Positions 1 through 64,000 of a stretch of DNA of 64,000 nucleotides are shown piece after piece. Both the position numbers and the translations under genes were made by a program. Within the stretch, counting starts at the first letter, position 1. The number at the start of each line of letters is the position of its first letter. The DNA is taken from NCBI GenBank assembly GCA_016200005.1, contig JACQFP010000042.1, positions 62,001-126,000 on the forward strand. The letters run 5' to 3'. Source of the DNA: Verrucomicrobiota bacterium. Lineage in GTDB: Bacteria > Verrucomicrobiota > Verrucomicrobiia > Limisphaerales > PALSA-1396. The notes beneath the pieces are model-generated. The model was not told the DNA's origin, did not search any database, and saw only the letters and a list, made by a program, of their open reading frames with translations.

Positions 1-935
1 AGCAGCTTCGTGAAAAACCAGACGTAAGATGGAATCCAAGTCAGCCACGAAAACGGCGCCGTCCAGCCCCCCAGAAACAGCGTGATCGCCAGACCGCTGA
101 TCGCGAACATGCCGAGGTATTCGCCAAGAAAGAACAATGCGAACTTGAAGCCGGAATACTCGATGTAATAACCGGCGATGATTTCCGATTCACCTTCCGG
201 CAGATCAAAGGGGGTGCGATTTGATTCCGCCGCCGCCGCGATCATGAACAGAATGAAACCGGCCAGTCCCCACGGCGTAAAGACGAACCAATCCGGTAGC
301 AGGCCGTTGTAGGTCGCCTGGGCTTCGACAATCTTCACCGTCGAGAGCGAACCGACCATCATGATCACCACCACAGCCGAAATGATCAGTGGGACTTCGT
401 AACTCACCATCTGCGCAATCGCCCGCATCGCGCCGAGGAGCGAGTATTTGTTGCGGCTCGCCCAACCCGCCATGAACACGGACAGTTCGGTGGATGCGCC
501 GACCGCGAAGAAAAAGAGCACGCCCGCATCGAGATCAATCGCGACCATGTTGCGGCCGATGGGCAGAACGGCGTAAGCCAACAGCACCGGCACGACGAGC
601 GCAAGGGGCGCGAGGTAGTGGACGACTTTGTCCGCCGTGCGCGGCACGAGGTCTTCCTTGATTATGGCTTTGATGCCGTCGGCGATGAACTGGCCGAAGC
701 CGAACAGGCGAATGTCCGTGAGCGGAATGCCGACGCGATTCGGGCCAAGCCGGTTCTGGATGCGGCCAAGCCCTTTGCGCTCGAGCACGGTGACAATCGC
801 AAACAAAAGCGCAAAAACGAGGATGATCGCAGCAACGGAAATCACAATGGAGATAAGCCATTGAACGCTGCCAGGAAACAGCCCGACCAGCCCGTGTTTG
901 AGCGTGACGAAGAGTTGGTCGAGAGCGTTGGTCAT
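1..935 (-). CDS. nuoH: NADH-quinone oxidoreductase subunit H, 3' end missing
   Basis: This is the membrane subunit at the junction of the hydrophilic arm and proton-pumping arm of respiratory complex I. I translated 311 codons from the ATG at 933-935. The frame stays open to the left edge, so the C-terminus lies outside the window. The N-terminus starts MTNALDQLF and has a long hydrophobic helix followed by the family signature region ERKGLGRIQNRLGPNRVG. Further hydrophobic helices and an E/R-rich loop (PEGESEIIAGY) follow. A purine-rich GGAGG-like site precedes the ATG. It lies 54 bp downstream of nuoI, giving the order I then H, the reverse of the usual H-I order. Identification is firm. 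Confidence 0.96.
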   Translation of the reverse strand, partial: MTNALDQLFVTLKHGLVGLFPGSVQWLISIVISVAAIILVFALLFAIVTVLERKGLGRIQNRLGPNRVGIPLTDIRLFGFGQFIADGIKAIIKEDLVPRTADKVVHYLAPLALVVPVLLAYAVLPIGRNMVAIDLDAGVLFFFAVGASTELSVFMAGWASRNKYSLLGAMRAIAQMVSYEVPLIISAVVVIMMVGSLSTVKIVEAQATYNGLLPDWFVFTPWGLAGFILFMIAAAAESNRTPFDLPEGESEIIAGYYIEYSGFKFALFFLGEYLGMFAISGLAITLFLGGWTAPFSWLTWIPSYVWFFTKL

Positions 936-989
936 GCGGAAGAACCTCCAAGCACCAACACGTAGGGAGTTGTCGGCGATGAGCTCATT

Positions 990-1595
990 TTATGCAGTGA
1001 GAGGCGCGGGAGCAGATTTCGCCGCGACGGCTTTGGTTTTCGCTTCCGCATCAGCTTTCGCTTTCGCCTCGGCTTTGGCTTTTTCGGCGGCCAGACGCGC
1101 GTCCACTTCGGCGGCTTCGGTCGGGTGTATCTTGCGGTAGTGCTCGTTGGACTTTGCGAGTTTGTGTTTATCGAACAACAGCCCACCGAAACGATCGGTG
1201 TTGCTCAACTCGAATTCCGTGTCCATCTTGATCGCTTCAAACGGACAGACCTCCACGCAAATCTGACAGCTCATGCAAACCGAAATGTCGATGTCGAACA
1301 CCTTCGGTTGGAACTGCATCTTGCCGGTGTGGTCAGGCTTCTTCGCCGTGTCCTTGACGATGTAGATGCATTGCGGCGGACATTCCTTCTCGCAAATGAG
1401 GCAGGCCACGCAGCGCAGGCCAGCCATCGGGTCGTCGCCGTCAAAGACGAGGAAGGGAAAGTTGCGCGCGGCTTCCTTGGGCGGGATGCGCTCTTCCGGA
1501 TATTGGACAGTCGTCAGGCGTTCGTCATCGACATAACTGCCGACGAAGTTCTTCGCCGTTTCGACCATGCCTTTGATGATGCCTTCGCCGAGCAT
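990..1595 (-). CDS. nuoI: NADH-quinone oxidoreductase subunit I (two 4Fe-4S clusters)
   Basis: This peripheral iron-sulfur subunit carries electrons to quinone through clusters N6a and N6b. Both ferredoxin-type motifs are visible: C62-x2-C65-x2-C68-x3-C72 and C107-x2-C110-x2-C113-x3-C117, each followed by proline. The core ends near residue 155. After that come about 45 residues rich in Ala and Lys (AEKAKAEAKAKADAEAK and on), predicted helical and not part of the usual family core. Translation starts at the ATG at 1593-1595. The gene follows nuoD after 146 bp, where nuoE, nuoF and nuoG would normally lie, and that gap holds only a repeat hairpin. Confidence 0.96.
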   Translation of the reverse strand: MLGEGIIKGMVETAKNFVGSYVDDERLTTVQYPEERIPPKEAARNFPFLVFDGDDPMAGLRCVACLICEKECPPQCIYIVKDTAKKPDHTGKMQFQPKVFDIDISVCMSCQICVEVCPFEAIKMDTEFELSNTDRFGGLLFDKHKLAKSNEHYRKIHPTEAAEVDARLAAEKAKAEAKAKADAEAKTKAVAAKSAPAPLTA

Positions 1596-1650
1596 TTGTT
1601 TCGCCTATTTCCGTTGGTTGAAGAAAACGTGAAAGGCATCGTGCGCGAAA

Positions 1651-1730
1651 GTGAGAAAGTGAGAAAGTGGGAAAGTGGGAGGCACGCGCACAAAGGGATA
1701 ACCCACCTGCCCACTTTCACACTTTCTCAC
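1651..1730. repeat. Inverted repeat with AGAAAGTG-type tandem arms
   Basis: The left arm (1651-1680) is about four degenerate copies of an 8-base unit, roughly AGAAAGTG. The right arm (1710-1730) is the imperfect reverse complement, and about 29 bases separate them. It fills most of the nuoD-nuoI gap and could fold in the operon mRNA. Architecture matches the GATTAAG-type elements at 4186 and 19481. Confidence 0.75.
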
Positions 1731-1741
1731 CTGCCCTTCGT

Positions 1742-2902
1742 TCATCGATCCACCTCCCCCAGCACAATGTCCACACTGCCGAGAATCACGACGACATCGG
1801 CCACCATGTTGCCGAGACACATGTCTTCAAGAATCGTCAGGTTGATCAAGCTTGGCGGGCGGACGCGGTAACGATACGGATTTGGTGAGCCATCACTGAT
1901 CACATAAAAACCAAGCTCGCCCTTCGGCGCTTCAATCCGGCCGTAAGCCTCGCCAGCTTTTGGACGGAAGCCGCGTAGTTTAGCTTTCGGATCAATAATG
2001 GGGCCAGACGGAATGTCCTTCAACGCCTGCTGTAAAATCTTGGCCGACTCATGCATTTCCAAAACGCGGATCATGAAACGGTCGTAGGTATCGCCGTGGT
2101 CGCCGAGCGGCACGCGGAATTGAAATCGGTCGTAGATGCCGTATTTGTCCACCTTGCGAATGTCGTAGTTCACGCCGCTGGCGCGGAGCATCGGCCCGGT
2201 GACGCCGGCGTTGATGGCGAGTTCCTTCGGCAGCACACCGACGCCCTGGGTGCGGGCCATAAGGATTTCGTTTTCGCACAGCAGCTTTTCAAATTCGTCC
2301 AGGAAACGTGGGAAATTATCGGCCACTTGCTTCGCCTCCTCGATCCAGCCGGCGGGCAGATCGCAGCGGCAACCGCCGAAGCGCATGTAATTGCACATCA
2401 TCCGCGAGCCGCTCAAAGACTCGAACAGGTCGAGAATCTTTTCGCGTTCGCGAAACGCATACATTACCGGCGTGCCGAGCGCGCCCATGTCCTGCAACAG
2501 AAAACCGATGAGGCAGGAGTGATTGAGCAGTCGCGTCAACTCCCCCGTAATGACGCGGATATATTCGGCGCGTTCGGGCACAGCCAGACCTGCGAGTTTC
2601 TCGATGCTGAGCGCGTAAGCCCAATTGTTCGTCATCGAGCAAAAGTAATCGAGCCGATCGGTGTACGGCATCGAGCCAAGATAAGTCGTGTTCTCGGCAA
2701 TCTTCTCGTGGTTGCGATGCAGGTAACCGAAGACCGGCTTGAGTTTCACGACGCGCTCGCCGTCGAGAACGACGTCCATGCGAAACACCCCGTGGGTGGA
2801 CGGGTGTTGCGGCCCCATGGCGACTTCGAGGAAGTCGCCTTCGGCACCGGCCTTCGGTAACAGTTCAAAGTTCTTTGGAGGCATCTCGGCAACTGCACTC
2901 AT
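1742..2902 (-). CDS. nuoD: NADH-quinone oxidoreductase subunit D
   Basis: This is the 49-kDa subunit, which forms the quinone-binding pocket with NuoB. Its 386 residues match the family's usual length. Recognisable segments are [12 protein letters not shown] near residue 31, [11 protein letters not shown], a cysteine-containing [10 protein letters not shown] loop, and the C-terminal DIVLGEVDR. The start ATG at 2900-2902 overlaps the nuoC stop by four bases (ATGA), so the two are probably translationally coupled. It is a separate gene, not the NuoCD fusion found in some proteobacteria. No odd residues noted. Confidence 0.97.
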
Positions 2903-3534
2903 GCTTTCACCTCCTCCGCCTGATGCTGCTTCACCTTCTCCAACACTTCATCGTGTGGTGTCGGCTCGTATTCGTAATCGTCCGGCTCGACATAATCTTT
3001 GCGCATGGGAAAATCTTTGAACTCGTCCCACATCAGGATGCGGCGCAGGTCGGGATGGCCGTCAAACACAATGCCGTAGAGATCGAATATCTCACGCTCC
3101 TGAAATTCCGCACTGCGCCAGGCCGGAGTGAGCGACGGCAGATGATTCTTGTCCGTGCGGTTCTCCGTGCGAAAACGAAGGATGACCGGCCCATGCTTCT
3201 TCTCCATCGAGTAAAGATGATAGACCGCTTCAAGATAGCCGGGGCGCAGGGTCTTCTTCACTTCCTCGACTTCCTTTTCCACGCCATCCACGATTTTCTT
3301 GACTCTTATCTTCTCGGTCAATTCGGCTTCCGGCCAGTCAACACCCGTGGCGTTTGCGCAATAATCCAGTCGCAGCTCCGCATCGTCGCGCAGAAACTTC
3401 GCGACGGCCAGTGCGTGCGCATTGTCCAAGAGCAACGAGTGCTGGCCGGACGGTGAATCATTGCGAATGATTTCCAACTTCGCGCCAGACACGGCGGCTT
3501 CGACTCGTGATTTTATTTGTTCCAACGCTTCCAT
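2899..3534 (-). CDS. nuoC: NADH-quinone oxidoreductase subunit C
   Basis: This is the 30-kDa hydrophilic subunit of complex I, 211 residues. The conserved half contains the segment [20 protein letters not shown] and then [14 protein letters not shown], the family signature around residues 130-170. The stop overlaps the nuoD start by four bases. A GTAG-headed hairpin lies between it and upstream nuoB. The start ATG at 3532-3534 gives a full-length N-terminus. Acidic C-terminal tail ([19 protein letters not shown]) is common in this subunit. Confidence 0.96.
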
Positions 3535-3539
3535 TTTCT

Positions 3540-3562
3540 GTAGCGGTCATCTGTGACCACGG
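3540..3562 (+). repeat. Solo REP-like hairpin, GTAG head
   Basis: GTAG at 3540-3543 is followed by the hairpin GGTCA-tctg-TGACC. It sits in the 31-bp nuoB-nuoC gap. Head plus stem matches the form of REP units used by REP-associated tyrosine transposases (established for that family; assignment here is inference). Confidence 0.6.
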
Positions 3563-3565
3563 GAA

Positions 3566-4180
3566 TCAGACGCCTCTCGCCAGTACCGGCGGCTGCCACA
3601 CACCCGGATTATTGGTCGGCTCTAAATCGTGCGCGCCAAATTTTGGGACGGGAAATTCACTAGGTGCCTCCGGATCAAAATGACGGGCGCGGTCTTTGCC
3701 AGTCAGTTTTTGTTTATCGATCATCTTCTGCAATGTCATAAAAGCGTGCAACAGCGCTTCCGGTCGAGGCGGACAACCGGGGATGTGCACATCAACTGGA
3801 ATGTAGCGATCAATGCCTTTGAGCACGTTGTAACCTTGTTTGAACGGCCCGCCGGAAATCGCGCACGCGCCCATGGCGATGACGTATTTCGGCTCCGGCA
3901 TCTGGTTGTAGAGCCGCACGACCTGTGGCGCCATCTTCTTCGTCACCGTTCCAGCGACGATCATCAGGTCGGCCTGTCGCGGCGAGGGACGAAACACCTC
4001 CGCGCCGAAGCGGGCTAGGTCATAACGCGCCATTGAAGCGGAAATCATTTCGATGGCGCAACAGGCGAGGCCAAACGACAGCGGCCACACGGAATTCTTC
4101 CGACCCCAATTATACAAATCTTCAAGGGTCGTCGTGAAGATGCCCTGTTTCTGCAACTCGCTTTTTAATCCTTCGTCCAT
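3566..4180 (-). CDS. nuoB: NADH-quinone oxidoreductase subunit B
   Basis: This subunit holds the terminal iron-sulfur cluster N2 next to the quinone site. The family cysteines are visible: the adjacent pair C40-C41 in [10 protein letters not shown], one in [10 protein letters not shown] and one in [10 protein letters not shown]. The 204 residues are slightly longer than the core because of a polar C-terminal tail. The start ATG at 4178-4180 is clear. It lies 100 bp downstream of nuoA across a repeat hairpin and 31 bp upstream of nuoC. Confidence 0.97.
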
Positions 4181-4185
4181 TTTGG

Positions 4186-4274
4186 GATTCTTGATCTTAA
4201 TCCTACTCTTACTCTTAATCTTCTTCTTCGCTGCGACGCAGATTAAGATTAGGATTAAGATGAAGATTAAGGCA
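4186..4274. repeat. Inverted repeat with GATTAAG-type tandem arms
   Basis: The arms are strings of degenerate hexamers (GATTAA, GATGAA, GAGTAA forms): on one side the complement strand of 4190-4230, on the other 4240-4270. They meet around a short GC-rich loop near 4232-4240. It fills the nuoA-nuoB gap. Similar arms occur at 19481-19560 and 22083-22114. Confidence 0.75.
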
Positions 4275-4280
4275 TAGAAA

Positions 4281-4655
4281 TCATTTCCACGTCAGCACGC
4301 CTTTCACCCAGGCCCACACCAGACCTTCGACCAGCAGCAGCAGGAAAACCATCATCGCAAGAAACGCCCCGACCGATAAACCGGTGAAAGCCACGGCAAA
4401 CGGCAACAAAAAAACAGTCTCCACATCGAAAATCAGGAAGATGATGCCGTAGAGATAATATTCTGATTTGAACTGCACCCAGGCATCGCCTTTGGATTCC
4501 AATCCACATTCGTAGATCGCATTTTTTTCCGGACCGGGTTTGGGTGGAGAAAAAAATCTCGCCCACAGCCACGCTAGCGCCAGCGGTGTGAGGCAAAATG
4601 CGACGCCGCCGATCAATAAGACTGTAATGAACCAGTAGGGATTGTCTTCATTCAT
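4281..4655 (-). CDS. nuoA: NADH-quinone oxidoreductase subunit A
   Basis: This is the small membrane subunit of complex I: 124 residues with three hydrophobic helices, near residues 8-30, 65-85 and 92-115. The loop between helices one and two has the conserved segment [14 protein letters not shown], whose Cys is the one near the quinone channel. It is the first gene of the operon on the minus strand. The 107 bases upstream (4656-4762) are AT-richer and probably hold the operon promoter, but I could not fix -35/-10 boxes. Confidence 0.95.
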
Positions 4656-4762
4656 TGGGTCAGTCTTAGATTGTTACTTTTTTCACAAGCAACCGTACCA
4701 GTTGAAAATTGAGGCGTCAAGGAACGCAGCCGCTGATTGGATGATTCTCAGGCTGATAATGA

Positions 4763-5038
4763 TCAGCTTCGTTCCGGCTTATGCTGGCGAAGTCCAACGG
4801 ATTGGGCGATTTCGTCGAACTCCTCATGGCTGACGTCTTCGAGTTGCTTCCCCTTGGCCGCCAGCTTTTCGTTTATCTTGATGGCCTTCTCCGTCATCTC
4901 CTCATGCGTGTCGTGCGTGCCGCCGACGAGCGCAAAATTATGGCCCTGCGTAATGCGCTTGTGGCCGTCGGAGTCGAGGCCGATGCCGAGCATTACTGCT
5001 CTACGTCGCTTCCTTTTTTTGTCCGGCAAATTCGCCAT
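4763..5038 (-). CDS. Small conserved protein of unknown function
   Basis: A 91-residue soluble protein with a basic N-terminus (DKKRKRRR) and a conserved-looking core LGIGLDSDGHKRITQGHNF followed by a helical acidic region. I do not recognise a named domain, although the pattern of a short beta segment (FALVGGTHDTHEEM) then an amphipathic helix looks like a real folded protein. It is co-directional with the nuo operon 107 bp upstream. The start ATG at 5036-5038 gives the whole core. No signal peptide or membrane segment. Confidence 0.7.
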   Translation of the reverse strand: MANLPDKKRKRRRAVMLGIGLDSDGHKRITQGHNFALVGGTHDTHEEMTEKAIKINEKLAAKGKQLEDVSHEEFDEIAQSVGLRQHKPERS

Positions 5039-5094
5039 GACAAAAAACTAAAGTTTCGCGGCCAAAGTGCAAGGTTCAAAGTGTCCCACCGGCA

Positions 5095-5781
5095 TCAAGC
5101 CACGCTCGAAGGCTTGCCATTGTCACACGGTCCCAGTTGCAACAGGAACGGAACGGCCTTCTTCGCCCATTCATCGGCGGTGGGAAAACTGGACGCCGAA
5201 TCGCCGAAGGAGCTTCGCAACATGTCGGTATTGATGATGCCGGGGTTTAGCGCAACCGCGGCCATTCCAGTTGGCAACTCTTGAGCGAGCGACTGCGTGA
5301 GTCCTTCAATTGCCCACTTGGTCGCGCAGTACGGCGCAACCTCGGCATCCGTAGAGCGGCCCCAGCCTGAACTGAAGTTCACAATGACGCCGCTTTTTCG
5401 TTCGACCATCGCCGGCACAAAATGGCGGATGACATTCGCCACGCCCTTGATGTTCACGTCGATGACTTCGGAGAATTCCTGAGCGGGCACTTTCCACAAC
5501 GGCGCGTTTTTGTTGATGAGCGCGGCGTTGTTGAGCAACAAGTCAGGCGGGCCGTAGTTTTCCAGCACTCGACCCGCCCACAATTTGACCCGTTCATCCG
5601 ACGCCACATCGACTTCCGCGAACTCATGCGGTCTTCCGAACGACATCCGCAGTTGCGCAATGGCCTGCCGGGAGCGGCCACAGCCCAATACTGTGTGGCC
5701 AAGACGAACGAATTCATCCACCATCGCCCGGCCGAGCCCGCGTGTAACCCCGGTTACCAGAATGACGTTATCGCGTGGCAT
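5095..5781 (-). CDS. Short-chain dehydrogenase/reductase
   Basis: An NAD(P)-dependent oxidoreductase of the SDR superfamily, 228 residues. The Rossmann motif TGVTRGLG lies at residues 10-17, the NNA motif in LLLNNAALI near 85, the catalytic Ser in NFSSGWG near 137, and the Tyr/Lys pair in YCATK near 152-156. The substrate cannot be read from sequence. The C-terminus is short, as in classical SDRs without an extended substrate loop. No cofactor-deciding operon partner is adjacent. Confidence 0.9.
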   Translation of the reverse strand: MPRDNVILVTGVTRGLGRAMVDEFVRLGHTVLGCGRSRQAIAQLRMSFGRPHEFAEVDVASDERVKLWAGRVLENYGPPDLLLNNAALINKNAPLWKVPAQEFSEVIDVNIKGVANVIRHFVPAMVERKSGVIVNFSSGWGRSTDAEVAPYCATKWAIEGLTQSLAQELPTGMAAVALNPGIINTDMLRSSFGDSASSFPTADEWAKKAVPFLLQLGPCDNGKPSSVA

Positions 5782-5954
5782 TCGATCGAATTCTGTGTTT
5801 CAGACCATGGCGTTACAATTCAATTATTGCTGCAAACGTGCCTTTGCGTACTACCTGCAGGTTTCGACTGGCATGAGGCGGTTAAGTGCGACCTCCAGGT
5901 TTTGGTGGCCTTGCCAAAACTCTTGCAGGCTGGGAATCCAGCAGATTCAACGCC

Positions 5955-5995
5955 CGCCCTCATCCCGGCCTTCTCCCCCAAGGAGAAGGCGAATC
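5955..5995 (+). repeat. CCCTCA...CTTCTCC palindromic dispersed repeat
   Basis: A CCCTCATCCCGGCC lead is followed by the hairpin CCTTCTCC-cccaa-GGAGAAGG. It is the same family as the five copies at 31075-31832 and the copy inside the ABC-F gene at 17551-17610. It sits in the 273-bp gap 5782-6054, in which I see no gene, about 60 bp before the truncated amidohydrolase. Confidence 0.75.
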
Positions 5996-6054
5996 GTTCG
6001 CCGACTCACTCGAAAACCCGTAGGAGATTTCGTGGATCAGCGACGTTCCCAAAA

Positions 6055-6516
6055 ATATGCAACGAAAACTCTGAAGTGAAGAACTTCTATTTCGAACTCG
6101 GCAGGACGTTTGGTCAGACCTCCGCCTATGCGCCGGAAGTCTGCATGCCCATGCTCGGACAGATGTGGCAAGTGCCCAACGGCGAGGACCGGATTCTTTG
6201 GGGCACGGATTCCATCTGGGGTGGCAGTCCGCAGAGTCAGATCGTCCGCTTGCGCCGCTTGCAAATCAAAGATGAATTGATCGAGAAGTATCATTACCCG
6301 CAACTAACCGACGCGGTGAAAGACAAAATCTTTGGCCTGAACGCGGCGAAGCTGTTCAACGTGGATGTGAAAGCCGCGCGCAAAGCGATCAAGACCGACA
6401 AGCTCAACGCGTTCAAACAGGAATACAAAACCGCACCGCAACCCAGCAACACCCAGTATGGTTGGGTCCGGAAACCTGAGCGCGGGAAAAAACCAGCGGC
6501 GCCGATCAGAACTTGA
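6055..6516 (+). pseudogene. Amidohydrolase-family protein, C-terminal remnant
   Basis: The frame from about 6055 to the stop at 6514-6516 encodes the last 150 or so residues of an amidohydrolase (TIM-barrel metallohydrolase) of the amidohydro-rel type. The segment RILWGTDSIWGGSPQ carries the catalytic Asp region, and the ending LTDAVKDKIFGLNAAKLF is typical of the C-terminal helix. The N-terminal two thirds with the metal-binding HxH are absent. Upstream of 6055 the same frame has only repeat-like sequence and no start. I infer a 5' deletion next to the palindromic repeat at 5955-5995. Confidence 0.75.
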
Positions 6517-7308
6517 TTATTTCTGAGCCGTCACCGTCCGCCGATAGACTTTGTGCATGCCCGCCTGGTCGGTGGCTTTGATCAGCATTTCATCGATGCA
6601 TACATGCGGTGGACGGCTGGCCGCCCAAACGATGGCTTCAGCGATGTCTTCAGCCTTGAGCGGGTTGGTGCCTTCATAGACTTTCTTGGCGCGCGCCGTG
6701 TCGCCCTTGAAGCGCACCACGGAAAATTCCGTTTCCGCCAACCCCGGATCGATGCTGCCCACGCGCAGGCCGCTGCCGCAGAGTTCAAGACGCAACGCGC
6801 GCGTGATTTGGAGTTCGGCGGCTTTGGCCCCGCAATAAGCCGAGCCACCTTCATAAGCCACACGACCCGCATACGAGCCGACGTTAAAAATGCTCCCACC
6901 AGGATTGTTCATCATCAGTGGCAAAACCGCGCGGCACATCCGCAGCACGCCCAGCACGTTGGTCTGCAACATCCCCTCCCAATCTTCGTCCTTCCCTTGG
7001 GCGACGGTGTCCAAGCCCAGCGCTCCGCCAGCGTTGTTGATCAGCACATCAACGCGGTCGGTGCGGGTACGAACCCACTTCACGAACGACTCCACGCTGG
7101 GCGTTTGCGAAACATCAAGTGCATGAAACAAAGCCTCGGGCGAGCCGGCAGCACGGCATTCTGAAGAAACCTTCTCCAGCCGATCCAGTCGTCGCGCGCC
7201 CAGCAGCAACCTCGCGCCCTCCGCTCCAAAAGCACGCGCCGTCGCCGCGCCGAACCCGCTCGATGCTCCCGTAATGATCACCCATTTGTCTGCCAGTCGC
7301 GATTTCAT
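6517..7308 (-). CDS. Short-chain dehydrogenase/reductase (YdfG-like)
   Basis: A classical SDR of 263 residues when started at the ATG at 7306-7308 (MKSRLADKWVIITGAS). The in-frame extension upstream is hydrophilic and not family-like. Motifs: TGASSGFG Rossmann loop near residue 12, NNAGG near 92, Ser in NVGSYAG near 143, and Y-x3-K in AYCGAKAAE near 158-162. Closest in style to serine or 3-hydroxy acid dehydrogenases of the YdfG group, which use NADP. It is convergent, almost end to end, with the amidohydrolase remnant. Confidence 0.88.
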   Translation of the reverse strand: MKSRLADKWVIITGASSGFGAATARAFGAEGARLLLGARRLDRLEKVSSECRAAGSPEALFHALDVSQTPSVESFVKWVRTRTDRVDVLINNAGGALGLDTVAQGKDEDWEGMLQTNVLGVLRMCRAVLPLMMNNPGGSIFNVGSYAGRVAYEGGSAYCGAKAAELQITRALRLELCGSGLRVGSIDPGLAETEFSVVRFKGDTARAKKVYEGTNPLKAEDIAEAIVWAASRPPHVCIDEMLIKATDQAGMHKVYRRTVTAQK

Positions 7309-7406
7309 GGCGAAATGATTTACCAGAGAGAAATCAAAGTGGTAGTTTTTCTTTTGCGCACGCCCGGTTGACAAAGCACTTTTCGCCCGCACATTGAAGA
7401 CGCTTT

Positions 7407-8105
7407 ATGATCACGATTCGTAAATCCGCGGAACGAGGCCACGCCAATCACGGCTGGCTCGACACGTATCACACCTTCTCGTTTGCCGACTACTACGACC
7501 CGCAACACATCCAGTTTCGCAGTCTGCGCGTCATCAATGAGGATCACGTTGCTGGCGGCGGCGGATTCGATACCCATCCGCACCGCGACATGGAGATCAT
7601 CACCTACGTTGTCTCCGGCGCGCTCGAACATCGCGACAGCCTGGGCAATCATGGCGTGATCAAACCCGGCGAAGTGCAACGCCTCACCGCCGGCACGGGC
7701 ATTCAACACAGTGAATTCAACCACTCCGCCACCGAGCCGGTCCACCTCCTCCAAATCTGGATCTTGCCCGACAAGACATTTCTACACCCGAGCTATGAGC
7801 AAAAGGCGTTTGCCGATGAACCGTCGAACGGCCGGTTACGACTTGTCGCTGCCAAAGACGGCCGGAATGGTGCGGTCACCATCAATCAGGACGTAAATGT
7901 ATTCCTCGGCAAATTCGGCCCTGGGGATGTTGCCACTCGTCACCTCAAACCTGATCGCCATGCCTGGCTGCAAGTAATCAACGGCGACTTGCTGCTCAAT
8001 CATAACAAACTCAAAATGGGAGATGGGGCTGCTGTCAGCGACGAATCATCGTTGAAGATCGTTGGCAACGAGAAAACCGACTTTCTGCTGTTCGATTTGA
8101 ACTGA
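7407..8105 (+). CDS. Pirin family protein (YhaK/YhhW-like bicupin)
   Basis: A two-domain cupin of 232 residues. The pirin N-domain has metal-ligand histidines in FDTHPHRDMEIITYV (residues about 54-68), GIQHSEFNH near 100, and a conserved Glu in PGEVQRLTAGT. Relatives include quercetinases and redox-sensing proteins, so the role is uncertain. It is divergent from the SDR gene with 98 bp between starts, which must hold both promoters. It ends 3 bp before a hairpin shared with the convergent nitrilase gene. Confidence 0.9.
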   Translation: MITIRKSAERGHANHGWLDTYHTFSFADYYDPQHIQFRSLRVINEDHVAGGGGFDTHPHRDMEIITYVVSGALEHRDSLGNHGVIKPGEVQRLTAGTGIQHSEFNHSATEPVHLLQIWILPDKTFLHPSYEQKAFADEPSNGRLRLVAAKDGRNGAVTINQDVNVFLGKFGPGDVATRHLKPDRHAWLQVINGDLLLNHNKLKMGDGAAVSDESSLKIVGNEKTDFLLFDLN

Positions 8106-8107
8106 GT

Positions 8108-8161
8108 CGGAGGAGAGGCCGGCAACTCGTCAACTCTTTGAACTACCGGCCTTCTCTTCTT
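8108..8161. terminator. Shared hairpin between convergent genes
   Basis: Arms near 8110-8122 (AGGAGAGGCCGG) and 8144-8160 (CCGGCCTTCTCTTCT) pair across a 22-base loop. The right arm encodes the C-terminal residues of the nitrilase-like gene. The place between two convergent stops suggests a bidirectional terminator, though there is no long T tract. Confidence 0.5.
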
Positions 8162-9009
8162 TGCAACGGCAGTTCGAAATAGAATATCCGATTCTCGTCC
8201 TTGTCGCTTCCGACCTGGTCTGCAGAAATCTCGAGACGATTTCCCACGAGGGTATTGGCCAGATCGTTTCCATCCGGTCCGGTCACCAGGAACTCAGCCG
8301 GATGGACAAAGACGATGGGGATTTTGTTCTCGCGAGATCTGGATCGCACAATCGGGTCATTGCTCCTCGGGCCATACATGCCGCCAGATGGACAGATGAG
8401 AAAATCGGCTCCCGCCGCGCAGAAGCGCCGGACAATCGTCGGCTCGGTGCGGTCCGCGCAAATCATGATGCCGACGCGGCCGTAAGGCGTCTCAAACACC
8501 GGCGAGCTGTCGCCCGGCGTGTTGCGCACCAATTCGTGCTGCAATTTCTGTTTGTGGTATTTGCCGATCAGTTTGCCATCCGGCCCGATCAAGACCGAAG
8601 TGTTGTAGCGCGCGTCTCCATCCGCCTCCAACATGCCTGCGACCAGATGAATCTTCAGTTCTTTCGCGAGGGATGTCAGTTTTTGAAAATATTTTCCCGA
8701 TGGAATCGGCTCGCCCAGCGCACGATATTCTTCCAGCGGAATGCTCTTGTCTTTGATCGCGTAGCCGTCCAGAAAACACTCGGTCGTGCAAACGATCTTC
8801 GCGCCATTCGCGGCAGCCTCGCGAATCATCGGTTCGGCGCGACGATAATTAGCCTCTTTGTCCGCGCGAATCCACTTGAGCACAATGCCGGCTACCCGGA
8901 CAGTTTGCGGGGTGTCGGCATCTGCCGCTCGTGACGAATCAAACCCAAGCAACACCCCCGCCATGATGCCCAAAGGAAACCATCTGATTATCTTGTGAAC
9001 CGCGCGCAT
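8143..9009 (-). CDS. Exported carbon-nitrogen hydrolase (nitrilase superfamily)
   Basis: It hydrolyses a C-N bond, probably an amide or carbamoyl group; the substrate is unknown. The catalytic triad is visible: Glu77 in TTECFLDGY, the Lys in GKYHKQKL (153 or 155), and Cys184 in GIMICADR. Residues 1-28 form a signal peptide (hydrophobic LGIMAGVLLG, then SSRAADA), so the enzyme is likely periplasmic, unlike most of this family. The ATG at 9007-9009 is preferred over an upstream in-frame GTG at 9027 because it begins the signal peptide directly. Confidence 0.88.
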   Translation of the reverse strand: MRAVHKIIRWFPLGIMAGVLLGFDSSRAADADTPQTVRVAGIVLKWIRADKEANYRRAEPMIREAAANGAKIVCTTECFLDGYAIKDKSIPLEEYRALGEPIPSGKYFQKLTSLAKELKIHLVAGMLEADGDARYNTSVLIGPDGKLIGKYHKQKLQHELVRNTPGDSSPVFETPYGRVGIMICADRTEPTIVRRFCAAGADFLICPSGGMYGPRSNDPIVRSRSRENKIPIVFVHPAEFLVTGPDGNDLANTLVGNRLEISADQVGSDKDENRIFYFELPLQRREGR

Positions 9010-9051
9010 GTTTGTATGTCTCGTCACGAAACTGAACGGCTAATTACTAAA

Positions 9052-9669
9052 CTACTTCCTGAGGCGGAAAATCAGCAGTGCCGCAGCACCCAAACCAGCC
9101 AAAGCAAACGTTGACGGCTCAGGAATTAAAAAGACCTGAAAGTCGGTGAGGCCTGAATCAAAAATATTCGCAGCAAGTGATCCAGTTGTTATTGATGCCA
9201 TGGTGAACGCTGCCGAGTGTCCTCTAGGTCCGTTGAGTGGATCGCCATAATACGTCCCCCCTTTCCAAACGACGATTTCGAAGGTAATAGGACCATTAAT
9301 GTAATCCGGAATCGTCAGGATTGGGCCCTTGAAGTAGCCGGGTGGGGCACCATTAATGGCGAACATGGCTGGATAGCCAGCAGGTTGGCCTGAAGCTGTG
9401 AGCAATTGCAGATTTTGGGGGATTGCGGTTCCATCTGGATCGGCGGGTTCAGATACCGTGCCGAGTCCATAATAAAGTGCGGCTTGGTATGAGGAATCCA
9501 CTCCTGTCCCTACTGGTCCAGGCGAGCCGTACCCACTATCCCCATAGGTAACCTTCCCGGCTGGCGAGTTGTAGTTGTCAAACCAGATGTGACCCTGTCC
9601 ATAGGACGATGCTACAGTGGCGACGGAGGCGGCTATTCCAAGTATTGATGCGACGATTGTTCTTTTCAT
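9052..9669 (-). CDS. PEP-CTERM sorting domain protein
   Basis: A 205-residue secreted protein. It has a signal peptide (MKRTIVASILGIAASVATV), a Gly/Tyr/Pro-rich beta-type body with no recognisable catalytic site, and the C-terminal sorting signal IPEPSTFALAGLGAAAL followed by a hydrophobic helix and a basic end RLRK. By family knowledge, PEP-CTERM tails are cut by an exosortase, so the genome should encode one; none is in this window. It stands alone between the nitrilase and the large cytochrome gene. Function beyond surface or biofilm association cannot be read. Confidence 0.9.
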   Translation of the reverse strand: MKRTIVASILGIAASVATVASSYGQGHIWFDNYNSPAGKVTYGDSGYGSPGPVGTGVDSSYQAALYYGLGTVSEPADPDGTAIPQNLQLLTASGQPAGYPAMFAINGAPPGYFKGPILTIPDYINGPITFEIVVWKGGTYYGDPLNGPRGHSAAFTMASITTGSLAANIFDSGLTDFQVFLIPEPSTFALAGLGAAALLIFRLRK

Positions 9670-9769
9670 GCTCTTTGCTCCTCTTGAGTTTGGTCAGTCA
9701 ACTTCACTTTTATGAAAATATTACAGACATTCGGCTCAAGGTTGTTTTACCGCAACTGATTTTCCATCG

Positions 9770-12700
9770 CTATTTTTGCCGGCCCAACTCGGAGAGAAAC
9801 CGAACGAGATCCCGGAATTCGGCCCGACTCAAAGAGTCAGTCAATCCACTGGGCATCACCGAACCATTTTGTTTCTTCCCCTTGATCGCGGCGCGGCTCA
9901 AGCGGACTTCCTTGTTTTGAAGAACATCCCGCATCGTCAGCTCATCCTTGGTCTCACGAAGCTCATAGCCTTGGTACTCCTCACCATCCTTTGTCGTGAC
10001 CGAGATCGACACGAACCCTTCTTTGATTTCCTTTTGTGGCTCGAGAATCGCGCCAATGATGAAATCAATCGGCTGCGCCGTCCCGAGCGCACTGAGATTT
10101 GGACCGATGTTTCCGCCCTGTCCGTTGACAGTGTGGCAGGCGATGCAGCCGAGTTGTGGACGGCGAAAAATCTCCGCGCCCCGTTTCGCGTCGCCATGGG
10201 CGCGAACGTCATCGCCGAAAGCCCGGATTTCGTCGGATGTCATTCGCCTGGTTTGGGTGCTGCGGCCGATAGCATCGCCAAGAACCTGGGCCAACCGTTC
10301 ATTGCGCCGGCCGCTGGCGCTCATTAAACGCAAGCCAGTCTCTGCAACTGGTTGGGAAGGCGGCTTTGCCGCGAGCGCGTAGGCCAACGTTGCACCACCG
10401 CCTTTGCGTTGAAGAAAAGCAGAAAATACCTCGCTCACCAATGCTTCATCCTTGAGGTTCGCAAAACTTTCGCTCGCGAGCCTGGCGGATGCGCTCAGAT
10501 CGAAACCACACAAGCCGGCAATCGCCGCGCTCCGCACCGGCGGTGGAGCTTCGCCGGCCAGGCGCAGGAGGATCTGGCGACTCGCATCGCCACCGAACAA
10601 TGCCAGCGCCTCCACAGCGCGGCGACGAGTTTTGTCACTTGGCTGATCGTCAAGAATCAATCGCGCCGCCGACGAACGAAATGATTCCAGCTTCCAAACG
10701 CCGGCGAGCCGGATCGCTTCACTCCTCAAGTCCTCGTTCTGACTTTCGATCAATGGGCGGAGGGCAGCAACAAGGTCACCGCCGGGGCGGACATTGCGCA
10801 CGAGCGTCGCGGTCGCAAGCGCCGGCAACAGGCGAGACTGGAGCGTGGCATCAGTCAGTGTGAGGATGGTGCCGAGGTCATTCGCATCGCCGACGTCAGC
10901 GAGAAGGCGAAGATACGTTTCGCGCATTACGGTATCGAGTTTGGGTGAGCGCAACTGGTCGCGCAGGATTTGCAGAGTGTCCGGAGTGCCGTCGGCGCGC
11001 ACGAGCAGGTCGAGGCGCGGCGGTTTGTTTTCCAAATTCAATTTGCCCGCCTTGAAAGGCGCGAGCCAATAGGGCTTCAACGCAAAGACGGCCTGGTTCA
11101 ACGCATAAGTCAAAAATTGATCGGTCGGAAAATCTGCGGCGAGGGCGGCGACTTCCATCGCCTCCGGTTTCGGCACATAAGTGCAAGCCACGACCGCGTG
11201 CAGTCGCACACGCGGATTTTCATCGGTGACGAGTGGACGAAGCAACGCCAGCGGGTCGGCCAGCCGGTCGGCCCAATTGCCCACAACTCCGGCGGCGTAG
11301 GCGCGCGCATTCGCGTTGGTGGCACGACAGAGGCGCGCAAGCAATTCCGGCGCGATAACTTCATGACTTTGGTAAACGCCCAACGCCTCGACCAGCGTGT
11401 GCTCGGACAAACCAGGTTGAACGCTCCATTCGTTCAAGGCTTTGGTGACTTGTTCCCTCGGACGATCCGCCAGCACGCGCTTGGCGAAGCGTCGCGTCCA
11501 ACGGTCGGGAGATTTCAAGTCCTCCAACAACTCGGTCAAAGACGCTTCATGCAACTGCGGCGGTTTGGTCAACGCACGGCCCTTTGCCGTGACACGCCAG
11601 ATTCTTCCGTGGGTCTTGTCGCGGTCGGGATGACGGAAACTGGCCTGGTAGTGGCCGATGATTGGATTATACCAATCGCAAATGTAAAGTGCGCCATCCG
11701 GACCGAACTTCGCGTCCACCGGCCGAAAATTACGGCTCGTGGATTTAATGAGCGGCGGCAAATCCTCGAGGCTGAAGCCCGCGCCGTCGTCGCTGATCTT
11801 GAGCGCCCACACGGCGTTGTTGATGTAACCGCCGAGGATGAGCACGCCCTGCCACGCGTCGGGGAAATGCGTCGTGCCCACGATGTCGCCGCCGCTGGAC
11901 TTGCGACCATTGCCGTTTTTCCAAATCAACGCGGGCGGATCGTCGCGATGGTTCAGCACCAGGCCTGGCACCGGATAAATCGAGGAACTGTTGTTGCCCG
12001 CGATCACAATCGGTTCGCCCCAATCAGTGAAGACGTAGCCCCAGGGATTCTGCGGCTCGTGTTCCGACCCGTAGAAGCCTTCCAGTTTCAAACGGCGCGG
12101 CCACAAACGCCAGAGTCCGGCCTGTTCAAGGTGCACGATGCCCCACGGCGTTTCCACATGAGAACGAGTATGCAGTCCCTGGGAAAACCACAGTTCGCCG
12201 CCTGGTCCAAAAAGAAATGAGTTTATGTTCTGATGATTGTCGCCAGTGCCGAACCCGCGGAGCACAACGCGACGCTCGTCCGCTTTGCCATCGCCGTCGC
12301 TGTCTTTGAGGAATAACATTTCCGTCCCGTGACCGACATACGCACCGCCGTCACCCAACTCGATTCCTGTTGGAATCATCAGACCGTCGGCGAAGACCGT
12401 GGTCTTGTCACAACGCCCATCATGATTCGTGTCTTCGAGGATCAGGACCTTGTCGTTCGGTATCTGGCCGGGTTCAATCTGCGGATAGACTGTGCTGCCG
12501 ATGACCCATAGCCGCCCACGCGGATCGAAACGAATTTGAATCGGTTTCACGACGCTGTCTTTCTCGGACGCGAACAGGTTGACCTCAAAGCCGTCAGCGA
12601 TTTGGAATGAAGCGAGTTCGGCGGCGGGATCGTCAGGCTCGGCGGCGAAGGCGGCAGCGCCAAACCCCAAGCTCCAAGCTCCAATGAAGCTCCAAATCCC

Positions 12701-12928
12701 AACCTCCACAACACGGCGCGCGGACGCAATGATGCGAAACCAGCGTGCGGATCGAATTGGGGAGCGCGCCCGCCCCGGACGCAGCCGAGGACGCCCTCGT
12801 CGTCGGCATTCGGGCGTTTGCAAGCGAACCATTTGGTGCGAACGCCGCGCGGATGGTTTGGCGCGAGGGCGCGCCAAACTGCAGCCGGGGCGGCTGCGCT
12901 CCCCATGGTTGGAGGTTGGAGCTTTCAT
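9770..12928 (-). CDS. Beta-propeller / HEAT / PVC-type cytochrome c protein
   Basis: A 1052-residue exported protein. The signal-like hydrophobic stretch (GIWSFIGAWSLGFGAAAFAA) ends near residue 93. A sugar-dehydrogenase-like propeller follows (about 100-480, with FDPRGRLWV and KFGPDGALYICDWYNP blades), then alpha-helical HEAT-like repeats (about 490-900), then a C-terminal cytochrome domain with the heme motif C-IA-CH near 930. This architecture is a hallmark of Planctomycetes-Verrucomicrobia and is taken to oxidise sugars or feed electrons in the periplasm (inference). The ATG overlaps the upstream SGNH stop as ATGA. About 70 unusual Arg-rich residues before the signal are encoded by a repeat insertion. 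Confidence 0.9.
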   Translation of the reverse strand: MKAPTSNHGERSRPGCSLARPRAKPSARRSHQMVRLQTPECRRRGRPRLRPGRARSPIRSARWFRIIASARRVVEVGIWSFIGAWSLGFGAAAFAAEPDDPAAELASFQIADGFEVNLFASEKDSVVKPIQIRFDPRGRLWVIGSTVYPQIEPGQIPNDKVLILEDTNHDGRCDKTTVFADGLMIPTGIELGDGGAYVGHGTEMLFLKDSDGDGKADERRVVLRGFGTGDNHQNINSFLFGPGGELWFSQGLHTRSHVETPWGIVHLEQAGLWRLWPRRLKLEGFYGSEHEPQNPWGYVFTDWGEPIVIAGNNSSSIYPVPGLVLNHRDDPPALIWKNGNGRKSSGGDIVGTTHFPDAWQGVLILGGYINNAVWALKISDDGAGFSLEDLPPLIKSTSRNFRPVDAKFGPDGALYICDWYNPIIGHYQASFRHPDRDKTHGRIWRVTAKGRALTKPPQLHEASLTELLEDLKSPDRWTRRFAKRVLADRPREQVTKALNEWSVQPGLSEHTLVEALGVYQSHEVIAPELLARLCRATNANARAYAAGVVGNWADRLADPLALLRPLVTDENPRVRLHAVVACTYVPKPEAMEVAALAADFPTDQFLTYALNQAVFALKPYWLAPFKAGKLNLENKPPRLDLLVRADGTPDTLQILRDQLRSPKLDTVMRETYLRLLADVGDANDLGTILTLTDATLQSRLLPALATATLVRNVRPGGDLVAALRPLIESQNEDLRSEAIRLAGVWKLESFRSSAARLILDDQPSDKTRRRAVEALALFGGDASRQILLRLAGEAPPPVRSAAIAGLCGFDLSASARLASESFANLKDEALVSEVFSAFLQRKGGGATLAYALAAKPPSQPVAETGLRLMSASGRRNERLAQVLGDAIGRSTQTRRMTSDEIRAFGDDVRAHGDAKRGAEIFRRPQLGCIACHTVNGQGGNIGPNLSALGTAQPIDFIIGAILEPQKEIKEGFVSISVTTKDGEEYQGYELRETKDELTMRDVLQNKEVRLSRAAIKGKKQNGSVMPSGLTDSLSRAEFRDLVRFLSELGRQK
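12658..12925. repeat. Nested inverted-repeat element between start codon and signal peptide
   Basis: The outer arms are degenerate GGAGCTT-type units (12665-12711 against 12908-12925). The inner arms at about 12759-12778 and 12885-12904 are near-perfect 20-base inverted copies that begin and end GGAG/CTCC. The whole element is translated as an Arg/Ser/Pro-rich N-terminus of the 9770-12928 protein. Confidence 0.6.
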
Positions 12929-14007
12929 TTCGGGAGTTGGTTGATGAGTCCAACAATCTCAGTCTCCTTCGCTTCAATCAACGGCGGGAATTTTTCCATC
13001 TCCTCCGGAAACCAACGGACATTTGGGTTGCGATGGTCGCGGCTGCTCGGTTGCGTCGTGCGGTCGCCGCCGAGAAACGCCCAGTTTTGCGGACGCCAAT
13101 ATTCAAACCATAGCCGGTTTTTCGCGATGACCGTCTGACGAACGCGCTCGAAAGCTGCATTGGACCACCCACCGTTTTCATCAGGTTCACCCGCACGATT
13201 GGCAGTCTTGCCAAATCCAAGTTGCCGTGCGAACGCACACGCGACCAGCGCGTGACCGCGCGGCGTCAGTTGCAGACCATCCTCCGTCAAGCGCGGCTCA
13301 CGATGTGACTCTCCACCCAACTCCGCGAACAAATCCACCAGCGGCAATCCGCGTCGGCGCGCCAGTTGGCGAATGGACTTTGCGTAGGCGGTGAGATCGC
13401 CATTGCGTTTCGACAAATCTGGAAAAAGCCCGCCGCCCTTCTCAAACGGCGGCGGTGTGACCAATACAAGTCGTGGTGTCTGGTGCGCACATTCGTCGAG
13501 CAGCTTCCCGTATGCGGCGGTAAAACTAGGCAGTGCGTCACGCCCGCCCAACGCTTCTGCGCGCCCATATTCCAACACGATGACCGAAGCGCACGCCCGT
13601 TGCAGATGCGATTGCAATGATGGAAATCCCACGTCGCGTGGTTGTGCAAAGATTGTGTCGCCTTCCCAGCCGAAATTACGGAAGCGCACACCGAGACCGC
13701 GATACTGCGCCGCAAGCAATGTCTCCAGATGGCCTGTGTGCTGCGCCGCGGCCACATCCGTGCCTCCGAGAAAAGCTACGACATCGCCTCGCTCCAAAGT
13801 CAAGCGGTTGCCGCGAAACGGCGACGGACGGTGTGCAAACTCCTGACCATTTAACCCAGCCTTGTGGGCTGAGGCGGGGGCATTTTCAACCGCGTATGCC
13901 GAAGTGGTTGCCAAAATGATCAAAAAGCCAAGCAGACAGCCGAGCTGAATTGTTCGCCCGGGCCGAGCACCTGTCCTTCGCGTCGAGTTGCGATACGTAG
14001 TTGGCAT
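12925..14007 (-). CDS. Exported SGNH/GDSL-type hydrolase-like protein
   Basis: A 360-residue protein with an N-terminal signal segment (LGCLLGFLIILATTSAYA, residues 22-40). Block-like motifs suggest the SGNH fold: VVAFLGGTDVA (block I, with Gly-Thr instead of the usual Gly-Asp-Ser), FRNFGWEGDTIF (block II), IVLEYGRAEA (block III). A late DGLQLTPRGHALVA has the block V His but no Asp-x-x-His spacing. The changed block I means the nucleophile is not evident, so it may be inactive or divergent. It overlaps the downstream cytochrome gene by 4 bp, which implies co-translation. Confidence 0.75.
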   Translation of the reverse strand: MPTTYRNSTRRTGARPGRTIQLGCLLGFLIILATTSAYAVENAPASAHKAGLNGQEFAHRPSPFRGNRLTLERGDVVAFLGGTDVAAAQHTGHLETLLAAQYRGLGVRFRNFGWEGDTIFAQPRDVGFPSLQSHLQRACASVIVLEYGRAEALGGRDALPSFTAAYGKLLDECAHQTPRLVLVTPPPFEKGGGLFPDLSKRNGDLTAYAKSIRQLARRRGLPLVDLFAELGGESHREPRLTEDGLQLTPRGHALVACAFARQLGFGKTANRAGEPDENGGWSNAAFERVRQTVIAKNRLWFEYWRPQNWAFLGGDRTTQPSSRDHRNPNVRWFPEEMEKFPPLIEAKETEIVGLINQLPK

Positions 14008-14183
14008 CCTGGATTCCGATGGTAATTACACGAAGCAAACGCACGTGGCGAGATCGAACTCCGGTCCGGCGAGGTGATGCATAAATCTAAAATTAGTTCC
14101 CCAAAACCTCCCGGCCAAATTCTCGTGGACAAGGAGAAAACCGGTGAATAGCGTCGCCTTCACAACAATTCACCCCACAAATT

Positions 14184-14663
14184 ATGCGTAAGGTTAACAC
14201 GAACAAACTGGCCGAGAACTCCTGGTCTTCCCCCAAGGGAAGATTCGTCGGCGCGGGCAAACAAGTCTCCGAAGCCCTTGGGCGCAAGCCAAAGTCCACC
14301 GATCTCAACGAGCGGCATCCCTTCGATGTCGAGATCCTCCGCATCCCGCCGCGTGCGACCCCCTACCCCTATCATTTGCACAGCGCGCAATGGGAATTCT
14401 ATCACGTGATCGCCGGCAAGGGCATCGCCCGGGACAAGGATGGAAAGACTCCCATCGAAGCCGGCGACGCCTTCATTTTTCCGCCCGGCGAACCGCACCA
14501 ACTCATCAATGACGGCGCTCAGGACTTAATTCTTTACGTCGTGGCGGACAATCCGATTGGCGAATCCGTCTATTATCCGGACAGCAAGAAATGGGGCGTG
14601 CGCGTGCCTGAGCGCAGAATCCTGCGCTCCGAGGCGCTGGATTACTTTGATGGGGAGGAGTGA
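14184..14663 (+). CDS. Cupin domain protein
   Basis: A single-domain cupin of 159 residues. Metal ligands of motif 1 are in YHLHSAQWEFYHVIAGKG (residues 53-70), and motif 2 is in AGDAFIFPPGEPHQLIN (about 94-110) with the second His. Such small cupins bind sugars, nucleotides or metals; the sequence does not say which. The 176 bases upstream (14008-14183) show no gene. It is divergent from the SGNH gene and convergent with the CxxC membrane protein. Confidence 0.88.
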   Translation: MRKVNTNKLAENSWSSPKGRFVGAGKQVSEALGRKPKSTDLNERHPFDVEILRIPPRATPYPYHLHSAQWEFYHVIAGKGIARDKDGKTPIEAGDAFIFPPGEPHQLINDGAQDLILYVVADNPIGESVYYPDSKKWGVRVPERRILRSEALDYFDGEE

Positions 14664-14753
14664 GATGCCTCGGGACTCTTGAAGGAGCACACACCTCGTA
14701 TCGGTTCGCCGCCTCCTGGCGACGCCGCGTGGGATTCAACTTCTGAGTTCACC

Positions 14754-15173
14754 TCAGGTGGTGCTGTGTTGCAACCTGCCGGCCTTGGCCATTGCTGCCC
14801 TTTGCTGTGCCAGACATTTCGGACAGATGCCGTGAGTAGTAGGGGTGTCAAATCCTTGTTGCATGAATTCTTCCAGCGGCATCCATTGCCCCTTGTAGTC
14901 GATGTGGTGGCACCAGGCGCAGACGCGCATGAACTTTTCCAGATAAAGAATGCGGTCGAGAATCCGGCGAGTGGACGCATTGACCAGAAACCAGACAGCC
15001 AGGACAAGCAACATGCCCAAAGTCGCATTGCCGAATTTCCAGACGAATGGATAATCCTGAAAAATCAGCGAAGGAAGTTTCAATAATTCATCGAGAAAAC
15101 CGAGGACTATGATGACCAGGAAACCAATGTTTTGGTACATCAACAGTTTCGTCACGCGCGATTTCGTTTCCAT
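14754..15173 (-). CDS. Membrane protein with C-terminal CxxC zinc-ribbon-like motif
   Basis: A 139-residue protein with two hydrophobic helices (about residues 18-38 and 50-72). The cytoplasmic tail contains CAWCHHIDYKGQW and, about 30 residues on, THGICPKC. This paired Cys module, with a spacer of the form LEEFMQQGFDTPTTHGICPKC, is common at the C-terminus of response regulators and PAS proteins. Here it hangs on a bare membrane anchor, so a signalling role is possible but unproven. The ATG at 15171-15173 is chosen because upstream in-frame sequence is not helix-like. The 218 bases at 15174-15391 show no gene. Confidence 0.72.
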   Translation of the reverse strand: METKSRVTKLLMYQNIGFLVIIVLGFLDELLKLPSLIFQDYPFVWKFGNATLGMLLVLAVWFLVNASTRRILDRILYLEKFMRVCAWCHHIDYKGQWMPLEEFMQQGFDTPTTHGICPKCLAQQRAAMAKAGRLQHSTT

Positions 15174-15391
15174 AGTTACAACAACCGAAGTGGTGTGGCC
15201 CCACCACGAGGCGACTCCGAGCGCGGTTCCAACCACGATCGCGGAATTGTCGCTTCGAACAAATCCATCCCACTTCGAGCTTTGTGGACTTGCCTCCCTT
15301 AGGGCTGCAACAACTGTGCCACCCGTGAACATTCGACTCTTCCCGACCCGCGAAATTCAATCCGCGCTCAGCCGGCGCCGGAAAAGAAAGC

Positions 15392-16216
15392 TCATTCCAC
15401 CGGTGGCAGGCCCGGCGAATGCGCGGCGCGGACTTCGGTTCTTTCCTCGTGATAATCCATGATTTTGCGGATGAAGAATTCCCGTCCCTCGAGATGCCAA
15501 TCCGTGTCGCGCGTGTACCAGAGGCCATCGGGCAGGTGTTCGCGATTGAATTTGAAATTAAATTTCCAAAGCGCGCCCACCAGACCGCCCGCCACGCTCA
15601 CTTTTTCCGTCAGGCGCAGGTCGGCCTGGACGATGGCGGCATCGTCTTCATCGACCCAGGCGCGCCCGGCGGCTTTGTTGATGAAGCGGTCTTTGATGGT
15701 GCGTTCAGGAAGATTCCTGCTGGCGGGAACAAAATCGAGCACCAGCGTGGGCCGGCCATTCCGCATTTCGCGTCCCACCAGTGTGAACTTGTACCGCTTC
15801 AACAAGTCGTCGTTCAATGGGAAATCAGTTTTCTCGAAGGCCTGTCCGCGCGGGGCCGTGCCCTCATTGGTGCCGGCGGTGGTTTTGCCGGCGGTGGAGC
15901 GGGATGAAGTGGCTGGAGTCGCCGGTCGCGGGCGGGCAGCCACGCGCTCGATGGTTGGATTGTGCTCCCTGGTCTGCTCGTCCTTCTTTTTCAATTCGCC
16001 CTGGGAATTGCGCGTTTCGGTCTGCTTGGTGCGGGAGTAGATGTACTGCGCGTTGAATTGATGGTCGTTTTCGCTCTCCTTCTCCACCCGTTCCAGCACG
16101 CGATGAAGCACGCTGTCAACCGAGGGCAACGGCGGTTCGCCGGGGTTCACGCCAGCAACTGGCATGGCCGCCGCGCAGAGAACGGCTCCCACCAGCAATT
16201 TTGTCCTCGTGTTCAT
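15392..16216 (-). CDS. Secreted protein, possibly LolA/lipoprotein-sorting-like
   Basis: A 274-residue protein with a signal peptide (MNTRTKLLVGAVLCAAAMPV). A low-complexity Thr/Ala/Arg/Pro region at about 85-115 precedes a beta-rich domain. The part RYKFTLVGREMRNGRPTLVL and then INKAAGRAWVDEDDAAIVQ reads like the curved beta-sheet of outer-membrane lipoprotein-sorting relatives, which bind lipidic groups. I infer this from strand pattern only. It is expressed alone on the minus strand upstream of the CxxC membrane protein. Confidence 0.65.
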   Translation of the reverse strand: MNTRTKLLVGAVLCAAAMPVAGVNPGEPPLPSVDSVLHRVLERVEKESENDHQFNAQYIYSRTKQTETRNSQGELKKKDEQTREHNPTIERVAARPRPATPATSSRSTAGKTTAGTNEGTAPRGQAFEKTDFPLNDDLLKRYKFTLVGREMRNGRPTLVLDFVPASRNLPERTIKDRFINKAAGRAWVDEDDAAIVQADLRLTEKVSVAGGLVGALWKFNFKFNREHLPDGLWYTRDTDWHLEGREFFIRKIMDYHEERTEVRAAHSPGLPPVE

Positions 16217-16285
16217 ACAGCCAACTCGGAGATTAGATGCCACGCGGCGGACAATAATTCAAGCCAGAAAGTGGAGCCGGAGTGG

Positions 16286-17158
16286 TTACAACCCGATGGG
16301 ATGCCACGTCGTCTTGAATTCGATGGTGTCCAGAATCCAGTAAGGGTCCTCCGCTTTGGCGTTGAACCAATCGGCGGGCGACAGCGAACGATTGGCGTAG
16401 CGTTTCAAATTGATTGCCGTGCCCGACTGCAAGCTGGCGCTCAATGCAAGGTCTCCCGATCCGTCCACGATCGCGTTCACATCCATGTGCCCGGCAATGT
16501 GCGGCGCGAGTTCGGCCCGTTTGCCGGCAAGAATGTTCACCACGCCACCCGGCAAATCGCTCGTCGCCAGAATCTCGGCGAAGGTCAACGCCGGCAGCGG
16601 ATATTTTTCTGAAGCGACGACTATGGCGGTGTTGCCGCTCAAAACCACCGACGCCACCAGCGAGACGAGCGAAACCAACGCCGGCTCCTCGGGCGTGAGC
16701 ACAACCACTACTCCCGTCGGATCCGGTGTGGTGAAGTTGAAATGCGACGAGGCCACCGGATTCACCGTGCCGAAAACTTGCGAGTACTTGTCCGTCCAAC
16801 CGGCATAGTAAACGAGCCGATCAATCGCCAGCGTCACTTCGCGTTTCGCCTTCCCCGCGCTGGAACCGGTTGAGCGCGTGATTTCCTTGACGAGTTCGCT
16901 TGCTCGGCTTTGCAGCATCTCGGCGGCGCGATAAAGAATCTGCCCGCGATTGTAGGCCGTGGCCTGGCTCCAGCCGTCCACCGCCGAGCGGGCAGCAACG
17001 ACGGCATCCCGGAAATCCTTGCGCGACGCGTGCGCAAAATTGTCGAGCAGTTCCCCCGCCGCCGATTTCGCGGCCAGATAGCGACCGCTCTCACTGCGTG
17101 GAAACTTGCCGCCGATGAATAGCTTGTACGTTTTTTTAACGTGGAGAGGCGCGCTCAT
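16286..17158 (-). CDS. Half-length aldehyde dehydrogenase-like protein
   Basis: A 290-residue protein homologous to the N-terminal NAD-binding part of the aldehyde dehydrogenase superfamily: KLFIGGKFPRSESGRYL at residues 11-27, RGQILYRAAEMLQSRASEL, and PTGVVVVLTPEEPALVSLVS (normally G.W.FPL). The family enzyme has about 480 residues with the catalytic Glu and Cys near 265 and 300. Here the chain ends at 290 and shows neither a GGK/GGS-Glu nor the QxC motif. It resembles the inactive second ALDH module of ALDH16-type proteins. I infer a pseudoenzyme or scaffold rather than a fresh truncation, since the C-terminus reads cleanly. Confidence 0.8.
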   Translation of the reverse strand: MSAPLHVKKTYKLFIGGKFPRSESGRYLAAKSAAGELLDNFAHASRKDFRDAVVAARSAVDGWSQATAYNRGQILYRAAEMLQSRASELVKEITRSTGSSAGKAKREVTLAIDRLVYYAGWTDKYSQVFGTVNPVASSHFNFTTPDPTGVVVVLTPEEPALVSLVSLVASVVLSGNTAIVVASEKYPLPALTFAEILATSDLPGGVVNILAGKRAELAPHIAGHMDVNAIVDGSGDLALSASLQSGTAINLKRYANRSLSPADWFNAKAEDPYWILDTIEFKTTWHPIGL

Positions 17159-17264
17159 GATTGTTGGAGTTAGCGATCGGCGCTGAATCTAACAAACGAT
17201 CGCGCTGGCTGCAACATCGCAACTCGGAGATCACCAGGGCTGCGCAACCGGGCACTACTTCGCT

Positions 17265-19235
17265 TCATTCAAACGCGACGAGCTTCGTAGCTTCCTGTTC
17301 CCACGCCGGACTCAACTGCAAAAGTTTCTCTTGAATGGCCACCAGTTCCCGGTTGACCTCCTGGGCACGGCCGGGTTTCTCATACGTCTCCGGTTTTTCC
17401 AGTTCGGCGGTCAGTTCGGCTTGCCGCTGCTCCAGTTCCAGAATTCCCTGCTCGAGGCGATGCACGATTTGCTGCTGCGTCTTCCGCCCGCGCGAGCGCG
17501 CCTGACGTTGTTCCGCTTCAAGGCGCTTTTGTTCCTTGCGCGAACCGCCCCGCACCCCATCCCTCTCTCCATCGGATGGGGAGAGGGTGGCGAAGCCGGG
17601 TGAGGGGCGTCGCGAATTCCCAGCGGTCAAAGCGGCGCGGGCGGACAACGCTTTCGTCTTGTCCAAGTAATATTGATAGCCGCCGGGATAATGCTTGAGC
17701 TGGCCGGCGTTGACGTGGACGACGTGATTCGCCAGGGCGCGAATGAAATAGACATCGTGACTGATGAAGATGAGCGTGCCTTGGAATTGATCCAGCGCGT
17801 AGGCCAGTGCGTCGATGCTCGACATGTCGAGGTGCGTGGTCGGCTCATCCATGAGCAACAGGTTCGGTGGGTCGAGCAGCAGTTTCACCAGCGCGAGCCG
17901 GCTCTTCTCCCCACCGCTCAAAACGCTGACGCGCTTGAAGACATCGTCGCCACGAAAGAGAAAACAGCCGAGCAGCGTGCGGACGAATTGCTCGGTGACG
18001 CGCTGCGGCGTGTCGAACGCCTCCTCCAGAACCGTGTGCGCCGGGTTGAGCATCTCGACCCGATACTGCGAGTAGTAACCGGCCTTGACGTTGTGGCCGA
18101 GCGTGCGGATGCCGTTCTGCGGCTCGAGCACGCCGGCAAGAATCTTGAGCAGCGTGGATTTGCCCGCGCCGTTCGGGCCGACGAGCACGGTGCGCTGGCC
18201 ACGTTGGGCTTCGAAGTCCATGCCTCGATAAACCACGTTCTCGCCGTAGGCGTGGTCAATGTTTTCCAGCGTGATGACCTTGAGACCGCTGCGTTGCGGT
18301 TGCGGAAAACGGAAGCTGACCTTGCTGTCGTCATTCGCCGGCGCTTCGACTTTTTCCATCCGGTCGATTTGCTTGAGCTTGCTTTGGGCTTGCGCAGCTT
18401 TGGTGTTCTTGGCGCGGAAACGGTTCACGAATTCCATCAGGTGCGCGATTTCCCGCTGCTGATTTTTGTAGGCGGCGACGAGTTGTACCTCCGCCGCATC
18501 GCGCTGGACAAGGTACTCTTCGAAGTTGCCGCGGTAACGGATGAGTTTGCTCTGGCGAATCTCGACCACGCTGCCGACAAGCTGGTTCAGGAACTCGCGG
18601 TCGTGTGAGATGACGACGACGGCGCCGGGATAGCTCTTCAAATATTCCTGAAACCAAAGCAACGCTTCGAGGTCGAGATGGTTGGTCGGCTCGTCGAGCA
18701 GCAACAGGTCCGGCTCGTGCGTGAGCAAACGGGCGAGGTGCGCGCGCATGACCCAGCCGCCGCTCATCTCGCGGGCGGGCCGGGCGAAATCCTTTTCGCG
18801 GAAGCTGAGGCCGGCGAGAATTTGCTTGGCCTTGGCTTCGAGACGGTAGCCGCCCAGTTCGTTGAAACGATCGTGCACATCATCATGGATGTCCTCCGAA
18901 TGCAACGCTTCGACGGGATGGTCTGCTTCCCAGGCCTTAATGATGCGGGCGAGCTTCGTGTATTCGGGCGTGATGGCGGTGGCCAGCTCAAGGACCGTCT
19001 CGTCGCCGACCGGCGCGCTCTCCTGCGGCAGAAAACCAATCGTGGTATTGCGTTCGAGCGCGACCTTGCCGTCATCCGGGGAATCGTTGCCGAGGATGAT
19101 GGAAAAGAGCGTGGACTTCCCCGCGCCGTTCGGACCGACCAACCCGATGCGGTCCTGACGGTTCACCTGTAACGTGGCATCGGCGAACAACACCCGTTCG
19201 CCATACGCCTTGCTGATACCTGAAATGGTCAACAT
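17265..19235 (-). CDS. ABC-F family ATP-binding protein
   Basis: A soluble, tandem ATP-binding cassette protein of 656 residues that by family knowledge acts on the ribosome. Walker A motifs GPNGAGKST occur near residues 36 and 360. Signatures are MSGGW and LSGGEK, and Walker B is LLLLDEPTNHLD and LLLMDEPTTHLD. The interdomain linker is Lys/Gln-rich. A C-terminal coiled-coil (about 570-655, LEQRQAELTAELEKPETYE) is as in Uup/YheS types. Residues about 542-561 are a translated palindromic repeat. The ATG at 19233-19235 starts MLTISGISKAYG; longer in-frame sequence upstream is repeat translation. Confidence 0.92.
   Translation of the reverse strand: MLTISGISKAYGERVLFADATLQVNRQDRIGLVGPNGAGKSTLFSIILGNDSPDDGKVALERNTTIGFLPQESAPVGDETVLELATAITPEYTKLARIIKAWEADHPVEALHSEDIHDDVHDRFNELGGYRLEAKAKQILAGLSFREKDFARPAREMSGGWVMRAHLARLLTHEPDLLLLDEPTNHLDLEALLWFQEYLKSYPGAVVVISHDREFLNQLVGSVVEIRQSKLIRYRGNFEEYLVQRDAAEVQLVAAYKNQQREIAHLMEFVNRFRAKNTKAAQAQSKLKQIDRMEKVEAPANDDSKVSFRFPQPQRSGLKVITLENIDHAYGENVVYRGMDFEAQRGQRTVLVGPNGAGKSTLLKILAGVLEPQNGIRTLGHNVKAGYYSQYRVEMLNPAHTVLEEAFDTPQRVTEQFVRTLLGCFLFRGDDVFKRVSVLSGGEKSRLALVKLLLDPPNLLLMDEPTTHLDMSSIDALAYALDQFQGTLIFISHDVYFIRALANHVVHVNAGQLKHYPGGYQYYLDKTKALSARAALTAGNSRRPSPGFATLSPSDGERDGVRGGSRKEQKRLEAEQRQARSRGRKTQQQIVHRLEQGILELEQRQAELTAELEKPETYEKPGRAQEVNRELVAIQEKLLQLSPAWEQEATKLVAFE
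17551..17610 (-). repeat. CTCTCC/GGAGAG palindromic repeat inside the ABC-F gene
   Basis: A hairpin of CCATCCCTCTCTCC form against GGATGGGGAGAGGG, followed by GGGTGAGGGG, is the same family as the copies at 5955 and 31075-31832. It keeps the ABC-F frame and encodes SPGFATLSPSDGERDGVRGG at the base of the C-terminal coiled coil. Confidence 0.8.
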
Positions 19236-19325
19236 ACGAATCCTGAGCTTACCGCGAAGCGACGCTGAAACACAAGCCGCGGAATTGTGGCAGCGTTCTA
19301 TGAGGCCCATTCGGGCACTGGCACC

Positions 19326-19397
19326 GTTTGGAGTTCCGCCTTCAGGCGGTTCTGTGATTAAGGCCCGCCCCGGCCGCCTGAAGGCGGAACTCCAAAC
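19326..19397. repeat. 72-bp BIME-like element, perfect 24-bp arms
   Basis: The arms 19326-19349 and 19374-19397 are perfect reverse complements. Inside each arm, GGAG is followed by a mini-hairpin CCGCC-ttca-GGCGG, so the element is two inverted REP-like units. It lies in the 335-bp gap 19236-19570 between the divergent ABC-F and sigma genes, together with the element at 19481. Nothing else is seen there. Confidence 0.85.
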
Positions 19398-19480
19398 AAA
19401 GTGACCCACCGCTTCGGTGGTGGTGCGCAGATTCCCTGTCCGATTTGGGCTTCGGCGGCTACTCTATTATGGAATGACTC

Positions 19481-19560
19481 GGATTAAGATGAAGATTACG
19501 ATTAAGAACCGATAGCGCTTTTCAAAATCTTACTCTTAATCATTCTCTTAATCTTAATCT
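19481..19560. repeat. Inverted repeat with GATTAAG-type tandem arms
   Basis: The left arm 19481-19507 reads GGATTAAGATGAAGATTACG and on. The right arm 19528-19560 is its degenerate reverse complement. It ends 10 bp before the sigma-factor start and belongs to the same family as 4186-4274 and 22083-22114. Confidence 0.75.
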
Positions 19561-19570
19561 GATCCAACGA

Positions 19571-21259
19571 ATGAACAGTCTGACCGACCAACAGTTGTTG
19601 CGCGATTACGTCGGGAAACGCGCGGAGGCGGCGTTCGCCGAACTCGTGCGCCGGCACGTTGACTTCGTCTATTCCGCTGCGCTGCGGATGGTTCGCGATG
19701 TGCACCTGGCCGAGGACGTGACGCAGGGTGTGTTTGTCGCTTTCGCGCAAAATGCCCGCCAGCTCATGGAACGTCCCGTTGTTTCGGGCTGGCTGCATCG
19801 CACGGCGCAGAATCTTGCCGCCCAAACCGTCCGCACCGATATGCGCCGTCGCGCCCGCGAACAGGAGGCCGCCGCCATGAATGAATTGCTTGCCACCCAA
19901 TCCGACCCTTCTCTTTGGGAACACATCGCCCCGCATCTCGACGCCGCGCTGGGCGAATTGAACGAGGCGGACCGCGATGCGCTGTTGCTGCGCTACTTTG
20001 AACGCAAGTCCGCTCAGGAGATGGCGCAAACCCTCGGCGTCAGCGACGAAGCCGCGCAAAAACGGGTCAGCCGCGCCGTCGAACGGCTGCGCGAATTCTT
20101 CGCCAAACGCGGCATCACCGTCGGCGCGAGCGGACTCGTCGTTGTCATCACCGCCAATGCGGTTCAGGCTGCGCCGGTTGGACTCGCCACCACAATTGCC
20201 ACTGCTGCCGCCCTTGCCGGAACAGCCATCGCCACCACCTCAACTGCAACCGCAACCGCCACCAAAGCCATCGCCATGACCACACTGCAAAAAACCATCA
20301 TCGCCGCGACGCTCACGGCCGCCATTGGAACTGGAATTTACGAAGCCCGCCGGGCTTCATCCTCGCAAAATCAGGTTCAGACGTTCCAAAAACAACAGGC
20401 GTCGCCCCTTGAACAGATCGAACAACTGACCCGCAAACGCGACGATGTCACGCGCAAACTCGCCGCGCTGCGCAATGAGAACGAACGGTTGAACCGCAAT
20501 ACCGCCGAGTTGCTCAAGCTGCGCGGTGAAGTCACACGGTTAAAAAGCGACGCGCGGGCGTCGACCCAGGCGAACGCCACGGACACCTCAACCGACGCCG
20601 CGGCAAAATCTTGGCTAACGCGCGTGAACAATTTGAAGCAGCGGCTCGAACAAACGCCAGAAGCAACAATTCCAGAACTTCAGTTCATCACCGAACAAGA
20701 CTGGCTGAATGCCACTAAAGGCAAACTTGAGACAGATACAGATTATCGCAAAGCTTTGAGCGCATTACGGGGCGCCGGAGAAAACAAATTTGTAACTTTG
20801 TTGCACCCGGCCTTGAAGAAATACATGGAGGCCAACAACGGTAAGTTCCCGACCGTTATATCCCAACTGCAACCCTATTTTGAATCACCGGTGGACGAAG
20901 CCATTTTGAAACGTTATGCAGTCGTTCAGGCAGACGATCTCCCGAATACCAAGTTGGGTGGGGATTGGATCATCACGCAAAGAGCGCCAGTGGACGAAAA
21001 ATATGATTCGCGATGGGGTATTGGCCCGAACGGCTACGGCACTTCAGGCACTAGCTCATGGAGCGATGAATCACTTGCTCTGGCGTCGGCGATAAAAACA
21101 CTGTCCGCTCCACTGAAAACTTACAAGGAAGCGAACAACGGGAAAGAACCGATTGATCCATCGCAGCTACAGCCTTACCTCACATCGTCTGAACAGCAAC
21201 AAGCGCTTCAAAAACTGATTCAAGCCGCCAAAGTCAAAAGCCAATCGGATGCGAACTGA
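19571..21259 (+). CDS. ECF sigma factor with membrane anchor and extracytoplasmic tail
   Basis: A 562-residue fusion. Residues 5-95 are sigma region 2 (FAELVRRHVDFVYSAALRMV, then HLAEDVTQGVFVAFAQ). Residues 115-178 are sigma region 4 with the HTH segment KSAQEMAQTLGVSDEAAQKR. Hydrophobic, Ala/Thr-rich stretches at about 186-225 and 237-256 look like one or two membrane passes. A coiled coil (280-325) follows, then a polar domain with two copies of a motif: KKYMEANNGKFPTVISQLQP at 415-434 and KTYKEANNGKEPIDPSQLQP at 516-535. The tail probably senses or tethers, and may work as a built-in anti-sigma function (inference). Start ATG at 19571 is clear. Confidence 0.88.
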   Translation: MNSLTDQQLLRDYVGKRAEAAFAELVRRHVDFVYSAALRMVRDVHLAEDVTQGVFVAFAQNARQLMERPVVSGWLHRTAQNLAAQTVRTDMRRRAREQEAAAMNELLATQSDPSLWEHIAPHLDAALGELNEADRDALLLRYFERKSAQEMAQTLGVSDEAAQKRVSRAVERLREFFAKRGITVGASGLVVVITANAVQAAPVGLATTIATAAALAGTAIATTSTATATATKAIAMTTLQKTIIAATLTAAIGTGIYEARRASSSQNQVQTFQKQQASPLEQIEQLTRKRDDVTRKLAALRNENERLNRNTAELLKLRGEVTRLKSDARASTQANATDTSTDAAAKSWLTRVNNLKQRLEQTPEATIPELQFITEQDWLNATKGKLETDTDYRKALSALRGAGENKFVTLLHPALKKYMEANNGKFPTVISQLQPYFESPVDEAILKRYAVVQADDLPNTKLGGDWIITQRAPVDEKYDSRWGIGPNGYGTSGTSSWSDESLALASAIKTLSAPLKTYKEANNGKEPIDPSQLQPYLTSSEQQQALQKLIQAAKVKSQSDAN

Positions 21260-21390
21260 ATACGATCTGCACGGTTCATCACCTTCGCCGCAATGTTGCG
21301 ACGGAAATGCGCGCCGTCGAAATGGATTTTCGTGAGTGCAGCAAATACAGCGGCTTGACGGGTCTGCCCGGCTGTCTTAATCTGTCTTAC

Positions 21391-21609
21391 ATGAGAGCTA
21401 CCTTGACCATCAGCCTGCCGCCGGTGCTGCGCCGCGATGTCTCCCGCGCCGCCCGGGTGCAACGCGTGAGCGAGAGCGAATTCGTCCGCCGCGCCGTTCA
21501 GAAACAGCTTTGGGCGGACGCCTTCGAGGAAACCCGCCGCAGGCTTGCTCCCAAAGCCCGCGCCCAGCGCATCTACACCGACGAAGACGTGTTCAAACTC
21601 GTCTCTTGA
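21391..21609 (+). CDS. Ribbon-helix-helix antitoxin (VapB-like)
   Basis: A 72-residue protein started at the ATG at 21391. The N-terminus RATLTISLPPVLRRDVSRAA is a typical RHH strand and first helix (CopG/MetJ type), and SESEFVRRAVQKQLW is the second helix. The C-terminal half (RRRLAPKARAQRIYTDEDVF) would wrap the toxin. It overlaps the downstream PIN gene by four bases (TTGA), the usual arrangement for a toxin-antitoxin operon, and probably represses its own promoter through the RHH domain. Confidence 0.85.
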   Translation: MRATLTISLPPVLRRDVSRAARVQRVSESEFVRRAVQKQLWADAFEETRRRLAPKARAQRIYTDEDVFKLVS

Positions 21610-22013
21610 AAGTCGTCGTTGACACCAACGTCCTCATTGCCGGACTCGTGGCCGAAGGTTTGTGCCGCGACATCGTCAAGCGCCGCCTGCCGGGCTGTGA
21701 GTTGTTCACCTCCCGCGCCTTGCTTCAGGAACTGGCAGAAAAGCTGCGCGAAAAATTTGGCGTCAATCCCAAGGAGTTGCCGCTGCTGCAAATCTACGAG
21801 GACTCAGCCACCGTGGTGAAGCCAGCCCGCCTGCCCAAGCCTGTTTGTCGTGACGCGGATGACGATGAAGCGCTGGCCACCGCTCTCGCCGCCCACGCTG
21901 GAATCATCCTCACCGGCGATAATGACTTGCTCACGCTCAAAGAATTTCAAGGCATCCGAATTCTCTCACCCCGTCTGTTCGTTGAGTGGCTGGATCAAAA
22001 CCCATCACCGTAG
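21606..22013 (+). CDS. PIN-domain toxin, putative ribonuclease (VapC-like)
   Basis: A 135-residue PIN protein. Acidic catalytic residues are seen in LKVVVDTNVLIAGL (Asp), LLQELAEKLRE (Glu), CRDADDDEALATAL (Asp) and LTGDNDLLTL (Asp). It belongs to the group of PIN toxins paired with RHH antitoxins (COG1569 type). The start is TTG at 21606-21608, because the only in-frame ATG lies far inside the antitoxin gene and gives a non-PIN N-terminus. Its TAG stop (22011-22013) overlaps the GTAG head of a REP-like unit. Confidence 0.87.
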   Translation: MKVVVDTNVLIAGLVAEGLCRDIVKRRLPGCELFTSRALLQELAEKLREKFGVNPKELPLLQIYEDSATVVKPARLPKPVCRDADDDEALATALAAHAGIILTGDNDLLTLKEFQGIRILSPRLFVEWLDQNPSP

Positions 22014-22035
22014 CAGCCGGCGTAAGTCGGCTCAC
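22010..22035 (+). repeat. Solo REP-like hairpin, GTAG head
   Basis: GTAG at 22010-22013 is followed by AGCCG-gcgtaagt-CGGCT. It has the same sequence family as the elements at 52415, 58385 and 49624. It supplies the stop codon of the PIN gene. Confidence 0.7.
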
Positions 22036-22082
22036 ATTCTTCTATGTTGCCTGTCCGGTGCGAGCGCCAGTAGATACGCCGT

Positions 22083-22114
22083 TGTAGAAGGACTCGGATC
22101 AAGAGAAAGATTAT
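22083..22114 (+). repeat. Single GATTAAG-type repeat arm
   Basis: GACTCGGATCAAGAGAAAG and following bases match the left arm at 19477-19507 unit by unit, with no right arm seen. The gap 22014-22156 holds only this arm and the REP unit. Confidence 0.6.
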
Positions 22115-22156
22115 GATTAAGCAGGCAGATGCGACGCAATACACGTTCCCTCGGCA

Positions 22157-22501
22157 TCATTCACCGTCATACCGATACTTGAATCGCCCGTCGGGCGCCA
22201 CGTCGCCGCTGACCAGGAAATCCAGGATGTCACCGGGATGTTGGAGATTGTCGGTCCATTTGAAATCGAGATGCAGGCGGGTTGAGCCTTTGGGCGGACC
22301 GAGCGCCGCACGCGGAATGGCCAGTTGCAGTTCGTTGCCTTGCACGCGAAATTTCACCGGCGCAGTCTTCTTCCATTTCCAAACGCCGTCGTTCTTTTCG
22401 AGCCAGGTCTTTCCGTCCGCGCCCACCGTCCGGTTCACGATGAACTCGAAGCCGTCCCAGCCCGTCGCCGGGTTCTGATGTAACACGCTACTCGATGACA
22501 A
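22157..22501 (-). pseudogene. CBM9/DOMON-like C-terminal domain fragment
   Basis: The frame encodes about 105 recognisable residues: NPATGWDGFEFIVNR, FRVQGNELQLAIPRAALG, and LHLDFKWTDN ... GDILDFLVSGDVAPDGRFKY. This is the second half of a beta-sandwich of the CBM9-like kind, which is normally preceded by a strand WLFIDTDQ before NPATGW. That strand and anything upstream are missing. The only start overlaps the end of the neighbouring hydrolase (22488). I infer a remnant of a longer glycan-active protein, although expression from the ATG at 22501 by coupling is possible. Confidence 0.6.
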
Positions 22502-24656
22502 ACCAATTCATCCCCTGCGCAGGCACTTGCACGGGCAATTCGATGGTGTAATCACGGTTGAGTTTGAAGGTTTTTGACTTCCTGGCCTGCTCGCTTACGA
22601 GGGCCTTATCGGTCAGGCCGGTGTAAAAAAGGTTCACACGCAGGGTCTTCTCCACCGACTGATTGAGCGGGTTGAACACGACGAGCATGCCTTTCTCTTT
22701 CAACTTCGGGTTCACGTGCAACATCCAGTCCAGGTCACGAGCGTCGGCGCGGCGACCGTGAATGAGATCGCTTTCGAGGATGTCGCGGTGGGCCTTGAAC
22801 CAATCCACCCAGCGCTTGACCATCGCCTGCGTGCGCCCGGTGTCGTAGAGCCGCGGGCCGCGATAGCACGCCTGCACACCGAGCGCGAGGTTGCTGTAGA
22901 GCATCCGTTCGTAATGGTCCAGATGTTCGTCCAGCGGCTCGATGGTGGCCGCCGCGCCACCGCCTTGATATTCGGTCAACGGCACGAACATCCAACCCAT
23001 GCTCGGCGTTTTCTCCCACGTGCCGTCGAAGATGTTCTGCCGCGTGTGAATGACCTGCTGCTCGCGCGGCAGCGACCAGTTATCTTCACGATATCCCATG
23101 CCGGTCTTGCTGGAGCCGGCGAGAAAATAATGGTCCGGCACGTTCAAATAAATCCCCTGTCCCCGGCACCAATTGTAGAAGTCAGAGATTTCGCGCCACT
23201 GGTTCCAGCGCGAGTCGGCCAGCCCCCGGTGACCGGGATGTTGGTCGCTCTGGCAAACGTCGCCGGGATACGAGCCATCGTGTTCCAGCAATGTGAAGCC
23301 GCTGTCGCGATGAAATTCGTAGAGGCGGCGGAAATAATTTGTGCCCCAGGTGCTGACCAGACACGGCGAGTTGCCAAAGGTTGGGCTTTGTCCGGGCGGC
23401 ATCACCACGTCGTTGCCGCCACCGACGCGACGCGAGGCGAGCAGCGAGTAACTGCCAATCTCGATGCCCTTGCCGTGTGCGTAGTCGGCGTAGCGACGGG
23501 CGCGAGCGAGCGTCTCCGGCTTCTCGTTTTCCAGATCAAAACCGCTCCCGAAACTTAGTATGACCATCTCGAAGCCAACCTCGGCGCATTGATTTATGGC
23601 GTTGGTCACGGTGCGTTCGTCGGCCGAGCGAACGTGCATCATGAGCGGGTTCTCCGTGGCCCACGGCGCGATGACGCGATACATCCGGCGCACCGCCAGG
23701 CCACAACGCTCTCGATCAAAGTTTTCGAACGGCATCACCCACGAGTGGAAGGATTCGATGGTGCCGCCGGGCGCGATTTCCTGCGCCGGTCCAAGGTCAG
23801 GGCCGGTTTCAAGGAGACACGGCGTCTTGCGCTCGTAATTCACCTGTGATTTGAAATCGGGATCGGGCAACCAGCGAAACGAGCGGCGATTTGCGCCCGC
23901 CGCCATCATCCCGCCAAAGGCCATATCGGTCTCGACATGAATGTTGGGGGCCATGAGGCCGGCAGTCAGCGCATCCACCTCAGCGACGCGCTCGACCACT
24001 GCGAGCATTTCGCTGGAGAAGCGGTCGAGGCGAATGGGTTTCCCGGTGCCGTTGCTGACCGTCAGCCATTTGCTGTAACACGGAAGACCGTCGTAAAGCT
24101 CGTAATGCACGGAGACGCGAATCCGCGCTGGCGCTGCTCCGTTTGTTCCGGGTGGCGCATCGTAGTCCATCCGTAGATGAACGCCGGCCGGAGGCCACTT
24201 CACATCCGGCGCGTGATGGCGAACTTGCTTCCACGCGAATCGCTCCTTTGGCTTGCCGACTTCATAGCGGACGAAACGAAAAGCCGCCGGGTCGGCGCGC
24301 AACTGTTCGATCCATTCCGGCCGGAGAAACGCGTAGTTGGGCTGACCCTTCAGTCCGCCGATTTCGTAGCGGATGCCATCAATTTCAACGATCGCCTCCG
24401 GCTTCACTCCTCGGAGGAGGGCTTCGCCAGTTACAAGATTGTCGAAGCCTACCGTGGCGGCGTTGGGTGCGAGACGGAACGTGCGAGCAACAAGGCCGTT
24501 GGCCAGTTTGATTTCGCGTCCTTCGATGTTCGTTATCAGGCGGGCGCGATATGGCGCAGGATCGATCAGCCAGTCAGGCGGCGTAGTTGAAGCGGCGTGA
24601 GCCGATATAGGTAACACCACGACCGCCGCATAAATGAAGATTGATCCCAGCTTCAT
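22488..24656 (-). CDS. Exported alpha-galactosidase-like TIM-barrel protein
   Basis: A 722-residue protein with a signal peptide (MKLGSIFIYAAVVVLPISAHA). The N-terminal half is beta-rich like the supersandwich domain of GH36-type enzymes. The barrel starts near 345 (VRSADERTVTNAINQCAEVG). A candidate nucleophile Asp lies in FTLLEHDGSYPGDVC near 490, and the C-terminal beta domain begins near 655 (GMLVVFNPLNQSVEKTLRV). Relatives of unknown specificity are common in PVC bacteria. The ATG at 24654-24656 is preferred because the in-frame upstream extension is basic and precedes the signal peptide. Confidence 0.75.
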   Translation of the reverse strand: MKLGSIFIYAAVVVLPISAHAASTTPPDWLIDPAPYRARLITNIEGREIKLANGLVARTFRLAPNAATVGFDNLVTGEALLRGVKPEAIVEIDGIRYEIGGLKGQPNYAFLRPEWIEQLRADPAAFRFVRYEVGKPKERFAWKQVRHHAPDVKWPPAGVHLRMDYDAPPGTNGAAPARIRVSVHYELYDGLPCYSKWLTVSNGTGKPIRLDRFSSEMLAVVERVAEVDALTAGLMAPNIHVETDMAFGGMMAAGANRRSFRWLPDPDFKSQVNYERKTPCLLETGPDLGPAQEIAPGGTIESFHSWVMPFENFDRERCGLAVRRMYRVIAPWATENPLMMHVRSADERTVTNAINQCAEVGFEMVILSFGSGFDLENEKPETLARARRYADYAHGKGIEIGSYSLLASRRVGGGNDVVMPPGQSPTFGNSPCLVSTWGTNYFRRLYEFHRDSGFTLLEHDGSYPGDVCQSDQHPGHRGLADSRWNQWREISDFYNWCRGQGIYLNVPDHYFLAGSSKTGMGYREDNWSLPREQQVIHTRQNIFDGTWEKTPSMGWMFVPLTEYQGGGAAATIEPLDEHLDHYERMLYSNLALGVQACYRGPRLYDTGRTQAMVKRWVDWFKAHRDILESDLIHGRRADARDLDWMLHVNPKLKEKGMLVVFNPLNQSVEKTLRVNLFYTGLTDKALVSEQARKSKTFKLNRDYTIELPVQVPAQGMNWFVIE

Positions 24657-24790
24657 GGAAGCTAGCTTACTTAAAATCCGACGTGTGTCACCCGTCACTT
24701 CGCAATCGCTGACGCCGTGGATCAGGTCAACGGCGACGCGACACAGTCTTGCTGCGCTGGCAGTGGAGCGCGATTGAGTCCGTAGGACCA

Positions 24791-25066
24791 TTAGCAACAG
24801 CTTCGCGAGGAGAGAGACTTTGGGATAAATTCGACGTGGCTGCCATTCTGACATGCTGCGGCTGCGCTTCGCCATAGCCGCGGTCCGCGGATGCTTTGGT
24901 CACGCCGCTGCAACACGGAACACTCGATCATGCCAGACTGCATGCCCTCTTCGAAAACGGGATCAATGTTCTTGAGGACGACCGAGCGCACATTCTTGAT
25001 CGCAGACCGGCGGTCAGCGGACAATTCGGCAAGATACTGCTGAACGGTGGTCACTTTGCTTTGCAT
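24791..25066 (-). pseudogene. DUF1801-family protein, 3'-truncated
   Basis: From the ATG at 25064-25066 the first 47 residues fit the DUF1801 (YdhG-like) family: MQSKVTTVQQYLAELSADRR, then a VVLKNIDPVFEEGMQSGMI-type helix. The rest of the fold (normally a further 70 or so residues with a conserved aromatic-rich strand) is replaced by low-complexity sequence to the stop. I see no frameshift that restores it, so a deletion is likely. Confidence 0.65.
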
Positions 25067-25115
25067 GGGTTGAGCGAGCCTAGCCAAAGTTACCGTCGGG
25101 CGCAACGCAGCACGC

Positions 25116-25622
25116 TTACTTCTCCAGCCGCGAGGCGATTCTCCCGGTCCACAACGACGCGAATTGCGTCAGCATGACGGAAATGAAAAAGAGAAAGAAT
25201 CCGCCCTGCACTTTAATGCTAGCCAAACCACCGGATTTCACCGTCAACACCAAGATCGCGACCACAAACACGTCGAGCATGGACCACTTGCCCATGTGCG
25301 ATACGAATTTGAAGAATGTCCGTGCCCGGTCGGCGGTCAGGCCCGGATAAAGCCACAACGCCAGCAGGGCGTTCATTTTCACAAACGGGAAACAGATCGT
25401 GAACACAAAGAGAATCATAAACAAAAACAGTTCGTCCCCCTTCCATAAAACGATCAGTCCGCGACATACGGAGATTTGATTCTCGAACAACCACAACTTG
25501 GTCACGGCGGTGAATGGCAGGAAAATGCCCGCTACAAAGAAACCCACCGCTGCCAGCAACATCAACACAATCGTCCAGCCGGCTCGCCGGTGAAATTTTA
25601 TCAATGGAGAATGCTGTCGCAT
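25116..25622 (-). CDS. PqiA-like membrane protein
   Basis: A 168-residue protein with four predicted membrane helices (about residues 14-36, 62-82, 108-128 and 138-158). The loop segment KMNALLALWLYPGLTADRA and the helix KWSMLDVFVVAILVLTVK are typical of paraquat-inducible protein A, part of lipid-transport systems with an MCE protein. Unlike most PqiA proteins there is no N-terminal zinc ribbon and no PqiB neighbour, so its partner must lie elsewhere. Start chosen at MRQHSPLIKFHRR because upstream in-frame codons encode no membrane-type sequence. Confidence 0.8.
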   Translation of the reverse strand: MRQHSPLIKFHRRAGWTIVLMLLAAVGFFVAGIFLPFTAVTKLWLFENQISVCRGLIVLWKGDELFLFMILFVFTICFPFVKMNALLALWLYPGLTADRARTFFKFVSHMGKWSMLDVFVVAILVLTVKSGGLASIKVQGGFFLFFISVMLTQFASLWTGRIASRLEK

Positions 25623-25760
25623 GAACGCGCCGCGAGTATAAACCAACACCGCCGCTAACGACAAACAGTTCTGGAACTGCACGACTTGCCTCTTTTCCGA
25701 ACCAGGCATCAGTGCACGGATGCAACGGATCGATCCCCATACGAAGCCATTCTGGCAATG

Positions 25761-26825
25761 TCAGGATCCGCCGGGCAGACACCACGACATGCGCCGTGCG
25801 AAGTCCGACTGGAACGCCGGCCGCCATCGGCTGACGGCTTCGCGCCGATCCGTAACTTCTGTGTCAAAGTCGCGAAACCAGCCATCCGTCGCCTTCCGAT
25901 ACCGGCCGCCCCATCCAGGCTTCGAGGGAGCTTTCGGATCGTTGCCGCCCGGCGGAAGAAAGAAGAACCACGAGGGCGTGTCGCCTTCCTTGAGGCAGGC
26001 ATTCGGATTTGGGTCGGTCCAGGTTTTGATTGGATACAATGCGCCAAGCGTCCCCGTCTTGCGCACGTGCTGCTCGATCCACTCGCGGCTCGTCAGCGAC
26101 TCGTCCCCGCCGAGATACATGCCGCGATAAGTTCCCAGCCGACGGTCCTTGCCCGCGGGCGCTTTGCTCAGGATGTAGTGCATGCCGGGGAACTCGGTCC
26201 GCATCCATTCGGCGACGCCATCCTGATCACCAATGTCAAAGACCCGAAAACGCTTCGCAAACTGTGCGAACCCAGACGTTCCGCGATCGCGGCGGACTCG
26301 CCACAACGCCTGCGCGAGATCGGTTTGACCGCCCCAAATCGTGATATTGAGCGGGCGTTCGGGAGAGCCGGCATCCACGCGCTTGATCAACCAACGCGAT
26401 GCTTCTGTGTCGTGTCCATCGCCGATGTACTCCCGCCCGCGATTTGGATTGCCCGACTTGACACATCCCAATAACGCGCGGGTTTCCGGCCAACCGTGCG
26501 CGTGGCGCATGAGATTGGCTCGCACCTCGCCATACGCGCGGACGACTTCACGGATCAAGTCGGGTCGCGTGACGGCGGTTTTCAGTTCACCCGGCGTGCC
26601 GGAAGCTGTGGCAACCAGTCCCTCGATCTCGAATTCATTGGCATAGACCATCAGCCGGACCATGGACTGCTGATCGTCCGGGTCACCACCGATGTCCGTC
26701 AGCACCAGCAGCCGGGGGCGTTCCTGGGCGGCCAACGCGCTGGCATGAACGAGCAGGCAAAGCGCGCAGATGTTGCAAAAACGCCTCGCTAGCCCCGGCC
26801 AGAATTTATTTGGTTGGCTGTTCAT
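25761..26825 (-). CDS. Exported nucleoside hydrolase-like protein (DUF1593 type)
   Basis: A 354-residue protein with a signal peptide (RRFCNICALCLLVHASALAA, residues 13-32). The Asp-rich calcium site of the inosine-uridine hydrolase fold is present as LLVLTDIGGDPDDQQSMVRL near 40-59. The following INIWGGQTDLAQAL-like segment (ITIWGGQTDLAQAL) is typical of the DUF1593 branch, often annotated as cellulose-binding. Substrate unknown; export suggests scavenging of a glycoside. ATG at 26823-26825 is the natural start. The 272-bp gap upstream to the divergent SGNH gene holds only a GC-rich hairpin. Confidence 0.82.
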   Translation of the reverse strand: MNSQPNKFWPGLARRFCNICALCLLVHASALAAQERPRLLVLTDIGGDPDDQQSMVRLMVYANEFEIEGLVATASGTPGELKTAVTRPDLIREVVRAYGEVRANLMRHAHGWPETRALLGCVKSGNPNRGREYIGDGHDTEASRWLIKRVDAGSPERPLNITIWGGQTDLAQALWRVRRDRGTSGFAQFAKRFRVFDIGDQDGVAEWMRTEFPGMHYILSKAPAGKDRRLGTYRGMYLGGDESLTSREWIEQHVRKTGTLGALYPIKTWTDPNPNACLKEGDTPSWFFFLPPGGNDPKAPSKPGWGGRYRKATDGWFRDFDTEVTDRREAVSRWRPAFQSDFARRMSWCLPGGS

Positions 26826-26923
26826 GTTTGGACGCAAGATAAACGCTTGCCCACCGCGACTCCAGCCGCAAACCGGACTCAACTCACAGCTTTTGTTTCG
26901 AGTGGACGGGACTGGATGGGCCG

Positions 26924-26948
26924 CAACCCCGACGCGGCGTCGGGGTTG
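26924..26948. repeat. GC-rich perfect hairpin in a divergent intergenic region
   Basis: CAACCCCGACG pairs perfectly with CGTCGGGGTTG across a 3-base loop. It lies between the divergent starts at 26825 and 27098 and could act on either transcript's leader. Confidence 0.6.
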
Positions 26949-27097
26949 GGTAGGTTTGGCGGACGGCGGCTTAAGTCGGAAGCGGCCAACCTCACGACGC
27001 GACGATGTGCCGTTTATGAATACCCAAATGAGCCAGCGCCCGAAGCAATTCTCCTTGAACCACGCCACGTCAAAAACCAAACTCCCTGCAGCATTCA

Positions 27098-28369
27098 TTG
27101 AAGACAAATCTCTTCATCTTCTTTTTGGCGATCGGCCTCTCTCTCCCTGCTGCTGAAACGCAGCTTGCCGAGTGTGCGCCGCGCGTTGGGTTACCCAACT
27201 TCTTCGCCAAGCTGGATCGCGGCAACACCGTGCGCATCGGCTACCTCGGCGGCAGCATCACCGCGCAAGCAGGTTGGCGGCCCAAGACGCTCAAATGGTT
27301 TCAGCAGCAGTATCCCACGGCCACGATCAGCGAGATCAACGGCGCCATCGGCGGCACCGGTTCCGACCTCGGCGTCTTCCGCCTGCGCCATGATGTGCTG
27401 GAATTCAAGCCCGACCTGCTCTTCGTCGAGTTCGCGGTGAACGACGGCGGCGCGGCGTCGGAGCAAATCCACCGCTGCATGGAGGGCATCATCCGCCAAA
27501 CCTGGCGCGACAACCCGGCTACGGACATCTGCTTTGTCTATACCCTCGAAGGCCACATGCTCGACAGGCTCAAGGAAGATAAACTCCCTCACTCCTACGC
27601 AGCGATGGAGCAACTGGCCGAACACTACGGCATTCCCACCATCAATATGGGCCTGGCAGTCGCGCGATTGGAAAAGGCCGGCAAGCTGGTCTTCAAAGGC
27701 AAGAAACCCGTCACCGAAGAAGAGCAGGCTGCGCTCGGCGACAAGATTCTATTCTCCGAGGATGGCGTGCATCCGTTCCCCGACACCGGCCACCAGGTCT
27801 ATCTCGAATCCATCGTACGCGGCATGGCGCTGATCACACCCGCTGGAAAACCCGCGCCGCACAAACTGGGCGAGCCGTTTGCGGCTGACAACTGGGAACA
27901 TGCGAATTTGGTCCCGCTAAGCCGCGCCCAGCTCAGTTCCGGCTGGACGAAACTCGACCCCGTGACCAACAAGCTGGCGAAAACCTTTGGCCCGCGCCTC
28001 CCGGAACTGTGGAAAGCCAATCGTCCCGGCGAAACCATCCAATTCAAATTCCGCGGCACCTCCGCCAGCATCTTCGATCTGGTTGGCCCGGACTGCGGAC
28101 AGGTCATCGTCACGCTCGACAACCAGCCCCCCGCCGTCCGCCCGCGCTTTGATGCTTTCTGCACTTACCACCGCCTGGCCTCCCTCGCCATCGGCGTGAA
28201 CCTCACCAACCTCGTTCACACAGTAAAACTGGAAATCCATCCTGACCAGCCGGACAAGGCGAAAATCCTCAGCCAACGCAACGAGAAGATGGACCATTCG
28301 GAACGCTTCAACGACCGCGCCTGGTACGCGGGCGCGCTCATGCTGATCGGCGATCTGGTCACCGAATAG
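27098..28369 (+). CDS. Exported SGNH/GDSL hydrolase
   Basis: A 423-residue secreted esterase-like enzyme. It has a signal peptide (MKTNLFIFFLAIGLSLPAAE). SGNH blocks are clear: IGYLGGSITA (nucleophile Ser, residues 46-55), INGAIGGTGSDLG (Gly), FVEFAVNDGGA (Asn), and FSEDGVHPFPDTGH (Asp/His). A C-terminal beta domain (about 290-400) probably binds glycan. The start is TTG at 27098-27100; there is no better in-frame ATG. Such enzymes remove acetyl groups from polysaccharides. The 179 bases downstream (28370-28548) hold nothing I recognise. Confidence 0.88.
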   Translation: MKTNLFIFFLAIGLSLPAAETQLAECAPRVGLPNFFAKLDRGNTVRIGYLGGSITAQAGWRPKTLKWFQQQYPTATISEINGAIGGTGSDLGVFRLRHDVLEFKPDLLFVEFAVNDGGAASEQIHRCMEGIIRQTWRDNPATDICFVYTLEGHMLDRLKEDKLPHSYAAMEQLAEHYGIPTINMGLAVARLEKAGKLVFKGKKPVTEEEQAALGDKILFSEDGVHPFPDTGHQVYLESIVRGMALITPAGKPAPHKLGEPFAADNWEHANLVPLSRAQLSSGWTKLDPVTNKLAKTFGPRLPELWKANRPGETIQFKFRGTSASIFDLVGPDCGQVIVTLDNQPPAVRPRFDAFCTYHRLASLAIGVNLTNLVHTVKLEIHPDQPDKAKILSQRNEKMDHSERFNDRAWYAGALMLIGDLVTE

Positions 28370-28548
28370 GCGGGTGACTTGGAATACGGGATGCGCCTCG
28401 GCAACATTTAGAAGACCAGGTTTGCTGGCGACGGCACGTCGCCGACAATCCGGAACAGGCACGGCACGAGGCGGTCGTCGCCGAGCGGCTGGCGCGTGCT
28501 CGAGGAGTTTTCGCCAGCCTCGCGGTCGACGGCCAATAAACGTAACGG

Positions 28549-30465
28549 TCACAATCTCTCGCGAGCCATCATAACTTCAAATGCAGTCCAGCTACCGAAG
28601 AGAATTGCATAGATGTCGCTGTTCACTAAATAGTTTCTGTCAATGTCCATCTTGGTTGGTTTTCGGTTAAGCTTTCGGGCCAGCCGCTCATATTGGTAGA
28701 GGAGAATGCGGCGGATGTTGTGGCGAGTCGCGTAGGCCGGATCGAGTGTCTGGCTGGCGAAAACATCGATAACTCGGTCATCAAAGTTGACTTCGCAGCC
28801 CAATGGCAGATTCAAAATCTCTTTCCGCGTTCTCGCGCCACCGAGACCTGCCTGTTCGTCTTCTTCAAACGGAAGCAGTCCCTGATAGTCGAGAATCCTG
28901 TGCGCGTTTTTGAAGTTGCCAATGAAGTCGATGACGGTGCAGTGCGACTTCCCGACATATTTGCGCAGTCCACGCCCAAGTTGTTGATAGAAGATTCGCT
29001 TCGATTCCGTGGGCCTCAAGAACAGCAGGCATTCGATAAACGGCAGGTCTGCTCCCTCATTCAAAACATCCACAACGCAAAGAACGGGAACTGTTCCGCT
29101 CTTGAACTCCAGCAGCGTTTGATGGCGCTCCTGCCTGTCCGATTCGGATGTGTAAACCGCCGCAGCTATGCCTTCGGAGGCGAAGCTAGCGGCAACGCGC
29201 TCCGCGTGTTTAATGGAGCAGCAAAATGCTACCGTCGGCTTCCCTTCAGCTTTCTCGCGCCACTTCCGAATTATTGCGCGGTCTCGCTGCGGGACTATGA
29301 GTGCTTTTTCGAGGTCGCGAATACTGTAGGCCAGACCGTTGTGTTGGATTTGAGTGTAATCGACATCGTCGAAACATCCAAAGTAGTGGTATGGGCAGAG
29401 AACTCCGGTCTCGATTCCGAAGCGAAGCTCATAGCTGACAATCACGTTGCCGCTGCAAAGCTGCAGAATGTCCTGGCGGTCACCTCGAAAGGGTGTTGCC
29501 GTGAGCCCCAAGAGGAAACCCGGTTGGATACATTCGATGAGGCGGCGATATGATTTTGCCGCAGCGTGGTGAAACTCGTCGATGACGACGTAATCGAACT
29601 GACCGGCAGAGAGCTTCGCCAAGTTTTCCGCCAGCAGCTTGATCGTCGCGATGTTGACGCGGTTCAGTTGTCGGAATGAGGATGCTCGCTCCAAGCGAGC
29701 GACGCTGTCCGCGCCAAACTTTGCCTCGAACTCGGACTGGGCGACATCCAAGATTTCATGCGTGTGTGCGACGTAAAGCACGCAGCTTGGGTTGAGTGAT
29801 TTCGCATCCTCGGCGGAGATTCGCGTTTTACCGCTGCCGGGCGGCAACACCACCAATCCAGTCTTTTGTTTCAGAGCGTGGGCTGTTGACAAGCCCTCCA
29901 ACGCTTCCTTCTGTAGCAGGTTCAGAATCCGCTTCTTTGGCGAGTATCCACATTTGCATCGTCCGGCAGATATACGACTCGCGTCCTTGGGACAAAAGAA
30001 TCCGTGAGCAACGAATAGCCGCGCCAAATCTACCACGTCGAAAATCGCATAGTGACAGCCAATCTCCTCGCATGTGGAGCAGAACTGTTCCTTAGCTGGG
30101 TCAAGGATCGTTCCCGGCGCGGCAAACACCGCGAACTTCAATCCGTCGATTTTCTTGAGCCGGTAAATCTGATGCGAAACATCGGATTGTCGAACCGTAG
30201 GGAATGACTTCCCCTTCAAAACGAAAGCCGCCAAGCCATGCTGGCCTTTAACCGTGACCCTGTGCGTGAAGATGTCCGCGATTTCCATTGGGCCATGCGG
30301 TGTTTGGCCGAAGTCGGCGAGGATTGAACGAAGGAAAGGTTCTAACTCCTCTCGCTCGTCAAGCTTCTTTACCGCACGAACAAGTTCAGGCGTCACATCT
30401 GACGCGGAGAATTCCTTCGCCTCTTTGAAGTTGTCGAACGCTTCGATTGGAATCAGCAGGCTCAT
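28549..30465 (-). CDS. SF2 helicase with nuclease-like N-terminal domain
   Basis: A 638-residue DNA/RNA-stimulated ATPase. Residues 50-165 look like a small restriction-endonuclease-type domain (GLAAFVLKGKSFPTVRQSD, then EQFCSTCEEIGCHYAIFDVV), but I cannot fix a PD-(D/E)xK triad. A Cys pair CKCGYSPKKR at 170 leads into the helicase: Walker A LPPGSGKT near 207, DEFHHA box near 297, SAT-like GLTATPFRGD, motif V and VI QQLGRGLRK near 500. Stand-alone proteins of this layout resemble defence helicases; this role is inferred. It is AT-richer than neighbours and next to a decayed accessory region, hinting at transfer. Confidence 0.82.
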   Translation of the reverse strand: MSLLIPIEAFDNFKEAKEFSASDVTPELVRAVKKLDEREELEPFLRSILADFGQTPHGPMEIADIFTHRVTVKGQHGLAAFVLKGKSFPTVRQSDVSHQIYRLKKIDGLKFAVFAAPGTILDPAKEQFCSTCEEIGCHYAIFDVVDLARLFVAHGFFCPKDASRISAGRCKCGYSPKKRILNLLQKEALEGLSTAHALKQKTGLVVLPPGSGKTRISAEDAKSLNPSCVLYVAHTHEILDVAQSEFEAKFGADSVARLERASSFRQLNRVNIATIKLLAENLAKLSAGQFDYVVIDEFHHAAAKSYRRLIECIQPGFLLGLTATPFRGDRQDILQLCSGNVIVSYELRFGIETGVLCPYHYFGCFDDVDYTQIQHNGLAYSIRDLEKALIVPQRDRAIIRKWREKAEGKPTVAFCCSIKHAERVAASFASEGIAAAVYTSESDRQERHQTLLEFKSGTVPVLCVVDVLNEGADLPFIECLLFLRPTESKRIFYQQLGRGLRKYVGKSHCTVIDFIGNFKNAHRILDYQGLLPFEEDEQAGLGGARTRKEILNLPLGCEVNFDDRVIDVFASQTLDPAYATRHNIRRILLYQYERLARKLNRKPTKMDIDRNYLVNSDIYAILFGSWTAFEVMMARERL

Positions 30466-30488
30466 TCTTTTGTTTGTTCTTTCAGTTC

Positions 30489-30512
30489 GAGCCTCCTCAC
30501 GTCGGCTGCTAC
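30489..30512 (-). repeat. Solo REP-like hairpin, GTAG head
   Basis: On the minus strand GTAG (30512-30509) precedes AGCCGACGTGAGGAGGCT, a variant of the 52415 family. It lies just upstream of the helicase start and exactly after UbiD-like fragment one. Confidence 0.65.
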
Positions 30513-30526
30513 GGATAAAAGAGTTT

Positions 30527-30658
30527 TCACACCTTCGCCTTCACCGCCGCATCCATCTTGATGAGCGGCGGCCAGGGGCGTTTGAAGCCTTCGCCGGGGA
30601 TTTTCTTCGTCGCATCGATGCCGAGTTTGCTACCGGACGGTTTCACGCGCGGGTCAGC
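30527..30658 (-). pseudogene. UbiD-like decarboxylase 3' fragment, copy 1
   Basis: In frame behind the HigA-like N-terminus are 43 residues: KLGIDATKKIPGEGF, RPWPPLIKMD, AAVKAKV. This matches the C-terminal region of UbiD-family decarboxylases, which end in an IDAT-x-K-x-P-GE ... DP-x-V-x-x-x-VD-x-x-W type of pattern. The stop interrupts what would be VKLF. No other part of the enzyme is present. Two related fragments lie at 30953 and 31862. Confidence 0.6.
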
Positions 30659-30793
30659 GCGTTTGCGCTGATGAAAAGATTGCGCGAGCTGCCAGGTGAC
30701 AACTCTTTTGAGCGCGCCGGCTTCGCATTCCGCGAGCAAACCTTCCTGCGCGAGAAAGTCGTCGAAGTTTGAACCGATATGCCCTTTCTTCAT
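30659..30793 (-). pseudogene. HigA-like antitoxin, N-terminal remnant
   Basis: The 45 residues from the ATG at 30791-30793 (KKGHIGSNFDDFLAQEGLL, then a helix ending in KRVVTWQLAQSF) match the N-terminus of small XRE-type HigA antitoxins. The helix-turn-helix that should follow is missing, replaced in frame by UbiD-like fragment one. It lies 4 bp downstream of the HigB remnant, the toxin-first order typical of higBA. Confidence 0.7.
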
Positions 30794-30797
30794 GGCG

Positions 30798-30953
30798 CTA
30801 TTGTAGCAGACGCAGGCGAGATTTCGCCAATGTCAATTCTTCCTGCGGCGGCTTTTGAGATTTCTTGATGAAGCCGTGCAGCAGAATCATCCGCCGTGCG
30901 CCGGTGGTGAACAGCACTCGTGCAATCCCGTCAGGCAGCCGGATGTCGTTCAT
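30798..30953 (-). pseudogene. HigB/Gp49-like toxin, C-terminal remnant
   Basis: 51 residues from an ATG: LPDGIARVLFTTGARRMILL, HGFIKKSQKPPQEELTLA, SRLRLL. These are the last strands and C-terminal helix of the RelE-fold HigB (phage Gp49-like) mRNA interferase. The N-terminal half is absent. Its ATG overlaps the TGA ending UbiD-like fragment two (TGATG), so the two pieces join seamlessly. Confidence 0.75.
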
Positions 30954-31068
30954 CAGCGATTGAAAAGTTGATCAATTCTCTCTTGCGCCGCTTCGGACAT
31001 TTTGAGAGCGACGGTCAAGGACGTTTCAAACCTTCACCCGGCAATGTCTTCGTCGCGTCATTCATCAT
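30953..31068 (-). pseudogene. UbiD-like decarboxylase 3' fragment, copy 2
   Basis: Reading with one internal stop and a one-base slip: MNDATKTLPGEGLKRP, stop, then LKMSEAAQERIDQLFNR and TGA. It corresponds residue for residue to copy 1 (IDATKKIPGEGFKRP ... KMDAAVKAKV). It is broken and cannot be made as one protein. The upstream end abuts a palindromic repeat at 31075. Confidence 0.6.
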
Positions 31069-31074
31069 GGAGCA

Positions 31075-31113
31075 CCCCCTCACCTTGGTCCTCTCCCCCG
31101 ATGGGGGAGAGGA
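31075..31113 (+). repeat. CCCTCACC...CTCTCCCCC palindromic repeat, copy R1
   Basis: A CCCCCTCACC lead is followed by the hairpin CCTCTCCCCC-gat-GGGGGAGAGG. It lies at the left end of the DUF559 unit and points towards it. Confidence 0.85.
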
Positions 31114-31150
31114 AATTGTTCGTCGCGTTCATCTTTGGTGTTCTTTGGCG

Positions 31151-31192
31151 TCCCCCTCATCCCGGCCTTCTCCTCCGGTGGGGGGAGAAGGA
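31151..31192 (+). repeat. Palindromic repeat, copy R2
   Basis: Lead CCCCCTCATCCCGGCC, hairpin CCTTCTCC against GGGGAGAAGG. Same orientation as R1, 76 bp away. It encodes the last residues of the DUF559 protein. Confidence 0.85.
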
Positions 31193-31843
31193 GTCCGAAA
31201 GGGGCGATGCAATTTTGGACGTGCGGCGTTGCGACTCCCTCTCCCCCATCGGGGGAGAGGGTTGGGGTGAGGGGGCAGGCTTGGGCAAGTAACCAGCGAT
31301 TTCTTTGTGGCGACCCGTCCGCTCCATCAACGCGTGCCAGATTTCAAAGCGGATGGCTTCCAGTTCGCCGCGCAATTGGTGATTCCAGAAGCGCAACACC
31401 TTGATACCCTGCTCAGCAAGGAATTGATTTCGCTTCTCGTCTCTCGCCCGTTGGTCAGGGAAACCGTGTCCACCGCCATCGAGTTCGACGGCCAACTTGG
31501 CGAGCGTGCAGTAGAAGTCGAGGAAGTAGATACCGCAGGGATATTGGCGGCGGAACTTGAATTCAGAAAAGCGCCGGTCGCGGAGCAATCGCCACAGGCG
31601 TTTTTCCGCATCGGTGGATTCCCTACGTAGGTGGCGGGCGAAGTCGCGGGCGTCGGCGGTGCGAGTGCGGTGCTTGCCGGATTGCCCCCGTTGCCCCCTC
31701 ACCCTGACCCTCTCCCCCGATGAGGGAGAGGGAATTCGGCGCGCGCCACCGTTGGTGTTGGATGTTGGTTGCGGCAGGGCGCGCGTTCCTCCTCTCCCCT
31801 CGGAGGGGAGAGGATTGAGGTGAGGGGTGGCGCCTTTGTTCAT
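31157..31843 (-). CDS. DUF559 endonuclease-like protein bracketed by palindromic repeats
   Basis: A 228-residue frame. The core (about residues 62-180) is the DUF559 domain, related to very-short-patch-repair/restriction nucleases: ARHLRRESTDAEKRLWRLLR, FKFRRQYPCGIYFLDFYC, LAVELDGGGHGFPDQRARDE, IKVLRFWNHQL. The usual DGGQH motif reads DGGGH here. The N-terminal 45 and C-terminal 40 residues (PSPQPSPPMGERESQRR) are translations of palindromic repeats R5/R4 and R3/R2. No ATG lies between R4 and the core, so the ATG at 31841-31843 is used. The nuclease activity is inferred from the family. Confidence 0.8.
   Translation of the reverse strand: MNKGATPHLNPLPSEGRGGTRALPQPTSNTNGGARRIPSPSSGERVRVRGQRGQSGKHRTRTADARDFARHLRRESTDAEKRLWRLLRDRRFSEFKFRRQYPCGIYFLDFYCTLAKLAVELDGGGHGFPDQRARDEKRNQFLAEQGIKVLRFWNHQLRGELEAIRFEIWHALMERTGRHKEIAGYLPKPAPSPQPSPPMGERESQRRTSKIASPLSDSFSPHRRRRPG
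31234..31275 (-). repeat. Palindromic repeat, copy R3 (inverted)
   Basis: The hairpin CCCTCTCCCCC-atc-GGGGGAGAGGG is followed by TTGGGGTGAGGGGG, the reverse orientation of R1 and R2. It lies directly at the 3' side of the DUF559 core. Confidence 0.85.
31693..31732 (+). repeat. Palindromic repeat, copy R4
   Basis: Lead GCCCCCTCACCCTGA, hairpin CCTCTCCC-ccgat-GAGGGAGAGG. It lies directly at the 5' side of the DUF559 core, facing away from R3. Confidence 0.85.
31790..31830 (-). repeat. Palindromic repeat, copy R5 (inverted)
   Basis: The hairpin CCTCTCCCCT-cgg-AGGGGAGAGG is followed by ATTGAGGTGAGGGG. Inverted relative to R4, so R4 and R5 form a head-to-head pair. Confidence 0.85.
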
Positions 31844-31861
31844 ATTGAACGTGGGGGCAAT

Positions 31862-31937
31862 CTTATGGGTTCCGAAAAGTTTATCCACCCTCGCCTGCAC
31901 AGCTTTCGTCCATTTTGATCAGCGGCGGCCAAGGGCG
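31862..31937 (-). pseudogene. UbiD-like decarboxylase 3' fragment, copy 3
   Basis: Directly after the DJ-1 gene's TGA the sequence reads RPWPPLIKMDE and, after a one-base slip, VQARVDKLFGTHK. This matches copies 1 and 2. Only the last 25 or so residues are present. The tail runs in frame into the DUF559 reading frame. Confidence 0.6.
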
Positions 31938-32699
31938 TCATTTTGGCCCCTGAACGAGGCCGTGTAACTCAGCATAAGGATCCCAGGAGGGATCGCGGTG
32001 CCACTCATACTCGCTCCCATTGGCGAGGTTATCGGCGGTCTTTTTGCCGAAGAGGCGTTCGACGACATGCAGCGTCATGTCCATCCCCGCCGAGACGCCG
32101 GAGGAGGTCACAATCCTGCCGTCATCCACCCAGCGGGCGCGCTTGACCCACTTGACGTTCGGCCAGGGCGTCGTGGCGCGCGACCAAAAGGCCTTGTTCG
32201 TTGTCGCGGGGCGGCCATCCAGCAGGCTCGCGGCGGCGAGGACTGACGCGCCATTGCAGACGGACATGGTGATCTCGGCCTTCGCGGACCGCTCGCGGAG
32301 CCAATCCAGCGTCTCGGTATCTTTGAGGACGTCCAGCGCACCGAACCCGCCGGGGATAAGAATCAGATCGAGCGGCGGACAATCTTTGAACCCAAACTCG
32401 GCGACGGTTTTTGGTCCTTGGGATGAAGTGATCTCGCCCTTCTCGCGGGCGACGGTGACGACTTTGACCTTGCCCTTCAGGTTGCCCCACATTTCGAGCG
32501 GACCATAAGCGTCGAGCAATTCGAACCCGGGAAAAATCACGATACCCAGCGTACGCACTTTCTCCAACTGGGCGGTGGCGGCAGGTTTCGGTTGCTCCGG
32601 CTTTTGGTCATCCGCCGCGAGCGATTGCCCGACTGTGAGCGCCCAAACAAGGGCGATTGAGAATAGGGCCGATGCCCTGATGAGATGCGAGGTTTTCAT
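31938..32699 (-). CDS. Exported DJ-1/PfpI family protein
   Basis: A 253-residue protein. The signal peptide (ALFSIALVWALTVGQSLAAD) ends near 29. The DJ-1/PfpI fold follows: LGIVIFPGFELLDAYGP at 51-67 with the conserved Glu60, DLILIPGGFGALDV at 111-124, and the nucleophile elbow SVCNGASVLA with Cys148. Closest in style to the isonitrile-hydratase or GATase1-like branch. Periplasmic location is unusual but shared with some PVC relatives. The start ATG at 32697-32699 gives the signal peptide. Its stop abuts UbiD-like fragment three. Confidence 0.87.
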   Translation of the reverse strand: MKTSHLIRASALFSIALVWALTVGQSLAADDQKPEQPKPAATAQLEKVRTLGIVIFPGFELLDAYGPLEMWGNLKGKVKVVTVAREKGEITSSQGPKTVAEFGFKDCPPLDLILIPGGFGALDVLKDTETLDWLRERSAKAEITMSVCNGASVLAAASLLDGRPATTNKAFWSRATTPWPNVKWVKRARWVDDGRIVTSSGVSAGMDMTLHVVERLFGKKTADNLANGSEYEWHRDPSWDPYAELHGLVQGPK

Positions 32700-32817
32700 G
32701 TTTTGGCTCCTTGAGTGAGTGAAAGAAATCTGCTTTTGCATGAAGGACACGATAAGCCTACAAAAGTGTGTGGCGCAAGAATGAAGCGGAATCAGGCCTC
32801 CAGCAGATTTGCCAAAA

Positions 32818-34392
32818 TCACAGAGCCAATTCTTTGAGCATGGCGACGGTTTCATCGACAATCCGTTCGCCGGTGCCGGGTTCGGCGTAGCTGTGAAAGC
32901 CAGTCCAGCACTGGTAGCCGCCGAGCTTGTGGCCTTCCTGGTTCGGAATGTAACCGATCCAATCGTTGGCGAGTTCCGCAATGTAAGTGTGGCGGAATGG
33001 CGAACGGTTTTTGATGTCCAGACCCAGTTGCGTGAAGAACTCGGCGGGCACGGCGACAATGGCCACGTCGCCGATGCGCATAACTTGAAGCCAGGTTTCG
33101 CGTTCCTGCCCGCGCAGCGGAGCAAGTTTATTTCGCATGTTGCGAAAGACCGGGATGATCTGGTCGGCGTGACCCGGCGCATACTTCCGGCAGTATCGCG
33201 TGACGGCTTCCTCTTCGCGCGCTTCGTCAAAGTTGCGGACCTTGAATTTGAACGGGCGTTTGATGGCAGCCAGCTTTTCTACCGGGCGCGGCTTGGCCTG
33301 GGTGAGCGCGTCCTGGACGGCTTGCTTGATTCGTTTGGTCATCTCATCGCACGTCAGGTTGAGGTTGTGGGTCGAGCCAGAAGCGCCTTCCAGAAAGCAA
33401 ACGGTGCCGCTGAGTTCAGTTTCCAATTCCTGCGCGGCCAGACCGTAAAACGACGGCGAACGGACTCCGGGTTTGCGCGTGCCGATGCTGTGCGTCGAAT
33501 GGTTGAAGATGATCGCGCGCAGTTTGTCGGCGGGATCGCGAAAGGCTAGCAACGGCAGTTCGGGATCGAAGGGGCCGGTGGGCCGGACGAAATCGTCGCG
33601 CGGTCCAATCCAAAAAATCGACCCGTCGGCGAGCAGCATCCGGCTGTTCTGGCCCACGGTCTTTTCTTCACCGAGCTGGAAGTAGAACCGACAATCTTCT
33701 TTGGAAAGATCGGCGTTGGCTTCTTGCACGGCTTGGACGATGCCGCGTTGCACTCGTTTTGAAAATGTTTCGTCCAATCCATAACCATGCACGACCATGG
33801 TGCTCGGCGCATGGTGCGTGTGGGTGCAGTTGATGAGGATATTGGCTGCGGGAATGGCGGTCGTTTTTTCAATTTCGGCTACCACCGGATCAAGCCATTC
33901 GCGAGTGATCATCAAAATGTCGCACGCCACGATGGCCAGTTTGCCGAAGGGCCTTTGTTCGAGAACGACCGCAACAGCGCGCAGTTTGCCTTCCTGTCCA
34001 GTCGCTTTGCCGGGAGTGATGCCGCCCGCGATGATCATGGAATCGTCGGCCTCGAATTCAGCGGCAGCCGCACCGACGCGCAATCCAGCAAAGGCAGCAG
34101 GCGGATTGTTTGTCGCAAGTTTTTCCGCCGCCTGACCCAATGTCGTGAAAACCACAACGAAACAAATGATCGACCTTGAAACGGCAGTTGAGATGAACCC
34201 CGTGGAGTAGGCGGCAATACTCCACGGGGTGAACCGCGAACCACACGAACCACGCGAAAACAAGGCGCTTGAAAGGGATGGGAAGCGGAGGGGATCCTTT
34301 ACCCGGCGGGTGAAGAAAGCCTTTTCCGAACGCCCTTCTCCGTTCGCGTATTTCGTGTGTTTCGCGGTTTCCTCTGCTTCTTTTAGGTTCAC
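32818..34392 (-). CDS. Neutral/alkaline ceramidase-like protein
   Basis: About 430 recognisable residues of the neutral ceramidase N-terminal domain, a zinc amidase fold. DMRVGAAAAEFE-like start (GLRVGAAAAEFEADD), the His-rich ILINCTHTHHAPSTMV near 165-180, IFNHSTHSIGTRKP near 295, and the C-terminal NDWIGYIPNQEGHKLGGYQ. In this environment it may cleave amide bonds in glycans or peptides. The start is uncertain: the frame opens at a GTG at 34392, but the first 70 or so residues translate the repeat at 34198-34371, and no ATG lies nearer the hydrophobic segment SIICFVVVFTTLGQAA. Confidence 0.8.
   Translation of the reverse strand: MNLKEAEETAKHTKYANGEGRSEKAFFTRRVKDPLRFPSLSSALFSRGSCGSRFTPWSIAAYSTGFISTAVSRSIICFVVVFTTLGQAAEKLATNNPPAAFAGLRVGAAAAEFEADDSMIIAGGITPGKATGQEGKLRAVAVVLEQRPFGKLAIVACDILMITREWLDPVVAEIEKTTAIPAANILINCTHTHHAPSTMVVHGYGLDETFSKRVQRGIVQAVQEANADLSKEDCRFYFQLGEEKTVGQNSRMLLADGSIFWIGPRDDFVRPTGPFDPELPLLAFRDPADKLRAIIFNHSTHSIGTRKPGVRSPSFYGLAAQELETELSGTVCFLEGASGSTHNLNLTCDEMTKRIKQAVQDALTQAKPRPVEKLAAIKRPFKFKVRNFDEAREEEAVTRYCRKYAPGHADQIIPVFRNMRNKLAPLRGQERETWLQVMRIGDVAIVAVPAEFFTQLGLDIKNRSPFRHTYIAELANDWIGYIPNQEGHKLGGYQCWTGFHSYAEPGTGERIVDETVAMLKELAL
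34198..34371. repeat. Hairpin plus inverted repeat with CGCGAA/CACACGAA arms
   Basis: 34198-34229 is a perfect 12-base-pair hairpin (CCCCGTGGAGTA and its complement). Next to it, 34231-34260 (GAACCGCGAACCACACGAAC and on) pairs imperfectly with 34343-34371 across about 80 bases. Both arms are degenerate 8-9 base units. It is translated as the N-terminus of the ceramidase-like frame. Confidence 0.7.
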
Positions 34393-34410
34393 GGTGGAAT
34401 TGTGTTCGCC

Positions 34411-35724
34411 TCAAACTCCCTTTGGCACGGCCCAGTGTCCGTCACGATACGTCCGGTGAACGAGACGATTCGCCTCTTCGTCGCCTTCAATTTGCTCGGT
34501 CACGGGGTTGAAATGGAGCGTGCGACCGACGCGCGTGGCGATGTTGCCCAAATGACAAAGGGCGGCGGAGAGGTGCCCGATCTCGACATCGGCGTTGGGC
34601 CGCTTGTCATTCTTCAGGCAATCCAGAAAGTTACGGTGATGGGCCGGGCCGTCGGGCTTTCCGGTCATTTTTTCGCGAGGTTCATTGCGCGGCCCGAACA
34701 GTTGCCAGCCGCCGCTTTTGCCGAGCACCAACATTCCTTTCGTACCGTAAAAGGCGTTTCCGTTTTCGTGACCTTCCTGCACGTAAGGCGACCAGATGCG
34801 CTGCTCGAAGATGAGTTGCTTCTTGCGCTGGCCGTCGCCGTGGTATTTGAAGACGACGTATTGCGTGTCGGGGAATTGCTGGTCGTCATCGAAGAAATAT
34901 TTCCCGCCCAGCGCGGCGATAGTTGAAGGATGGGTCTCGACGCCCAATCCCCAGCGGGCGATGTCGAGATCGTGAACGCCGTCGTTGCCCATGTCGCCGG
35001 TGCCGAAGGCGTACCACCAACGCCAGATACCCGGGAGCAGGTTGGATTGATAGGACACCACCGGCGCCGGCCCGAGCCACGTATCAAAGTCGAGGTTCGA
35101 CGGCGGATCGGAGGGTTTCGCATGGCCGATGCTGCGGCGAAGCTGGCTGTTCCAGGCTTTGGAAACGAGGATATCGCCAATCGCGCCATTGTGCAGAAGT
35201 TCCATCGCCTTCATCACATGCTCAGTGCTGCGGCTTTGCGTGCCGGTCTGCACAACGCGCTTGTTGCGTCGCGCGGCCTCGATCATCAACCGTCCCTCAC
35301 GAATGTTGTGGCAGCACGGTTTCTCCACATAGACATGCTTGCCGGCGGCGCAGGCCAGGATGGTTGCCGGCGCGTGCCAATGATCGGGAGTCGCGATGAT
35401 GACAGCATCGACGGATTTGTCCTCCAGGATGCGGCGCAAATCCTTCACGGACTTTGGCGCTTTGCCAGAAGTGGTTTCGACTTCCTTCGCGGCCTTGGCC
35501 ATCCGGTCGGCATCCACGTCGCAGACATAGGCGAACTCGACATCCTTTTGAGCCGCGAAAGATTTCAAGAGGTTCGTGCCCATGCCGCCCGGCCCAATAA
35601 CGCCCATGACGACTTTCTCGTTGGCACCAGCAGCGCGGGCTGGATTGGCGAATCCGAGGGCGGCAGTGCCGGCGACGAGCGCGCCGGTTTGTTTCAGGAA
35701 TTGTCGGCGATCAGTAGTCTTCAT
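34411..35724 (-). CDS. Tat-exported Gfo/Idh/MocA oxidoreductase
   Basis: A 437-residue NAD(P)-dependent sugar dehydrogenase-like protein. The N-terminus TTDRRQFLKQTGALVAG is a twin-arginine signal. The Rossmann motif VIGPGGMG follows at about 42-49, then VIIATPDHWHAP near 108 and the family signature YVEKPCCHN near 131. The C-terminal domain has the motif MGNDGVHDLDIARWGLG with the catalytic His/Asp region. PVC genomes carry many such exported copies, thought to act on sugars in the periplasm with bound cofactor. It lies 19 bp from the ceramidase frame, possibly co-transcribed. Confidence 0.92.
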   Translation of the reverse strand: MKTTDRRQFLKQTGALVAGTAALGFANPARAAGANEKVVMGVIGPGGMGTNLLKSFAAQKDVEFAYVCDVDADRMAKAAKEVETTSGKAPKSVKDLRRILEDKSVDAVIIATPDHWHAPATILACAAGKHVYVEKPCCHNIREGRLMIEAARRNKRVVQTGTQSRSTEHVMKAMELLHNGAIGDILVSKAWNSQLRRSIGHAKPSDPPSNLDFDTWLGPAPVVSYQSNLLPGIWRWWYAFGTGDMGNDGVHDLDIARWGLGVETHPSTIAALGGKYFFDDDQQFPDTQYVVFKYHGDGQRKKQLIFEQRIWSPYVQEGHENGNAFYGTKGMLVLGKSGGWQLFGPRNEPREKMTGKPDGPAHHRNFLDCLKNDKRPNADVEIGHLSAALCHLGNIATRVGRTLHFNPVTEQIEGDEEANRLVHRTYRDGHWAVPKGV

Positions 35725-35821
35725 AACGAATCAGCGGGTTTGAAGAATTGATGCCATGTTCCAAAATAATTGTCACGACTTTGTGATGTCGTAATGGATG
35801 ACCACGGGAAGAGGTTGATGA

Positions 35822-35866
35822 AATAAAAAAGCCGTTGCGCGCCTTTCAACGGGCTACGCAACGACT
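35822..35866 (-). terminator. Rho-independent terminator
   Basis: On the minus strand the stem GTTGCG ... CGCAAC plus GGC is followed by TTTTTTATTT (35831-35822). It lies 47 bp after the stop of the four-repeat protein at 35913, so it ends that transcript. The gap 35725-35912 otherwise shows nothing. Confidence 0.8.
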
Positions 35867-35912
35867 TTTCAACCACCAAAAGTTATTATTTTTTCAGCGG
35901 CAACAAGGAATG

Positions 35913-37376
35913 TTAAATAGACCGTTTGGCGTTCCAATCGTAGGTCTTGCTTTCGCCGCTCCAGTCGGACTCGATTTTGCCCTTGATGGAGTTGCCGTCC
36001 AGCTTGCCTTTGAATTTAGCTACCTGCGTCTTGCCATCTTCTTCACGAGTGACCTTCAATGTCACCTCGTTGTCCTTGACCAGGCCTTCCAGGATGGGCG
36101 CTTCGTTGTCGCCCAACACCACAACGCCGGAGAGCTTATCGCCTTCCTGCTTGAGTTTCAGGCTCAGTTCAATCGAATCTCCACCTTCAGTGGTGAGCAC
36201 CCAATTCCAAGTGCCGGTGGCGTTGCCCGCTCCGGCGCTTGCCGTGGCCGCGCTGCCGGCGGTTTTTTCCCGGCTGGCATTCCAATCGTAGGTCTTGTTT
36301 TCACCGCTCCAGTCGGATTCGATCTTGCCTTTGATGGAGTCCCCGTTGAGTTTGCCTTTGAATTTGGCGACCTGCGTCTTGCCATCTTCTTCGCGGGTGA
36401 CTTTCAGGGTCACCTCGTTGTCCTTGACCAGGCCTTCCAGGATGGGCGCTTCGTTGTCCCCCAACACCACCACGCCGGACAGTTTTTCACCGTCCTGCTT
36501 AAGCTTCAGACTGAGTTCGATCGAATCTCCGCCTTCAGTGGTGAGCACCCAATTCCAAGTGCCGGCAGCACTACCCGCTCCCGCGCTGGCGGTGGAACTG
36601 GCAGCGGCTTTTTCGCGCGTGGCATTCCAATCGTAGTTGTGATTTTCCCCACCCCAGTCCGAATCAATCTTGCCCTTGATGGTATCGCCGCTCAGCGTGC
36701 CTTTGTACTTGGAGGTGAATTTCTGCCCGCCGGTATCGACGGGAATTTTGAAGGAGATGGCGTCGCCGACAACTTTGCCCTCCGTGATGGGAGCTTCGAA
36801 GTCGCCCATGCTGACCTTGCCGGTCACATTCTCGCCTTCCTGCTTCAGGTTGAGGACGAGATTCAACGCATCGCCGCTTTCGACGGTGATGGCGTATTTC
36901 CAGGAGCCCGTCGTACCCGCCGCAGCGCTAGACGCGGCGGCAGTCGTCGATCCTTCGCGTTTGGCCTGCCAGTCCGCGGTGCGGTTCTCCCCGCCGTAAT
37001 TGGATTGCAGCTTGCCCTTCAGAGTGTCGCCGCTCAATTTGGCCGCCACAGTCGTCGTGATCTTTTCGCCGTTCCGTTCGCGGACCGATTTGATCGCAAG
37101 GTCGTCGCCCGTGAGTTTGATTTCGTCAATCGGGTATTCATTGCCATTGCGGCCAACGATGACACCGTTGAACTTGGCGCCTTCTTGTTTGATCTTGAGA
37201 GTGGACTCGATGGTCTGTCCATCAGCGGTGGTGAAGCTGGCCTTCCAGGTGCCCGCCGCATTGTTTTCCGCGGCCAGGGCTGCGGCATTCAGCCAGCCCA
37301 ATGTGAGGGTCAATGCCGCCAATGGCAGCGTTGCTTTGAATGAGGATTGTTTGAGGAATTTCATGCGAATATTCAT
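35913..37376 (-). CDS. Secreted protein of four tandem lipocalin-like repeats
   Basis: A 487-residue protein with a signal peptide (residues 10-35) and four beta-rich repeats of about 110-116 residues, starting near 40, 155, 266 and 382. Each opens with GTW-x-W/A and holds LKQEG-x-K/N-x-x-G and PI-x-EG, and ends GKI-x-SDW-x-GEN-x-YDW. Repeats 3 and 4 are nearly identical (SIELSLKLKQDGEKLSGVV versus SIELSLKLKQEGDKLSGVV), with a DNA period of 348 bp. No catalytic residues are evident. A scaffold or ligand-binding role is possible. A terminator follows its stop. Confidence 0.85.
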   Translation of the reverse strand: MNIRMKFLKQSSFKATLPLAALTLTLGWLNAAALAAENNAAGTWKASFTTADGQTIESTLKIKQEGAKFNGVIVGRNGNEYPIDEIKLTGDDLAIKSVRERNGEKITTTVAAKLSGDTLKGKLQSNYGGENRTADWQAKREGSTTAAASSAAAGTTGSWKYAITVESGDALNLVLNLKQEGENVTGKVSMGDFEAPITEGKVVGDAISFKIPVDTGGQKFTSKYKGTLSGDTIKGKIDSDWGGENHNYDWNATREKAAASSTASAGAGSAAGTWNWVLTTEGGDSIELSLKLKQDGEKLSGVVVLGDNEAPILEGLVKDNEVTLKVTREEDGKTQVAKFKGKLNGDSIKGKIESDWSGENKTYDWNASREKTAGSAATASAGAGNATGTWNWVLTTEGGDSIELSLKLKQEGDKLSGVVVLGDNEAPILEGLVKDNEVTLKVTREEDGKTQVAKFKGKLDGNSIKGKIESDWSGESKTYDWNAKRSI

Positions 37377-37591
37377 AACCGATCTTTGTTTAGGTGTTTC
37401 AACTGTTAAACTGGTTTCGCCCGAGCTGTGACTCGACGATTCAATGTTAAAACGGTCACCGAGTCAAACGGGTTACAAACCATTTAGCGGTTGTCATGCC
37501 AAGCTGATCGAGGTTCGATTGGCACCCTGTCAGTCAACGACTTCGCCCAAGCAAGGAGTTTCGCCGTGTCACCTTGCGGCGCTGGAAGTCG

Positions 37592-37624
37592 TGCAAAATG
37601 CAATGTGCCGGTTTGCATTTTGCA
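37592..37624. repeat. Perfect 12-bp hairpin downstream of the PhoH-type gene
   Basis: TGCAAAATGCAA pairs with TTGCATTTTGCA across 9 bases. It lies about 30 bp past the stop of the PhoH-type gene, without a T tract, so it may be a 3'-end stabiliser or dispersed repeat rather than a terminator. The rest of the 37377-37654 gap has no gene. Confidence 0.65.
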
Positions 37625-37654
37625 ATGTCGTTCGCTCCACCGCGAGGCAGCGGG

Positions 37655-38962
37655 TCACAACAAATTGGCAGCGAGTTCGGCCAGGGCGGAGCGCTCCCCT
37701 TTTTGCAATTCGATGTGCGCGGACACCGATTCCGCCCGGAAACGACTGACGATGTAGTTGAAGCCGTTAGAAGAAGAGTCCACGTACGGATTGTCGATCT
37801 GGTAAGGGTCACCCGTAAACACGATTTTGGTGCCGTGGCCGACGCGCGTGATGATGGTTTTGACCTCCAACGGCGTCAGGTTCTGGGCCTCATCGATGAC
37901 CATGAATTGATTGGCGATGCTGCGACCGCGAATATAGCTCAACGCCTCGACCACGATGCTCCCAGAGCGCATCAAGTCGCCGCTGCGCCGATGCTCGTTG
38001 CCCATGTTCAGGTCGCTCAACATTTCCAATGCGTCGTGGATCGGCTGCATCCAGGGCGCCAGTTTTTCCTCCAGTGAACCGGGCAAAAATCCAAGTTCCT
38101 TGCCCATCGAGATTGTTGGGCGCGCCACCACCAGACGACGATACTCGCGGTCCAACACCGTTCGCTTCAAACCGGCGGCCATCGCCATGAGGGTTTTACC
38201 GGTGCCAGCCTTGCCCATGAGCGTGACGAGTTTGACCTGATCATCGAGCAACGAGTCGAAGGCAAAGTGTTGCTCGCGATTGCGCGGCTTGATGCCCCAG
38301 ACGCCCTCTCGACAGTCAATGATGGGCACCAGCTTGGTGCCCGTGGCATCGACTTTGGTCAGCGCCGTGCGCTTGGGGTTGGTTTCCTCGGTGAGCGTGC
38401 AGTATTCGTTGGGAAAATATTTCCCTTTGCCGGCGAGTTCGAGTTCGCCATTGGCACGGAAGGAGGCCATTTTCTCTGCGCTGACCGACAGCTCAAACAT
38501 GCCTGAATAAAGGTCTTTGATCTGGACGCGATCGGTTTCGTAATCTTCAGCCTGCAAGCCGAGCGCGTCGGCTTTGATGCGCAAATTGATGTCCTTGGTG
38601 ACGAGGATCGTCGAGTTTTTCGGATCGGCCTTTTGGACGTGAAGGGCCGAAGCCATGATGCGGCTGTCCGCGTTGCCGTGACTCAGCGTGCCGTTGCCGT
38701 TCTTGTGTTTGTTCTGAAAGATGATGCGCAGGCGACCGCCGTTGGGCAGCTTCACGCCTTTGCTCAGATGTCCCTGGCTGCGCAATCCGTCGAGCGTGCG
38801 CGAAACCGTGCGCGCGTTCTGTCCCAACTCGGTGGATTCGCGCTTGAAATGATCCACCTCTTCGATCACCTCGATGGGAATGAGCACATTGTTCTCCTCG
38901 AAACTGAGCATCGAGTCCGGGTCGTGCAGGAGAACGTTCGTATCGATGATGTAGTTTCTCAC
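37655..38962 (-). CDS. PIN domain plus PhoH-like ATPase
   Basis: A 435-residue two-domain protein. The N-terminal PIN domain (NYIIDTNVLLHDPDSMLSF at 3-21, with acidic residues again in STILVTKDINLRIKADALG) is a putative RNase. The C-terminal half is a PhoH-type P-loop ATPase: VTLMGKAGTGKTLMAMAAG near 240 and VIDEAQNLTPLEVKTIITR near 355. The family (also called PhoH2/YlaK-like) links RNA unwinding and cleavage. The start is GTG at 38960-38962, which overlaps the upstream GST-like stop as GTGA. The 12-residue in-frame extension to an upstream ATG-like codon is less likely. Confidence 0.9.
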   Translation of the reverse strand: MRNYIIDTNVLLHDPDSMLSFEENNVLIPIEVIEEVDHFKRESTELGQNARTVSRTLDGLRSQGHLSKGVKLPNGGRLRIIFQNKHKNGNGTLSHGNADSRIMASALHVQKADPKNSTILVTKDINLRIKADALGLQAEDYETDRVQIKDLYSGMFELSVSAEKMASFRANGELELAGKGKYFPNEYCTLTEETNPKRTALTKVDATGTKLVPIIDCREGVWGIKPRNREQHFAFDSLLDDQVKLVTLMGKAGTGKTLMAMAAGLKRTVLDREYRRLVVARPTISMGKELGFLPGSLEEKLAPWMQPIHDALEMLSDLNMGNEHRRSGDLMRSGSIVVEALSYIRGRSIANQFMVIDEAQNLTPLEVKTIITRVGHGTKIVFTGDPYQIDNPYVDSSSNGFNYIVSRFRAESVSAHIELQKGERSALAELAANLL

Positions 38963-39624
38963 TTCGCGTCTGCGGATTTGATCCGGGCCATGGCGCCGTA
39001 CCACGATTTGAGCCGGGTGTGAACGGCCGGCAGTTTGTAATGACCGGTGTAGAGAAAGTTTGCCAACATGCCGAACAAATCGAAATCGACAAACCGTGGC
39101 TGGTGACCGAGCAGAAAATCCTTGCCCAGGAGCATCTGTTCATACGGAACGAGCCGCTGCCTCAGTTCGGCCAGGAGTTGCCGCTGCTGCCGCCGCCATT
39201 CGTCCAGGCAGCCGCGACCGAACTTGCGTTCCTTGTGGCGCAGGAATCGAAGCTGGTCGGATGCCGGCACCATTTCCTTCCAATAAATGTCGTTGAGTTT
39301 GAAGCCGACCCCTTCGATCTCGTTTTCGATGCCGCGCCAGAGAATGGACTGCACCCCGTCCAGTTCCCTCGGGAACAGGCCCAGTTGCAGCTTGGCATCG
39401 AGATACTTGGCGATGACCTGCGAGTCTTCGTCGGTTTCAAACACCACCGTGCGCCCATCTTTGATGATCGGCACGCCGTAGTAACGCCGACGGGTCAGAC
39501 GCCAGACCAGCGAGCGATCGCCATTGGGGATGTTGACGATCTGGAAACGAACCCCGGCAAACTCCAGGATGCGCCTTTGAACGATGCAGTAGGGACTCCA
39601 GGGAAACTGAACGAGTTCAATCAT
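38959..39624 (-). CDS. Glutathione S-transferase-like protein
   Basis: A 221-residue protein with an N-terminal thioredoxin-fold domain (IELVQFPWSPYCIVQRRILE, with the Ser-Pro-Tyr-Cys active-site-like turn; TDEDSQVIAKYLD near 66 is the gamma-glutamyl-binding ED-S motif) and a helical C-domain (QPRFVDFDLFGMLANFLY). This is the usual GST layout. It overlaps the PhoH-type gene by four bases, so the two are co-translated, an uncommon pairing. ATG at 39622-39624 selected. Confidence 0.85.
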   Translation of the reverse strand: MIELVQFPWSPYCIVQRRILEFAGVRFQIVNIPNGDRSLVWRLTRRRYYGVPIIKDGRTVVFETDEDSQVIAKYLDAKLQLGLFPRELDGVQSILWRGIENEIEGVGFKLNDIYWKEMVPASDQLRFLRHKERKFGRGCLDEWRRQQRQLLAELRQRLVPYEQMLLGKDFLLGHQPRFVDFDLFGMLANFLYTGHYKLPAVHTRLKSWYGAMARIKSADAK

Positions 39625-40051
39625 GTCATTCACGCGTCGCCGCCAACACCGTCCGCTGGCATTGCTTCCCACGCTGGCTCAAAACCATTGCGACCGGAAA
39701 ACAATTTTTACCCGACACAAGCGCAATTTAATTCTGTCGCCGGTGCCTGACAAGCGCAAATCCATCCAACAATTCAGTCAACAGGCTTGAAGATTTTAAC
39801 CACACGCGTGCAAAGAGTCAGATTGGTGGAGCGGCGACTGCACACTTATTGGCCCACGAGCCGGGCCACCGCCCCGGCGTGCGAGCGCGCGTGGGGTGTT
39901 GACCGTGCCCACACTGCTGGGGAGTTCGTCCGACCCCTTTCGACCGATCGCCCTTGGCACGAAGTCGCAAGCACCAAACTCCTCCGGCCAGAAACCGCGC
40001 CAGTCAAAAACCGGATTGCACTTCACGCCGCGCTCGACCATAACTCTGACC
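39625..40051. other. Divergent intergenic region, 427 bp
   Basis: It separates the divergent starts of the GST-like gene and the ComM-like ATPase. It contains no frame with recognisable protein features and no repeat of the classes found elsewhere in the window. The AT-rich stretch near 39690-39740 (AACAATTTTTACC, CAATTTAATTC) is the likeliest promoter zone; I cannot assign -10/-35 boxes with confidence. Confidence 0.4.
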
Positions 40052-41578
40052 ATGTTAGCCAAGGTCTGTTCCGCCGCCGTCAATGGCATCGAGGCTTATC
40101 CCATCGAGGTCGAGGTCAATGCCGGCTGGGGCGACACCAAGATCATCATCGTGGGACTTCCCGATGCGGCCGTGCGCGAGTCACAGGACCGCGTCAGCAC
40201 CGCGCTCACCAATTCCGGTTTCAAATTTCCAATGGGCCGCACCACCATCAACCTCGCGCCCGCCGACGTAAAAAAAGAAGGGCCGAGCTTCGATTTGCCG
40301 ATTGCCATCGGGATGTTGGCGGCCAGTGAGCAGCTTGAGACGGATCAACTGGAAAATTTCGTGGTCGTCGGTGAACTCGCCCTCACCGGCGCGGTGCGGC
40401 CCGTCAAGGGCGTTTTGCCCATCGCCTTGCGCGCCCGGGCCGAAGGCAAGGCCGGCATCCTTGTCCCCGCCGACAACGCCGCCGAGGCCGCCGTGGTCAA
40501 AGGTTTGCAGGTGATTCCCATTCAGAATTTGCGTGAGGCCGCCAGCTTTCTCGAAGGTGAAATAAAAATCACGCCGACGAAGGTGGATATCGTGAAAATC
40601 TTCGAGCACGCGCACGACGACGAAGTCGATTTTGCGGAAGTCAAAGGCCAGGAATCGGTCAAGCGCGCGTTGGAAATCGCCGCGGCCGGCGGTCACAATG
40701 TGCTGCTCATCGGCCCGCCCGGCGCGGGCAAATCCATGCTGGCGAAACGGCTTCCCACCATTCTGCCGCCGCTCACCCTGGAAGAAGCGCTGGAGACGAC
40801 CAAGATTCACAGCATCGCCGGATTTCTGGAACCCGGCCAGGCCCTGGTGACGCGCCGACCATTCCGCACGCCGCATCACACCGCCAGCGACGCAGGATTG
40901 CTCGGCGGCAACATCAATCCCACGCCCGGCGAAATCTCATTGGCGCACCACGGCGTGTTGTTTCTCGACGAGTTGCCGGAATTCAAACGCAGCGTGCTGG
41001 AAACGATGCGCCAGCCGTTGGAGGACGGGCGTGTCACTATTTCCCGCGCCGCCGGCACGATGACCTTCCCCGCGCAATTCATGCTGGTGGCCGCGATGAA
41101 CCCGACGCCCGATGGCAAGATGCCGGGTGAATCGCGCAGTTCACCGCGCGAGATTCAAAATTATCTGGGCCGCATCTCCGGGCCGTTGCTCGACCGCATT
41201 GATCTGCATATTGAAGTGCCGGCGGTAAAATTCCGCGACATCACGGCGGAGAAAACCGGCGAAACCTCCGCGCAAATCCGCGAACGGGTGGTGGCCGCGC
41301 GCCAGCGACAGCAAGGAAGGTTCGCCAGTAAATCGAAGATCACCTGCAACGCGCGGATGGGCAGTCGCGAGTTGAAGACTTACTGTGCCATCGACGAGGC
41401 CACGCTGGAGTTGTTGAGATTCGCAATGAGTGATTTGAAACTGAGCGCCCGCGCTTATGACCGCATTTTGAAAGTGGCGCGCACCATCGCTGATTTGACT
41501 GGCGCGGAGAAGATCGCCAGCGAACACATCTCCGAAGCCATTCAATACCGCTCGCTGGATCGGCAGTTGTGGACGTGA
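40052..41578 (+). CDS. ComM/YifB-type Mg-chelatase-like ATPase
   Basis: A 508-residue protein. The N-terminal Lon-protease-like S5 fold (residues 1-175, [20 protein letters not shown] and [19 protein letters not shown]) is followed by an AAA+ module: Walker [14 protein letters not shown] at 218-230, Walker [12 protein letters not shown] near 305, and sensor VAAMNPTP near 357. ComM is a helicase for branch migration in natural transformation and homologous recombination. Its presence says the organism may take up DNA but is not proof. ATG at 40052 starts [12 protein letters not shown], the family start. Confidence 0.94.
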
Positions 41579-41628
41579 TACTTTTATCATTAAACGGAGC
41601 CGCCGAAGAATGTCTTTGATGTTGTTGG

Positions 41629-44571
41629 TTATTTGGCGGTGGTCTCACGCAAACCACCTTGCACAAGAAAAGCCAGCAGGTCCGCCGCTTCCTGGGCGGT
41701 GAGCGAGGCGAGTAATCCCTCGGGCATCATGGAGAGCGCGGATTCGCGGGATTCCTTTACGTCCGCCAGTCGGATCATGTGATCGGTCAAGGATTCATCC
41801 CGCAACACGAGTTCATCGGCGGTGCGCTTCAGCACGAAGCCGGTCAGTTCCGTTCCATTGCGCAGGGTGACCATGGTGGTCTTGAATTCCGGCGCGATGA
41901 CTTTGGAGGGATGCAGAACTTGATCCAGGGTCTGGGCACGATCGTATTTGCGGCTTAACTCTGTCAGTTCCGGACCGAAGGCGCGTCCCACGCCACGGCA
42001 AACGTGGCAACGCGAACATTGGGCGGCACCAGCGAAGAGTTCCTGACCGTGGGTCGCATCGCCGCGCAGGGCGAGGATCGTTTGCGGATTGATGGCCGCG
42101 CCGAGCACCTGTCGGCGTTGATCGGGCGGCAGGAACCGCTGGAACAGATCGCGCACGAGAGCGTTCGTGTGGTCGAACGCGGCCCGCGGAACGCGAATGT
42201 TGGAATCAACGGTGAGCGAATTCGCCAATGCCAGCGCGCCGTTCATGGTGGCAAGCAATTGCGCCGTGTCGTTTTGCTTCAGCGCTGCGTCGATGTCCGT
42301 GTCGAGTTTGACCGTCACGGCCTCTGTGTTTGTTGCGGGGAGCGATCGAATCCAGTCACCGACGAGGCGCATGCCGCGCTCGTCCACCAACCGGGAGCCG
42401 ATGTGCGGCATGTGGCCGGCGCCTTCAGTGCTGATGCGATACACGAGCACTGATCGGAACGGATCACCGGGCGCGATGATGCGCGCACCAATCAGGCCGG
42501 AGTCACCGCGCGTCGGTTTCTCGTCGAGGGCGCGCCATTCGCCGGGCGGCTTGTCATAGTGCAGGAACATCGGGACGGCACCGCCTCCGTTGAAACGGTG
42601 ACAACCCGAGCAATTGATGTGCAGCCAGGAGCGGGCGCGCTGGTCGAGCGGCTGGCTGGCAGCGTAAGGATCGACCAAAAAACGTTGCTCAGACGAAGGC
42701 GGCGGATCCTTGACGCGGAGAATGCCGAGATGGGCCAGGCGCTCCAGTTCAGTGGCGACGGACTCAGTTGCGTTTTCGATTGCTGATGCTTGAACTTGCT
42801 TCCGGCGGTCGTCACCGAGTTGAAGCCAGTTAAATGACAATGTGTCGCCTGCCCAACATTGATGACACCGGAGACATTCAGCGCGACCGAGAAAACGCCA
42901 GCGGATTTCACGTCGTCCACCTGGCGCGCCGGGGTCCGTCATCGCGAATACATCGTTGGTGCCCTCGGCGGGGACGAGTTCTGCGTCGGTCTGTTCCTTG
43001 TTCCAGCGAAACGTGTAGGCGTTCCACGCCTGACCCTCGAAATGCAAGAGTTGCGTTTCAATTCGCCGCGCGCTTACGGGTTTGCCGCGTTCCTGTTCCA
43101 GCGTGAGCGTGCGCGTAAAGACGGTGTTGGATGGCCAGTCCCACATTTTTCCGGCGATGGTCTGGCGGCCATCGGCGGTGACGATGACATTCGTGCCTGG
43201 CACCGCGACGAGCCGCTCCGCGCCGGCGTAATCACTCCACATTTCCGCTGCTGGTCGATACGCGACGACGCCGGGCGCAGGCGTGAGCTTCGCGGCATCA
43301 CTGAACACGCCCGTCTCGCTCAAGCGGCGCGGGAAAGCGACATTCGCGGGAGGTGCAGTATTTGGCGTAAGCGCATAAAGGCCGCCGTGGTAATCAAGGA
43401 TGAGCAATTCACCGGTGGCGTCTTCGGTGAATGAGACGGGCTGCAACGTGGTGTCGCAAAGTTCCTCAACCGACTCAAGTTTGTCACCTTGGTTGCGCAG
43501 CGCCCAGAATTTGCCCGTCTCCCAATCGCCGTAGATGTAAGCGCCGCGCAGCTTCGGCAATCTGGTTCCACGATAGAATCGCCCGCCCGTGATGCTCGCA
43601 GCCTCGCTGTGAGGATGCGCGATCATCGGTGGCAGGATGGGTCCTGGTCCCTGTCTTTCATCCGTCCGCACGCGAGTATTGGGTCCTTCAGTGATGCTCC
43701 AACCGTAATTTCCGCCGCGTTTCACACGGTAAATCATCTCCCACTGGTCCCAGCCAACATCGCCAACCCACAGCGCGCCGTCGGGGGCGAAACTCATGCG
43801 CCACGGATTGCGCAACCCAAACGCCCACACTTCGGGCCGCGCGCCCGGCGTCGTGCGAAACGGATTATCTTGCGGGATGGAATACGCATTCGTTCCGTCG
43901 GAACGGTCCGCGTCGATGCGCAGGATGCTGGACAGCAAGTCACTGATGTCCTGACCGGTCTTGCGTTTGCCGTCGGGCGGGTCGGGATCATCGCCGTCGC
44001 CCGTGGAGATGTAGAGGAAGCCATCCGGCCCGAACGCCAGCGTGCAACCGTTGTGGCCGCCGCTCAACCAGCGAATCATCGGGCGCTCGCTGGCGGGGTC
44101 AATCGTGGGCGGGTTGAGGGAGGAAACGGTGAACCGCGAAACATAAGCGCCGTCGGGGCGGCCGCCGGGTTCGTTGTAGTTGATGAGAATAAACCGGTTG
44201 GTTGCAAAGCCCGGGTGGAAGGTAAAGCCAAGAATATTCTCGAAAGGCTGATGGTGTTTTTTCAGATCGATCACCAGTTCGGGCTGCGAGCCGTTTGAGC
44301 GCGTGTCGAACGACCAGATTCTTCCACCCTGTTCCGCGACGAACAGTCGTGTTGAACCCGGCAGGAAGGCGAAGTCCACAGCGTTTTCGAAATTGATCGA
44401 CGCGTATAGGCGCTCCACCGAGCAGGGTGCAGGCGGATTGGGAGAGCCGATGACGCGGTTGGATGTCCACGGCTCCCGCGCAACCAGCGCGGGCAGGGCA
44501 CAGCATGACGCAGCAAAGCCCGCTCCAAATCTCCACCAACAATTCAGCCTGGGTCGCGAAGAGTGAATCAT
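41629..44571 (-). CDS. Exported sugar dehydrogenase-like propeller with three heme motifs
   Basis: A 980-residue protein. The signal-like segment (WWRFGAGFAASCCALPALVA) is at 12-31. Residues 50-400 form a six-bladed PQQ glucose/sorbosone dehydrogenase-like propeller (FVAEQGGRIWSFDTRS, GGHNGCTLAFGPDGFLYIST, PEVWAFGLRNPWRMSFAPDG). Heme c motifs C-LR-CH (about 605), C-SG-CH (about 690) and C-SR-CH (about 880) follow. By family it oxidises a sugar or alcohol and hands electrons on through its own cytochrome domains. The ATG at 44569-44571 starts just before the signal; 10 bp separate it from the upstream aminotransferase, suggesting one operon. Confidence 0.88.
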   Translation of the reverse strand: MIHSSRPRLNCWWRFGAGFAASCCALPALVAREPWTSNRVIGSPNPPAPCSVERLYASINFENAVDFAFLPGSTRLFVAEQGGRIWSFDTRSNGSQPELVIDLKKHHQPFENILGFTFHPGFATNRFILINYNEPGGRPDGAYVSRFTVSSLNPPTIDPASERPMIRWLSGGHNGCTLAFGPDGFLYISTGDGDDPDPPDGKRKTGQDISDLLSSILRIDADRSDGTNAYSIPQDNPFRTTPGARPEVWAFGLRNPWRMSFAPDGALWVGDVGWDQWEMIYRVKRGGNYGWSITEGPNTRVRTDERQGPGPILPPMIAHPHSEAASITGGRFYRGTRLPKLRGAYIYGDWETGKFWALRNQGDKLESVEELCDTTLQPVSFTEDATGELLILDYHGGLYALTPNTAPPANVAFPRRLSETGVFSDAAKLTPAPGVVAYRPAAEMWSDYAGAERLVAVPGTNVIVTADGRQTIAGKMWDWPSNTVFTRTLTLEQERGKPVSARRIETQLLHFEGQAWNAYTFRWNKEQTDAELVPAEGTNDVFAMTDPGAPGGRREIRWRFLGRAECLRCHQCWAGDTLSFNWLQLGDDRRKQVQASAIENATESVATELERLAHLGILRVKDPPPSSEQRFLVDPYAASQPLDQRARSWLHINCSGCHRFNGGGAVPMFLHYDKPPGEWRALDEKPTRGDSGLIGARIIAPGDPFRSVLVYRISTEGAGHMPHIGSRLVDERGMRLVGDWIRSLPATNTEAVTVKLDTDIDAALKQNDTAQLLATMNGALALANSLTVDSNIRVPRAAFDHTNALVRDLFQRFLPPDQRRQVLGAAINPQTILALRGDATHGQELFAGAAQCSRCHVCRGVGRAFGPELTELSRKYDRAQTLDQVLHPSKVIAPEFKTTMVTLRNGTELTGFVLKRTADELVLRDESLTDHMIRLADVKESRESALSMMPEGLLASLTAQEAADLLAFLVQGGLRETTAK

Positions 44572-44581
44572 CACGTTGGGG

Positions 44582-45934
44582 CTATCTCTTCGCCAGTTCG
44601 GCTGCGTGTTTTTGGATCTTGCGAATGGCGTCGGCGATCTGGTCCATGTCGTCGCGCGGCCCGAGCAGCATGTTCTGTGTGAACCAAACGGCTTCTTCAC
44701 AGACCTTGTCGTTTTGCGGACAGTGCTGTGCCTGCTCGAGCCATTCCTTCATCCGCTTCTCGCCATAGATTCTGAGGAAGTGCGGGTTCTTCGCGAGACC
44801 TTGGACGTATTCGCCTTTGTTCATCGTGCCGTAGCCACTGGAAGCGGGAACGCCTTCAGCGCTCAGCGCTGCGATGAACTTCGCGCGGTCCAGCCCGGCG
44901 AACTGCGCCTTGTCGTAGCGGAACATGAAGAGGTGATAAGCACTGCGCGTGACACCGGCATAAAGCTTTGCGGGTCGGACGCCGGGGATTTGGTTGAGCA
45001 GTTTCGTCAGATGATTGGCGTTGTCAGTGCGACGCTGGGTCTGCTGGATGACGCGGGTCATCTGGGCAACGAGCAGGCTGCCCTGAAACTCCGTGAGGCG
45101 CAGGTTTGATCCGCGGGTGCCGGAACTTGTGAAATTGACGCCGCCGAGCTGCTTGGCGCGGCCCTGGTTGTGGAAACTCGAGCAGGCCTCGGCGAACTGG
45201 TCGTCGTTTGTAAGGATGGCACCGCCTTCGCCGGAATTGAGGTTCTTGCTCGCCTGAAAACTGAAGCAGCCTGCCAGACCCCACGCACCGACTTTGCGCC
45301 CGCGCCACTCGGCGAGATGCGCCTGACAGGCGTCCTCGACGACCGGCAATTTATGCTTATTGGCAACCTCGAGAATTTTGTCGAGGTCTGCTGGCGAACC
45401 GCCGATATGGACAGGCAGGATCGCCTTGGTTTCCTTCGTGATCGCCGCCTCGATCTTGTCCGCGTCGATCTGGAAACTTTCGAGGTCCGTGTCCACGAAG
45501 ATGGGCAGCGCGTAGTTCAGCACGATGACGTTGTAGGTCGCGACGAACGTGTATGGCGGGAGGATGACTTCGTCGCCGGGGCCGAGGTCCATTGCGCCGA
45601 ACGCCGTGTAGAGCGCACTCGTGCCGCACGACGTGGCGACGCAATGTTTCGCGCCGGTCAACTTCGCGTAAGCCTCCTCGAACCGCGCCACGGCTTTGCC
45701 GCTGCCGCGATACCAGTGCCCGCTGTGCAACGTGTCGTGCAGCGCCTTTTCCTCGGTTTCGTCATATACCGGCCAACCGGGAAAACCGCCCGGGTGCGCC
45801 TTGGCTCCGCCGAGGATGGCGGGTTTGCTGCCCGCCTCCGCGCCGCGGGCGATGTGCGGCAACCCCAACGCCACACCCGCGCCAGCGATTGAAGTGTTGC
45901 CGATGAACTGCCGGCGATTCATTTCATTTTTCAT
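44582..45934 (-). CDS. Tat-exported DegT/DnrJ/EryC1 aminotransferase
   Basis: A 450-residue PLP-dependent sugar aminotransferase-like protein. The N-terminus MNRRQFIGNTSIAGAGVALG is a twin-arginine signal followed by PHIARGAEA. The fold I motifs are present: TSCGTSALYTAFGA near 101, EDACQAHLAEW near 200, and Lys230 in FSFQASKNLNSGEGG that would bind PLP. Most of the family is cytoplasmic and makes amino sugars, so the export signal is odd; co-export with a folded, PLP-loaded enzyme is what Tat would allow. It sits between two secreted enzymes. Confidence 0.88.
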   Translation of the reverse strand: MKNEMNRRQFIGNTSIAGAGVALGLPHIARGAEAGSKPAILGGAKAHPGGFPGWPVYDETEEKALHDTLHSGHWYRGSGKAVARFEEAYAKLTGAKHCVATSCGTSALYTAFGAMDLGPGDEVILPPYTFVATYNVIVLNYALPIFVDTDLESFQIDADKIEAAITKETKAILPVHIGGSPADLDKILEVANKHKLPVVEDACQAHLAEWRGRKVGAWGLAGCFSFQASKNLNSGEGGAILTNDDQFAEACSSFHNQGRAKQLGGVNFTSSGTRGSNLRLTEFQGSLLVAQMTRVIQQTQRRTDNANHLTKLLNQIPGVRPAKLYAGVTRSAYHLFMFRYDKAQFAGLDRAKFIAALSAEGVPASSGYGTMNKGEYVQGLAKNPHFLRIYGEKRMKEWLEQAQHCPQNDKVCEEAVWFTQNMLLGPRDDMDQIADAIRKIQKHAAELAKR

Positions 45935-46063
45935 CGTCGTTCTCCCGCTGCTCGTGGGTTCATTCAGATATGATGACCGCTTTTCAATCAAACTCAATCC
46001 GATCCGCGCGCGAATTCTAATAACCGGATCGTTCCGTGAGGCGCAAAAATATTCGCCGCCTGG

Positions 46064-47449
46064 CTAACGGACTTTCTCAACCAAACGCGCTACTGCGCCT
46101 GCGATTCGCTCTTCGATGTCCGGGCACCAGCGGCTGGCGGGAAGGCCATACACCTCGAACGCTCCCGCCTGATAACCACCCTCCTCCCAAAGCCGGCGCG
46201 ACGGAACATAAGCCATGACATCATTCGCGTACCCGTTCACCCAAGTGCTCGAACCGTATTCCTTCTTAAAGCGGAGGGCGTAATCCACACAAACCTCGCC
46301 ACCGAGCGCGATCCAAAGCTGGTCAGTGCCGAGCCTCCAGACTTGGACTGGATATTCGGGATAACCGCGTACGAAAGTTTTGCCGGTGGCCAACTCAGAT
46401 GACAACCGGCGCGCCCAGCGAGCGCGGTAGTCGGTGCCCTTGCCCAGTGTTTCCAATTCGTCCTTTGTTGGCTGCTGACCGAAGTCCAGCGGGATGAATT
46501 CGAACGCTGCGCGAAACCTCGGCGTCACCGGCCGCATCGGTTTTTCGAGGACGACTTCCACTGCGGCGGCGAGATTCTCGCCGAGCTTTTGGCAAAGCTC
46601 AACCGTGCCGCGCGGCACGGCACTTTGATCGCTGCCGCAACCCTGGAAGAACATGGCCGCTGCTTCCGGATGTTTTGCTTCGAGCGCGCGTTGCGTCACG
46701 CCCGCGTAGTCGGCGGAGTAGAGGTAATTCTGCGTGAGGGCCGAGGTGTGCGCGGCATAACCGAAAACGACGGTGCGCAACTTCCCGTCCGGCGAACGCA
46801 CGGCGAGAACGGGCACCGCGAAATCCGAAGGACCCTTGGGTGATTCACCACGGCGCAACAGCTCCGCAAGCTTGCCCTCGTCATTCGTGCGGCGGTTCAT
46901 GGCGAAGGTCGCCTTGCCTTCGCCTGCCCAGAGGGTGGCGGGACGTTTTGAATCGAGGGCCTTGCCGATGGTTTCGAGGATCGTCGTTTCCAGCCAGACC
47001 GAATACTTCGCGATGAGCGCCCGCTGCGGGTCGTCGAGCGGATAAATGTCCTGGAGCGCATCTCTGAGCACCGGCCCGGAATGGGTGTGGGAAGTTGCGA
47101 ATCTGATCTGACTGCGCTTGAGGCCATGAAGCCGATCCAGTTCGCGGCAGAGGTCATCGTAAAGCCACTTCGGAATGCCCACGAGATCAGCGGTGACGAG
47201 AACGGCTTTGCCGCCGTCAGACACTTCGAGCGCAAGCACCTTGATCCACAAATCATCCAGCGTGCCCTCGGCCGGTTTGGTGCGCGACGCGAACCCTCCC
47301 ATCCAAATGAGTTCTTTGGGTGTGATCTTTGCCTGAGCGGTGCCGAAGCTCCAAGTCGCCTTCTCACCCGCGTGGCCCGTGCTCGGGGCCACCATTAGAC
47401 TGAAAATTAAACCGACAGTGCTGACGTAACGCATAACTTCAATTCGCAT
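46064..47449 (-). CDS. Secreted ceramidase-like protein
   Basis: A 461-residue protein with a signal peptide (VSTVGLIFSLMVAPSTGHA). It has the neutral ceramidase N-terminal fold: FGTAQAKITPKELIWMGGF at 35-53, IRFATSHTHSGPVLRDAL with the zinc-type His pair near 115, and VFGYAAHTSALTQNYLYSAD near 232. It shares the fold with 32818-34392 but is not a close copy. The substrate may be an N-acyl sugar or amide. It precedes the aminotransferase by 129 bp on the same strand. The ATG at 47447 or the one 15 bases downstream could be used. Confidence 0.85.
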   Translation of the reverse strand: MRIEVMRYVSTVGLIFSLMVAPSTGHAGEKATWSFGTAQAKITPKELIWMGGFASRTKPAEGTLDDLWIKVLALEVSDGGKAVLVTADLVGIPKWLYDDLCRELDRLHGLKRSQIRFATSHTHSGPVLRDALQDIYPLDDPQRALIAKYSVWLETTILETIGKALDSKRPATLWAGEGKATFAMNRRTNDEGKLAELLRRGESPKGPSDFAVPVLAVRSPDGKLRTVVFGYAAHTSALTQNYLYSADYAGVTQRALEAKHPEAAAMFFQGCGSDQSAVPRGTVELCQKLGENLAAAVEVVLEKPMRPVTPRFRAAFEFIPLDFGQQPTKDELETLGKGTDYRARWARRLSSELATGKTFVRGYPEYPVQVWRLGTDQLWIALGGEVCVDYALRFKKEYGSSTWVNGYANDVMAYVPSRRLWEEGGYQAGAFEVYGLPASRWCPDIEERIAGAVARLVEKVR

Positions 47450-47520
47450 TTCGCGAACCGCAGTTTACTTCGGCCAAAGTTTAACGCCAGCGAGTTCGAT
47501 CAAACAACGCCGGAAGCGAA

Positions 47521-47593
47521 GGAGCGCGGACCGCCGAGTCCGCGGGGAGCTTGGTTCGGAATTGGAACACGCGGACTCGGCGGTCCGCGCTCC
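47521..47593. repeat. 73-bp BIME-like element, perfect 24-bp arms
   Basis: Arms at 47521-47544 and 47570-47593 are perfect reverse complements. Each starts with GGAG and folds on its own (GCGGAC-cgccga-GTCCGC). It lies in the gap between the ceramidase-like start and the beta-helix stop. Confidence 0.85.
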
Positions 47594-47601
47594 GCACCAC
47601 T

Positions 47602-49461
47602 TCACTGCACTCCTACGCGATAAAAATACGGCCCGCGGTTGGTCGCGCTTGCGTCCGTGTAGGTCTTCGTTCCCGCCGCACCCGCGATGTTCGTGGCGAT
47701 GGATTGGAACGGCGGCGCGTTGCCGAGATTGGTCGCGCGCTCCAGCCAATAGCTTCGTGTGGAAACGCTTTGCCACGTCACGTTCAAGCCGAATGCGGTG
47801 TTCGTGGCAGTGACCATCCGGAGCACGGACAGCGCGTTGGTGGGAATCGTGTCCGCCTTCCACTCCCGCCAGTTGTTCATGCCGTCATTGTCGGAATCAG
47901 TGAAATCCACAGAACCGTCGGTTGGCAGGCCATGGTGTTGCGCCCAGGCGTAGGAAAGCACCGAGCGTGGCGTTTGAAACTCATAAGCGCCCATGTCCGC
48001 CGTGCCCGCTGCGATGCGCGGATTGCCGTCCAACTCGGTGTTGGTCGTGACGTAGCCATTCTTGCCTGCGTTGATGCAGGGGGAATTGGATTGAAGACGC
48101 AGATTGCTCCAAACGTTGGTGTCCTCGAACAACGGCTCGTCCGCGATATTGCCTAGGCCGGGAGGCAACGGGGTTGTGCAGGAATAGGTGAGGCTCGAGT
48201 ATTCGTTGCAGTTCGGGTTGTTCGTAGCGTAATTGTAATAGACAATGGAGTTGTAGATACTGCTTCCCGCCGCTCCACCAGCGGAGAAAGCCGAATTGCC
48301 CACCAGCGTACAGTTCACGAGTGTCCCAGAACACGCTCCGCCGCCGTTGCTCGCCGAATTACCAGTCAACGTGCAATTGTTCAGTTGTGCAACTAAGGAC
48401 GACCCGACAGACACCCCACCGCCACAATCGAAAGCCAAATTGCCGCTCAACGTGCAATTGTTCAGCGTGCCGGAACTTGCCCCGCCACCATTCCTGGCCG
48501 AATTGCCGGTCAACGTGCACTTGTCCAAGGTGCAGGAACTCGCTCCGCCACCATCTCCGGCCGAATTGCCGATCAAGGTGCAGTTGGTGAGGTTGCTGTA
48601 CCTCGCCCCGCCTCCATCTCCGGCCGAATTGCCGGTCAAGGTGCAGTTGTTCAGCCAACTACCATACGAACCACCGCCAGCCATGGCCGAATTGCCGGTC
48701 AACGTGCAGCCATTTAGCGTGACATAACACGCCCCGCCCCCAAACGTGGCGTACGAATTACTGCTCAAGGTGCAGTCGGTTAGCGCGCCATAATATGCTC
48801 CACCGCCATCCACAAGGACCCAGTTTCCGCTCAACGTGCAGTTACTCAACGTGGCCCAATATGCCCCGCCGCCCCATCCAGCCCAATTACCAATCAGTGC
48901 GCAGTTCTTCAGTATGCCAGAATAGGCGCCACCACCAAAGAGATCTGCCGAATTATTAATCAGCGTGCAGTTGGTGACGACACCGCTTGACTCGCACCAC
49001 ACTCCCCCACCGCACCGCTCCGTATTCGGGAAATAAACATTCCGGGTGTAGCCGTTGGTCAGAGTGAACCCGCTCAATATCGCATTCGTTCCTACATACG
49101 CGCACCTGATCGCGCCTTCGCTGTACTGGTTAATGCCAGGCGAGGGCTGGCCGGTGATAAACGTCACCAACGGCCCATTCAGGCTCCGCACCAACAGCGG
49201 CTTGTCAATCGCCACCCGGTTGGTCATCGCCCCATACACCGCCCGCCCCCCGCTGACATACACGCCGTTGGTGACCACGATTTCGTCTCCGGCGCCGGCC
49301 ACATCCACCGCATCCTGAATATTCGTCGCCGCCGTCGGCCAATTGGTGTAAGGCGGCGTGGGGCTGGGGCTATTCAATTCCACGTAACGCGTGACGGCGG
49401 CGGCGTTCAGGGTGAACATGGCGAGCATCGCCGGAATCGCTTTGCGGAATTGTGCTTTCAT
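47602..49461 (-). CDS. Secreted right-handed beta-helix protein
   Basis: A 619-residue protein with a signal peptide (KAIPAMLAMFTLNAAAV). Residues 30-110 read as the first helix turns of a pectate-lyase-like or choice-of-anchor Q protein (AATNIQDAVDVAGAGDEIVV). About twelve short turns follow, each near CTLTGNSA-x-x-GGGA with Asn/Cys ladders, typical of parallel beta-helices. A terminal DMGAYEFQ segment then leads to a beta-sandwich of the thrombospondin-calcium type (DFTDSDNDGMNNWREW) near 535. No catalytic residues can be picked. Probable surface or glycan-binding role. Confidence 0.85.
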   Translation of the reverse strand: MKAQFRKAIPAMLAMFTLNAAAVTRYVELNSPSPTPPYTNWPTAATNIQDAVDVAGAGDEIVVTNGVYVSGGRAVYGAMTNRVAIDKPLLVRSLNGPLVTFITGQPSPGINQYSEGAIRCAYVGTNAILSGFTLTNGYTRNVYFPNTERCGGGVWCESSGVVTNCTLINNSADLFGGGAYSGILKNCALIGNWAGWGGGAYWATLSNCTLSGNWVLVDGGGAYYGALTDCTLSSNSYATFGGGACYVTLNGCTLTGNSAMAGGGSYGSWLNNCTLTGNSAGDGGGARYSNLTNCTLIGNSAGDGGGASSCTLDKCTLTGNSARNGGGASSGTLNNCTLSGNLAFDCGGGVSVGSSLVAQLNNCTLTGNSASNGGGACSGTLVNCTLVGNSAFSAGGAAGSSIYNSIVYYNYATNNPNCNEYSSLTYSCTTPLPPGLGNIADEPLFEDTNVWSNLRLQSNSPCINAGKNGYVTTNTELDGNPRIAAGTADMGAYEFQTPRSVLSYAWAQHHGLPTDGSVDFTDSDNDGMNNWREWKADTIPTNALSVLRMVTATNTAFGLNVTWQSVSTRSYWLERATNLGNAPPFQSIATNIAGAAGTKTYTDASATNRGPYFYRVGVQ

Positions 49462-49544
49462 GCCTTGCTGCTTGTCAGGCTTGTCAGGTTGGGCTTTTGT
49501 AGCACCCGGCTTGAGGTTGTTCAAGGTTGAAGTTGTGGGAATTC

Positions 49545-49647
49545 GTAGCATCGAACGTGAGTTCGATCCATTTTCCGCTCATCCTTGGCGGTTTGGATTA
49601 CTGGAGCGTTAACTTGGAAGTTAGAGCGGACTTACGTCCGCTGCTAC
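49545..49647. repeat. 103-bp BIME-like element between two genes
   Basis: The left unit is GTAG (49545) then ATCGAAC-gtga-GTTCGAT. The right unit is inverted, ending CTAC (49647), with AGCGGAC-ttac-GTCCGCT read on the plus strand. They lie 3 bp after the stop of the 49651 gene and 84 bp before the beta-helix start codon. Confidence 0.75.
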
Positions 49648-49650
49648 GAC

Positions 49651-52600
49651 TTACCTCGGCCAGAGCTTTGCACCGGCGAGTTCGATCAGGTCCACTTCGT
49701 TGGCCGGTCCTGATGCAATGGGCGCGTTACGGTTCGCTAAATCAATTTCAAAACTGGTCTGATTATTTTTCGCGCGAATAACGAGACTGCCAACCTGTAA
49801 CGATTTGCCTTTGCAGAAAAGCACGTGCTGAGGTTGCCGGGCGGCATTGAATCGGATGAGGCACAAGTCGCCGTCGAACTGCACGCCGCTTTGCTTTTCG
49901 ACGAGCAAAGTTTCACCGGAAGCGGACTGGCCCTCGACGTTTCGGGAAAGGAAAACATCCCGGCGTCCGTCTGCGAGTTGTATTCCAACTGCGACCTCGG
50001 AATCGGAACGGGGCTTGCCCTGCGCGTCGTGAAGTTCCAGTCGGCGAATTGCAGCAAGGTGCGCTTTGGTTTCGTACGGTTCCAACACACCGATGAATGT
50101 GGATTGAAGCGGCGCTTGTTCCGCTCCAAGCCGCACGAGCAGGCTGGGAATCCAAGCATCCGCAGTACCGCCATAAAGTCCGACGGCGACCCACGCTTCC
50201 GCCAGTTCCACCTCTGCACCGCGAGTAAGGTCCGTGTGGCAGAGATGCACGTCGCTTGACGGCGGCAGGTATTTCAAATGGTCCTCGATTTTCCAATCCA
50301 CGCTCCAGCCTTCCGATGGTTTGGTGTCGCGTTTGAAGTTGCGCATCACCTGCCCGTAGCGCGTCTGTTCCACCGGAGCGAGTGAAAGACCCTGTGTCGA
50401 AACCTGGCCGAAGTGGCCGTGCAGGAAACGCGTATGCTCGCCCCCGCCCGCCACACGGAAAACATCAATGAGGTAGGAAACCTTTTCGGAAATGTCCACC
50501 AAAGCGACCGTCCGTTCGTATTGCCGTCCGCCGATCAACTTCGGTCCTGAGGCGCGCACGGCGCGAAACTGATTGCCGTCGAACCAGAGCGTCGTCTTCC
50601 CGGTGCCCGGCTTTGTGTTCTGCCCGTCCACCGCGACGGTGTTGTGAGCGGCGGTTTGAGTGTACCACACCGCACGCGGTGCGCTCCAACCGCCATATTG
50701 GACCGGCGGATAACCGAAGTCCGGCAACAGGTCCAGGCCCATGGCAAAAAGCCCGAGGTTCATGCCGTCGGCGTGGCCGTGAATTCCGCCGGAACCATAA
50801 TCGAGCCAGGCTGCGCGGGCATTCGTTCCTTCGCCGCTGCGCAGGATCGCCAGGCCCCACTCGGTTTTGTTCACGCTCGACAGCTTGATTTCCGCGACAC
50901 TCTCGGCGATGACCTTCGCCACCTTCGCTTGGAAGCTGGTTGGGGCGGCGGCGAACAAGTCGTACGGCAGACCGTCGGTCGAAGAGTTGTTCGCGCCGTG
51001 GATGACGCGAATGAAATCCTTGTCGCCCGTCGCTTCGAAAAGTTCCCACAGAAAAGCGTAGGCGGACGGGTTGATACCGGGATTCTTGGAGAACGCGACG
51101 CCAACGTAACCCGGGTTCTTTTCCGCAAACGAACCCGTGTCGCCGATGCGCGGGTAATATTGCCCCAGGCACCACGTGTCCAAATGAAACCGGTACATCG
51201 CCTGAAGCCGGGGATGGCGACGAATGGCTTCGCGGATGAAACCCGGATCGCTTCGCGCGTATCGGCCAAGCAGTTCGGCAATCTGCCGAGGTGCAATCAC
51301 CGAATAGCCAGCGATTCCTTTCTCTCCAGTGACACCGTCCACCGCGGTGGCCTTGCTAATGATTCCGTCGAGCATCGCCATGATCTCCGCACGATTGGCC
51401 GGCCAGCCCAGCACGGTGTGGATCGTCGTCATTGTCACGTCAGTCATTGGATAGTTCGACTCGATCTTCGGACGATGATCGAGTGTGTCTCGGAAGATTC
51501 GGTCTTCGATGTTGCGCTGAACATCCGCGAAAGAGGACTTGGAATTGGCGAGCTTGTGCTTCGCTGCTTTGGCCGAGAGGAATTTCATAAGTTCGGCATC
51601 GCGCGCCAATCCGTCGAAGACCGCGTCATAAGCCAGCGCGAGGTCGTGGACCTCGACACACGCATCATGCCAGGTGGAAACGTAGCCCGAGCGCGGCGCA
51701 CCCTCGTACATCACGCCCTCCTTGCCGAAGTCGAACGTCGGATAGAGATCAGCAACGCGATCGAGCAGCACCCCGGCCTTGTGCGCATACGCGAGGTCGC
51801 CCGTCGCCACGTAGGCGGCGGCCAGATTCCGGATACCGTTCACGATTCCCTGCTTCCACTGGCCGAAGATCAGATAGGCGTTGATGAAGCGCCAACGCTT
51901 CCCGTCCGCGACGTAACCCTCGCCGTCGTCCACACCAAATCGATGCAACGGATCGGAAGCATCCGGATGTTCCACGTTGAAGAGCAGCGAGCGGTCAGCG
52001 CGTTGCGGATCGAATACGTTGTTCTCGTTCAACCCAGAGCGGTAGAATTTCGCGAAATCATTTTTTGGAAACAGTTCGCTGCACCTCGGACAACGCATCT
52101 TCCACGGCTGGTTCAACGCGTCGGGCGCCCACTCGTACATCGGCACCGGCTTTTTGCAGGACGGGCAATGGCCGTCCGACCAGACCTGCCAGGCGCGTCG
52201 AATCGTATTGCCGAACATGAGATTCCACAATTCGTCGTCGGACAATTCCCTCCAAGGTTTTGCAGCAGCCACGAGCGAGTCGCGAATGTCCGCGGCCCAG
52301 GGGTAATCGCGAGCGTTGGCTCGCGCGCGGGCGACCAACTCAACCGGGAAAAACGCGCTGGCTGTTTTTGAGGAATTCCCCGAAGAAGAATTCCGCGCCT
52401 CGAACCGTTCAGCCGTAGCAGCCGACGTGAGTCGGCTCTGACTTGCTCCGAATGCAGATGGAGCGGACTCACGTCCGCTGCTACGCGTCGTTGGTGCGAG
52501 GTTTTCATCGAGCCATCGATAAGCTGCCTCGCGTCCGGCCTGCGGAAAGTTGTGCGGCCCATCGAACGACTGCCACGCGAGCGCGTTCGTTGCGCCGTAA

Positions 52601-53766
52601 AGCTTGTAAACCTGCTGCACGTCTTTTAACAGCCCATCCAGATTTTCCGTCTTGGGAAAGATCGAATCCTTCGTCGCGTACCACACAAACAGTTTTCGCG
52701 GCGCGGCCTGCGCAAGAACGTGCTGCCAATCAAACGGGATGCTCGCCACGTCCGGCAGGTAGAAACCGAGCTGCGGCATCAGCGCGGCGAGATGGGACCA
52801 GCGCTCGGGATTCGGATCGCTGCGAAACGTCGTAAAGCCGCAACTCGCGACCGCCGCCGAGATGCGCGGTTCAAACGCCGTGGCGAACAGTGTCCCGTAC
52901 GCGCCATGCGAGTGACCGATGCTGCCGATGCGTTTCGGGTCCACGGACGGCAGCGTTTCCAAATAATCAATCACTCGGCCCACGTCCCAGATCATCTTGC
53001 CCATGAATGACCACCCGGGATGTTTGCGGTAAAACGCGAGGCTGTCGTGATAGGGCTGCTTGCCCGCGGGAATCCGTTCGCCAAAACCGATCACGTCCGG
53101 CGCGATGCAGACGTAGCCGCGCTTCACCAACTCGACGGCGAAGGCCAGCTCTGGATCACCTTTTATCCCGCACGGTTCTTCTTTGCCTTGGGCGACGGTT
53201 TGATGAAGGCACAACATCGCCGGCACGCGCGACGCAGAAAGTTTTTTCGGCACGAGCAGATAGGCTGGGATCCAATCATCCGGCTCACTCCTGATCATCA
53301 CGTGTCGGCGCGTGTAGCCCTGCAATTCCTCAACGCCCAACTCGCGGACTTCGAGCGGTGGCGGCTTCAAGTTCGTTGGCGCGCCGAGAATTTGTTCGAT
53401 CGTTGAGGCGATTTGTTTGCGCCGCTCCTCCCAATCGCTGACGGTGGTGATGCGGTTGGTGCCGCTCTGGTCGCCACCAAGGAGCGGTGCCAAATCACGT
53501 CGACCGACCTGGTCAGTGCGCAAGTCCGGCTTCTGCCATGTCGTCACCTGGCGCCACTGATTCCAATCGTGGCCTTCCCAAGCGTGGAGGCGAGTGGAGC
53601 ATACCAAAGTCGCAGCCAACACGAGCGAAGTCACCCGCCTTCCGGAGTAGTGGCGTCTCGGCAGAGCGCCGCATTCTTTTCCCAAGAGCAAGTTGGCGGC
53701 GCTCTGCCGAGACGCCGCTACGGCGCCCTGAAGAAAACTCGTCAGATTGGAGATGATCGGGTGCAT
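49651..53766 (-). CDS. Esterase-heparinase II/III fusion protein
   Basis: A 1371-residue polypeptide. Residues 60-420 are an acetyl-xylan-esterase-like alpha/beta hydrolase (ERRKQIASTIEQILGAP, catalytic Ser286 in IGSIGHSHGAYG, DGPHNFPQAGREAAY with the His). Residues about 428-451 are a translated BIME. Residues 460-1371 are a heparinase II/III-like polysaccharide lyase (alpha/alpha barrel, a CxxC-type zinc pair CPSCKK ... CPRCSE near 525-555, then YGSGGIHGHADGMNLGL near 1050). The two enzymes are usually separate, so the fusion may be recent. The N-terminal segment 16-40 also comes from a BIME. The natural signal peptide start is therefore uncertain. Confidence 0.85.
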   Translation of the reverse strand: MHPIISNLTSFLQGAVAASRQSAANLLLGKECGALPRRHYSGRRVTSLVLAATLVCSTRLHAWEGHDWNQWRQVTTWQKPDLRTDQVGRRDLAPLLGGDQSGTNRITTVSDWEERRKQIASTIEQILGAPTNLKPPPLEVRELGVEELQGYTRRHVMIRSEPDDWIPAYLLVPKKLSASRVPAMLCLHQTVAQGKEEPCGIKGDPELAFAVELVKRGYVCIAPDVIGFGERIPAGKQPYHDSLAFYRKHPGWSFMGKMIWDVGRVIDYLETLPSVDPKRIGSIGHSHGAYGTLFATAFEPRISAAVASCGFTTFRSDPNPERWSHLAALMPQLGFYLPDVASIPFDWQHVLAQAAPRKLFVWYATKDSIFPKTENLDGLLKDVQQVYKLYGATNALAWQSFDGPHNFPQAGREAAYRWLDENLAPTTRSSGRESAPSAFGASQSRLTSAATAERFEARNSSSGNSSKTASAFFPVELVARARANARDYPWAADIRDSLVAAAKPWRELSDDELWNLMFGNTIRRAWQVWSDGHCPSCKKPVPMYEWAPDALNQPWKMRCPRCSELFPKNDFAKFYRSGLNENNVFDPQRADRSLLFNVEHPDASDPLHRFGVDDGEGYVADGKRWRFINAYLIFGQWKQGIVNGIRNLAAAYVATGDLAYAHKAGVLLDRVADLYPTFDFGKEGVMYEGAPRSGYVSTWHDACVEVHDLALAYDAVFDGLARDAELMKFLSAKAAKHKLANSKSSFADVQRNIEDRIFRDTLDHRPKIESNYPMTDVTMTTIHTVLGWPANRAEIMAMLDGIISKATAVDGVTGEKGIAGYSVIAPRQIAELLGRYARSDPGFIREAIRRHPRLQAMYRFHLDTWCLGQYYPRIGDTGSFAEKNPGYVGVAFSKNPGINPSAYAFLWELFEATGDKDFIRVIHGANNSSTDGLPYDLFAAAPTSFQAKVAKVIAESVAEIKLSSVNKTEWGLAILRSGEGTNARAAWLDYGSGGIHGHADGMNLGLFAMGLDLLPDFGYPPVQYGGWSAPRAVWYTQTAAHNTVAVDGQNTKPGTGKTTLWFDGNQFRAVRASGPKLIGGRQYERTVALVDISEKVSYLIDVFRVAGGGEHTRFLHGHFGQVSTQGLSLAPVEQTRYGQVMRNFKRDTKPSEGWSVDWKIEDHLKYLPPSSDVHLCHTDLTRGAEVELAEAWVAVGLYGGTADAWIPSLLVRLGAEQAPLQSTFIGVLEPYETKAHLAAIRRLELHDAQGKPRSDSEVAVGIQLADGRRDVFLSRNVEGQSASGETLLVEKQSGVQFDGDLCLIRFNAARQPQHVLFCKGKSLQVGSLVIRAKNNQTSFEIDLANRNAPIASGPANEVDLIELAGAKLWPR
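52415..52484. repeat. 70-bp BIME-like element at the domain junction
   Basis: GTAG (52415) and CTAC (52484) ends. The inner hairpins are AGCCGAC-gtga-GTCGGCT and the inverted AGCGGAC-tcac-GTCCGCT. It is in frame inside the 49651-53766 gene and encodes a Ser/Arg/Ala-rich linker. It has the same length and arms as 58385-58454, with a different loop. Confidence 0.88.
53647..53721. repeat. 75-bp BIME-like element in the N-terminal coding region
   Basis: GTAG (53647) and CTAC (53721) ends. Arms of about 26 bases (TGGCGTCTCGGCAGAGCGCC and complement) flank a 20-base loop. It lies in frame ahead of the esterase signal region. Confidence 0.85.
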
Positions 53767-53787
53767 TCGTGGTCTTCCGGCAGCCGA

Positions 53788-54924
53788 CTACTTGCTGGCA
53801 GGCTTGCCTGACGCCGCCGGCGGCAGACTCAGATACGCAATCCCCAGCGGCACTGCCGTGGTCTCGCGATCCAATCCTGAGCTGCGACTGAATGCGATCA
53901 GGCGTTCTCGAACCGCAGGAAAATATCTGCCCAACCGTCCCCATTTCAGCACGGCGGAAGAGTATTTGTTGAATTTGTCCCCGCCGCCCACGGTGTCGCT
54001 GATGCGGTCGTCCGCCAGCATCACACGCTTGAACAACGTCTTCTCCAGACGCGCAAGATCGTCGCGCGTGAACACGATCTCGTGCTCGAAACACAGCACC
54101 ACGAAGTCCACGTTGATAGTCGCGTGCGAGATGTCCTCAAAACTGTCTCCGGCGCCGTCGAGCGGCGGCCAATCGGCCCAGACGTACGAGCCGTCGTCCA
54201 TCGGCCGCAGACGATTCTTCAGAAACCGCGCGAGCCGGGTCACTCGCTCGCGATGCTTCGGCGTCTTCGTTGCGTCGTCAATCGCCAGCCACGCCCGGGC
54301 GAGCGCGTTCTGCATGTTCAAGGGCAGATGTTTTTTGAGGTACGGACAATAGACGTAACCTTCGTCCGCTCCCGGGCCTTCGCGAAACTCGCCGTCATGC
54401 GCGGCCACGGCTTCTTCCGCGATTTGCAGCAACCGGTTCGCGTCCTTGCTCCAGAGCGTTTTCAAAGACGCCTCGCTCCGGATCACCGCCGCAAACCGTG
54501 CCATCGGCGCCACAATCATTCCGGTGTGAACCGCCCAGACGTAACGCGTGCCCTTCGAGTAATTGGTGGAACCCCACGCGGGCAATACTTGGCCGCGGAT
54601 CTCATCGCGCGAACCGCGGCGGTCGTCGCGGGACTTCGCGATCCAGTCGGACAAATTGACGATCAGCGGGACGTACTTCGCGTCGCGCGTGGCGTCGAGC
54701 ATCTCGACCAGCGCCGAGAGTTGATAGCTTTCTCCCCAGGCGATTTCGCCGCCTTGGTCCGTGGCCGGTTTGCGAACCGCCCGTTCCACCGCGGGAATGA
54801 TGATGCGGTCGAATCGTTCCGCCAGTTGGGCACCTTCGCCGCCGGCTGCGGCCCCCACCACCCGGCCGCCGGTCAAAATCGCGAAAGCAAGGAGCATGAA
54901 CGTGAATCTTTCGCGAAATGGCAT
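53788..54924 (-). CDS. Secreted alpha/alpha-barrel-like protein of unknown function
   Basis: A 378-residue protein with a signal peptide (RFTFMLLAFAILTGGRVVGA). The rest is largely alpha-helical, with repeated aromatic/acidic motifs (GESYQLSALVEMLDATRD near 62, GTRYVWAVHTGMIVAPMARF near 128, YVYCPYLKKHLPLNMQNALA near 190) spaced like a toroid of the glycosidase/epimerase type. No catalytic pair can be chosen. It lies 21 bp upstream of the esterase-heparinase gene on the same strand and 58 bp after DUF1552, so it probably belongs to the same polysaccharide cluster. ATG at 54922-54924 gives the signal peptide. Confidence 0.7.
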   Translation of the reverse strand: MPFRERFTFMLLAFAILTGGRVVGAAAGGEGAQLAERFDRIIIPAVERAVRKPATDQGGEIAWGESYQLSALVEMLDATRDAKYVPLIVNLSDWIAKSRDDRRGSRDEIRGQVLPAWGSTNYSKGTRYVWAVHTGMIVAPMARFAAVIRSEASLKTLWSKDANRLLQIAEEAVAAHDGEFREGPGADEGYVYCPYLKKHLPLNMQNALARAWLAIDDATKTPKHRERVTRLARFLKNRLRPMDDGSYVWADWPPLDGAGDSFEDISHATINVDFVVLCFEHEIVFTRDDLARLEKTLFKRVMLADDRISDTVGGGDKFNKYSSAVLKWGRLGRYFPAVRERLIAFSRSSGLDRETTAVPLGIAYLSLPPAASGKPASK

Positions 54925-54982
54925 GATCACATCTTGACCAAGGTTTTTTCCAGCCAGTCGGAAAGGATGCGCCCCGCCCTGA

Positions 54983-56290
54983 CTACACGGCTTCGAGGGG
55001 TGTCGTCGCATCGCCGAACTTCGGCAGGCGCACGTCCATCTTGTCCATCATGGAAAGATAGAGTCGGCACATCTGGCGATCTGCCTTCGCTTTATAGTCC
55101 AGCACACGGCCACCCTTGATGCGTCCACCGGCGCCGCCGAGCAGGACGACAGGCAACTGCGTCGCATCGTGGCTTCCCGTCAACATGCTGGAGCAGTAAA
55201 GCAGCATCGTGTTGTCCAGCAGCGTGCGCGGGCCTTCCTGGATGGCGTCGAGTTTACGGGCGATGTAGGCGACTTGTTCGAGGAAGAATTGGTTCACCTT
55301 GAGCCAGTCGGCGGTGTCCGAGTGCGAGAGCAAGTGGTGAATCATGTAGTCCACGCCTAGGTTCGGAAAGCGCAACGAGCTGTGGTCGTTGTTCAGCTTG
55401 AGCGTGGTGATGCGCGTGGTGTCGGTCTGGAAACCGAGCACGAGGATGTCGCACATCAACTTCATGTGCTCGGCAATGTCCTGCGGAATGCCGTCGGCGG
55501 GACGCGGGATGTTCGGCGCGGTAAGGGTTGGACGCCAGCCCTGCAATTCGCCTTTCTTGCCGGCGTTTTCGATGCGCTGCTCCACGTCGCGCACGGAATC
55601 GAGATACTCGTCGAGTTTGCGCTGGTCGTTCGCGCTGATATGCAGGCGCAGGTCTTTCGCGTCGGTTAGGACGGCGTCGAGCACGCTCTTGTCGCCCTTG
55701 CTCGCCGCATCCTTGAACAGCCGGTCGAACGCAAGCGCGGGATAAATCTCCAGCGGTGTCGGTGTGGTCGGCGAACTCCACGAGATGTGCGAGCTGTAGA
55801 GCATCGAGTAATTCTTGTGGACGGACGGGTTCGACTTCTCGCAACCGAGCACGAGGCTCGGCACCTTGGTCGAGTGGCCGTAGTGCTGCGCCAGCAACTG
55901 GTCGATGCTCGTGCCCGAGCGAATCTCGCCGCCTGAGGCCAGCGGCGCGCCGGAGAGGAGGTTCCCCGTCTGCGAGCTGTGGATGTTTCCCTTCTGCGCC
56001 TCCTCGTTGTAGAGGCCGCGGACGAACAGCATCTTCTCGCGGAAATCCGTGAGTGGCGAAAGCACCTTGCCGAGTTCCATCTCCTTTCCTTCGCCCTTGG
56101 CCCACCATTCCTTCGAGTGAAAGCCGTTGCCGGAAAACAGCACCGCGAGCCGCACGGGTGCCTCGCTGGCGGGTTTGACACCGACGGGAGGCATGTCGCC
56201 CCAAACGGTGAGTGATTCCATCCACGGCAGCGCCATCGTGACGCCGACCCCGCGGAGAAATGTGCGACGCGAGAATTTGTGAGTGGTCAT
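54983..56290 (-). CDS. DUF1552 family exported protein
   Basis: A 435-residue protein with a twin-arginine-type start (HKFSRRTFLRGVGVTMALPW) and the DUF1552 core: RLAVLFSGNGFHSKEWW near 47, PSLVLGCEKSNPSV near 143, and HMKLMCDILVLGFQTDTTRI near 275. DUF1552 proteins are found almost only in Planctomycetes, Verrucomicrobia and Myxococcota. They are encoded next to a DUF1592-type cytochrome, as here (98 bp upstream). The pair is proposed to form an exported redox or polymer-processing unit; the reaction is unknown. This gene and the next are the strongest lineage signals in the window. Confidence 0.93.
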   Translation of the reverse strand: MTTHKFSRRTFLRGVGVTMALPWMESLTVWGDMPPVGVKPASEAPVRLAVLFSGNGFHSKEWWAKGEGKEMELGKVLSPLTDFREKMLFVRGLYNEEAQKGNIHSSQTGNLLSGAPLASGGEIRSGTSIDQLLAQHYGHSTKVPSLVLGCEKSNPSVHKNYSMLYSSHISWSSPTTPTPLEIYPALAFDRLFKDAASKGDKSVLDAVLTDAKDLRLHISANDQRKLDEYLDSVRDVEQRIENAGKKGELQGWRPTLTAPNIPRPADGIPQDIAEHMKLMCDILVLGFQTDTTRITTLKLNNDHSSLRFPNLGVDYMIHHLLSHSDTADWLKVNQFFLEQVAYIARKLDAIQEGPRTLLDNTMLLYCSSMLTGSHDATQLPVVLLGGAGGRIKGGRVLDYKAKADRQMCRLYLSMMDKMDVRLPKFGDATTPLEAV

Positions 56291-56388
56291 AGTCTGCTTA
56301 TGGTTCAGGCTTCACACTAGCGGAACTGCTCGGGACACGCAAGGCACGAAATCGAGCGGGTCTTTTGACTTGTGTTGGTGCGTCATGG

Positions 56389-59300
56389 TTATTCCTCGAG
56401 CGCCATTTCCTTGCCGCGTATTTCACGGAATTGCTTGCTTCGCACAATCGTCTCGATGGCGGCGGTGACGCGGTAGTCGTTTGACTTGAGCCGCGCGCTC
56501 ATCTCCGAAATCAACGGGCCGTCGGAAAGTTGCACGCCGCGACCCAGCGAATAACCGAGCAGTTTCCGGCAAAACTGTTTTACAAATGCGTCCCGGCGTT
56601 TCGTCAGCAGGTAATGGCGCAGACCGTCGAGGCCGTCGAACTCGGCGCCGTCCATCGTTTTCGCGTGCGTGTCGATTAAACGGTCACCAAGGTCGCGCTC
56701 GCGGCGGCGGCCGATGGCGTCGAAGCCTTCCAACGAATATCCGTAAGCGTCGATGCGCCGGTGGCAACCGTAGCACATCGGGTCGCTGGTGTGTTTCTCG
56801 GTCAGTTGCCGCACGGTGAGTGTCTCGGTGGCCTCATCTTCGGGCAAACGTGGCACGTCCTTTGGCGGGCGCGGCAGTTTTTCGCCCAGCAATACTTCGC
56901 ACAGCCAGTTGCCGCGCAGGATCGGACTGGTGCGCGAAGCCCCGGATTGTTTCGCGAGCGTCGTGGCTTGGGCAAGGATGCCGCCGCGTCCGAACTTTTT
57001 CACGCCATCCACGCGACGCCAGCCGTCCGGTTGGAATTCAACCTTCAGGTTGGCAGGCGAGAATTCAGATTGTTCCGGCAAGCTAAAGCTTGAACTCCAA
57101 CTGATGCCGTAATGCTTCGCCAGGTCTTCGTTCAGAAACGTGTAGTCGGCATCGAGGATGTTGAGCACGGAACCGTCATGTTGGAAGAAATCGGTGAAGA
57201 AGCGGATCGTTTCCTCATACATCGCGCCACGCAGAGCGGTGAAGGTCGGGAAATGCCGCTCGCTCTTCTCGCTCAATTCGTCAAAGTCATAAATGTGCAG
57301 CCAGGCGCAGGCGAACTCGGTGGCGAGGCGGCGCACGCGCGGGTCTCCGAGCATCCGGCGCATTTGCGCGGCGAGCACTTTGGGATCGCGCAGCTTGCCA
57401 CTGGCAGCAACAGCCCGCAGTTCGGCGTCCGGAGCAGACGACCAGAGGAAGTAACTCAGGCGCGTCGCGAGTTCCCAATCATTCACCGGCCCCGGCTTGT
57501 TGCCCGGCCCCGGTTTCTCGGCCCGATAGAGAAACGCCGGTGATACCAACACGCGAGCGAGAGTCAGTCGGATGGCCTGGCCGTGGGGAATCTCCTCGGC
57601 GCGCAGCTTGCGATACAACCCGCGCAACTCGTCCTTCTCGGCGTCGCTGAACGGACGGCGATAGGCGCCATCGGCAAACTTCAACACTGCGTCGAGATGC
57701 TGCGGCTGCGTGTCCACGAGCAGTTTCTTGAATTCTTCCGCCCGTTGCTTGATGGGCTGGCGTAACGGCTCGAAGGCGCTTGGGTCGGCATCCTGCGTGG
57801 CGTATTGCCAGAGTTGCTCGAAGGCATCGACGAGCTTCAGCGCGTCGTGGCTGACGTAGTGCAACTCCGCCCAGAGCCGGTCCAGTTCGGCGGCTTGCGC
57901 ATCGTCGAGCATCAACCGGCGGAGATGTTCATCCTCCCGGTAGAACAGGGTGAGGGTCACGACCTCATCGACGGGCACGATCTTCGTGTAGCAGAGCGCC
58001 GCGGGAAACACCTGGCGAAACTCGTCGAGTGCGGCTTCGATGCGTTTCCGCGTCGCGCTGCCGTCCGTCACGAGAACGGGTGAGTCAGAGACCGCAGGAC
58101 GTTCACCATCGGACCAGGTGCTTTTGCCGCCTTGCTCTTTGACTCCCCCCGCTGCCAGGCCCGGAGTGGCGGAGGGTTTTGTCGTAAGCACCTGCATCTG
58201 CACGCTTCCCTCCGCGCCGGTTTCGCGGTGCAGCGTGCCCGTGGCCAGGAATTCGCAACCTTCTACAAAGTCGGCGGGCAGTCGCACTTCGACAACCGAC
58301 GGTGCCTGCACACAAAGGCTGGAGGGGCTTAGCGCGGCGCCGTTGGGATGCTTGCCGAAGAGCGCGGGGTCGAGACCCCATTCCGTGGCAGCCGACGTGA
58401 GTCGGCTCTGATTTTCTTTGGAGGAAGTTTGAGCGGACTCACGTCCGCTGCTACGGAGGATGGAAGAAAGTAACGGCCCGTTCAACGAAGTAAGCTGCCG
58501 GTAAAGCGCGGCATCAGGCGCATCCTTCGCGAGTCCCGCCGCGCCGTTGAGCAACAGACGCTGGACTTCCTCAGCGAGTCGATGCTTTTCCTCGGCGCTC
58601 CCGCTGGATTGCCACTTCGCGAGCAGAGAACCCGCGGGCAGAACGGACTCAGGCCCGCCGCCGTTATCAGGCTCGTTATAAAAATGCCAGACGCCAGCGT
58701 TGCCGAAACTGTCGGCATGAGGATTGCCCGCCAGAATGTTTGGAGAAACTTCGCGCGAGAGATTCCATTCGTGCTGGCCGTCGCTCAGATTGAATTCGAC
58801 CGCGGTGAGGTCGCACGAATGATTGCCATCACGTGGCCCGATGGCCAAGGACATCACATCGCCCGGTTGCACCGCGAGATTCTCGAAGGGACCAAATTTC
58901 ACCTCCTTTGCGCCTTGGGACTTGCCGGCGGCAAGCCGCTGCCGCGAATTGCCGCGGCGCAATTCCAGAAACCACTCGATGCCGTTGCCACACTCGGGAT
59001 GCGCGTGCTGCACGGTGCCCTCGACCCGCAGCGTGGCCGCCACGGGACTGCGCCAGCCAACGACGACGCGCAACTTGGGCGACGGATGGACCGCCACGCC
59101 GTGCGGTTTCATGTTTCCCGGCACGCGCACATGCTGGTCGGAAGAGTTGGCGATGACGCTCAACGCATCGGCGCCCGCCCAGCCCTTGATAAAATCATAA
59201 CTTTGCAGGCTTTCCATTTTTTGAGTCATGTGCGATTCAATCCGCGCCTGCCCCGAACCGATGCCCAGGTAATCCAACCATGCCGCGAGCACTGCCACCT

Positions 59301-60696
59301 CGACGCCGTGCTTCTGCGCAAGTTGCTCCACTGCGGTTTTTTCGGGTGCTGCGCCCGCCTCGGCCGCTGCTTCCAGGCATTTCGCCGCACTGGAGAAAAC
59401 GCGTTCGCGATGGGTCGTGAGGGCGCTGATGGCCGCCCGAACATCCCGCAACGAAAGGTCCGGCCGCCCCGGAGCGACCAGGCGCGGATTCTCCCAGACG
59501 GCGAAGTCATTTTCGTTCCCGTCACCGGCATCCGAGGTTGCAAGATAAAGTGTGATGTCGTTTCCGTTCGTGGGCGCTGGCAGCTTGAGTCGCAGTTCAC
59601 GTTCGTTCGCCAGCGGCGTCACCGGCAACTGCCACGCCTTCGGGCCATCGCGTTTGCCGATGTGCCCGACCGTGGTGAAACGCCACAATGCCTTCTGCCA
59701 TTGCACGATGTTGGCGGCGATCGCCGCGGCATCACCGGGTTTTGCGGTCCGCCACTGCGCTCGAACCAGATCAAGCACGAGCGAAGGGTTCGCACCGTTC
59801 AGCGTCGTCCACAGCGTGCCAAGATACTTTGCATTCAGCCTGTGTTCGCGCGCCACTCCGGCAATGGTTTTTTTCCCGGACTTGAGCGCGTCGCGCTCCG
59901 AAAGCGTCGCTGTAAGATACTTTTCCAATGGCAAGACGCCGCCGTCCTTGGTGTCGAACTTGATCCCCTGCAAATTCACCGCCGTTCCCCCGCCGTTATC
60001 GGCGAACTGACCGTAGAACGCGCGAATCGCAGCAAGTTTTTCTTCCGTCCAATCGCGCTGTGATGTGTGGGGGGAGAACCGCAGGCCATCGGGCAACAAC
60101 ACCGCGTGGCTGGCAATGTCCTTGGCTGCGTCGAGATACTTCGTGACGAGCGCCGGCGACATGACGAGCGAGTTGCCGACGTTCATGAAACCCTCGCCCG
60201 AAGCCGAATCCACCGGGAACTCCCGCGCCGGATCAAGGGACGCAACGCCGGTCAGATCGCGGATAGTGTATTTGTATTCAGCATTGGAGAGTCGGCGAAG
60301 GACGACGGGACCGGGGTCGCCCGCGCGGGCCCTGGCGGCTTGGTCGAGCGCGCTGTTGACCCAGCCGAGCAAGCGGTCGCGCTCGGGCGCGGTAGGTTGG
60401 GGCTTTTCCTTGGGCGGCATCTCGCCGAGTGAAAGCTGTTCGACCACGCGCTGCCAGGCGCTCGGGTGCCGGAGCACTTCATCGAGCGAAGTGAACCGCT
60501 CCAGGTTAAGGTCGCCCTTATGTTTCTCGGCTGAGTGGCAACCGAGGCAATACTGTTTGAGAACAGGGTGAATTTGTTTCGAGAATTCCCTTTCAAGCGA
60601 CCGCAGGCCCGGCCTGCTCGCGGCAGGCAGAGTAAGGCTCGCCAGGAAGAACACTCCGGCGGCAAATGAAAAAAACAAAAGTCCGTGCAACCGCAT
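56389..60696 (-). CDS. Giant DUF1592/DUF1588/DUF1585 family cytochrome protein
   Basis: A 1435-residue exported protein. The signal peptide is at 5-28. An N-terminal PSD1-like heme domain has C50-LG-CH, followed by DUF1587-type residues (LRRLSNAEYKYTIRDLTGV near 140) and a long central region of carbohydrate-binding and low-complexity sequence (about 400-880). The C-terminal DUF1592/DUF1588/DUF1585 blocks begin near 965. A second heme-like C-YG-CH lies near 1315 (CYGCHRRIDAYGYSLEGFDA). Residues about 747-770 are a translated BIME. The ATG at 60694-60696 is preferred over a GTG 24 bases upstream. The central region is longer than in most relatives. Confidence 0.9.
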   Translation of the reverse strand: MRLHGLLFFSFAAGVFFLASLTLPAASRPGLRSLEREFSKQIHPVLKQYCLGCHSAEKHKGDLNLERFTSLDEVLRHPSAWQRVVEQLSLGEMPPKEKPQPTAPERDRLLGWVNSALDQAARARAGDPGPVVLRRLSNAEYKYTIRDLTGVASLDPAREFPVDSASGEGFMNVGNSLVMSPALVTKYLDAAKDIASHAVLLPDGLRFSPHTSQRDWTEEKLAAIRAFYGQFADNGGGTAVNLQGIKFDTKDGGVLPLEKYLTATLSERDALKSGKKTIAGVAREHRLNAKYLGTLWTTLNGANPSLVLDLVRAQWRTAKPGDAAAIAANIVQWQKALWRFTTVGHIGKRDGPKAWQLPVTPLANERELRLKLPAPTNGNDITLYLATSDAGDGNENDFAVWENPRLVAPGRPDLSLRDVRAAISALTTHRERVFSSAAKCLEAAAEAGAAPEKTAVEQLAQKHGVEVAVLAAWLDYLGIGSGQARIESHMTQKMESLQSYDFIKGWAGADALSVIANSSDQHVRVPGNMKPHGVAVHPSPKLRVVVGWRSPVAATLRVEGTVQHAHPECGNGIEWFLELRRGNSRQRLAAGKSQGAKEVKFGPFENLAVQPGDVMSLAIGPRDGNHSCDLTAVEFNLSDGQHEWNLSREVSPNILAGNPHADSFGNAGVWHFYNEPDNGGGPESVLPAGSLLAKWQSSGSAEEKHRLAEEVQRLLLNGAAGLAKDAPDAALYRQLTSLNGPLLSSILRSSGRESAQTSSKENQSRLTSAATEWGLDPALFGKHPNGAALSPSSLCVQAPSVVEVRLPADFVEGCEFLATGTLHRETGAEGSVQMQVLTTKPSATPGLAAGGVKEQGGKSTWSDGERPAVSDSPVLVTDGSATRKRIEAALDEFRQVFPAALCYTKIVPVDEVVTLTLFYREDEHLRRLMLDDAQAAELDRLWAELHYVSHDALKLVDAFEQLWQYATQDADPSAFEPLRQPIKQRAEEFKKLLVDTQPQHLDAVLKFADGAYRRPFSDAEKDELRGLYRKLRAEEIPHGQAIRLTLARVLVSPAFLYRAEKPGPGNKPGPVNDWELATRLSYFLWSSAPDAELRAVAASGKLRDPKVLAAQMRRMLGDPRVRRLATEFACAWLHIYDFDELSEKSERHFPTFTALRGAMYEETIRFFTDFFQHDGSVLNILDADYTFLNEDLAKHYGISWSSSFSLPEQSEFSPANLKVEFQPDGWRRVDGVKKFGRGGILAQATTLAKQSGASRTSPILRGNWLCEVLLGEKLPRPPKDVPRLPEDEATETLTVRQLTEKHTSDPMCYGCHRRIDAYGYSLEGFDAIGRRRERDLGDRLIDTHAKTMDGAEFDGLDGLRHYLLTKRRDAFVKQFCRKLLGYSLGRGVQLSDGPLISEMSARLKSNDYRVTAAIETIVRSKQFREIRGKEMALEE
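58385..58454. repeat. 70-bp BIME-like element inside the cytochrome gene
   Basis: It starts GTGG (58385, a one-base variant of GTAG) and ends CTAC (58454). The arms match 52415-52484 almost base for base while the 22-base loop differs. In frame, it encodes a Ser/Arg/Ala-rich segment. Confidence 0.88.
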
Positions 60697-61041
60697 AAAA
60701 TCGTCAACCAATGATGTCACGAATCATATTGGCCACGACGACGACGGTCAACCGGCAACACGCGGTGGAAGTCGCCAGTTGAGGGCGGCCACGGCAAGGC
60801 TGGCGCGCCTGCACAACTCCGCAACGACAAGTGGCATAAGGCCAAGCTCGTCCCTCTTCCTCGTCACGAACGCATCTCGTCTTGTGTGGGGTGTGGCTAA
60901 GGTCCGGTTCGCCGACACGGCTTCGCCACCCTGTCATCTGACTCTGAGCGAACGCGCTGCCTGTCGCCGCGCAATAAAAGGCAAGAGAAAGCCAATTTCG
61001 GGGCAGCGCAGACCTCCAATCCGAGAGCATGGTTACGTTCA
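60697..61041. other. Divergent intergenic region, 345 bp
   Basis: It lies between the divergent cytochrome and Crp/Fnr genes. I see no coding sequence with family features and no repeat of the classes described above. A Crp/Fnr-type palindrome would be expected in here, but I could not pick out a convincing TGTGA-N6-TCACA or TTGAT-N4-ATCAA. Confidence 0.4.
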
Positions 61042-61971
61042 ATGAACACAGCTACACGCATTGTTGCCACTGGAGTCGTTTGCCCTGGGTCCAGACGTAA
61101 TGGTGTTGCGAAAGCAAATGGGAGTGTCCGCACCGTGGAATGCGCTTCCATTCCCGGTCAACGTCCAGCGAATGAAGGAAGCAATGCCGCGAAGCTGGAA
61201 ACTTTGCGCCGTTGTCCGCTCTTTGCTGAACTACCGGGTGGAGATCTGCCCCTTATCACCGGCTTGACGGTCTCGAAAAGTTTGGGAAAAGGAGCTTACT
61301 TGTTCTATGAGGGTGGCCCGGTGCACGGCATTTACATCGTGCAGAGCGGGGCAATCAAACTGTCGCGGACGAGTTCCGGTGGAAAGGAACAAGTGCTCCA
61401 TATTTTCCGGGCTGGAGAGTCCTTTGGCGAGGACGGCCTGGTGTCCGAAGCCGGTAATCTGGCCGACGCCCGGGCGGTGCAGCCTTCGTTTGTGTGGATG
61501 ATCCAGAAGGCCGGCTTCCTTGCGTTGGTCAGGCGCAAGCCAGCTCTCGTTCTGCCGCTGCTGCGGGCCTTGCATGAACATCAAGCCACGCTCATGAGGC
61601 TGCTCGATGATTTGGCGTTCAAAGACGTCAACACCCGGCTGGCCAACTGGCTCATTGAACACTGCCCGGATCCGCATAGCGCACGGCCCTGTTGCGTCGA
61701 GCCGTCGATGCCCATGAACGTGCTGGCCGCCGAACTGGGCACGGCGAGCGAAACGTTCTCTCGCGCCTTGACCCGGTTTCGGAAAGAAAACCTGGTCTCC
61801 ACCGACCGCAATAAGATCGTTTTGCTCCAACCTTCGAGACTGACGTCCTATGTGGAACAGGCCGCGCCGTTAACCAGGTTCGTTTTTCCCTTGGCCGCCG
61901 CGGCACCGTGTCGCGAAAAGCCGGAAAATATGGAGAGCGAACCGCGCTTTGATAAAGAGCGACGTCGATAA
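61042..61971 (+). CDS. Crp/Fnr family transcriptional regulator
   Basis: A 309-residue regulator. Residues 55-170 are the cyclic-nucleotide-type beta-roll (PLFAELPGGDLPLITGL, YLFYEGGPVHGIYIVQSGAI, FRAGESFGEDGLVS). A long dimer helix follows (ALHEHQATLMRLLDDLAF), then the HTH (VLAAELGTASETFSRALTRF near 240). It has no N-terminal Fnr-type Cys cluster, so it is more likely a DNR/NarR- or Crp-like sensor of an unknown signal. The C-terminal 40 residues after the HTH are unusual, rich in Pro/Arg/Glu. It heads the sugar-enzyme genes downstream and is a candidate regulator of them. Confidence 0.9.
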   Translation: MNTATRIVATGVVCPGSRRNGVAKANGSVRTVECASIPGQRPANEGSNAAKLETLRRCPLFAELPGGDLPLITGLTVSKSLGKGAYLFYEGGPVHGIYIVQSGAIKLSRTSSGGKEQVLHIFRAGESFGEDGLVSEAGNLADARAVQPSFVWMIQKAGFLALVRRKPALVLPLLRALHEHQATLMRLLDDLAFKDVNTRLANWLIEHCPDPHSARPCCVEPSMPMNVLAAELGTASETFSRALTRFRKENLVSTDRNKIVLLQPSRLTSYVEQAAPLTRFVFPLAAAAPCREKPENMESEPRFDKERRR

Positions 61972-62013
61972 CCATGTGGGTTCTTGCTCAAACCGAACCA
62001 TCCAACCAATACC

Positions 62014-62886
62014 ATGATTCACCTGGGGCTGCATACTGACAACTGGAGGCCGTTGAGCGTCGGGTTCGAAGCGGCGTGTGAAAAGATCGCCGCCACGGGC
62101 CTCAAGCATATCGAGTTCTGCGCCATCCACGGCCAGAACTTTATCGCGGCGCTGGGCTACGATCCCGGTGTCTCTTTGCAATCCAACCCGCGCGCCCTCC
62201 GTCGCTTCCTCGACAAGCGCAATCTCCGAGTTTCGCAGATCGATGGGTCCTATCCGATGATGGGGCCGAACGGCTCCGCCTACGGCGTGCAGTACGTCAC
62301 GCAGAGCATCCGCTTCGCCGCCGAACTGGGCTGCCCGATGGTGGACACCGTGGACGGCGCGTTCGAGACACCCGGCCTGACCCGCAAGGAGGTCTTCCGC
62401 GTCACCTGCGATAACTACCGCCAGTGTCTCGCCTGGGCGGAAGACTACAAGGTCGTCATTAATGTCGAACCGCATGGCCCCTACACGAACGACCTCGATT
62501 TCATGCGGCGTCTGTTCAAGGAATTCGAGTCCGAATATCTGCGCTGCAATTTTGACACGGGCAACACGTTCATCGCCGGCCACAATCCGCTGGACTACCT
62601 CAAGGCGCTGCGCAAATACATCGTACATTGTCACATCAAGGACGTCAGCGGCGCGTTGGCGGCGGCGGCACGCGGCGAGGAGACCGGCATCGGCTGCAGC
62701 ATCGTGCCGATTGGCGGCGGCGTGAACGCGCAGAACATCCGGCGCTGTCTCGATTATTTGAACCAGACGCGCTGGGACGGCGTCGTTTCGATCGAGTGTC
62801 ACGGCTCGGATGAAAACATCGCGGCCAGCGTCAAGTGGATGAAAGCGGCGGTCAAGGCGAAGCGGTCGCCGCAACAGCAAAAGTAA
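62014..62886 (+). CDS. Sugar phosphate isomerase/epimerase (TIM barrel)
   Basis: A 290-residue protein of the AP-endonuclease-2/xylose-isomerase-like fold. The metal-site acidic residues are likely in IEFCAIHGQNFI near 33, VINVEPHGPYTND (Glu/His, near 150), CNFDTGNTFIAGHNP (Asp, near 182) and GVVSIECHGSDEN (Glu near 262). Close kin include hydroxypyruvate isomerase and myo-inosose enzymes, so substrate cannot be set. The ATG at 62014 starts MIHLGLHTDNW. It has 27 bp to the next gene and is in an apparent operon with it. No signal peptide. Confidence 0.85.
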   Translation: MIHLGLHTDNWRPLSVGFEAACEKIAATGLKHIEFCAIHGQNFIAALGYDPGVSLQSNPRALRRFLDKRNLRVSQIDGSYPMMGPNGSAYGVQYVTQSIRFAAELGCPMVDTVDGAFETPGLTRKEVFRVTCDNYRQCLAWAEDYKVVINVEPHGPYTNDLDFMRRLFKEFESEYLRCNFDTGNTFIAGHNPLDYLKALRKYIVHCHIKDVSGALAAAARGEETGIGCSIVPIGGGVNAQNIRRCLDYLNQTRWDGVVSIECHGSDENIAASVKWMKAAVKAKRSPQQQK

Positions 62887-62912
62887 GAACCCCGAACAGA
62901 AAGCGAAACACC

Positions 62913-63875
62913 ATGAATCGTCGTTCATTCGTCAAAAGCAGCCTCCTCGGCTCCGCCAGCTTGGCACTGGCGCTGAATTCACGATCTGAGGATCCCTCCA
63001 AACCCGAGGCCGCACCGTCTGCGGCCAAGGACGCACTCCCCAAAGGCCGCATCGGCAAGCTCAAGGTCAGCCGCCTCATTCTTGGCGGCAACCTGCTCAC
63101 ACACTTCACCCACAGCCGCGACCTGCAATACGTCTATCGCCTCGCGGCTCAATACAACACCGACGAGAAAATCATTGAGACGCTGGCCCTCGCCGAGAAA
63201 CAGGGCATCAACACCGTCTCCATGCACAACCCGCCGCATCCGATTTCCGTGCTGCGCCGTTACCGCAAGGAGCGCGGCGGCAAGATCCAGTGGATCATTT
63301 GTCCCACCGCGCCACCCGAGCCGGACATGGCCAAGTACCGCGCGCACGTCGAGGAACTGATGAAGGACGGCTGCGAGGCCATTTACCTGTGGGGTGTTCA
63401 CGCGGACTCACTGGTGGCACAGGGGAAGATGGATCTCGTGGCCAAAGCCGTCGAACTGCCAAAAGAGTTCGGCGCGCCCTCCGGCGTCGGTGCGCACTCG
63501 CTGGACGTGGTCAAAGCCTGCGAGGAGCATGGCGTGAAAGCCGACTTTTATATCAAGACCTTCCACCATCACAGCTACCCGACTAGACCCAAGGCCGACC
63601 AGATCAAGGGCGCCTACAACGAATTTCCCGGCTACTGGTGCGCCAACCCGCAGGACACCGCCGAGGTGATGAAATCCATCAAGAAGCCTTGGATCGCCTT
63701 CAAGACCATGGCCGCCGGCGCCATCCCGCCGAAGAACGCCTTCCGCTACGCCTTCAAGAACGGCGCGGACTTCGTGCTCGCCGGCATGTTCGACTTCGAG
63801 ATCGCCGAGGACACGCAGCACGCGCGCGACGCCATTGCCAGCTACACCGACCGCGAGAGACAATGGACGGCGTGA
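62913..63875 (+). CDS. Exported aldo-keto reductase-like protein
   Basis: A 320-residue protein with a twin-arginine-type N-terminus (NRRSFVKSSLLGSASLALAL). The barrel shows the AKR-like start GKLKVSRLILGGNLL near 50, HNPPHP (strand near 105), HSLDVVKACEEHGVKADFY near 200, and NPQDTAEVMKSIKKPWIAF near 250. The usual AKR Asp-Tyr-Lys-His set cannot be assigned safely, so it may be a non-catalytic or divergent member. Related exported proteins are frequent in PVC bacteria next to TIM-barrel isomerases, as here. ATG at 62913. Confidence 0.78.
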   Translation: MNRRSFVKSSLLGSASLALALNSRSEDPSKPEAAPSAAKDALPKGRIGKLKVSRLILGGNLLTHFTHSRDLQYVYRLAAQYNTDEKIIETLALAEKQGINTVSMHNPPHPISVLRRYRKERGGKIQWIICPTAPPEPDMAKYRAHVEELMKDGCEAIYLWGVHADSLVAQGKMDLVAKAVELPKEFGAPSGVGAHSLDVVKACEEHGVKADFYIKTFHHHSYPTRPKADQIKGAYNEFPGYWCANPQDTAEVMKSIKKPWIAFKTMAAGAIPPKNAFRYAFKNGADFVLAGMFDFEIAEDTQHARDAIASYTDRERQWTA

Positions 63876-63882
63876 CGGGACC

Positions 63883-64000
63883 ATGAGAAAGTTCTGCCGA
63901 ACAGTTCTCGCGCTCGCAGCGACATTCCTGGCTGCGCACGACACGACTGCCGCACCCACGAACGCCTTCTTCCCGTTTTGCATCGACTGGCATGACGCCA
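63883..64000 (+). CDS. Secreted TIM-barrel isomerase-like protein, 5' end only
   Basis: 39 codons from the ATG at 63883 run off the right edge. They give a signal peptide (KFCRTVLALAATFLAAHDTTA) and then NAFFPFCIDWHDA, which resembles the start of exported sugar phosphate isomerase/epimerase-like proteins. It begins 8 bp after the previous stop, so it continues the operon. Identity is tentative because too little is present. Confidence 0.55.
   Translation, partial: MRKFCRTVLALAATFLAAHDTTAAPTNAFFPFCIDWHDA

What the first reader, a model, noticed from the sequence alone, without database searches (positions are those of the whole stretch)
30466..31945. UbiD-like 3' ends alternating with a toxin-antitoxin remnant and a DUF559 nuclease
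Reading the minus strand from right to left the order is: UbiD-like 3' fragment 3 (31862-31937), a DUF559 nuclease unit with palindromic repeats, UbiD-like fragment 2 (30953-31068), HigB remnant, HigA remnant, UbiD-like fragment 1 (30527-30658), REP unit. The three fragments share the pattern DATK-x-x-PGEG-x-KRP ... KM-x-x-A but differ in sequence, so they are not one fresh duplication. Two cargos each sit between copies of the same gene end, which looks like repeated insertion at a fixed 3'-end site with the end being rebuilt, or a relic cassette array. That interpretation is inference; three independent decayed ubiD genes is the plain alternative.
Basis: partly seen in the sequence, partly recalled or inferred. 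Interest (0 to 1): 0.72.

Follow-up and report, generated by a model that had tools for sequence, protein, structure and literature searches.

The report
Toxin cassettes inserted at gene ends
In a group of environmental bacteria, small selfish or defence gene sets sit directly behind a household gene and are each followed by a spare copy of that gene's tail, which suggests how such gene sets can spread between distant relatives without breaking the gene they land in.

Summary
Three diverged ubiD 3' ends (nhmmer E 2e-32, 1e-14, 3e-10) lie in the window, separated by a DUF559 gene and HigBA remnants. They are not three dead ubiD genes. In the order (Limisphaerales) 29 of 138 genomes match the ubiD tail more than once (13 of 58; 16 of 80). 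In loci with a near-full ubiD every displaced 3' end lies downstream on the same strand, behind changing cargo. Cargo end and ubiD junction recur together: 7 groups, 24 of 55 tails. For 13 of 17 tails the best intact match is another family's ubiD, not their own. ubiD is a hub, not the only target: other genes of this genome show gene, cargo, gene tail, and 14 of 33 PIN/HigB loci are flanked by direct repeats against 13 of 400 random places. Best reading: cassettes of [gene end + cargo] enter by recombination at a conserved gene end and leave the old end behind. Closest known: restriction-modification insertion with long target duplication; minimal mobile elements. New variant; mechanism inferred.

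The parts
31938..32699 (-). DJ-1/PfpI gene, neighbour of fragment 3; its stop codon (31938-31940) abuts the ubiD tail
   Evidence: PF01965 E 2.4e-23; sequence; tail start
31871..31938 (-). displaced ubiD 3' end 3 (residues 488-510)
   Evidence: nhmmer E 2.5e-10; 90% over 30 nt to fragment 1
31157..31900 (-). DUF559 ORF; its first codons (QARVDKLFGTHK) are the in-frame end of ubiD tail 3
   Evidence: PF04480 E 6.3e-34, residues 84-191; the ORF listing
31692..31834 (.). palindromic repeats at the 5' side of the DUF559 domain
   Evidence: the repeat finder D1, D2, I1, I2, I4
31069..31277 (.). palindromic repeats at the 3' side of the DUF559 domain
   Evidence: the repeat finder D1, D2, I1-I3
30958..31060 (-). 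displaced ubiD 3' end 2 (residues 476-511), ending RIDQLFNR*; the intact ubiD of G008 ends KIDQLFNR* before what reads as a HigB start (contig ends 92 nt later)
   Evidence: nhmmer E 9.5e-15; translation; L057
30798..30953 (-). HigB-like (Gp49) remnant
   Evidence: PF05973 E 1.5e-9; longer match with two stops
30680..30793 (-). HigA remnant (MKKGHIGSNFDDFLAQEGLLAECEAGALKRVVTWQLAQ), 3' part lost
   Evidence: translation; intact relative by eye in G003, L044:665-940
30643..30684 (-). last codons of a second cassette (RNLFISANALTRA*), same cassette end as in L054, L094, L165 and L199
   Evidence: junction group of 5
30513..30648 (-). displaced ubiD 3' end 1 (residues 465-511)
   Evidence: nhmmer E 2.3e-32; E 1.6e-19 with the 68-aa tail query
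30489..30512 (-). REP-like unit GTAGCAGCCGACGTGAGGAGGCTC directly after tail 1, as after several ubiD ends in relatives (the name REP is recalled)
28549..30465 (-). helicase/restriction-type gene that starts right behind tail 1; probably the next cargo
   Evidence: ResIII PF04851 3.5e-27; PADLOC mREase_IV 1e-55
28373..28416 (-). possible internal ubiD fragment (residues 318-332) behind the helicase; weak
   Evidence: nhmmer E 0.0085

Best explanation
The region is a decayed array of small cargo cassettes anchored on the 3' end of ubiD. A cassette is [end of a conserved gene + short spacer + cargo gene(s)]. Incoming DNA recombines with the resident gene inside its conserved 3' part; the resident gene stays whole with the incoming end, the cargo lies behind it, and the old 3' end (from the junction point to the stop) is left behind the cargo. 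Repetition gives tandem gene ends with different cargo between them. Shown: the anatomy, its recurrence, the recurring junctions, ubiD ends of different ancestry in one locus, similar anatomy at other genes. Inferred: that the recombination is the cell's own homologous recombination, that a cassette is born by joining the far end through short or no homology, and that the finished cassette then moves by its two homology arms. Much of the cargo examined is toxin-antitoxin, restriction/defence or transposase-like; some is ordinary (a short-chain dehydrogenase, DJ-1/PfpI, several kilobases of ordinary genes in G015).
For: More than one tail match in 13 of 58 (E 0.01) and 16 of 80 genomes (E 0.001; a 17th, G103, has two full ubiD genes and is not counted), 19 family labels. 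Of 157 loci with near-full ubiD (some are one genome fetched twice), 27 have extra pieces, 22 after dropping five repeats; all 3'-end pieces are downstream and same strand; the only upstream piece is N-terminal (L124). Control query in 13 genomes picked for their tails: 39 ubiD tail matches, 26 beyond one per genome (one of these at 35% identity), and 4 inner ubiD pieces besides the gene, against 1 weak extra for the ilvB tail and none for the sdhA tail or the ilvB and sdhA inner segments beyond paralogues of at most 50% identity in long ORFs; uvrB likewise, apart from one genome with uvrB in two pieces. Cargo end and junction recur together: 7 groups, 24 of 55 tails. G028 and G015, different families, share ubiD's 3' half and a cassette at 75-98% over about 1.38 kb, then 33-43%; G074 and G083 share 80% over 1.49 kb behind ubiD, the whole length compared. 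13 of 17 displaced tails match another family's intact ubiD best. Window genome: 8 of 605 ORFs have a tail copy downstream on the same strand (9 copies) against 1 upstream and 1 opposite; complete genome G097 without arrays: 0 of 259. Toxin loci: 14 of 33 with flanking direct repeats against 13 of 400 (Fisher p 1.2e-10); four other array genomes 4 of 28 against 4 of 300 places drawn from ubiD loci of other genomes.
Against: No vector, circular form or recombinase was seen. In 4 of 17 tails the own locus is the best match, and in 4 of the other 13 the margin is 20 bits or less. Gene heads recur too in the window's genome (7 copies upstream and 2 downstream of their ORF), and in the toxin locus L323 the repeated piece reads as a gene's 5' end, so 3' ends are not the only pieces copied. 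Inner ubiD pieces occur (residues 287-348 around a toxin pair in G037; 329-433 in G083). The synonymous-identity test is biased, since partners were picked by their body identity, and several lineages without a seen tail score as high as array lineages. pN/pS of end against tail, 0.33 (ubiD) and 0.36 (other genes), lies below simulated decay of the tail alone (0.80), but one living and one dead copy should give a value between, so it does not decide. Almost all genomes are metagenome assemblies and several contigs end inside ubiD. Junction clustering would also follow from site-specific recombination. At least L326 and L338 among the 14 toxin loci look like a dispersed intergenic repeat. 8 of the 20 cargo proteins that I chose for Pfam had no match.
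Confidence: 0.68

Rival explanations
1. Insertion with long target duplication: the cargo (toxin-antitoxin, restriction) inserts by itself and copies about 50-230 bp of target each time; one copy then decays.
For: Toxin loci in this genome lie between direct repeats of 48-232 bp, as reported for restriction-modification units (PMC3874152, passages; PMC3031569, passages). Several genes other than ubiD are hit, and not only at 3' ends.
Against: 13 of 17 ubiD tails are closer to another family's ubiD than to their own, and intact ends carry cargo-specific last codons (read by eye), which a copy of the resident target would not give. Not tested for the other genes.
Confidence: 0.22
2. A site-specific, integron-like system in which the ubiD 3' end is the attachment site and a recombinase acts in trans.
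For: Compact cassettes, recurring junctions, integron integrase genes over the curated cut-off in 9 of 16 array genomes and in 0 of 14 control genomes.
Against: In 20 stretches around integrase-like genes (254 kb) the best ubiD match is E 0.018, an N-terminal piece, so no tail. A crude attC-like motif pair occurs 0.07 per kb in arrays and 0 to 1.2 per kb in 9 integron stretches; 4 of those 9 have none, so this is weak. Junctions fall at several places and other genes serve too.
Confidence: 0.08
3. Tandem full-length ubiD genes that decayed step by step.
For: Some inner ubiD pieces exist (G037, G083, G004, window genome C62).
Against: Copies are nearly all 3' ends with junctions shared between genomes; one N-terminal remnant near ubiD was seen; cargo often ends within 25 nt of the tail.
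Confidence: 0.01
4. Assembly chimaeras of related strains at a conserved gene.
For: Metagenome assemblies; several contigs end in ubiD, among them C70 and C45 of the window's genome.
Against: Like junctions occur in separate assemblies; arrays lie inside long contigs (window contig 165.8 kb; G129 C73 500 kb).
Confidence: 0.01

Closest known systems
Insertion with long (and variable) target duplication of restriction-modification units (Nobusato 2000, Furuta 2010; known to me only as cited in PMC3874152 and PMC3031569, passages)
   Same: Selfish TA-like unit between direct repeats on the order of 100 bp, no transposase of its own
   Different: Here mostly toxin-antitoxin and mixed cargo, repeated use of one household gene end over many families, and (at ubiD) repeats of different ancestry
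Minimal mobile elements of Neisseria (definition in passages of PMC3082526)
   Same: Whole-gene cassettes beside a conserved gene, spread by homologous recombination
   Different: There two conserved flanking genes; here one gene end, repeated behind each cargo
Orphan rhs-CT arrays (PMC3967940, passages)
   Same: Displaced 3' fragments of a main gene downstream of it, each with its module; recombination through the shared stretch
   Different: There the displaced fragment encodes the toxin; here it is a copy of a decarboxylase end
Homology-facilitated illegitimate recombination (start of abstract of PMC3240628 in search listing)
   Same: One homologous anchor, other end joined without homology; could create a cassette
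   Different: A mechanism, not an element; not demonstrated here
ParE/ParD-like module behind maOC1 in Microcystis (PMC7935541, passages)
   Same: Toxin-antitoxin pair behind a gene, between 152-bp direct repeats
   Different: First repeat lies 14 bp after the stop codon, outside the gene; single case
Integrons (features recalled)
   Same: Arrays of compact one- or two-gene cassettes
   Different: No integrase on the array contigs looked at, no ubiD tail near integrases, homologous gene end instead of attC

Membership tests
Insertion with long target duplication | insert flanked by direct repeats on the order of 100 bp | tested here: met
Insertion with long target duplication | the repeats are two copies of one local target | tested here: not met
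   for ubiD, 13 of 17 tails match another family best; not tested for the other genes
Insertion with long target duplication | empty site known in a close relative | not tested
   no close pair with and without one insert was compared
Minimal mobile element | different whole-gene cassettes at one conserved place in different genomes | tested here: met
Minimal mobile element | two conserved genes flank the cassettes | tested here: not met
   the far side is a displaced end of the same gene
Minimal mobile element | spread by homologous recombination | tested here: inconclusive
   ends of foreign ancestry seen; the enzyme could not be tested
Integron | integrase gene next to the array | tested here: not met
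   the nine integrases over the cut-off lie on other contigs than the arrays; no ubiD tail around 20 integrase-like genes
Integron | attC sites between cassettes | tested here: inconclusive
   crude motif pair only, absent from 4 of 9 integron stretches too; no attC covariance model was run
UbiD family | fragments derive from ubiD | tested here: met

The most novel reading that the evidence does not exclude
Limisphaerales share a common pool of gene-end cassettes: portable units in which a toxin-antitoxin, restriction or transposase module travels with the 3' end of a conserved gene as a built-in homology arm. ubiD is the shared docking site between families, and the same mode explains a large part of the toxin-antitoxin insertions in some of these genomes.
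Probability: 0.4. Interest if true: 0.85.

Novelty: new variant of a known kind. Interest (0 to 1): 0.74.

Why it matters
How toxin-antitoxin and small defence modules move without a transposase or integrase of their own is an open question. Here the scars are preserved: displaced gene ends record insertions, the junction identifies the cassette, and the unharmed household gene explains why insertion is tolerated. It gives a searchable signature (cargo followed by a copy of the upstream gene's tail) that can be run over all genomes.

Tried and rejected
Integron: not supported, though the attC part of the test is weak. Phage or plasmid vector: the 68-aa tail gives nothing in IMG/VR (15 pattern matches, none confirmed), in the plasmid collection or the phage collection. 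tRNA-linked island: no tRNA at 27000-36000. Chance: reversed-window control. 'Any conserved gene does this': speaks against it for ilvB, sdhA and uvrB, but other genes do show it. Outside the order: of 114 other genomes in the phylum sample 8 match the tail, each once (distant UbiD proteins would be missed by this query). 'Tail identity minus body identity' as a test of shared cassettes was uninformative: 7 sharing pairs mean -0.05, 2860 non-sharing pairs mean -0.06. pN/pS was set aside as not decisive; the two L044 rows (ratios 1.61 and 3.60) may use the wrong copy as the intact end. Papers: ubiD with Verrucomicrobia (53 papers, 10 seen as listing, none of the 10 with the word ubiD), Limisphaerales with toxin-antitoxin (10 of 1,167 seen), target duplication (10 of 17, 8 of 11 and 15 of 277 seen) listed no account of ubiD ends; one open-access library only.
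Full report
What is in the window. The window lies at C42:62001-126000 of a 6.54-Mb, 87-contig genome. Relatives found with the ubiD of G004 are titled Limisphaerales, Verrucomicrobia subdivision 3 or plain Verrucomicrobia; a few titles (Klebsiella, Akkermansia, Proteobacteria) look like mislabelled assemblies. On the minus strand the order is: DJ-1/PfpI gene; ubiD tail 3; DUF559 gene between palindromic repeats; ubiD tail 2; HigB and HigA remnants; the last codons of another cassette; ubiD tail 1; a REP-like unit; a helicase that PADLOC scores best as type IV restriction enzyme. The tails are certain (E 2.3e-32, 9.5e-15, 2.5e-10; reversed control 1.2).

The same arrangement elsewhere in this genome. 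C45 holds two ubiD ends about 130 nt apart, the first on what appears to be the true ubiD, whose beginning stands at the end of contig C70. C14 holds a short-chain dehydrogenase (by eye) between two ubiD ends; the same kind of gene follows ubiD directly in G052.

Relatives. With the 68-aa tail, 13 of 58 genomes and 16 of 80 further genomes have more than one match; G103, with two full genes, is not counted. Of the 88 further genomes then known, 8 were left out: seven without UbiD and G059 with a distant one. Examples read at base level: G003, ubiD end, intact HigBA, ubiD end, 604-aa gene, ubiD end; G019, ubiD, DUF3800 gene, ubiD end, DUF433 gene and partner, ubiD end; G037, ubiD, antitoxin and PIN toxin, short ubiD end, and elsewhere a DUF433-like/DUF5615 pair between two copies of an inner ubiD segment; G129, ubiD, a gene that reads as a REP-associated transposase (no Pfam match), ubiD end; G110, ubiD, IS200-like gene, PIN toxin, ubiD end; G081, ubiD and further end pieces. 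Of 20 cargo proteins that I chose, 12 have a Pfam match, among them PIN, Gp49, DUF433, DUF5615, DUF3800, DUF4062, SNF2 helicase, DNA methylase, IS200-like transposase and ADP-ribosylglycohydrolase; 8 have none. In G015 the stretch between ubiD and its displaced end is about 6 kb and includes ordinary genes. In a phylum sample the 8 other genomes that match the tail do so once each.

Is ubiD special? In 13 array genomes a joined control query found 39 ubiD tail matches, 26 beyond one per genome, and 4 inner ubiD pieces besides the gene; it found one weak extra for the ilvB tail and no fragment for the other control segments. The 13 genomes were chosen because they had ubiD tails, so this compares genes, not genomes.

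Direction and junctions. Of 204 loci (2.14 Mb), 157 hold a near-full ubiD. Extra pieces occur in 27, or 22 after removing five loci that repeat the same contig. Every 3'-end piece is downstream and on the same strand; the only upstream piece is N-terminal. Of the 27 listed loci, 22 have more than 1.1 kb upstream, so upstream pieces could have been seen, but more sequence was on hand downstream. Tails start in clusters near residues 440, 457-459, 465-470 and 474-477. The 70 nt before 55 tails fall into seven groups (6, 5, 4, 3, 2, 2, 2 = 24 tails) in which cargo end and ubiD start recur together (null score at most 15, threshold 24). In 22 of the 24 the ubiD start agrees with its group within three residues; L054 (472 against 465-467) and L168 (434 against 440-441, its match running into the palindrome) differ. 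Four groups hold members with different family labels, one (L092, L099) is within one family, and two contain loci without a family label; the largest group holds two tails of one locus. The window's tail 1 belongs to the group of five.

Ancestry of the ends. At 4-fold degenerate sites, over all 2867 pairs of different families, mean identity is 0.40-0.44 in ubiD residues 1-150, 0.45-0.46 in residues 170-350 and 456-500, and 0.52-0.57 in residues 351-455. The eleven loci marked as arrays have 0.59-0.80 in residues 170-430 with their five closest foreign partners, against 0.34-0.62 at the N-terminus of the same pairs. This is suggestive only: partners were picked by body identity, and lineages with no tail seen (for instance L061, L110, L106, L105) score as high. 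G028 and G015 share much of ubiD's 3' half at 88-100% and a cREC/ADP-ribosylglycohydrolase cassette at 75-98% over 23 windows of 60 nt, then 33-43%; G074 and G083 share a methylase region at 80% over the 1.5 kb compared. The clearest result: 13 of 17 displaced tails (12 loci) match an intact ubiD of another family better than that of their own locus; for C45 of this genome 93.7% over 189 nt against 72.7% over 172 nt. In four of the 13 the margin is 20 bits or less; the four exceptions are both G019 tails, one of G077 and that of G110. Tails of L165, L168, L176, L183, L189 and L199 were not in this test.

Not only ubiD. A scan of 605 ORFs in 871 kb of this genome finds nine copies of gene tails downstream on the same strand for eight ORFs, one upstream and one opposite. 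Gene heads recur as well: seven copies upstream, two downstream. In 400 kb of a complete genome without arrays (259 ORFs) no tail recurs and four head copies occur, all in one stretch; in 505 kb of ubiD loci of other genomes (360 ORFs) one tail copy lies upstream and none downstream. ORFs were called mechanically, so a few may be false. Read in detail, gene and cargo names by eye: moxR, a toxin-antitoxin-like pair, moxR tail, HicBA-like pair, moxR tail; ubiA, antitoxin and PIN toxin, ubiA tail; a gene on C9, MazEF-like pair, its tail; a gene on C25, DUF4062-like gene, its tail. Of 34 PIN or HigB loci one has overlapping flanks and is dropped; of the remaining 33, 14 have direct repeats of at least 50 bits between the left and right 1.5 kb, against 13 of 400 random places of the same geometry. 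The window's HigB is one of the 14, at exactly 50 bits. The repeats are 48-232 bp and 76-93% identical; some lie at gene ends, in either orientation to the toxin, others elsewhere; L326 and L338 look like a dispersed intergenic repeat, and in L323 the repeated piece reads as a gene's 5' end. In four other array genomes 4 of 28 loci have such repeats (30 of 114 matches were cut out, 2 with short flanks dropped; in L357 the repeat is 582 nt long and may be a gene duplication), against 4 of 300 places in ubiD loci of other genomes; none has inverted repeats of that strength.

Mechanism. The facts at ubiD ask for foreign DNA that carries a gene end with its cargo and recombines with the resident gene. 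A single crossover of a circle, or a linear piece with the gene end on one side and its copy on the other, gives the observed product. Birth of a cassette needs one junction between cargo end and the gene interior, for which homology-facilitated illegitimate recombination is a ready candidate (PMC3240628, start of abstract in listing). These steps are inferred. pN/pS values (0.33 and 0.36) do not decide, because the simulated decay (0.80) lets only the tail change. For the other genes, insertion with long target duplication remains as good an account, and the head copies fit it. Limits: metagenome assemblies, family labels given by the tool without names, some gene names recalled or by eye.

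Known relatives. Restriction-modification units are said to insert with long, variable target duplications (PMC3874152 and PMC3031569, passages); minimal mobile elements are whole-gene cassettes between two conserved genes (PMC3082526, passages); orphan rhs-CT modules resemble displaced 3' fragments (PMC3967940, passages); one cyanobacterial toxin-antitoxin pair lies between 152-bp direct repeats (PMC7935541, passages). The present case joins features of these but meets the full definition of none that was tested, hence 'new variant of a known kind'.

Noticed in passing
G000 contigs C3 (L069) and C45/C70: Three genes of what looks like the menaquinone route (ubiD, and by eye ubiA and an mqnC-like gene) all have displaced tails in this genome.
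   Followed up: partly
L265:90-2710 (G045:C231): The 3' end of what looks like a type I restriction specificity gene is repeated three times downstream, spaced by repeats.
   Followed up: no
L252:271-1858 (G052:C258): The 3' end of an integron integrase gene is repeated directly behind the gene.
   Followed up: no
L011, L044, L086, L087, L112, L259: A regulator-like gene (PaaX-like by eye, whole or in part) recurs near ubiD ends in several families; in L011 it runs opposite to ubiD.
   Followed up: no
L045:2839-6397 (G004): Three-gene cargo behind ubiD with a SNF2 helicase resembling ZorD/DpdE and two proteins without Pfam match: candidate defence system.
   Followed up: partly
L139, L141, L143, L159: In family f2 an ORF of 236-238 aa starts 5-7 nt after the ubiD stop in all four genomes fetched: a kept neighbour, unlike the changing cargo of array lineages.
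   Followed up: no
array genomes: Integron integrase genes over the curated cut-off in 9 of 16 array genomes.
   Followed up: partly
L323 and L261 (G000:C26): A toxin locus where the repeated flank reads as the 5' end of the gene behind it: a mirror image of the tail copies.
   Followed up: no
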